Part shown: one piece after another, positions 1 through 24,592 of the stretch | How positions within the stretch are numbered: position 1 is the stretch's first letter | Layout of the letters: every line of letters starts with the position of its first letter | Source: a virus | Length of the DNA stretch: 24,592 nucleotides | IMG/VR virus record: IMGVR_UViG_3300048103_001001 | Span: 1 to 24,592 of that record | Direction: 5' to 3' (one strand) | The notes under the pieces: generated by a model | Told to the model about the DNA's origin: nothing | Database searches by the model: none | Seen by the model: the letters and a program-made list of their open reading frames with translations, nothing else | Position numbers and translations under genes: made by a program

Positions 1-177
1 GATGTGTGGCATCTTAGAGCGATGTTTGGAAAGACAGTAGAATCTGGACTAACACCAAAGAGATATGATGAATTGGCGAAGCTGACTATACAAGAAGCTA
101 ACAAAGTAGGACTGCTCGGGTATCAGTATCAAGCCATCATTTGGGAATGTATCAGAGATAGAGACGAACTAATCTAA
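1..177 (+). CDS. C-terminal part of a phage protein of unknown function
   Basis: The reading frame is open from the first base of the window to a TAA at 175-177, giving 58 residues without a start, so the gene begins to the left. The tail contains GLLGYQYQAIIWECIRD, a hydrophobic-aromatic helix that resembles C-termini of uncharacterised phage proteins; I infer no function. It lies 10 nt before the next gene and in the same direction, so it is probably part of the same early transcript. Confidence is moderate because only the end is visible. Confidence 0.6.
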   Translation, partial: DVWHLRAMFGKTVESGLTPKRYDELAKLTIQEANKVGLLGYQYQAIIWECIRDRDELI

Positions 178-187
178 ATATTTAAAC

Positions 188-505
188 ATGGAGGCAAAAG
201 AAAAATTTATTAGAGACAGACAAGCAGACTTTCAAGACGTCAGCAAAATGCAAGAATTGATTGATGAGGGAATAGCTTGGTCAATGGAGGGTGCTATTGG
301 TAGAGAAGCAATGAGTGGTTTGGAATCAGGAAAGTATTTTCTCCCAAACGAATCTCACAAAGACTATTATGGCAATCACATTCCATCACGAGAACAAGTG
401 AAAGAAGGAACTAAGGGTAGCTTAAGCAATTCGTATGACTTCTATCAAGACGACAACAATTTATGGGAACTAGAACTACAATACGAAGACTATGAGAATC
501 ATTAA
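188..505 (+). CDS. Small acidic phage protein, unknown function
   Basis: A 105-residue protein starting with ATG after the A/T-rich leader AATATTTAAAC, with no Shine-Dalgarno sequence, as is usual in Bacteroidota. It is rich in Asp, Glu and Tyr, especially at the C-terminus (YQDDNNLWELELQYEDYENH). The central segment EGAIGREAMSGLESGKY is the most conserved-looking part. No signal peptide, membrane segment or catalytic motif is visible. Its last 14 nt overlap the next gene, which points to co-translation in an early operon. I do not recognise a function; small acidic early proteins of phages are often host-takeover or anti-defence factors, but nothing here shows that. Confidence 0.75.
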   Translation: MEAKEKFIRDRQADFQDVSKMQELIDEGIAWSMEGAIGREAMSGLESGKYFLPNESHKDYYGNHIPSREQVKEGTKGSLSNSYDFYQDDNNLWELELQYEDYENH

Positions 506-749
506 AGAATCAGAGTACAGTTTCACCACAGTAACAGTAGGATACCTCGCCATTACTTTTGTTGATGGGCACGAGGTTGAGGTCGAGGTTGAAGGAGATT
601 ATGATACTGATGGCTTCCCCAAGGATAAAAGAATTTCGGAGGTGGGAAGCGGCACTCCATTGTATGGTGGTGGACTTTTATTAGCCGATGAAATACAAAA
701 TCAAGACAAACTGTTTGATAAACTAGGCGACTTAATCAATGAATTTTAA
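492..749 (+). CDS. Small acidic beta-rich protein, unknown function
   Basis: An 85-residue protein whose ATG lies inside the end of the preceding gene (14-nt overlap). The first half alternates hydrophobic and polar residues (FTTVTVGYLAITFVDG, then EVEVEVEGDYD), as expected for a small beta-sheet domain; the second half is probably helical (LLLADEIQNQDKLFDKLGDL). It is strongly acidic. There are no cysteines or known motifs. The short Val/Glu run reflects a codon-phased repeat of GAGGTT/GAGGTC. No function can be assigned; it belongs to the string of small early genes. Confidence 0.72.
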   Translation: MRIIKESEYSFTTVTVGYLAITFVDGHEVEVEVEGDYDTDGFPKDKRISEVGSGTPLYGGGLLLADEIQNQDKLFDKLGDLINEF

Positions 750-759
750 TACTAAATCT

Positions 760-993
760 ATGAGCAATTATCCAGTAGGGGCAGACAATGACCCCAACGC
801 ACCTTGGAATCAAGATGATTCTAATTACACAGAAAGAGTTGAGGAATACACCTCAAGAGTAGCTAACGACATATCAACGTGGCTATCTGAAGAAATGCTA
901 AAGAGCATGGGGGATTTAGACGTACCCGAAGACGTGTACGATGAAGTATATGACGAAATTTATAACCGAGCCAAGCAGATATGGGAACAATAG
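760..993 (+). CDS. Small acidic helical protein, unknown function
   Basis: A 77-residue protein if translation starts at ATG 760 (MSNYPVGADNDPNAPW). An in-frame ATG at 739 would add seven residues but overlaps the previous gene. I prefer 760 because it follows the previous stop and an A/T-rich leader (TAATACTAAATCT), the pattern seen before other starts here. The N-terminus is Asp/Asn/Pro-rich and probably disordered; the rest is acidic and helical (VANDISTWLSEEMLKSMGDL, then VYDEVYDEIYNRAKQIWEQ). Its last 13 nt overlap the next gene. Function unknown. Confidence 0.68.
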   Translation: MSNYPVGADNDPNAPWNQDDSNYTERVEEYTSRVANDISTWLSEEMLKSMGDLDVPEDVYDEVYDEIYNRAKQIWEQ

Positions 994-1286
994 TAAGCAA
1001 CTGCTGTGGAGCCTCGGAGTGGTACACAGAATCAGGTATATGTGGTATGTGTAAAGAACATGCTACAATGTACGATGAGGATGACTACGATGAACTATGC
1101 GAGTACATAGGGGAAAAAATACTATTCACTTATGACTCAGACTGCCGATTAGGTAGAAAGAACTTCGTGTTCAAGGGTAAATCTGTTGAAATAGATGGCG
1201 AAGGTTTGTTACTGTGGGACGACAACGACAACTACGTTACGCTTGAATACGCAAGAGAAAATATAATTTATAAAATAGATGACTAA
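981..1286 (+). CDS. Small zinc-ribbon-like protein
   Basis: A 101-residue protein with an N-terminal cysteine cluster: C8 and C9 in SNCCGA, then C21 and C24 in GICGMCKEH, plus H27. The CCGA...GxCxxCKEH pattern is typical of small phage and bacterial zinc-ribbon proteins, so a bound zinc ion is likely. The remainder is very acidic (YDEDDYDELCEYIGE) followed by a beta-rich stretch (FVFKGKSVEIDGEGLLLWDD). The stop and the start of the next gene share one base (TAATG), a form of translational coupling. The zinc site is seen in the sequence; any DNA, RNA or protein partner is unknown. Confidence 0.72.
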   Translation: MGTIVSNCCGASEWYTESGICGMCKEHATMYDEDDYDELCEYIGEKILFTYDSDCRLGRKNFVFKGKSVEIDGEGLLLWDDNDNYVTLEYARENIIYKIDD

Positions 1287-1585
1287 TGCCAAAATTTATT
1301 ATTGACCAATCTTTACTACTTCGAACAATAGTAGAGGTAGAAGCAGACAACTACGAAGACTTCCTTGAGAAGTACAATAGCGACCACTACTGTGAGGACA
1401 TATCCCATGCGCAAATGGAGTGGAATGTTGAGGATGTCGATGAATATTTATTCGATGGAGGATACGAAGAGTACAATGGAACTCTACTAGACCTAACTCG
1501 TTCATCAATAGCAAGAAACATGATGCCCCTAGATCGATGGACAGAAGAATACAGAAGAAAATTTTTAAAAATAAAATTAAGATAA
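1286..1585 (+). CDS. Small acidic phage protein, unknown function
   Basis: A 99-residue protein coupled to the previous gene by the TAATG overlap. The start PKFIIDQSLLLRTIVEVEAD followed by NYEDFLEKY resembles phage-encoded small alpha-beta proteins that begin with a beta hairpin and then a helix. The middle is acidic (WNVEDVDEYLFDGGYEEY) and the C-terminus is basic (WTEEYRRKFLKIKLR), so the charge is polarised. No catalytic residues or membrane segments are visible. An antisense frame over the same interval is a shadow. Function unknown. Confidence 0.7.
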   Translation: MPKFIIDQSLLLRTIVEVEADNYEDFLEKYNSDHYCEDISHAQMEWNVEDVDEYLFDGGYEEYNGTLLDLTRSSIARNMMPLDRWTEEYRRKFLKIKLR

Positions 1586-1586
1586 T

Positions 1587-1811
1587 ATGACAGAAGTTTA
1601 TTACAAGTTAGAGTGTGACTCTAAACACCGACCCGATACACTAGGACCAGACACAGTGTACGACCTCCTCCACGTTGAAAAAATGAATGACGTGGTAGAT
1701 GAGTTGCTAGAAAACGACACTCCATTTACTCTTTACATAGAGCAATGGGATAGCAATCAAGATAAAGTGCTGAACAGAATATATTTAAAAGAAGACAACG
1801 ATCTAAACTAA
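1587..1811 (+). CDS. Small acidic phage protein, unknown function
   Basis: A 74-residue protein starting 1 nt after the previous stop. The start YYKLECDS suggests a beta strand; the middle VEKMNDVVDELLEND is probably a helix, followed by the strand FTLYIEQWD. The net charge is acidic. I find no recognisable domain and no neighbour that defines its role. It ends 7 nt before the Api92-like gene, separated by AAAACAATT, so it is probably on the same transcript. Confidence 0.68.
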   Translation: MTEVYYKLECDSKHRPDTLGPDTVYDLLHVEKMNDVVDELLENDTPFTLYIEQWDSNQDKVLNRIYLKEDNDLN

Positions 1812-1818
1812 AACAATT

Positions 1819-2418
1819 ATGGCAAATCACTGTTGGAATTGGGCATGCCTTGAGGGTGACCCTAAAGAATTGAAAACGATACTTAGTCGAATGAAAGACT
1901 ATGAAAAATTTAACAACCTAACCGATTGGACAAACCACATTATCGGAGAAGAAAGGTTTGACAAGGAAAAACACAGTCCCTACGATGTGGTAGGAACTAG
2001 ATGGTGGGATGTGGATTGGGAAGATGTAGAGGTTGATGGCAATGAGTTAGTTGTTCAGGGTTCATCTGCTTGGAGCCCAGTTACACACCTCATGGAACTT
2101 TTGGCTAAAGAGTTCAATCTAAATGTTCTACTGGAGTTTGATGAATGCGGATGTGACTTCGGAGGCTACTGTAAATATGGTCCCGATGGAATTATTGAAG
2201 ACCACAACGTGTCATACAGACAATGGATGTACGAACAAGACAAACACTACTTCTTGGAACTATTCATGGACGATGTTGAGAATAGCGGTCTATACGATGG
2301 CATGAATGCTGAAGAAGCAACCGCTGATATTATGAAAGAGTACGATTATGTGTGGGATGATATTACAATCACAGAGATGACAATATTAATAGAAAACAAC
2401 TTAAAACAAACAACATGA
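1819..2418 (+). CDS. Api92-like (DUF1281-type) protein
   Basis: A 199-residue protein with the pattern of the phage Api92-like/DUF1281 family. An N-terminal MANHCWNWACLEGDPKELK corresponds to the usual MANWCxNxLxI..G start. A central WDVDWEDVEV and SAWSPVTHLMELLAKEF match the family's tAWsPP..W...ls..F segment, followed by a strand and FGGYCKYG. The family is thought to form ferredoxin-like folds but its function is unknown; some members sit on plasmids and in phages. Cys152 and Cys154-region residues (DECGCDFGGYC, roughly residues 111-121) could form a metal site, but that is speculation. The last 4 nt overlap the next gene (ATGA). Confidence 0.75.
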   Translation: MANHCWNWACLEGDPKELKTILSRMKDYEKFNNLTDWTNHIIGEERFDKEKHSPYDVVGTRWWDVDWEDVEVDGNELVVQGSSAWSPVTHLMELLAKEFNLNVLLEFDECGCDFGGYCKYGPDGIIEDHNVSYRQWMYEQDKHYFLELFMDDVENSGLYDGMNAEEATADIMKEYDYVWDDITITEMTILIENNLKQTT

Positions 2419-2714
2419 AAACAGACAACGGCTTACCTAAAGTACACGAACAATGGAAATGCTTTGAGCAATGGGTAGTGGATGGAAAACCAATTGGTCT
2501 AGACCACAATCCTGCTAGAACAGAGATTCATCAAAGATGGAGACCTGATAAGTATCGAATGGATTATATGACAAATGAAAACACGACTACATCAAATGGG
2601 TATCAGTTGAAAGGATTTGATGAACTTGTTGAACACATTAAAGATTCATTGAGATTGGGGTACATCGTAGAGATACACCCAGACTACAAAAGACCTAAAA
2701 ACAAAAACTATTAA
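2415..2714 (+). CDS. Small phage protein, unknown function
   Basis: A 99-residue protein whose start is coupled to the Api92-like gene through an ATGA overlap. It is rich in Trp, His, Lys and Asp, with EQWKCFEQWVVDGKPIG near the N-terminus and FDELVEHIKDSLRLGYIVE as a probable helix-strand unit before a basic tail (DYKRPKNKNY). No known domain is visible. The context is the early gene cluster; a function cannot be given. Confidence 0.68.
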   Translation: MKTDNGLPKVHEQWKCFEQWVVDGKPIGLDHNPARTEIHQRWRPDKYRMDYMTNENTTTSNGYQLKGFDELVEHIKDSLRLGYIVEIHPDYKRPKNKNY

Positions 2715-2731
2715 TAATTAAATCTGAAATT

Positions 2732-3187
2732 ATGGGACTAGACATGTACTTAACACGTGTAAAATACGTGCAGAATTGGAATCACACAAAACCTGATAGG
2801 AGATTCCAAGGGGTTGCCTTTCAAGGGAACATCGCTATTGACTTATCAAAGCTAACACACCTTGAGTTCTCCATAAGGTATTGGAGGAAGCACAATGCAA
2901 TTCACAACTGGTTTGTTGAGAACGTTCAAGGAGGTGTTGATGATTGCAAGAGACACTATGTAGATAGGGAAAAACTGGAGATGTTTTTAATTACTCTTGA
3001 GATGTTAGTTCGAAACCGAGACATTGAAGAAGCTAAAAAGATATTGCCTCCAACAGATGGATTCTTTTTTGGATCAACAGAAATTGATGACTGGTACTGG
3101 GATGAACTATATGAAACACTTCACGAACTTCAAGATGACATGGAGCTAAACAAGAAAGATGAGTACTATTACCAGTCTAGCTGGTAG
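2732..3187 (+). CDS. Conserved phage protein of the MGLDMYL family
   Basis: A 151-residue protein with a signature shared by many phage and bacterial hypothetical proteins: N-terminal MGLDMYLTR, then YWRKHNAIHNWFVENVQGG (about residues 50-68), then FFFGSTEIDDWYWDEL near residue 110. I recall the family as conserved but without a demonstrated function; database labels for it are unreliable. The invariant-looking Trp, His and Asp residues in the YWRKHNAIHNWF segment could bind a ligand, but this is inference. It starts after the A/T-rich leader TAATAATTAAATCTGAAATT. A 66-nt gap with a possible promoter follows it. Confidence 0.75.
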   Translation: MGLDMYLTRVKYVQNWNHTKPDRRFQGVAFQGNIAIDLSKLTHLEFSIRYWRKHNAIHNWFVENVQGGVDDCKRHYVDREKLEMFLITLEMLVRNRDIEEAKKILPPTDGFFFGSTEIDDWYWDELYETLHELQDDMELNKKDEYYYQSSW

Positions 3188-3190
3188 CAG

Positions 3191-3235
3191 TTGTTAACAA
3201 AGTTATTGTTATTTAAATTATTTACAGTATATTGC
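3191..3235 (+). promoter_or_regulatory. Possible Bacteroidota-type promoter with adjacent palindrome
   Basis: The 66-nt gap before the gene at 3254 is almost pure A/T. It contains TTG at 3206-3208, a 19-bp spacer and TATATTGC at 3228-3235, which differs from the Bacteroidota -7 form TAnnTTTG mainly by one missing T. Just upstream, 3191-3200 is a perfect 10-bp palindrome (TTGTTAACAA) that could be an operator. The spacing fits the known -33/-7 arrangement; the match is imperfect, so this is a candidate only. Confidence 0.35.
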
Positions 3236-3253
3236 AAATCTAAAATCAACATT

Positions 3254-3415
3254 ATGGACGGATATACACCACGATACCATGTCGTGATTTATCACGGCGA
3301 AGAACGTTCCCAAGAGGAATACTTCATGAAAAGCCTTGGCTCTGCAAGGCAGATGGCAATCAAAGGAGAGCACTCTGAGATTGTCGACCTTAAAACACAA
3401 CAAATTGTCGAGTAA
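3254..3415 (+). CDS. Short phage protein, unknown function
   Basis: A 53-residue protein starting at ATG 3254 (MDGYTPRYHVVIYHGEE). A TTG at 3191 in the same frame would add a hydrophobic, poorly coded extension through the promoter-like gap, so I reject it. The sequence reads as strand (YHVVIYHG), helix (GSARQMAIKGEHS) and strand (EIVDLKTQQIVE), as in small phage proteins that describe a parameter-like fold; no motif defines a function. It may be the first gene after a new promoter. Confidence 0.6.
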   Translation: MDGYTPRYHVVIYHGEERSQEEYFMKSLGSARQMAIKGEHSEIVDLKTQQIVE

Positions 3416-3419
3416 AATT

Positions 3420-3485
3420 ATGACTGGATTAATAATGGCTGCCAGCGTCGTTCTATTGGCGTGGTGGCAACAAAACACGGGATAA
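3420..3485 (+). CDS. Candidate 21-residue membrane micropeptide
   Basis: A very short frame encoding 21 residues: MTGLIMAASVVLLAWW followed by QQNTG. Residues 4-16 are continuously hydrophobic with two terminal tryptophans, as expected for a single membrane helix with an interfacial belt. It begins 4 nt after the previous stop behind the leader AAAATT, and its TAA overlaps the next ATG (TAATG), exactly as between other genes here. Without it the previous stop and next start would be 69 nt apart. It could be a membrane peptide or a coupling leader for the next gene; its size makes either call uncertain. Confidence 0.45.
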   Translation: MTGLIMAASVVLLAWWQQNTG

Positions 3486-3691
3486 TGAAGAGAAACGGTA
3501 GAATCGTTAAACTTGATACGGGAGTCTATGTTTATTCATACATGAACGACGTAGGCGTTCGTTGCTACAAGACGCTAAGCAAAGATCAGTACAACTTACA
3601 GTATCAAATGAACACTTGGTGGTCTAAAGTAAAATACAATTTAGATAAATTAGGAATCAATGTCATTAACAAAAAAACTTTTAGAGAATGA
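3485..3691 (+). CDS. Small basic phage protein, unknown function
   Basis: A 68-residue basic protein starting at ATG 3485 (MKRNGRIVKLDTGVYVYSY). A GTG at 3461 in the same frame would overlap the micropeptide frame and is less likely. The N-terminal half looks like a beta hairpin (GRIVKLDTGVYVYSYMND), followed by a helix with aromatic residues (YNLQYQMNTWWSKVKYNLDK). The end overlaps two possible downstream starts, at 3660 (32 nt) and 3688 (ATGA). No function is apparent. Confidence 0.65.
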   Translation: MKRNGRIVKLDTGVYVYSYMNDVGVRCYKTLSKDQYNLQYQMNTWWSKVKYNLDKLGINVINKKTFRE

Positions 3692-3866
3692 GTTCTATAA
3701 AAATGAGTTTTACGAAGAGGAGTTTTATGAATACTCAGAATCGCCTTGTCTTCACTGGATGGAGCAGGAGTTTCTTCATATCGTGGCTCTTAAAAATTGT
3801 GAACGCAATAGTAAAATGCCTAGTATTGATCCGAAAGGTGGTGATAGGCAAAAGAATGAGACGTGA
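3660..3866 (+). CDS. Small acidic aromatic protein with NEFY repeats
   Basis: A 68-residue frame starting at ATG 3660 that overlaps a longer frame at 3688-4047. It contains three tandem pentapeptides at 3687-3731: NEFYK, NEFYE, EEFYE. Between copies the third positions change silently (TTC/TTT and TAT/TAC), while in the competing frame the same changes alter amino acids (S to F, I to T). This favours the present frame as the one selected for protein sequence. Later residues include CLHWMEQEFLHIVALKNCER, possibly a helix. It ends 11 nt inside a start at 3856. Function unknown. Confidence 0.55.
   Translation: MSLTKKLLENEFYKNEFYEEEFYEYSESPCLHWMEQEFLHIVALKNCERNSKMPSIDPKGGDRQKNET
3687..3731 (+). 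repeat. Three 15-bp tandem repeats (NEFYK/NEFYE/EEFYE)
   Basis: Three 15-bp units beginning at 3687, 3702 and 3717 share the core GAGTTyTAy. Differences between the first two are mostly synonymous in the 3660 frame. The repeat lies where two reading frames overlap. Confidence 0.7.
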
Positions 3867-4047
3867 GGCGTATATGGGTGCAATAATAAATGAAGTCATT
3901 GCTATAAAGAACCAAACCAAAGACCTAATGCTTGCCTATGCAAAAGGTGTTATAACTGAAAAGGAGTACAATAAAGAAATGCAAAGACTGGCACATTTAC
4001 TAAACGCAAGGCACTTACATATGAATTTATTAATTCAATTCACTTAA
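3688..4047 (+). CDS. Small basic protein; real start uncertain (3688 or 3856)
   Basis: The frame from ATG 3688 encodes 119 residues and overlaps the stop of the upstream gene as ATGA. Its first 56 residues share DNA with the frame at 3660-3866; they include a basic, hydrophobic stretch (FFISWLLKIVNAIVKCLVLI) that could be a membrane helix or an artefact of the other frame. From ATG 3856 a 63-residue protein remains, which looks ordinary: MRREAYMGAIINEVIAIK and LMLAYAKGVITEKEYNKEM. I trust the part after 3867, where no other frame competes; the N-terminal part is open. Function unknown. Confidence 0.55.
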   Translation: MSSIKMSFTKRSFMNTQNRLVFTGWSRSFFISWLLKIVNAIVKCLVLIRKVVIGKRMRREAYMGAIINEVIAIKNQTKDLMLAYAKGVITEKEYNKEMQRLAHLLNARHLHMNLLIQFT

Positions 4048-4057
4048 AATCAATTAA

Positions 4058-4507
4058 ATGCACAATCCATTTAAAAACATAAGCGATGACCGACAGTATA
4101 TGTTGAAGGTTATTTGGAAAAACATGGACCTTGACATGAACAGGCTTCACGAGTTTAGCGACAACACACAGGCTTTTTATTTTAAAAGACTGAAGCTAGA
4201 GAAGTTTGATGATAAACGATACGAATTATTTGACACGTCCAATCACGTATATTTTCCTGTTCAAAACTTCATGTTATGTTATGCATACAACAAAGACGTA
4301 AGAAGACTGTCTTTATCAATAAGATATACAAGCGCCCTAAACATCTACGAGTCTCAATCTAAAAATATTGAGAAGACTGGTAAGATGACGATCACAGATG
4401 AAAATTTTGAAAAGGTAAAAGAGATTATATCTGTGTGCAAAAAAAGAAGAATACCCACAACACACCAACTTAAGGAACTCTACTACGAAAAAGTTGTAGA
4501 GGCTTAG
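4058..4507 (+). CDS. Phage protein of unknown function
   Basis: A 149-residue, mildly basic protein starting after TTAAAATCAATTAA. It is mixed alpha-beta with many aromatic residues (AFYFKRLKLEKFDDKRYELF, then NHVYFPVQNFMLCYAY). The C-terminal third (ENFEKVKEIISVCKKRRIPT, then THQLKELYYEKVVEA) is helical and positively charged, which would suit nucleic-acid contact, but no named domain is visible. It is the last gene before the recombination block and is followed by a 26-nt A/T-rich gap. Confidence 0.68.
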   Translation: MHNPFKNISDDRQYMLKVIWKNMDLDMNRLHEFSDNTQAFYFKRLKLEKFDDKRYELFDTSNHVYFPVQNFMLCYAYNKDVRRLSLSIRYTSALNIYESQSKNIEKTGKMTITDENFEKVKEIISVCKKRRIPTTHQLKELYYEKVVEA

Positions 4508-4533
4508 GTTAAAAACTAAAATCTAATTTAATT

Positions 4534-4920
4534 ATGACTAACAGAGACAAGATTGTTCGGCTTTACAAAAAGTACGAACTATCCGAAAGCGATGTGTTCA
4601 AGCATCAACATTTCACTATCATCACTAGGTCTGGTATCGACAAGATTCAAGGCTCTGAGCAAATCAAGATTCAGTACGAAGTCGTTGAGTGTCGTCCTGA
4701 CTTTGCCGTTGTTAAGGCTGTTGCAGTTAAGGACAATGCGACAATAGAAACCTTTGGTTCGGCTAAATACGGCTTTGGTAAGGAGGGCAATTCAGCTACA
4801 TGGTACATTATGGAAATGGCAGAGAAACGTGCCATGTCTCGTGCGGTGCTAAAGCTTACAGGATTCTATGAGCTTGGAGTGTTTGGAGAGGATGAATCAG
4901 AAGACTTCAAAAGAAAGTGA
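4534..4920 (+). CDS. Possible single-strand annealing (Erf/Rad52-like) protein
   Basis: A 128-residue protein starting after TAATTTAATT. It has a beta-rich N-terminal part (FTIITRSGIDKI, IKIQYEVVECRPDFAVVKAV) and, around residues 88-120, SATWYIMEMAEKRAMSRAVL followed by KLTGFYELGVFGEDE. The MAEKRAxxRxVLKLxGxxxxVxxEDE segment is one I associate with phage proteins coded beside YqaJ exonucleases and SSBs, some annotated as Erf- or Rad52-like recombinases. Such proteins anneal exonuclease-exposed single strands. The neighbourhood (exonuclease at 5645, SSB at 6364) supports this reading. It is shorter than typical Erf, so the call is tentative; a simple conserved hypothetical protein is the alternative. 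Confidence 0.45.
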   Translation: MTNRDKIVRLYKKYELSESDVFKHQHFTIITRSGIDKIQGSEQIKIQYEVVECRPDFAVVKAVAVKDNATIETFGSAKYGFGKEGNSATWYIMEMAEKRAMSRAVLKLTGFYELGVFGEDESEDFKRK

Positions 4921-4921
4921 A

Positions 4922-5341
4922 ATGGGAGTTCAGAATAGAAACACAGCCTTCATAGAGATACTAGACAAACTGCCTGAGAAAAGGAAGAAAGTTTACAACC
5001 TTATAAAAAAACTTGAACCTGTTTCTCCTAGGCAAATCTGCAACATGTATAATCAGAGGGCTAATGAGATTCAGCCAAGGTTCACTGAGCTTGTCAACTC
5101 TGGACACATTGTGGAGTGTGGCACTATTAACGATGAAAGAAGTGGTAAGCCAAACAGTATATACAGGGCTACCACAGAACAGGAAATGGTTGCCATAAGG
5201 GATAAGCATTTAAATGCTTTACAAAAGGAAGCAGAACAACTCAGAATGGATGTTGAGTGCTTTCACATATCCGACTATTCAAAAGAAGTAATAAACAAAA
5301 GACTAAACCTAGTCAAAAATTTAATCTCTAATTTAATTTAA
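4922..5341 (+). CDS. Winged-helix DNA-binding protein
   Basis: A 139-residue protein; I place the start at ATG 4922, one base after the previous stop, because an in-frame ATG at 4868 would lie inside the annealing-protein candidate. Residues about 15-75 form a winged-helix pattern: RKKVYNLIKKLEPVSPRQIC (helices 1-2), EIQPRFTELVNSGHIVECG (recognition helix and wing), then SGKPNSIYRA. The C-terminal part (LNALQKEAEQLRMDVECF and ISDYSKEVINKRLNLVKNLI) is probably coiled coil. A DNA-binding regulator or replication accessory role is inferred; the target is unknown. Confidence 0.65.
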   Translation: MGVQNRNTAFIEILDKLPEKRKKVYNLIKKLEPVSPRQICNMYNQRANEIQPRFTELVNSGHIVECGTINDERSGKPNSIYRATTEQEMVAIRDKHLNALQKEAEQLRMDVECFHISDYSKEVINKRLNLVKNLISNLI

Positions 5342-5346
5342 TAACT

Positions 5347-5652
5347 ATGAAAATCGACAACAGATTATTTAACCTTTCAAAGAAGAACGCAAACGTTCAC
5401 ATGACACAAGAAGAAAGCACTGTGCTTTTATCTTTTCTACGCCATCACACAGGACAGCTGTCTACGTGGAGTGCGGTTAATGAGTTTGGCCACGAGCAAC
5501 TAGCTAAGGTTGTAACTAAGATTCAAAAAACAAATCAGGAGCAGACAGAAAACTCTATCAAGTACCTTAATCTCACATTTGATGTCAATGATGTTTTTAA
5601 CAGATGGATGAATCACATAAGCCCAAAGGGATTCAAGACTGTAAATGACTAG
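5347..5652 (+). CDS. Small phage protein beside exonuclease, unknown function
   Basis: A 101-residue protein beginning 5 nt after the previous gene. It appears all-helical: QEESTVLLSFLRHHTGQL, then HEQLAKVVTKIQKTNQEQTE and FDVNDVFNRWMNHISP. The ATG of the exonuclease lies inside its last 8 nt, so the two are probably translated together. It could be an accessory factor of the recombination module, but this is inferred only from position. Confidence 0.65.
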   Translation: MKIDNRLFNLSKKNANVHMTQEESTVLLSFLRHHTGQLSTWSAVNEFGHEQLAKVVTKIQKTNQEQTENSIKYLNLTFDVNDVFNRWMNHISPKGFKTVND

Positions 5653-6358
5653 TTTCGACAACCACAAATTTAGGTGTTCTTCTCTTGGCAAACTTATGGT
5701 TACGCCAAAAAACAAGAAGGACCCTATATCGGTAACTACAAAGAAGTACCTCCAAGAGATACACAAAGAGGCTCTGTTTGGTAAAACGACAGAGCTTCAA
5801 TCTCGGTATCTGAGCAAAGGTATTCAAGTAGAAGAAGATTCCATTAAAATTGTTGAAAACGTTGGATCCATTAAGTTTAAAAAAAACGAAGAGTTTTTTG
5901 AAAACGATAAGATTTGTGGAACTCCCGACATAAACGATGAACATCACCTTATAGACATAAAATCTTCTTGGGACTTCACAACATTCCCAATGCACAGTGA
6001 TGTACTACCAAGCAAAGACTACTATTGGCAAATGCAAGGATACATGGCTTTGACTGGTAAAGAAGAATCTGCTGTAATTTACTGCTTAGTCGATACGCCA
6101 TCAAATCTTATACAGGATGAGGTGCGTAGATTAAGTTGGAAGATGGGAATGATTGAGGTGCCAATGGACCTTGAGAATGAGGTGTATGAAAGACTTCAGT
6201 ACAACGACATACCAGAAGAACTTAGAATCAAAAGGTTTGACGTAAAGTACGATGAAGATGATGTCGAAAGACTGTACGAACGCATAGATTTATGCAGGGA
6301 ATATTTAACAGACCTATCCGTTGGTCTTGGAGAACGGATCATGAAACCTTTAATTTAA
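5645..6358 (+). CDS. YqaJ/lambda-exonuclease-like PD-(D/E)XK nuclease
   Basis: A 237-residue nuclease that would resect double-stranded DNA ends to produce single strands for annealing or recombination. The conserved pattern of the YqaJ-like exonuclease family is visible: an acidic residue at E63/E64 in the helix SKGIQVEEDS, GTPD at 92-95 (D95), LIDIKSSW with D104 and K106 as the ExK/DxK pair, and YYWQMQGYMALTG with Q129 and Q131 at 127-137. N-terminal FRCSSLGKLM (9-18) matches the usual RxSxxxxL start. Length is typical. It is followed directly by the SSB and preceded by a possible annealing protein, a common phage arrangement. Confidence 0.82.
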   Translation: MTSFDNHKFRCSSLGKLMVTPKNKKDPISVTTKKYLQEIHKEALFGKTTELQSRYLSKGIQVEEDSIKIVENVGSIKFKKNEEFFENDKICGTPDINDEHHLIDIKSSWDFTTFPMHSDVLPSKDYYWQMQGYMALTGKEESAVIYCLVDTPSNLIQDEVRRLSWKMGMIEVPMDLENEVYERLQYNDIPEELRIKRFDVKYDEDDVERLYERIDLCREYLTDLSVGLGERIMKPLI

Positions 6359-6363
6359 TTTAT

Positions 6364-6696
6364 ATGGCAATTATTGCACACACATCGGTAGCTTTACACA
6401 AGATACCAAAAGACAAAATCGAAACCAAAGAAGTAGAAGTCAATGGTAAAAAGGTTATACAGAAATACCTTAGAATTACAACCACCATTAATGACGAGCT
6501 TGACCAGTTTGGAAACCAAGCTAGTGTTACCGTTTCTCAAAGCAAAGAGGAGCGGGAGGCTAAACAACCAAAAACATACCTAGGCAATGGATATGTTGGT
6601 TGGACTAATGGTGACACAAAAAAGCTAGAGAAGCAAGGCCAAGGGCAATCAGCACCTGCTAAAGTAACAGTAGATGATGACGGCTTGCCTTTCTAG
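6364..6696 (+). CDS. Single-stranded DNA-binding protein
   Basis: A 110-residue protein; start chosen at ATG 6364 (MAIIAHTSVALHKIPK), just after AATTTAATTTAT, rather than an upstream in-frame ATG at 6292 that lies inside the exonuclease gene. It has an OB-like strand pattern (KEVEVNGKKVIQKYLRITTT, then QASVTVSQSKEEREAKQPK and YLGNGYVGWTNGD) seen in small SSBs of Bacteroidota phages, a disordered Gln/Gly/Ala linker, and the acidic tip DDDGLPF. In bacterial SSBs the matching tip (DDDIPF) recruits replication and repair partners. It would coat the single strands made by the exonuclease and at the fork. Confidence 0.82.
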   Translation: MAIIAHTSVALHKIPKDKIETKEVEVNGKKVIQKYLRITTTINDELDQFGNQASVTVSQSKEEREAKQPKTYLGNGYVGWTNGDTKKLEKQGQGQSAPAKVTVDDDGLPF

Positions 6697-6724
6697 TAAT
6701 TTGTTTGTTTTTTGTTAAAGATGA

Positions 6725-6751
6725 GGGGGTCTGCCCAAGGCTCCCTTTTTT
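6725..6751 (+). terminator. Intrinsic terminator between SSB and DnaA-like genes
   Basis: GGGGGTCT (6725-6732) pairs with AGGCTCCC (6738-6745) as an 8-bp stem with two G-U pairs and a GCCCA loop; six T follow (6746-6751). This is a classic rho-independent terminator placed 13 nt before the ATG at 6765. It could separate the recombination and replication transcripts or act as an attenuator. Confidence 0.72.
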
Positions 6752-6764
6752 AAAATATAATTTT

Positions 6765-7268
6765 ATGGAATCAGTTAAACTAATTGCGAAACCAAACGCA
6801 ATAATAGACGTAGTTATAAAACACACCTCTGCCAATCCATTCGAAATGGTACACACCAGGGAGAGAAAATATGCCGAATCACGGCAAATTCTTTTCTATG
6901 TCCTTCGGAAGTATACCAATATGGGGTATGCCGCAATAGGAAAAATGATTGGAAAGAATCACGCTACTGTAATTCACGGATCAAAAAAAATTGAGGATTT
7001 ACTTTTTTACGATACGGAGATACAAAAAATAGTAAGCAGGATACACATAGATGTGATGAACAACATGCCCCTTATGAAAGAAGACTACAGCAGCCCTTTA
7101 GATGAGTTGATGAAACAAAAGAGATTCACTCACGCTTTAGTAAATAGGGTAATTAATTTAATGGGAACAATAAAATCTATACCAATTGAAACAAGAAGAA
7201 AATACTTCGGTGACGATAAACTCATTTGTCCTCCTGAACAGAAAGATTCTGGAGTGGGAGTGGTATGA
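6765..7268 (+). CDS. Stand-alone DnaA domain IV (origin-binding) protein
   Basis: A 167-residue protein; I use ATG 6765 after the leader AAAATATAATTTT, because an in-frame TTG at 6705 would place the terminator inside the gene. Residues 38-79 match DnaA domain IV: ESRQILFYVLRKYTNMGYAA, then IGKMIGKNHATVIHGSKKIE, where NHATV replaces the DnaA signature DHTTV. The AAA+ ATPase domain is absent, so it cannot melt DNA as DnaA does; it would bind DnaA-box-like sites. The C-terminal half is unassigned. It precedes the initiator gene and overlaps it. A role in origin recognition, competition with host DnaA or transcription control is inferred. Confidence 0.78.
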   Translation: MESVKLIAKPNAIIDVVIKHTSANPFEMVHTRERKYAESRQILFYVLRKYTNMGYAAIGKMIGKNHATVIHGSKKIEDLLFYDTEIQKIVSRIHIDVMNNMPLMKEDYSSPLDELMKQKRFTHALVNRVINLMGTIKSIPIETRRKYFGDDKLICPPEQKDSGVGVV

Positions 7269-7896
7269 GGATCACAAGATGTTTAAACTCTTCCTACACT
7301 GCCTTGTAAAAGCCAACTGGCGTAACAAGAAATGGAAAGGAATAAGTATTGAAAGGTCAACCTTTATAACCTCCCTTGGCAAGCTATCCGATGAAACAGG
7401 CCTCACTGTAAAAGAAGTTCGTGGGGCTCTCGATAGACTACAAAAAACAGGGGAGTTAAAGCTAAACACTCCAAAAAAAGGGAAAAAGGGCAAGCCTTAT
7501 ACCCTTGTAAAGGTCTGTAATTACAACGCCTACCAGAGTAATAAGTATTTAGAGGGCAAGCCAAGGGCACAGGAAGGGCACACAGAGGGCACAGAAGGGG
7601 CAACAACTAATAATATTAATAATATAAATAAAGAAGTAATAATAATAATAGAAGATGCCAAAAAAAATAGTTTACAGGATTCTAAATGGGTATCGGCAAT
7701 TAAAAAAAACTTCAACCTTTCTGATGAATCCTTTGATGTAAACATAGACGAGTTTACAAAACACGCTACTATGAACGGAAGGTCTAACTTAAGTGTCACA
7801 GAGTATCAGCAATACTTTTTGAGGTGGTATAAAAAGAAGACTGGCAAAAACTCAAGAGGAATGATCTTGAGTAAACACAAGAAACAATACCTATGA
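7210..7896 (+). CDS. Phage replication initiator / replisome organiser-like protein
   Basis: About 228 residues from GTG 7210 (TINSFVLLNRKILEWEWY); TTG 7186 is the alternative start eight codons earlier, and no ATG fits before the conserved beginning. Residues 5-100 show the winged-helix N-terminus seen in phage replication proteins: VLLNRKILEWEWYEDHKMFK, then FITSLGKLSDETGLTVKEVR and GALDRLQKTGELKL. A Gly/Thr/Asn-rich linker follows, then a helical C-terminal domain (DEFTKHATMNGRSNLSVTEY, QQYFLRWYKKK). Its linker DNA carries the 11-bp repeats and A/T run described separately. It overlaps the DnaA-like gene by 59 nt and the primase-helicase by 4 nt, and would load the helicase at the origin. 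Confidence 0.7.
   Translation: MTINSFVLLNRKILEWEWYEDHKMFKLFLHCLVKANWRNKKWKGISIERSTFITSLGKLSDETGLTVKEVRGALDRLQKTGELKLNTPKKGKKGKPYTLVKVCNYNAYQSNKYLEGKPRAQEGHTEGTEGATTNNINNINKEVIIIIEDAKKNSLQDSKWVSAIKKNFNLSDESFDVNIDEFTKHATMNGRSNLSVTEYQQYFLRWYKKKTGKNSRGMILSKHKKQYL
7488..7650 (+). other. Candidate replication origin: phased iterons plus A/T-rich run
   Basis: The pentamer GGGCA recurs at 7554, 7565, 7576, 7587 and 7598, exactly 11 bp apart, within units of form RAGGGCAmRRR (for example AAGGGCACAGG at 7563). A further GGGCAAGCC copy lies at 7488, 66 bp (six units) upstream. Directly after the array, 7608-7632 contains only A and T, and 7637-7650 is TAATAATAATAATA. Eleven is not a multiple of three, so the array is not explained by a protein repeat. 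Iterons followed by an A/T-rich unwinding segment inside an initiator gene is the arrangement of the lambda origin in gene O. Confidence 0.55.
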
Positions 7897-9689
7897 TTAA
7901 AACAATTCCTTGGTCTAGTATCGATCTAAAAGGCAAGACTTCAGGTCAAGTTAAAACAACTTGCCCATCTTGCACACCAAACAGAACAAACAAGAAGGAT
8001 AGAAGTCTAAGCGTCAATATACCGAAAGGTTTGGCAAAGTGTCATCATTGCGACGTTGTCTCTATTCGTGACGATAGTCCTATTCAGGAAAAGGTTACCT
8101 ACAAGTTGCCTGAACAGACTTGGAGAAACTACACAAAGCTTTCAGATAAAATTGTAAAGTATTGTGAGGGAAGAGGATTGAGACAATCAACCTTGAAGGA
8201 TATGGATATAACAGAAGAGGTTTACTTTCAACCACAGTTAGGAAAGCAGGTAAACAACATTGTATTCAACTACTTTGAAGGCGATACGCTTGTAAACAAA
8301 AAGTATCGTTCGGGATCTAAGAATTTCACACAGACCTCTGCAACAAAGCCTTTATTCTATAACATAAATGCGGCAGTAGGTCAGAAGGAGGTTTATATTG
8401 TTGAAGGGGAGTTTGATGTCCTTGCAATGCATCAGTGCGGATACAAGAACACTATTAGCATCCCAAACGGTGCAAACGACAATGATGACTTTTGGATCAA
8501 CTCAGAAAGGTATCTTCAGGATGTACAAAAGTTTTTCATTTGTACTGACAACGATGATAAGGGTGAAGTGGTATCTGAAAAGATAGCACAAAGGCTTGGT
8601 CGTTATCGTTGCGAACGAATACTTTTCAAAAACAAAGATGCCAACGGAGACCTTCAGGATGGCGAGGATGTGCTAAAAGAATCTATCAGAGACTCAAAGA
8701 AGTATCCCGCGAGCGGAACTTTTACCATTGAAGACTTGATTGATGACATAGATAGCTTATATGATAACGGGCTTCCTGACAAGATACACCCTAAGCATAG
8801 TTGCTTCGGCAAATTAAAGGATGTGTTTAGCGTGATGAGAGGACACCTATGTGTTACGACAGGGATACCTTCTCACGGAAAGTCAAACTTTGTTGAGTGG
8901 TACGTCATGAACCTGATACGGGATTACGACATGAAGGCCTCTTTCTTTTCTCCTGAACACCACCCTATGGCCTTGCATCAAACTACATTCATTGAAAAAT
9001 TCTTTGGTCGTAGCTTCTTTTTTGATAATCCAGGTTGTCCAAGAATAAAAAAGTCAGAGCTTAAAAGATACTATGACTGGTCCAAGGAAAAGATATACAT
9101 CACAGCTCCAGAAGATAATAAGTTCCCAACATGGAGCTGGTTGCTAGAGAAGTTTAAGGAGCAGATGTTTATCTACGGAGTTGACATATTTGTAATTGAT
9201 GCATTCAATAAGTTAGAGTTTGACAGCAGTAAAGACCAAGAACTTAGCAGAATTAAAAGAGTTCTTACACAATTGACGTTGTTTGCACAAATGAACAATG
9301 TCATTATCTTCCTGATTGCGCACCCTACAAAGATGCAAAAGCACGAAGATGGGACATACACCAAGCCAACTCTTTACGATGTTTCTGGATCAGCAGACTT
9401 TAGAAACCAAACACACGATGGGTTTACTATATACAGACACTTCAAAGAAGTTAACGACAATGACATTTACTTCGAGGAAAACGATGTAGAATTTATAACT
9501 CAGAAAGTAAAGATGAAGTTTCAAGGTGAGCTTATGGGTCGTGAGGTTTTTAAGTATCACCTGCCAAGTGGTCGATACTATACTGGAAATAATCCACCAG
9601 TATTTGAGTTTGACAGAGAGGAAGTTGTACAGCCAATTGAGTCTATTAGTCCTAAAGAGGCTTTTGATTTAGATGATTTACCCTTTTAA
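7893..9689 (+). CDS. Primase-helicase (T7 gp4/Twinkle-like)
   Basis: A 598-residue bifunctional replication protein. Zinc-binding domain: C24, C27, C50 and C53 (CPSC...CHHC). Toprim primase core: EGEFD at 171-175 and DNDDKG at 219-224. RecA/DnaB-type helicase: Walker A GIPSHGKS at 324-331, Walker B IFVID ending at D436, motif LIAHPTK near 474-480, then VSGSADFRNQTHDGFTIYR. This is the full T7 gp4-like order, with a length close to T7 gp4. It would unwind the fork and make primers. Its ATG overlaps the initiator stop by 4 nt. The C-terminus, AFDLDDLPF, closely resembles an SSB tip and the tail of the SSB coded here. Confidence 0.9.
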   Translation: MIKTIPWSSIDLKGKTSGQVKTTCPSCTPNRTNKKDRSLSVNIPKGLAKCHHCDVVSIRDDSPIQEKVTYKLPEQTWRNYTKLSDKIVKYCEGRGLRQSTLKDMDITEEVYFQPQLGKQVNNIVFNYFEGDTLVNKKYRSGSKNFTQTSATKPLFYNINAAVGQKEVYIVEGEFDVLAMHQCGYKNTISIPNGANDNDDFWINSERYLQDVQKFFICTDNDDKGEVVSEKIAQRLGRYRCERILFKNKDANGDLQDGEDVLKESIRDSKKYPASGTFTIEDLIDDIDSLYDNGLPDKIHPKHSCFGKLKDVFSVMRGHLCVTTGIPSHGKSNFVEWYVMNLIRDYDMKASFFSPEHHPMALHQTTFIEKFFGRSFFFDNPGCPRIKKSELKRYYDWSKEKIYITAPEDNKFPTWSWLLEKFKEQMFIYGVDIFVIDAFNKLEFDSSKDQELSRIKRVLTQLTLFAQMNNVIIFLIAHPTKMQKHEDGTYTKPTLYDVSGSADFRNQTHDGFTIYRHFKEVNDNDIYFEENDVEFITQKVKMKFQGELMGREVFKYHLPSGRYYTGNNPPVFEFDREEVVQPIESISPKEAFDLDDLPF

Positions 9690-9691
9690 TT

Positions 9692-9946
9692 ATGGGAAGA
9701 CCAAAGAAAATAAAGTATGATACTTATAGTCCAACAAAAGAAGATGTAAGTGCAATGGCCTGGTGCCTTGATAATAGGATCAGAATATATCCTGTTCCAA
9801 AAAATCATGAGTATTTGTTAGAGATAGAAACGATACGCAATGGGAGAATCACTATCATCAAGTCGCCTGAAACATATCCCAAAGATAATTACAATCGAAA
9901 GATATATGAATTATACAGACACATGCATAAAAAAAATAACAAATAA
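9692..9946 (+). CDS. Small basic protein with AT-hook-like N-terminus
   Basis: An 84-residue basic protein starting 2 nt after the primase-helicase stop, with the leader TTTTAATT inside that gene's end. It opens with GRPKKIKYD, which resembles an AT-hook core (GRP flanked by basic residues), and continues with YSPTKEDVSAMAWCLDNRIR and a tail rich in Lys, Tyr and His. Similar MGRPKK...AWCLDN proteins occur beside replication genes in phages of Bacteroidota, as far as I recall, without known function. DNA binding is an inference from charge and motif. Confidence 0.66.
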   Translation: MGRPKKIKYDTYSPTKEDVSAMAWCLDNRIRIYPVPKNHEYLLEIETIRNGRITIIKSPETYPKDNYNRKIYELYRHMHKKNNK

Positions 9947-9948
9947 TG

Positions 9949-9981
9949 TTTTGTTCAATCCAAAAAAAGTATATAACTTTA
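9949..9981 (+). promoter_or_regulatory. Candidate Bacteroidota-type promoter
   Basis: TTTTG ends at 9953 and TAACTTTA lies at 9974-9981, 20 bp apart. The known Bacteroidota consensus is TTG/TTTG, about 17-23 bp, then TAnnTTTG; only the last base of the -7 box differs. The ATG at 9995 is 13 nt downstream, giving a short leader. This would let the genes from 9995 onward be expressed separately from the primase-helicase. Confidence 0.5.
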
Positions 9982-9994
9982 TAATTAGTTTATT

Positions 9995-10288
9995 ATGAGC
10001 CAATTTGAAATTGAATACAAAAAGATAAAACAGAAAATGTTCGACATTTCTACGTTGAATGTTCAACTGTTTTGTGATAGAATACTTCACAAAAAGTCCA
10101 TTAAGGATAAAGAAAAAATGGACGCCATGTTAGAGTTAGACTCGATACTCTACATGAACCTTGGATATGGCTCAACTAAAACTGAAAGAAACGAAACCAA
10201 AAAAGCTTCACGAGCCATTTACAGATCAATCAAAAAGATAAATAAAGCAATCGGTGAATCATTTTTGTCCCATATGGATAAAGAATAG
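9995..10288 (+). CDS. Small basic helical protein, unknown function
   Basis: A 97-residue protein beginning behind the candidate promoter and the leader TTTATT. It is predicted helical throughout (EIEYKKIKQKMFDISTLNVQ, LFCDRILHKKSIKDKEKMD, then KKASRAIYRSIKKINKAIGE) and basic. No motif is recognised. It is followed at 4 nt by a 57-residue frame. Position between the primase-helicase and a phosphoesterase suggests DNA metabolism, but nothing in the sequence confirms this. Confidence 0.62.
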   Translation: MSQFEIEYKKIKQKMFDISTLNVQLFCDRILHKKSIKDKEKMDAMLELDSILYMNLGYGSTKTERNETKKASRAIYRSIKKINKAIGESFLSHMDKE

Positions 10289-10291
10289 ATC

Positions 10292-10465
10292 GTGAATCAA
10301 AGACTTAAGTATATTGTCAATGTTTGTTCATTTATAAATGAAAGATTGATGGACCTTTTTGATTCATACTTTAGAGATGATGCACAGCGTACTCGTGACA
10401 TCCTTCAGGATATGAAAGAGCATATTTCACAAATGCAAAACGACCTTCAAGATGAATATGAGTAA
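10292..10465 (+). CDS. 57-residue helical protein with GTG start
   Basis: GTG at 10292 opens a 57-codon frame ending in TAA at 10463-10465. It fills what would otherwise be a 163-nt gap in an operon where gaps are usually below 30 nt. The product is helical and amphipathic: NQRLKYIVNVCSFINERLMD, then DDAQRTRDILQDMKEHISQM and an acidic end. A short coiled coil is likely. The next gene's ATG (10452) lies inside its end, suggesting coupling. Function unknown. Confidence 0.55.
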   Translation: MNQRLKYIVNVCSFINERLMDLFDSYFRDDAQRTRDILQDMKEHISQMQNDLQDEYE

Positions 10466-11603
10466 AATAAACAAAATGGCCCACGAATACTGGGACATGG
10501 GTGAGAGAAACATTACCCATATTGCAAAAAAAATCCATAATGATTTAAGCATAACAGACCTTGATAGATCTGTAGAGAGAACACGAAGGCAAATATCATA
10601 CACGCTTAGAAATAAAAAAAGAGAGGATGATCAGCCTGCACTAGCGGCTGCATGTGATGAGAGGGGTATTGACATTGGATCTGTTGGTCTTGCTTGGAAC
10701 AAAGACAAGCATTGGTCTATACAGTTTAGGCCTACAGAAAACGAAGGCGTTACGTTTGAGCAGATGCTTAAAGACCACATAGAGGAAGTTAAATCACATA
10801 CATTTAAATATGAAACAATTGAGCGACCTAAGCAAGCTTTTCCTTGCCTACTTGTTGTTGATCCTGCTGATATACATATTGGCAAGTTAGCAACATCCTT
10901 TGAGACAGGAGAGGATTACAACACACAGATTGCTGTGCAAAGAGTTAAAGAAGGAGTATCTGGAATACTCCAAAAAGCCTCTGGTTTTAACATAGATCAG
11001 ATAGTGTTCGTAGCTGGTAATGATGTTTTACATATTGATACACCAAAGAGGCAAACTACGGCGGGTACACCACAGGACACCGACGGGATGTGGTATGAAA
11101 ATTTTATCACCGCGAAGAAGTTGTATGTTGACGTGATAGATGAACTGATGAAGATAGCAGATGTTCACGTCATGTACAACCCTTCAAATCACGACTACAC
11201 TAATGGGTTTTTCCTTGCTGAAGCACTTAAGTCTTGGTATCGAGACTGTAATAATATAACATTCGATGTTACTATATCTCACAGGAAGTACTATGAGTAC
11301 GGAGATAATTTGATTGGAACCACACACGGAGATGGAGCTAAAACGCAAGACCTTCCGATGCTTATGGCGCAAGAGTCTGGAAAGGCTTGGTCTAAGTGTA
11401 AAAACAGATACGTATACATACACCACATACATCATAAAATGTCAAAAGACTTTCACGGAGTAACAGTAGAAGCCTTAAGATCTCCATCAGGGACAGATTC
11501 CTGGCACCACAGGAACGGGTATCAACACGCTCCTAAAGCAATCGAGGGCTTTATACATGAAAAAGATGGAGGACAAATAGCAAGGTTCACTCATTTATTT
11601 TGA
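10452..11603 (+). CDS. Calcineurin-like metallophosphoesterase (SbcD-like)
   Basis: A 383-residue protein with all motifs of the calcineurin-like phosphoesterase superfamily: DIH at 140-142, GND at 189-191, SNHD at 245-248 (the GNHD motif), THGDG at 291-295, and HHIHH at 324-328 (the GHxH motif). These would hold two metal ions. Residues 1-55 look like a helix-turn-helix (INKMAHEYWDMGERNITHIA, then RTRRQISYTLRNKK). Phage members are often annotated as SbcD-like DNA exonucleases or repair phosphoesterases. The coupling to DNA-metabolism genes supports a nuclease, but a phosphatase is also possible. ATG 10458 is an alternative start two codons in. Confidence 0.78.
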   Translation: MNMSKINKMAHEYWDMGERNITHIAKKIHNDLSITDLDRSVERTRRQISYTLRNKKREDDQPALAAACDERGIDIGSVGLAWNKDKHWSIQFRPTENEGVTFEQMLKDHIEEVKSHTFKYETIERPKQAFPCLLVVDPADIHIGKLATSFETGEDYNTQIAVQRVKEGVSGILQKASGFNIDQIVFVAGNDVLHIDTPKRQTTAGTPQDTDGMWYENFITAKKLYVDVIDELMKIADVHVMYNPSNHDYTNGFFLAEALKSWYRDCNNITFDVTISHRKYYEYGDNLIGTTHGDGAKTQDLPMLMAQESGKAWSKCKNRYVYIHHIHHKMSKDFHGVTVEALRSPSGTDSWHHRNGYQHAPKAIEGFIHEKDGGQIARFTHLF

Positions 11604-11875
11604 AACAATTAAGAATTTGCGACTGCTGGCTAGAGGTTGGCGGTTGTTTTTGTCAATTAGAAACTATGGATAATGAAAGAAAGCGAACTGATTCAACTAA
11701 GAAACAAAGTAAAAAACCTAGAGGGAATAGTGACAGCTCTTCTGGGACAAATGACAAATCTAAAAGACCTCTCGATTGGGACGCTAGAGACCTTGAAGCG
11801 GATGCCTGGCTACGAGACAGCCCTGGAGCAACTAAAGGAAGATACACAAACAGATTCTTCGAAGGAAACGACTAA
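11600..11875 (+). CDS. Possible cysteine-rich short protein overlapping the next gene
   Basis: TTG at 11600 overlaps the phosphoesterase stop (TTGA) and opens a 91-residue frame. The first part has four cysteines in CDCWLEVGGCFC, a spacing that could bind zinc, and it is the only coding candidate for 11604-11672. After residue 23 the product is a basic and polar disordered chain (NERKRTDSTKKQSKKPRGN) ending FFEGND, and this part shares its DNA with the better-looking frame at 11673-11891. Either a true overlapping gene or an artefact; the non-ATG start lowers confidence. Confidence 0.35.
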   Translation: MKQLRICDCWLEVGGCFCQLETMDNERKRTDSTKKQSKKPRGNSDSSSGTNDKSKRPLDWDARDLEADAWLRDSPGATKGRYTNRFFEGND

Positions 11876-11891
11876 AAAGTTTATAAAATGA
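11673..11891 (+). CDS. Small coiled-coil protein
   Basis: A 72-residue protein starting at ATG 11673 after ACTATGGATA. Its sequence has clear heptad character: ESELIQLRNKVKNLEGIVTA, then LLGQMTNLKDLSIGTLETLK. The tail is polar and acidic (KEDTQTDSSKETTKKFIK). Its stop overlaps the next ATG as ATGA. The codon pattern and amphipathic helix look natural, so I consider this the principal gene of the two overlapping frames here. It may be a structural or scaffold-like small protein; function unknown. Confidence 0.62.
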   Translation: MKESELIQLRNKVKNLEGIVTALLGQMTNLKDLSIGTLETLKRMPGYETALEQLKEDTQTDSSKETTKKFIK

Positions 11892-12004
11892 ACACATTTA
11901 CACTTGGAATATTCTTTTACTTTATGGGATTCTATATTATTGCTAGAATCATAGAGTTGGGATGTATAGAGTTATACAAAAAAATTATCGGAAAAGATGA
12001 GTGA
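11888..12004 (+). CDS. Candidate 38-residue single-pass membrane protein
   Basis: A 38-residue frame from ATG 11888, overlapped by 4 nt with the upstream stop and by 8 nt with the downstream ATG, so it fits exactly between genes. Residues 3-22 are hydrophobic and aromatic (TFTLGIFFYFMGFYIIARII), followed by a charged tail (ELYKKIIGKDE): a single membrane helix with a short basic cytoplasmic end. There is no other candidate for these bases. It may act at the membrane, for instance as a small holin-like or regulatory peptide, but function is only inferred. Confidence 0.58.
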   Translation: MNTFTLGIFFYFMGFYIIARIIELGCIELYKKIIGKDE

Positions 12005-12260
12005 CAGTGTAAAAAAGTGGCATGAAATGAATGAGTCGGGTGCCTACAGAAAAAAACATGACCCTGTTGTCGATAATGTTGTTCGACAGTTTCAGGTGCG
12101 AAGCGCAGTTGGTATTGAGAAGTACGGTAAAACTTTACACGAAAATAACCTATCTTTGGATGAATGGCTGGAGCATCTCAAGCAGGAGTTAATGGATGCG
12201 GTGCTCTACATACAAAAAGCAAAAGATGAGCTCAGGACTGGAAAAAGTAGTATTCAGTAG
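11997..12260 (+). CDS. MazG-like nucleotide pyrophosphohydrolase
   Basis: An 87-residue protein with a pattern typical of small phage MazG-like proteins: RSAVGIEKYGKTLHENNLSL (35-54), then DEWLEHLKQELMDAVLYIQK (55-74) with acidic residues E56, E59, E64 and D67 that would bind magnesium in the all-alpha NTP pyrophosphatase fold. Such enzymes hydrolyse nucleotide triphosphates to monophosphates and pyrophosphate and may cleanse pools or lower alarmone levels during infection. The acidic helix motif is seen; enzyme activity is inferred. The start overlaps the membrane peptide frame by 8 nt; the end overlaps the next gene by 35 nt. Confidence 0.66.
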   Translation: MSDSVKKWHEMNESGAYRKKHDPVVDNVVRQFQVRSAVGIEKYGKTLHENNLSLDEWLEHLKQELMDAVLYIQKAKDELRTGKSSIQ

Positions 12261-12687
12261 GGATATAAGTGAAACAGAGCTTTATACTGTATCCTTATTT
12301 CTAGATAGTCTTATTAAAAGAAACAATACAGACGATCAGTATTACTATGTAGACGTCAAAGAAGATCTAGACTTGACAATTACAGGGTACAGAGCAGAAG
12401 AAGTTCAGTGGCAAGCAAAAGAGCTTATGTGCACTGATTTACAAGCATTATTCTCTATTGTTGACTACGATGGATTTTATGAAGAGCTTATGCAGACATT
12501 ATGGGCTAATCAAATAAATGAATTGACCAGGTATGTAGCTCAAACAAAAACAACACTTCTTAAGGATCAAGAGCCCCATTATTGCGTTTCTAAGAATGAA
12601 GAAGAAGCGCACTACTATTTTAAAACAATACTTCAATTAAAAGATATTCTCACAGTACGAGAAGACGATGAGGAAATATTCGGGTAA
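12226..12687 (+). CDS. Acidic phage protein, unknown function
   Basis: A 153-residue protein. I take ATG 12226 (MSSGLEKVVFSRDISETEL) as start; an ATG at 12196 would increase overlap with the MazG-like gene to 65 nt. The protein is helical with many Asp, Glu, Gln and Tyr residues (YYYVDVKEDLDLTITGYRAE, then YDGFYEELMQTLWANQINEL). It ends DDEEIFG and overlaps the nuclease gene by 20 nt. No domain is recognised. The tight coupling suggests a shared DNA-metabolism role. Confidence 0.62.
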   Translation: MSSGLEKVVFSRDISETELYTVSLFLDSLIKRNNTDDQYYYVDVKEDLDLTITGYRAEEVQWQAKELMCTDLQALFSIVDYDGFYEELMQTLWANQINELTRYVAQTKTTLLKDQEPHYCVSKNEEEAHYYFKTILQLKDILTVREDDEEIFG

Positions 12688-13126
12688 AAAGAAAAAGCGA
12701 CAGATAACCAGATCTACAAAAGTAGAGCAGGATGGAATCAAGTTCGCCAGCAAGCTAGAACTTCATATGTATCGGTTGCTGAAAAAAAACAAAATAGATG
12801 CAGTTTATGAAGGCAAGACTTATGTTCTTATTGACGGTTTTGATTTTGACATGCCGTCGTATGAAAAAACAGCATCAAAAAAAGTTCTTCATGATCGCGG
12901 AAACAAGAAAGTGCTACCAATTAAATACACTCCTGACTTTGTAGATAAGCAAGAACCTTGCAGATTTATAATAGAATGTAAGGGCAATCCAAATGAGGCA
13001 TTCCCTATACGATGGAAGTTATTCAAAAGATTTTTAGCTCTTTCAGATAATAAGCCTGCATTATTTATGCCAAGGAATCAAAAAGACTGTCAGGAAGTTA
13101 TTGATTTATTAAATAAAATATTGTAA
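12668..13126 (+). CDS. PD-(D/E)XK endonuclease (DUF1064-like)
   Basis: A 152-residue basic protein with a T7 endonuclease I/DUF1064-type nuclease pattern. FASKLELHMYRLLKK carries the first acidic residue (E31). YTPDF carries D90, and IIECKG carries E103 and K105, completing the PD...ExK site. The N-terminus is very basic (GKKKKRQITRSTK), suited to DNA binding. The family includes phage endonucleases thought to cut branched DNA or digest host DNA; the precise substrate is unknown here. It is the last rightward gene and is followed by the hairpin terminator. Confidence 0.75.
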   Translation: MRKYSGKKKKRQITRSTKVEQDGIKFASKLELHMYRLLKKNKIDAVYEGKTYVLIDGFDFDMPSYEKTASKKVLHDRGNKKVLPIKYTPDFVDKQEPCRFIIECKGNPNEAFPIRWKLFKRFLALSDNKPALFMPRNQKDCQEVIDLLNKIL

Positions 13127-13169
13127 GTTTAAATTGTTATAGACAAACTGCCAAAGTTCGCTGGCTCAC

Positions 13170-13193
13170 AAAGCCACATCTTTGGCTTTTTTT
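13170..13193 (+). terminator. Intrinsic terminator at convergent junction
   Basis: AAAGCCA (13170-13176) pairs with TGGCTTT (13183-13189) around the loop CATCTT, and the strand continues as T through 13193. It lies 44 nt after the last rightward stop. The stop of the leftward gene (TAA, 13192-13194) uses the same T run. On the minus strand the hairpin lacks a long T run (only TTTG), so it mainly terminates rightward transcription. Confidence 0.75.
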
Positions 13194-16100
13194 ATTCAAT
13201 CAAGGGGGGTTTTCTACCTGTAATTATAGCCTTTCTTTCTGCATTATTAAACTTCTGATTTTTACCCATCATTTTTTTGAGCTGACTAAAGGCTAATTCA
13301 GGGTCCAGACCTATTCTTAAGTGAGACATATAAATTTCGCTAGCTCTTTTAAACTCAATATCATACTCCTCTTGAAAACTTTCAACGGAAGTTGACTCAT
13401 CTTCTCTTTTCTCAGCTCTATACTTAGATTTTATATCTTCGCTATTCTCATATATGTCTTTCATTTTAAAGTATAAAGACGTGTCAAGCTTTACTTCTGT
13501 TGTTCTAAAGCCTGTAAGAGAAATAATCTCGTTTTGAAAATCTTTCTCGTACATTCTTTTAAGTGTTCTATAGTATCCAGGAGTAGCAGATTCAGCCATA
13601 TGCATCACACCACTAACAAGTTTCTCAGCAAAATTGTCTTGTTTATACCATATGGGTTTTCCAGAATCAGTTTTCCCTGCCAGAGCTTCCCTAGATGATT
13701 TTCCTAAAACTTCTTCTTGAACAAAGGGAGCATAAAATTCATACACAGCTCCTGTTACTGCATCAAAAGCATTATCCGCGTTTAATCCTTCTTGAGTCAT
13801 TTTACTCATAAATGCGTATGGGTTATTTGCACTTACGTCTGTGTAGTAGAGTATATTATTTTCTACTTTCGAAGCTAAAATTCTATTGTTTCTCGACCAA
13901 GACGCAACTATGTTTCTCAAGTCTTTTGTCTTTTGCTCTTCATCATCACCCAAATCAAAAGCATCTAATATTCTATCACCTAATACTGTTGATGCAGTAA
14001 TAATTAGGCCTTGAAGCGAAGTAAATGTAGCTATTCTTTTTATTGCGTCAGCTTTAAGTTTTTTGTTACCACTGTTCATATTATCAATTGCTGACCCGTA
14101 TATATTAACAGTATTCCTTATCATTTCCGCTGGAAACTGTACAAAAGGACCAAGAACAGGCGTTCTTCCAATTTGTTTTATTTTTGTCGGCACCCTATCG
14201 TAGTTATTGTATTGATTTTTAATTTCATCCGAGGCTCTTTCAATTACTTGTTCTTGCTCGCTTTCAGTTAGTTTATCAAAAGGACGGTCAAAAAGAGCGT
14301 CTGCATAAAACTTTTTTCTCTGCTCATATGCTATTATTTTACCAACATCATCACCAGCCTGAAAAGTAGACTGCATAAATGTTGCCGCACCTTCTAAAAC
14401 GTCTCCAGCTGTTACTTTAGTAAATGGCACCTTAACTGGAATTTTATACAGAGATCTAATAAAATCTCTTGGCCTTTTAACTTCAAATCCAAAAAAACCT
14501 ACCTTCTTTTTTGATCCAGCCATTTCATAAGCCAAAGATGTGCTTGGATCTTTTATTCTGTCGTCTAATATAGATTCTATTGCACCAGCCTCTACATTTT
14601 GACCTATAATACCTGCTTTTTTGTACTCTACTATTTTCTGATTTACATCAGGTTGTTTAAGCCAAAAAGTCTTATAATCCTTGTGAGCCTGTATGATGCC
14701 GCTCAATGAATTTAAATCACCCCTCGTCCCAAGCATCCACAATGTTGATATGTAGTTTCTAAAATAAGAAGCAGGATTATATACCGTTAGCCACCCTTTT
14801 GTCAAGCCGTTTATATCTAGAAGTAAGTCAACAGTGCGCCCATAACTTTGCTTATTTTGCTTTGGTATTAATGCATCAATTGTTTCTTGTGATGCGAAAT
14901 ATCCATCAAGAATAGAGTATGCGCTACCTTTTATCTGTACAGTTCCTTGTGGTCTATTTTTTCTATCAAATATAAATTTGCCAAGGCCCTTATCAAGCAT
15001 GGCTTTTTGGTATCTAGAAGTGTTAAGAAGGTTTGATAGCTTTAAGTGAGTTAAGTAATAGCCTTCTGTTCCGCTTTCTATTTCTCCTAAAAACCCTCTA
15101 AGAGCTTTTGGTACATCTTTTCTTCTTTTTAATATTCCCTTTTTGAGCTTATACTCTCTTGAAAGAAATGTATCCCCACTTTGTTTCTCAAGTAAATCGT
15201 CGAGATATTTGTCCGCTTGTTCATCCAAGGCTTCCTCCAAAGACATTCCTTGTTCTTCTGCTATTACTTCTGATGCCTCTTGAATATACTCTGGATTCGC
15301 TAGTAAAAACTCCTTTGCCTGTGTTCTTGCCGCTGTTGTGGGTATGAAGTTTGGATTTTCAAAGGCTTCATACGCTCGTGTTATATATGTTCCTATATTA
15401 TCAGCAACGTTTTTAGCAGACTTTTTTGGCAAAACACCTAGATCTATTAGTTGTTGACTTAAGTTGTCAATGTTAGTTCTAGCTTTTTGCGACTCCAGTA
15501 TAAGTTTTGTATACTTTGTTGATTCCTGTTCTGTTATTTCCTCTCCTCTAAGCACCTTGTTAGCGACTATCTCAGCGTTTTGATCCTTTCCTGTCAGTTT
15601 GCCTATTTTCTTCAACGTATTGAGAGCTATGTAGCTTTCTGCACTAACGTTTCCTTTTGTTCTTTCCTGTTCATCACGGATAACCTTGTTGCCTCTCTTT
15701 GGGTCAAGTCCAACCTTCTTTTTGAGATTAGACAATGTTTTACCTAAATCCTTATACCTTTCAAAGAATGTTTTCTTTTGTGGCTCGGGCTGTTGTTCAA
15801 TATCATCAACACCTTGTCTTTGCTGTTGTTCACTATCATCAACACCTTGTCTTTGCTGTTGTTCAAGCTGTTCTTGAGATTGTTCAGGTGAGGCTTCTTT
15901 TGCTTGCTCTTTTTTCTCCAAAGAAAACTCATAACCTCGTTCTAAAGACCCTGTTTCTTTATTTTTCACGGTTACAGTTGCAGCTGCTCCTGTCTCCCCC
16001 TCTCTGACTTCAGAAACTCCTACTATTTCGAGGTTATCAAGAATGCCTTCTTCGTCTGCAATCTCGTAGCCCATTTCATTAATAACATCAGGGCTTTGTT

Positions 16101-17511
16101 CTCCGCCTGTTAATTTTTTTCCGTTTTTATACTTATTAAACTTCGTAGTTTTTACACCGTCTTTTTCTTCAACATCCGCATCAAAAGTGATAGCTTTTTC
16201 ACTGTCTTTTTTTTCTCTCACAGATTCAGCAAACTCTTTGTCATTAGTCTGTATCTTAACATCTTTAAGTTCATCAGAAGTTAAATTGTCAACAACCTTT
16301 TCAGCTTTTTCTTTTTCAACCAACTCTCCATTAATTGCATATTTAGAATCAACAGCTTTTGCGGACATCCCCTCAGCAATAACTCCAGGGACACCAATAA
16401 AACCTCCGATGCTCTCAAGAATTATGTCTTGCGCACTCAATTCCTGTCCTGATAAAACTTGGGCAGAGGCCTCCCCCACTCCTCCTGCCGCAACCTCTAA
16501 CCCTGCTTTAGCTGAAATACTAGCGACCCCTTTTGTTGGTAGACCTGCTGCAAACTTACCAAGTACACCTTCAACCACGCCTATGGTGGTTCCTCGTGTG
16601 AGTGCTCTTGAGACTATCCTGTCATACTTTTCTTCATCTTGTAAAACAGATAAAATGTTTTCAGGTGTCATTTCTTTTTCACCCAGCTCTTCTTTTAAAA
16701 ACTCTATAGAGCTGAGTGAGGCATCAAGCACATAGTTTGTTCCAAATCTGAACCCAAATGTAGCACCACCCAAAATACCAGCGGGTCCTCCTGGGATTCC
16801 AGCTACTGCCCCTGCCGCTGTTGCTTTAATTATGTCAATTGGGTTTTCCACCAAAGCTTTACCCGCAGCGACCGTGCTTGTTAATAAAACTTCTGGAACT
16901 ACTTGTGGAGCATCAGCTAATGCACGTATTCCAGCAGAAAACTCGTTGTATCCTTCTTTTTCGAGATTTTGTGCAGATTTTTGGTATTCTTTCATGTTTT
17001 CTGAAGGACCTATCTTTTCATATTCTCTGATTCCCTCAAAAAGCTTACGTGCGTCTTGTAGTGTTTCAACCTTATCGTTGATAATCATTGCGCCAACTTC
17101 CTCTGTAGCATAACCTTGTGAAATTCCTTGCGCTATAGAACGATCAACATCAACATCCATAGCCTCGAGCGCATAAATACCACTAGATGCCACTGGGGAC
17201 AATGGCGCGAGGATATTTGCCGCGATAGAGCCATAGTCTTTTATCTCAACTGGATCTTCATCAACTTCTTGTCCATCCGAAGAAACCTCCAAAGACGTTG
17301 AATCCGTATCGTCTTTTTTTTTTATATCTTCAGCGTAGTACTTAGAGCTGAATGAGTCATAGTCTTTTGTGTATAATCCATCCTTGGAAACCACATCATA
17401 CACTTTCTGCTTATAAGAGTCGTCTTCTAATTGCTTAGAAAACTCATCAAAGGATTTAGTGTAATATCCCTTATCACTTAATTCTCTGTATAGTTTTTGC
17501 AGTTCATCCAT
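13192..17511 (-). CDS. Large internal virion / ejection protein (T7 gp16-like by position)
   Basis: A 1439-residue virion-type protein. Residues 1-60 contain two copies of a G-[YL]-YTK-x-[FY]-D-x-F-S motif (15-27 and 45-57), as in large virion proteins of Bacteroidota phages. Residues 228-256 are Gly/Ala-rich (ATAAGAVAGIPGGPAGILGG), possibly membrane-inserting. An acidic Gln-rich linker lies near residue 550 with two 11-residue repeats. Near 910, NPASYFRNYISTLWML resembles a segment of phage polyvalent proteins (LPD38-like, from memory). No lysozyme or transglycosylase site is seen, unlike T7 gp16. Size and last place in a three-gene set suggest an ejected DNA-injection protein; this is inference. 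Confidence 0.65.
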   Translation of the reverse strand: MDELQKLYRELSDKGYYTKSFDEFSKQLEDDSYKQKVYDVVSKDGLYTKDYDSFSSKYYAEDIKKKDDTDSTSLEVSSDGQEVDEDPVEIKDYGSIAANILAPLSPVASSGIYALEAMDVDVDRSIAQGISQGYATEEVGAMIINDKVETLQDARKLFEGIREYEKIGPSENMKEYQKSAQNLEKEGYNEFSAGIRALADAPQVVPEVLLTSTVAAGKALVENPIDIIKATAAGAVAGIPGGPAGILGGATFGFRFGTNYVLDASLSSIEFLKEELGEKEMTPENILSVLQDEEKYDRIVSRALTRGTTIGVVEGVLGKFAAGLPTKGVASISAKAGLEVAAGGVGEASAQVLSGQELSAQDIILESIGGFIGVPGVIAEGMSAKAVDSKYAINGELVEKEKAEKVVDNLTSDELKDVKIQTNDKEFAESVREKKDSEKAITFDADVEEKDGVKTTKFNKYKNGKKLTGGEQSPDVINEMGYEIADEEGILDNLEIVGVSEVREGETGAAATVTVKNKETGSLERGYEFSLEKKEQAKEASPEQSQEQLEQQQRQGVDDSEQQQRQGVDDIEQQPEPQKKTFFERYKDLGKTLSNLKKKVGLDPKRGNKVIRDEQERTKGNVSAESYIALNTLKKIGKLTGKDQNAEIVANKVLRGEEITEQESTKYTKLILESQKARTNIDNLSQQLIDLGVLPKKSAKNVADNIGTYITRAYEAFENPNFIPTTAARTQAKEFLLANPEYIQEASEVIAEEQGMSLEEALDEQADKYLDDLLEKQSGDTFLSREYKLKKGILKRRKDVPKALRGFLGEIESGTEGYYLTHLKLSNLLNTSRYQKAMLDKGLGKFIFDRKNRPQGTVQIKGSAYSILDGYFASQETIDALIPKQNKQSYGRTVDLLLDINGLTKGWLTVYNPASYFRNYISTLWMLGTRGDLNSLSGIIQAHKDYKTFWLKQPDVNQKIVEYKKAGIIGQNVEAGAIESILDDRIKDPSTSLAYEMAGSKKKVGFFGFEVKRPRDFIRSLYKIPVKVPFTKVTAGDVLEGAATFMQSTFQAGDDVGKIIAYEQRKKFYADALFDRPFDKLTESEQEQVIERASDEIKNQYNNYDRVPTKIKQIGRTPVLGPFVQFPAEMIRNTVNIYGSAIDNMNSGNKKLKADAIKRIATFTSLQGLIITASTVLGDRILDAFDLGDDEEQKTKDLRNIVASWSRNNRILASKVENNILYYTDVSANNPYAFMSKMTQEGLNADNAFDAVTGAVYEFYAPFVQEEVLGKSSREALAGKTDSGKPIWYKQDNFAEKLVSGVMHMAESATPGYYRTLKRMYEKDFQNEIISLTGFRTTEVKLDTSLYFKMKDIYENSEDIKSKYRAEKREDESTSVESFQEEYDIEFKRASEIYMSHLRIGLDPELAFSQLKKMMGKNQKFNNAERKAIITGRKPPLIE
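15791..15868 (-). repeat. 33-bp tandem repeat in the large virion gene
   Basis: Two 33-bp units (starting 15791 and 15824 on the plus strand) plus a partial third encode QQQRQGVDDSE and QQQRQGVDDIE and then QQ. The repeat is codon-phased and lies in a Gln/Glu-rich, probably flexible linker. Copy number is likely to vary between related phages. Confidence 0.75.
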
Positions 17512-17518
17512 ATTATAA

Positions 17519-18973
17519 CTAATCTAATATTCCTGACTCAGACTCGGAATTAGGGGGTTGACTAAAAGTAGGCGTATTGTAGTAAGTGTCTTTGTCGACA
17601 GATCTTGTTTCCAATCCAATTTTAGTTCTTATTCTATTGTTTAGCTCAAAAGCTCTTTTTTCAAGAGTCACAAATTCCTCAATTGTTTTTGTTTTTTGCT
17701 CTCCTGTTTTAGTTCTACCAGATTCGTTTTCATCGGTAATAGTGTATTGTACTTTTACCTGGTCTCCATATTTGTCATTCTCTTTATAGGCTACTACTTT
17801 TATATTAGTAATATTTTGGCTCCTTTGACCTAATATTGTGTTATACTTAAGCTCATCATTTAAGTTGGCGCTAAGTATAACGTTATCTTTCATGTAATAC
17901 TCTATTCTTTTCCCTTCTCCAGAAGTGTCCATTTCATCTGTTATGTAAGAAACTGTATAAGGCAGGTCTTCTTTGTCTTCTAATTGTTTTCTTCTTAACT
18001 GTTCAAGTCTTAAGCCATACGTTTTATCTTTTAAATCCAAATCCTTAAAAGATACTTCGTCTTTTATTTGTTTGTTTTTGAGATCGGCTATCATATATTC
18101 TTCTTGTCGCTCAAAAATCTGTTCCCTCAGTTGTTTTCCATTTAAAAGTTTGCCGTTTCTGATTGTATATTCTATATCGAGTTGATCTGCCTTATCAATA
18201 GCTTCATTATCAGAAGTAATATCCATATTGGCTCTAAGCTGAGCCAAGGCCTCTGGCTCCAGTTCGCCTTCATTAGAAAGCAATGTAGAGATTACAAAGC
18301 CTCCAGATTTGTCAATAAAATTACTATTTTTTCCAAGTGATTCTATCGTGTTTTTTGCTACATCATAAGGATCTGTTTTGTCAAAAGGTTGTGTTATTGA
18401 AACAGCATCACCCCACTTTATTTTGTCAGAAATAAGATTACCATCATCATCCCTTATAGTAGAGATGTTAGTTAAAAATCCTTTTTCGTCAAGACCAGGA
18501 GTTCCTGTTTTGAACATTGCATCAATACGCTTTGCATTTTCAATCATAACAGCGCTTGCGTCATCTCCTTTTTCGATAAAGGTTGACCCGTAGCTTACTA
18601 GTTGTTCAATGTTCGAAGTATAAGCAGTTACTTCCCCTTTAAGCTTTGCCATTGTGGTGAAATACTTCATTCTATCTTTATCCTTCAGATATTGCTGAGT
18701 CGCTTCGTTCGCTTTCGTTTTCATAAGCTCACCAACCTTTGCACTGTAAGCATCAAGGTTTTGCAGTCCAGAATTATCAAATGACGCATGAACAACATCT
18801 GGGTTTTCTGCTATCATCTTCATTTGAAAATCCTCTTCCTCTTTCTTGATCTTTCTGTCTACTGCCTCTTGCTCCTTTTGAAGCTTTACAGCATCCATAG
18901 CCAAGGCTCCAAAATCAAAATCCTTTTCCCTTCCGTATTGTAATGCTTCGTATTGTGCTGTATTTTGTGCCAT
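17519..18973 (-). CDS. Virion protein (T7 gp15-like by position)
   Basis: A 484-residue, mostly helical and charged protein. The start (AQNTAQYEALQYGREKDFDF) is followed by a long coiled-coil-like region (KLQKEQEAVDRKIKKEEEDF) and later by further helices (QLREQIFERQEEYMIADLKN). The C-terminus is polar (FSQPPNSESESGILD). It starts within a TAATG overlap with the gp14-like gene and ends 7 nt before the large gp16-like gene. By order and character it is the best candidate for the middle ejection protein; it is shorter than T7 gp15 (747 residues), and no direct sequence motif proves the assignment. Confidence 0.58.
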   Translation of the reverse strand: MAQNTAQYEALQYGREKDFDFGALAMDAVKLQKEQEAVDRKIKKEEEDFQMKMIAENPDVVHASFDNSGLQNLDAYSAKVGELMKTKANEATQQYLKDKDRMKYFTTMAKLKGEVTAYTSNIEQLVSYGSTFIEKGDDASAVMIENAKRIDAMFKTGTPGLDEKGFLTNISTIRDDDGNLISDKIKWGDAVSITQPFDKTDPYDVAKNTIESLGKNSNFIDKSGGFVISTLLSNEGELEPEALAQLRANMDITSDNEAIDKADQLDIEYTIRNGKLLNGKQLREQIFERQEEYMIADLKNKQIKDEVSFKDLDLKDKTYGLRLEQLRRKQLEDKEDLPYTVSYITDEMDTSGEGKRIEYYMKDNVILSANLNDELKYNTILGQRSQNITNIKVVAYKENDKYGDQVKVQYTITDENESGRTKTGEQKTKTIEEFVTLEKRAFELNNRIRTKIGLETRSVDKDTYYNTPTFSQPPNSESESGILD

Positions 18974-19716
18974 TAAATAGGATATAAATTTGTATTTGCC
19001 GTCAGTGCAGGAAATTGATTAGCATTTGCTCCCATAAATCCAGAACCCGAAGTAGGAGGGATATAAGGATTAGGATTGACAGCACTAGATTGCTGAGCAC
19101 TTTGAAGTGTAGTGTTATCAGTCAATGTTTTATACACCTCTTGTACACCTCTCGACTTCACCTCCGCATTAGAACCTCCATCTCCGCCTCCATCTCCGCC
19201 TCCATCTCCATCAAAAAGACCTGCTTGGCCAGCGGCAACTGCTGTTTTAGCTAGTCCCATTGCTCCTTGCATCATTTGATTTGAACCTTGAGACATTTCT
19301 GCTCCTAATCCAGCTACAGCTCCAGTCTCTCTAGCCTCTTGAATCTGCCTCATTCTTACTTGATCCTGAGCGCCCATTCTTTCAATCATCATTTGCTGTT
19401 GGTCTAACGAAGCTGCCGTCCTTTGATCAGTGACATCACTAATCATTTCTTGTCTACCAAGACCACCAACAAGACCTCTTACGCCAGCGCCTTGCAATGC
19501 ATCAACAGATGTAGAAAAACGTCTAGCTTGTTCTTGTGATCTAAGCTCAGCTCCCAGTGTAGCCACCCTCATGCCTTTTGTTGCGTTTTTTAGGTCTTGT
19601 CGTCTAAAACGATCTAAAGCCTTCTTGGCTTTTCTTCTTCTAGAATAACCACTGACCGCTTGTCCAAGCGATGCGACTGCTGATATAATAATAGGAATTG
19701 CTACTGCTGCTGGCAT
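18973..19716 (-). CDS. Virion protein with membrane segment (T7 gp14-like by position)
   Basis: A 247-residue protein. Residues 2-20 form a hydrophobic N-terminal segment (PAAVAIPIIISAVASLGQAV), followed by a basic helix (GYSRRRKAKKALDRFRRQDL) and Ala/Gln/Met-rich helices (QMMIERMGAQDQVRMRQIQE). A GDGG repeat lies near residue 172 and the C-terminus is Pro/Asn-rich. A short internal virion protein with a hydrophobic start, coded first in a set with two long helical proteins, resembles T7 gp14, which inserts in the outer membrane to form the ejection channel. The assignment rests on order and composition. Confidence 0.6.
   Translation of the reverse strand: MPAAVAIPIIISAVASLGQAVSGYSRRRKAKKALDRFRRQDLKNATKGMRVATLGAELRSQEQARRFSTSVDALQGAGVRGLVGGLGRQEMISDVTDQRTAASLDQQQMMIERMGAQDQVRMRQIQEARETGAVAGLGAEMSQGSNQMMQGAMGLAKTAVAAGQAGLFDGDGGGDGGGDGGSNAEVKSRGVQEVYKTLTDNTTLQSAQQSSAVNPNPYIPPTSGSGFMGANANQFPALTANTNLYPI
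19174..19210 (-). repeat. 12-bp tandem repeat (GDGG)
   Basis: Three units of CCTCCATCTCCG on the plus strand encode Gly-Asp-Gly-Gly repeats in the gp14-like protein, giving a flexible, acidic, glycine-rich linker. Codon-phased; no other role is suggested. Confidence 0.7.
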
Positions 19717-19729
19717 AATAATATTTTTA

Positions 19730-19737
19730 CAAATATA
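19730..19737 (-). promoter_or_regulatory. Perfect -7 box before the gp14-like gene
   Basis: On the minus strand TATATTTG matches the Bacteroidota -7 consensus TAnnTTTG exactly and lies 13 nt before the ATG. A -33 box is weak: TTTC at 19761-19764 with a 23-bp spacer. It occupies the only longer gap (28 nt) in this late cluster and could give the ejection-protein genes their own transcript. Confidence 0.42.
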
Positions 19738-19744
19738 CTGATTT

Positions 19745-20740
19745 TTAAGGGAAGCTCTTGGAAACTTCGCTATTCACGGAAAATACTTCCACTTTTTCAG
19801 TGCTATTATTGGTTAGTTTTATTTTTGCGAAATATCCTTTTAATCCAAAGCTCTCCGCAACAGAATCTTTGGCGGCATACCAGAATCCATTTGTTCCAAA
19901 CGAAGCTGATAGATGTCCGATGTTCGTTGCAACTGCAACATTTACAACTAGCAGGCTGTTACTGTCAGTTGTAATCGTAGTTATTTTACCAATCTTGTAA
20001 TTTGTTCCATTCGATATTTGATGATACAAAACATCTCCTATGTTTACATTTGATGGTATAGATGAAAACTTAATAGCAACAGAGTTTGCTGTTTTAGTAC
20101 CAGACATATTTGATCCAATACCAGCAACAGAAAGAAGCTCAGTATTCGCTAGATCATTTTCATCTCTTCTTATATAGGCATAATTAAAACCTTCTTTCTC
20201 TTCAAAAGATGTTTTATTTATATGTCCTGTGTCTAAGTCGGTTGTTATTGTTACGTCAAAGTCTTTTGTGTCTCCCTCTATCTCTATCGTCTTGAATATT
20301 TTCACATCACTCGGTCCGTCATTTACAACAAACTCAAGCTCTGTGTCGTATCTTGTCTCGTAATATGTATTCCTGTTGTTTTCGTTTGCATGATGCTTGT
20401 AGAGCTGACCATTTTTAAATGTAAAAAAGTCACCATTCATGTTTACCATAGACTCAGGAATCCAGGAGTGAAAACTTGTCCATCCATTTACATACTCGCT
20501 AAATGTCAAAGTGTTGTCCTCGGCATAGGTCTGAGTAGGGTTGGGCATTGTAGGAGCCGTAGCATTTACAATAGTCTTTGATACACCACTAGGCAATGAG
20601 TTTACAGGACACGTGTCAGATAAGTATTTTTCAATATAATCTGGCTGCCCAGAAACGTTAGCCTTGGTAATATTAGTCGGCTTACCATTGACGTATTTTC
20701 TAAGTGTTTTAACTGTTTTATATCCTGATCTATACTTCAT
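19745..20740 (-). CDS. Probable tail-associated structural protein
   Basis: A 331-residue protein. The segment FSEYVNGWTSFHSWIPESMV, followed by FFTFKNGQLYKHHANENNRN (about residues 78-125), resembles the WxSFHSxxP...FYTFKNGQLWxHN motif found in tail or ring structural proteins of Bacteroidota phages, including crAss-like phages, as I recall. Later parts are beta-rich (VAIKFSSIPSNVNIGDVLY, LLVVNVAVATNIGHLSA) and read like a binding or assembly domain. It starts after a perfect -7-like box and is coded between the fibre and the ejection genes, so a tail tube, hub or stabilising role is likely, though not proven. Confidence 0.6.
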   Translation of the reverse strand: MKYRSGYKTVKTLRKYVNGKPTNITKANVSGQPDYIEKYLSDTCPVNSLPSGVSKTIVNATAPTMPNPTQTYAEDNTLTFSEYVNGWTSFHSWIPESMVNMNGDFFTFKNGQLYKHHANENNRNTYYETRYDTELEFVVNDGPSDVKIFKTIEIEGDTKDFDVTITTDLDTGHINKTSFEEKEGFNYAYIRRDENDLANTELLSVAGIGSNMSGTKTANSVAIKFSSIPSNVNIGDVLYHQISNGTNYKIGKITTITTDSNSLLVVNVAVATNIGHLSASFGTNGFWYAAKDSVAESFGLKGYFAKIKLTNNSTEKVEVFSVNSEVSKSFP

Positions 20741-20744
20741 ACTG

Positions 20745-20752
20745 CAAATTTA
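20745..20752 (-). promoter_or_regulatory. -7-like box overlapping a stop codon
   Basis: TAAATTTG on the minus strand matches TAnnTTTG exactly; its TAA is the stop of the fibre gene and the next ATG is only 4 nt away. If used, transcription would start near the ATG, giving an almost leaderless message. I find no TTG about 20 bp upstream, so it may be chance. Confidence 0.25.
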
Positions 20753-23700
20753 GTAATTACATTGATTGTAGTCTGGAAGATTCCTTGTGTCCCCTATTTC
20801 ATTTACATATCCATTAGCGTCAATATGGAAAAAATCATCATCATTTTTACCTGAAAGCAAAGAAGGTATCCCATCGCTTAATGGGCTAAGTAGTGTATAA
20901 AAATTAGCAGACACATAGCTATTCCAGTTCATTCTCCAGTAATATCCATTTATAAATGGTATTCCTTGCGGATCTGCGAATATTTTCATGCCTTGATGTA
21001 TATCTGACATGTTAAAATAACCGCTAGAAGTTCTTTTAGGAAAGCAAAACATAGCATCCAAATACAAAGGGTGTTGGTGTGCAACAAATCCCCCAGCGTC
21101 ATTTATTGGCTTATGAGAAAAACTGTATCCATTAGGAACCGTAATTGTTGGAGGCGTTGCTGTGAGTTCGCTTTTTATTAAAGTTCCTCCACCTGATTCA
21201 CCTTTATTTACTTCCAAATCTGTCCTGTTCGTTATTCTTCTTAATGTTCCAGCAGCTTGTATATTTGGAAAATAAACAAAGTTTTTAAAGACAAAGCCTA
21301 GATTATTATAATCACTTTCAGCATAATAAAAAACGCCATTTACAGGACGTGCAAAACTTAAAGTTTCATTCTGGAATGTTCCACCACTTATCGTTGTTGC
21401 TCCTGTAGTTTGATTAAAAGTCCCTTCATATTTTGTATAGGTTTGACCCGATACTGTATCCATTATATAAGGTCTTGTACTACTAGCGACAATAATATCG
21501 AATACCCCGTCAAACTGTACTTGAGTTCCGTCACCTCTTGTGAAAACAATAGAAAACGGGTCGTCAGAATAAATTTCAGTTAAAAATGGATCACCTGTTG
21601 CAGTTTCAAGTGTCGTTCCAGATGGAAGTGTTGGGGTTGTTATTGTTGCTTGAGAAGCACCATTTGTCAAAGTAGAGGCTGGCGGTGATGGGTTAACATA
21701 CACTCCATTTCTTCTAGTTGCAAATATTCTGTTTACACCATCTGGTTGGTCCTCATCAACCATTACAAACGCTGTATAATAAGCATCATTTTGTGACGCC
21801 GTAGTAACAGCAGAGTATTCATCTAAAACTTCCCAAGAGTCAACAATGTCGCTAACTTGATATGAGCTTGATAAAGCATCATTAAAACTATGTGGAATTG
21901 ATGAATTTATCAAAGTGCTTTGATCATCTAGATTTATTTTCATCAATCCAGTCAATAATCTATCTGTGTTTGACAAGGTGTTTTTAGTAGAATATTGTGA
22001 AATTGTGCCCGTTAAAACATATATTTCTCCATTATACTCAAATGGGGTTGGATCACCCTCTGGATAATTATAAGTGGTTCCGTTTGAATGCGTATCCGTG
22101 ACCGTTGGCAATGTGGCTTTTGCCCAATCCAAGCCGTAGTTTGTAGAGACGGCATACTCATCCGTACCCATGTACAAAGCAATTCCATTGTCATAAATAT
22201 GAAAAACTTTGTGACTATTAGCACTTGGTATTGCATATGGAAGTAGTTTTAAATGAGTCGAGGTAAAGTTAGGATTTGTTGATGTTTGCCCAAGTGGTAT
22301 TTGTCCATATCTTTCAGAGAATATTGGCCTTATAATGTTTTGCGGATTCGTGTTAGAATAAACAAAGCTGTGCTGACTCGGAAATGATCTAAACAAACTC
22401 GCGTAAGATGGATCTGAATTTCCGTCGAAACTTTCATGCTGGTGGTGATTAACATATATAACTAAATAGTCGTACTCAATGCTGGCCCATATTGCAATGT
22501 TTGGCCATTGAGATTGTATAGGCCTTACATCATACCATTCATCATTATCAGTGTGGTCGGTATGAAGCTGTATTATTCTAAATGTAACACCATTGTCCAC
22601 AGACTTAAATATCCAGATCTGATTTTGAGCAGTATTACCATGTCTGTTTTGATAGTTTGGCTCGTAAACAGCAGATAAATACCAAACATGTTGATCATTT
22701 GTTGTATCGTGTCCAGCATATTTTACGTCTGTTATAAAAAAATCATTTTGTATCTGATTAGTAAAATCTGTACCGTCTGCATTTTTTAATAAAGACTTTG
22801 TATATGTTATATTGTCTACAGAACGATATAGCTCTTGGAATGAAATTTGTGTACCAGAAGAAGAATCTTGTCCAAATTTTAAGGACATATACACGTTATT
22901 TTCTTTTGTAAGCTTATATTCTCCATTCCCATGAATTTCGTGATTAGAAAATGAATATCCATTAGTAAAAGATTCTAAAGGAAGCTGCCCGAAATTACTA
23001 CCAGATAAAAACTTACAATCATCAATTTTGGCTATGGCTCCAGGCTGTGAACCAGAAATAATCTCTCTTTTATCCCACGTATTAATTGTATGCGGTTTAT
23101 ATCTTATAAAGTTTTTTGTCTTTCTTAAACCATCAGAAAAAATCATACTAGCTTTACCAAAGTCTGCCGATACTGTAATATCTACGTTGCCCCAGTATAC
23201 CGTTATACTGCCATTAAAGACAGAGTTAGAAACATTTACCGTTTTAGAATTTGGAGCTGTAATAGATATTCCTGAATTATTAGAATAAACAGTAAAAGCA
23301 TCGTTTTCACTGTCTACAAAAAATCTATATGTATTTTGACCTAAGCCTAAATGAATTGATTCATTTCCGTAAAATGTGTTTGAATTTGTGTTTGTTAATG
23401 GTCTAAATTTTTGTGTGCTTACAGTATTTCCAGATGTTCCAAACTCAGGAACGCCATTACTGTCAAATGTCAAGTACTGAAAAAGAGCTGGTGGCTCATG
23501 AGGTATTTTTCTAATTGGCATATCTATTAATATGTCATTAGTCGCATCATCAGATGGCTGCAACTCTGGAACATCAAATTGTAAATTGATACTCACAGTC
23601 TGTGACCCTCTAAGACCATTTCCGTCTCCATCTTCTTCTCTAAAGTCTGTTCCTTCTGTCAACACAATAGGGTTGTTGTCTCCAGTAAGATCCCATTCAT

Positions 23701-23830
23701 CCCCATTTATATACAAAGATGATGGAAGTCCTGTAAATATATATCCTTCTTTAGCTTTGACAGTATAGGTGCCAAAGGTTCCTGATGTATTTTCTGGTTT
23801 TGTAACCGTTTGTAATAGTTGTGTTGACAT
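20750..23830 (-). CDS. Large fibre or receptor-binding protein with Asp-boxes
   Basis: A 1026-residue beta-rich, Asn/Ser/Thr-rich protein. An Asp-box (S-x-D-x-G-x-T-[FW]) is seen at 410-417 (SVDNGVTF) and a degenerate one at 562-569 (STNYGLDW), with a central region (about 330-640) of repeated aromatic strands (QIWIFKSVDN, YDYLVIYVNHHQHESFDG). This suggests a sialidase/BNR-type beta-propeller that binds or cleaves glycans. N-terminal parts (TFGTYTVKAKEGYIFTGLPS) look like a beta-sandwich; an EEDGDGNG loop near residue 65 could bind calcium. The C-terminus ends with His/Trp/Tyr-rich strands. Coded in the late cluster, so host recognition is inferred; catalytic residues cannot be confirmed. Confidence 0.65.
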   Translation of the reverse strand: MSTQLLQTVTKPENTSGTFGTYTVKAKEGYIFTGLPSSLYINGDEWDLTGDNNPIVLTEGTDFREEDGDGNGLRGSQTVSINLQFDVPELQPSDDATNDILIDMPIRKIPHEPPALFQYLTFDSNGVPEFGTSGNTVSTQKFRPLTNTNSNTFYGNESIHLGLGQNTYRFFVDSENDAFTVYSNNSGISITAPNSKTVNVSNSVFNGSITVYWGNVDITVSADFGKASMIFSDGLRKTKNFIRYKPHTINTWDKREIISGSQPGAIAKIDDCKFLSGSNFGQLPLESFTNGYSFSNHEIHGNGEYKLTKENNVYMSLKFGQDSSSGTQISFQELYRSVDNITYTKSLLKNADGTDFTNQIQNDFFITDVKYAGHDTTNDQHVWYLSAVYEPNYQNRHGNTAQNQIWIFKSVDNGVTFRIIQLHTDHTDNDEWYDVRPIQSQWPNIAIWASIEYDYLVIYVNHHQHESFDGNSDPSYASLFRSFPSQHSFVYSNTNPQNIIRPIFSERYGQIPLGQTSTNPNFTSTHLKLLPYAIPSANSHKVFHIYDNGIALYMGTDEYAVSTNYGLDWAKATLPTVTDTHSNGTTYNYPEGDPTPFEYNGEIYVLTGTISQYSTKNTLSNTDRLLTGLMKINLDDQSTLINSSIPHSFNDALSSSYQVSDIVDSWEVLDEYSAVTTASQNDAYYTAFVMVDEDQPDGVNRIFATRRNGVYVNPSPPASTLTNGASQATITTPTLPSGTTLETATGDPFLTEIYSDDPFSIVFTRGDGTQVQFDGVFDIIVASSTRPYIMDTVSGQTYTKYEGTFNQTTGATTISGGTFQNETLSFARPVNGVFYYAESDYNNLGFVFKNFVYFPNIQAAGTLRRITNRTDLEVNKGESGGGTLIKSELTATPPTITVPNGYSFSHKPINDAGGFVAHQHPLYLDAMFCFPKRTSSGYFNMSDIHQGMKIFADPQGIPFINGYYWRMNWNSYVSANFYTLLSPLSDGIPSLLSGKNDDDFFHIDANGYVNEIGDTRNLPDYNQCNY

Positions 23831-23832
23831 AT

Positions 23833-24592
23833 CTAAGGTGTGGTAGAATCTACTTTTGTACTATTATTTATACTTACATTAAATGTTGCTGCTGAATCTC
23901 TAGACGCATCTAACGGGAAGTCATCTTGACTGTCTGGCACACCATCATTGTCGTCATCTGTGTCTAAATAGTCATATATTCCATCACCATCTGTGTCTAC
24001 AGGGACGTCACTTGCATCTAACGGATCTGTCCCAGCAGCAGCTTCAACTGCATCGCTAACGCCATCACCGTCGTCATCTGTATCTGCATTATTACCGATG
24101 CCATCTCCATCTGTATCAGCACTTTCACTTGCGTCTAGTGGGAATGCATCTATGCTGTCAGGAACTCCGTCTCCGTCATCATCCGTATCTTGATTATCTC
24201 CAACACCATCTCCATCTGTATCAATCGTTTCATTTGGATCATTTGGAAATGCATCTGCATTATCTCCAACACCATCTCCATCGGTATCAGCAGACTCAGA
24301 AGAATCTAAAGGAAAAGCATCTGTTGTATCTGGAACACCATCCCCATCGTCGTCAGTATCTGCATTGTCTCCAGTACCATCTCCATCTGTATCTATAGTC
24401 TCTGTTGCATCAAGTGGGAATGCGTCTTGACTGTCTGGAACTCCGTCATTGTCATCGTCAGTGTCAAGGTAATCATATACTCCGTCTCCATCCGTATCAG
24501 GAGGCGTGTCACTATCATCTAAAGGATCTGTGCCAGCGGCTTGCTCTTGAGCGTCAGTCGCTCCGTCTCCGTCATCATCGGTATCCGTATTA
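23833..24592 (-). CDS. Thrombospondin type 3 repeat protein, C-terminal part
   Basis: The frame is open from the right edge to TAG at 23833-23835: 252 residues without a start, so the gene begins outside the window. It is almost entirely acidic calcium-binding repeats of the thrombospondin type 3 kind: twelve DxDxDG motifs alternate as DTDGDG and DTDDDGDG/DTDDDNDG, with AFPLD spacers between many of them. A 167-residue higher-order repeat is visible. After the repeats comes a short Ser/Thr/Asn tail (RDSAATFNVSINNSTKVDST). Such rods stiffen when calcium is bound and are common in Bacteroidota surface proteins. It ends 2 nt before the fibre gene, so a fibre-base or adhesin-like virion role is inferred; it could be host-derived. 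Confidence 0.75.
   Translation of the reverse strand, partial: NTDTDDDGDGATDAQEQAAGTDPLDDSDTPPDTDGDGVYDYLDTDDDNDGVPDSQDAFPLDATETIDTDGDGTGDNADTDDDGDGVPDTTDAFPLDSSESADTDGDGVGDNADAFPNDPNETIDTDGDGVGDNQDTDDDGDGVPDSIDAFPLDASESADTDGDGIGNNADTDDDGDGVSDAVEAAAGTDPLDASDVPVDTDGDGIYDYLDTDDDNDGVPDSQDDFPLDASRDSAATFNVSINNSTKVDSTTP
23905..24591 (-). repeat. 501-bp higher-order repeat in the TSP3 gene
   Basis: The 186-bp blocks 24406-24591 and 23905-24090 are copies 501 bp (167 codons) apart, each running from N-[TA]-DTDDDGDG to FPLDA. In the 45 residues from AAGTDPLD to FPLDA, 40 are identical. Between them are further TSP3 units. The first copy reaches the window edge, so more copies may follow outside. Confidence 0.8.

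Follow-up and report, generated by a model that had tools for sequence, protein, structure and literature searches.

What is a short word, repeated in strict phase, doing inside the gene of a replication initiator? The question arises from a virus record of 24,592 bases, probably a fragment, which was analysed as a whole and is called the window below. Here, the core GGGCA starts at positions 7554, 7565, 7576, 7587 and 7598 of the plus strand, i.e., in steps of exactly 11 bp, which gives a main array of five units (7554-7607). An extra GGGCA opens an upstream copy of the iteron, GGGCAAGCC (7488-7496, plus strand), which is encoded by the wing of the initiator's winged helix. The array is followed directly by a run of 25 bp that consists only of A and T (7608-7632), the longest such run in the window and a candidate duplex-unwinding element. 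All of these elements had been reported in an earlier note and are indeed present. Very likely, in our view, this array is where the initiator binds within the replication origin of the phage, and it is overprinted on codons of the initiator's linker and wing. All evidence given in the following is computational.

We assessed the repeat first against the composition of its surroundings and against the protein it encodes. TRF reports a repeat of period 11 at 7563-7602, and no other period between 6 and 19 reaches five identical 5-mers anywhere in the window. Among 200 local trinucleotide shuffles, not one produced such a chain of five 5-mers at a non-codon period. Both results rule out a chance repeat. 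Furthermore, the lag-11 self-similarity of the window's gene exceeds that of all 300 synonymous-codon permutations that keep the protein (p = 0.0033). That is, the repeat is maintained at the DNA level and is not driven by the protein, in agreement with the earlier claim that it is not codon-phased and is kept as DNA. Tandem repeats are also found elsewhere in the window. A 33-bp repeat (15789-15866) lies within the minus-strand ORF 13192-17511, which probably encodes a virion protein (PHROG 22602), and gives a Q-rich EQQQRQGVDD repeat. Repeats of 105 and 66 bp are located at 24058-24349, where they are cut by the window end; read on the minus strand, they seem to code for Asp/Gly-rich repeats of DTDGDGVGDNAD type, which are possibly thrombospondin-3-like.

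The gene that carries the array (7210-7896, plus strand) matches PHROG 2514 (E 1.8e-20), PHROG 186 (E 3.5e-10) and DUF7833 (E 9.6e-8), in line with its earlier reading as an initiator gene: the product is a DnaD-like replication initiator or replisome organizer with an N-terminal winged helix, a disordered linker and a C-terminal helical domain with DUF7833. Its start is likely the GTG at 7210, with the frame open from TTG 7186. Homologues are found in Vibrio, Cellulophaga, Staphylococcus and P22-like phages. In the AlphaFold model (model residue 1 is codon 7207), the winged helix is confident, the C-terminal half is helical and residues 116-138 are unconfident; the latter coincide with the linker encoded by the array. 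No solved homologue was found by sequence at E <= 1, and a fold search with the initiator returned only generic winged helices (MarR, CodY, TFE as well as the RepA N-terminal domains 4pql and 4pt7), none of them with E < 0.01, so that no close structural relative is claimed. PHROG 2514 and 186 are families of DnaD-like helicase loaders, which the window's initiator matches by sequence; that it loads or recruits a helicase is inferred, and the neighbouring primase-helicase gene is the only trace of this function within the sequence.

This primase-helicase (Toprim and DnaB-like; 7893-9689, plus strand; PHROG 239 E 4.8e-77, Toprim_4 E 2.3e-11, DnaB_C E 1.1e-5) lies downstream as described before, and is the likely client of an opened origin. 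On the other side, a gene for a protein that consists only of DnaA domain IV (6765-7268, plus strand; Bac_DnaA_C E 1e-15) had been placed directly upstream, which holds in part only, since it overlaps the initiator start. A DnaA-like gene is also found in Cellulophaga phage phi18:3, about 1.5 kb upstream of the initiator (locus L009, 1008-1475); the array of this phage is located near 2.45 kb of its record. The primase gene of the window is closest to those of Flavobacterium and Cellulophaga phages, from which we infer a probable host among the Bacteroidota. We also considered whether the array accompanies the primase gene and rejected this, given that a Flavobacterium hattifnatt phage has a homologous primase, while the gene upstream of it is unrelated and lacks an 11-bp array.

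Next, the array was followed through the initiator's relatives. We collected 452 loci, which reduce to 178 non-redundant initiators; the phages and prophages that carry the latter represent three or more bacterial phyla. The broad alignment (A1) was too diverse to serve as search query, such that narrower alignments were used instead. For each initiator, self-similarity was compared with protein-preserving codon permutations, and p < 0.05 was considered significant. A DNA-level excess at lag 11 is observed in 152/178 relatives, with the array at the equivalent place. Respective numbers for other lags are 7 (lag 10), 11 (lag 13), 7 (lag 14), 26 (lag 12) and 43 (lag 9), while lag 22 is in excess in 132/178, as expected from an 11-bp repeat. 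About 15% of the relatives show no significant lag-11 signal. Thus, the homologue alignment that had been proposed as a check gives the result that was asked for, i.e., the array persists while the encoded linker varies. The 11-bp repeats are nearly universal among homologues in Vibrio, Cellulophaga, gut, Staphylococcus, Klebsiella, Listeria, Bacillus, Lactobacillus and P22-like phages. Their words differ (GGGCAAGC, TGACAAAC, TAACAAAC, CAACCAAC, TGTCCAAC, TTACCAAC), and the linkers they encode differ freely, e.g., EGKPRAQEGHTEGTEGATTN in the window, RGTERAQKGHREGTGGAQKGQ in locus L139 and GQSKGNQRAIKGQDEGNQRAID in L168. An array comprises 3 to 10 units, typically 4-6. For 166 arrays that could be set in one register, within-array constancy is 0.92-0.97 at positions 2-5 of the unit, 0.72 at position 7 and 0.68 at position 11.

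The A/T content of these 166 arrays was profiled as well. It is 0.52-0.58 inside the array and 0.77-0.79 at 10-40 nt downstream, compared to a gene mean of 0.62, which fits an unwinding element as far as composition can tell. With regard to the A/T run of the earlier note, the rise after the array is thus found in the window and across the relatives, whereas a long uninterrupted run as in the window is not the rule (median longest run 8).

Some members of the collection deserve separate mention. The initiator of Brevibacillus phage Davies (L256, 778-1839) is an exception, in that its strongest linker repeat is 12 bp long, codon-phased and encodes an NNAPNNAP peptide. In Solobacterium phage SMO_1P (L013, 2965-3600), the annotated initiator is short (to 3351) and its frame ends inside an 11-bp TGACAGGCAAG array, such that little is encoded beyond the winged helix. 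Finally, Dulem virus 31 (PP511318.1, 35.8 kb, circular) is filed under Microviridae, yet it carries a replisome organizer and genes of tailed-phage type; its taxonomy looks wrong.

For the copy at 7488, we counted extra copies located 66-132 nt upstream of the main array. The relatives hold 102 of them, while about 20 are expected under synonymous permutation, and 87/165 genes have at least one; they are encoded by wing codons. Their distance is usually 67-68, 78-79 or 90-91 bp. Relative to the main array, they keep to a restricted set of phases and mostly deviate by 1-3 bp from exact register, and the exact 66-bp offset seen in the window is no rule of the family. That is, the upstream copy exists as the earlier note had it, as a separate small group, while the register of six 11-bp steps is not conserved. 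Judged from these sequences, the origin would often be bipartite among the relatives, as in Sf6 with its two groups of three units.

In the covariation scan, initiator pairs were stratified by overall identity, and alignment columns were compared with the repeat word. The top column is the Lys encoded by AAA at 7411-7413 (plus strand; residue 76 counted from TTG 7186), with a value of 0.517 compared to a standard deviation over columns of 0.064. This Lys is the second residue of the predicted recognition helix (position 69 of the AlphaFold model, helix 68-81). Over the family, K at this position goes with GG at iteron positions 2-3 in 30/31 cases, R with GA in 33/34 and Q with AA in 48/51, while S, N and T are poor predictors of the word. 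A second relation links residue 64, located at the N-terminus of the helix before the recognition helix, to position 5: Arg is found with C in 26/29 cases, and other residues with A. The window has Leu here (CTT, 7375-7377, plus strand), such that its residues K and L predict GG.A, and GGGCA is observed. In chemical terms, the code is plausible, with lysine and arginine directed to guanine and glutamine to adenine. Column 92 also varies with iteron position 3. We rejected it as a DNA contact, since it is better explained by the wing-encoded copy (ACA or GCA codons).

Shared ancestry could produce such a pattern as well. We therefore predicted each word from the nearest neighbour based on the rest of the domain, which is right in 68/116 cases, compared to 111/116 for the residue code. 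In 46 cases, code and nearest relative disagree; 44 of these are correctly predicted by the code and one by the relative, which argues that the covariation does not reflect ancestry alone. Given a tree computed without the key columns, the key residue has switched between K, R and Q no fewer than 31 times. The winged-helix domain is short, and few branches of this tree are supported; independent pairs on these branches follow the expected direction about 5 v 0 times each for K, Q and R, and never the opposite one. In held-out genomes from two phyla, positions 2-3 are correctly predicted for 13/14, or for 12/13 with a duplicate pair taken as one genome (p about 1e-4, assuming a base rate of 0.4). 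Position 5 is correct in 19/23, with 4 failures. A reverse scan, blind to the protein, searched viral contigs for three GGGCA at 11-bp spacing and found at least 120 loci. Among the matches listed, 42 arrays are inside such initiators, and 40/42 of these have K, compared to 31/165 in the survey.

A natural pair of alleles illustrates the relation. The domains of L177 and L220 are about 90% identical and differ in the contact residue (R vs. Q), and their linker repeats read GACA and AACA, respectively. The wing-encoded copy switches along with the linker units, whereby an Ala codon becomes a Thr codon. There is as yet no explanation for the joint change of these linked sites. The pair allows for a direct test of the rule.

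That repeat word and recognition helix of the encoded protein vary together makes it very probable that the initiator itself binds this array; covariation support for this reading is strong, but no binding assay exists. Its role as an origin is a further inference, drawn from homologues and from the layout, without binding, footprint or replication data for this phage. The record of Sf6 has a rep_origin annotated on such an array, and a note on the Rep gene of Tuc2009 states that it 'contains origin of replication'. Together with the assignment in phage L and the repeats bound by gp38 of SPP1 (see below for both), these support the earlier proposal of a candidate replication origin. The GC skew, which had been suggested as a check, turned out to be uninformative: within the window, it does not switch at the array, tracks gene orientation and flips at about 13.1 kb. 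This flip (13126-13192) is located where the rightward early genes meet the leftward structural genes. A search for structured RNAs or tRNAs gave none.

The covariation argues for binding rather than for origin firing, which leaves room for the array to be a site of autoregulation, where the bound initiator blocks transcription of its own gene or of the downstream primase and replication starts elsewhere. An intragenic site could well act as a roadblock. Yet promoters over the array are at chance level (1 found vs. 2.2 expected), and the conserved A/T-rich flank as well as the origin assignments of relatives on such arrays fit an origin better, such that we regard autoregulation in place of an origin as unlikely. 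Both roles are compatible, and autoregulation alongside origin function remains possible.

A repeat of the linker protein, with the DNA pattern as by-product of a tether's composition, has much less in its favour. The linker peptides are partly repetitive and rich in Asn and Lys, and the last unit is in one codon frame in 120/166 arrays. However, 11 bp is not codon-phased, the encoded peptides differ, the stretch is predicted to be disordered, and no covariation with a recognition helix would be expected of a linker peptide. Since the codon permutations also exclude a protein-driven repeat for the 152/178 relatives named above, we consider this explanation very improbable.

Similarly hard to sustain is the idea that the DnaA-domain-IV protein binds the array instead of the initiator. 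It draws on the overlap of its gene with the initiator start and on the gene arrangement in phi18:3. But DnaA boxes with one mismatch are not in excess in the window (7 found vs. 7.95 expected), and none is near the array, which rules out a DnaA-box-dependent origin and leaves the role suggested earlier for the DnaA-like gene without support. Moreover, the word follows the initiator's own residues. That the array is a functionless product of chance or of slippage by tandem duplication can practically be dismissed: such arrays do arise this way and unit numbers vary from 3 to 10, but identity is lost unevenly, with the core kept while spacer positions drift, and in unrelated phages, including held-out genomes, the equivalent position holds different words that obey the residue code.

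For the array as initiator-binding part of an origin, we propose the following mechanism. Covariation, though no binding assay, strongly supports that the winged-helix domain of the 7210-7896 product recognises each 11-bp unit, whereby the Lys of the recognition helix is predicted to read positions 2-3 (GG), and the residue that starts the helix before it would set position 5, to A if it is not Arg. The further steps are inferred. Given one protomer per turn, as we infer, bound copies would sit side by side with a single polarity and about one helical turn apart, forming a directional nucleoprotein array. This may strain or melt the A/T-rich stretch that follows (7608-7632). The C-terminal half of the initiator could then pass the opened strand on to the primase-helicase of the neighbouring gene, with the helicase being delivered to one side. 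The peptide encoded by the array would serve as a flexible tether, its sequence being mostly a by-product of the DNA site.

Taken together, we think it probable that a very large family of phage and prophage initiators has its origin overprinted on linker and wing codons as 11-bp repeats of a single polarity, with the specificity set by a residue-to-base code. About one substitution would change this specificity, with the linked sites shifting in concert and taking the peptides of linker and wing along. Iterons within a gene (lambda, pSK41), one 11-bp case (phage L) and covariation of domain and origin (PLE RepA) are already known; for the family-wide 11-bp rule and the residue-to-base code, we found no report in the open-access literature, to which our search was restricted. 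Few phages have a mapped origin. Should the rule hold, origin and initiator specificity become readable from sequence for many DnaD/O-like phages and prophages. It would also be a case where DNA sites dictate protein sequence, since the linker, and even wing residue 92 (Thr or Ala), follow the origin word. This raises the question of how many linked sites switch together when specificity changes. Possible drivers of such changes are incompatibility, satellites and origin-directed defence (cf. PLE RepA and ICP1 Odn; PMC8263062).

Among known systems, RepA of PLE with its ori, and Odn of ICP1, offer a parallel for specificity: DNA-binding domain and origin show covariation, and specificity swaps (PMC8263062). 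In contrast to the window, the origin is intergenic, its iterons are semi-palindromic and about 30 bp long, and whole domains are swapped without a residue-base code. RepA_N plasmids resemble the window in layout only, i.e., Rep boxes are inside the rep gene. The pSK41 initiator binds boxes located centrally in its gene by a DnaD-like winged-helix N-terminus, and the linker encoded by the ori is dispensable (PMC5703833); iterons of RepA_N plasmids are semi-palindromic (PMC7145576). The window's initiator has no RepA_N Pfam match, and its structural similarity is weak and generic (4pt7, E 0.067).

The comparison with lambda, made in the earlier note, holds for the layout, in that the lambda initiator gene O contains iterons together with an A/T-rich segment (PMC7466680). 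At ori-lambda as in the window (7608-7632, and in the A/T profile of the family), this segment adjoins the iterons. Homology and repeat type do not agree: none of six family models matches lambda O at E <= 10, and its iterons are 18-bp inverted repeats spaced by 20-24 bp (top lags 20 and 23), in contrast to the 11-bp non-palindromic units of the window. Lambda is thus an analogue only. The SPP1 system (gp38 and oriL) is similar to the window in that the replisome organizer gp38 binds to direct repeats of its own gene 38, which are flanked by an A/T-rich unwinding element (PMC6316719). The Rep of Lactococcus phage Tuc2009 (L620, 4097-4879), which is unmatched by the family models, has four CAACCA-type units at 11 bp, such that this spacing may extend beyond the initiator family studied here.

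Close to the window, too, are Salmonella phage L and Shigella phage Sf6. Gene 18 of phage L has six 11-bp repeats that were proposed as the likely origin (PMC8022706). Both this gene and gene 43 of Sf6 carry their direct repeats after a homologous winged helix, with words TGTCCAACGGA in phage L and of TTGTCCAACGG type in Sf6. They differ from the window in showing GTCCA rather than GGGCA, in residues 76 and 64 being N and R, respectively, in the arrangement in two groups of three units, and in belonging to P22/lambdoid O-like initiators of Enterobacteria instead of Bacteroidota. Nevertheless, the window shares their arrangement: its initiator has a homologous winged helix, and the domain is directly followed by direct repeats of 11 bp.
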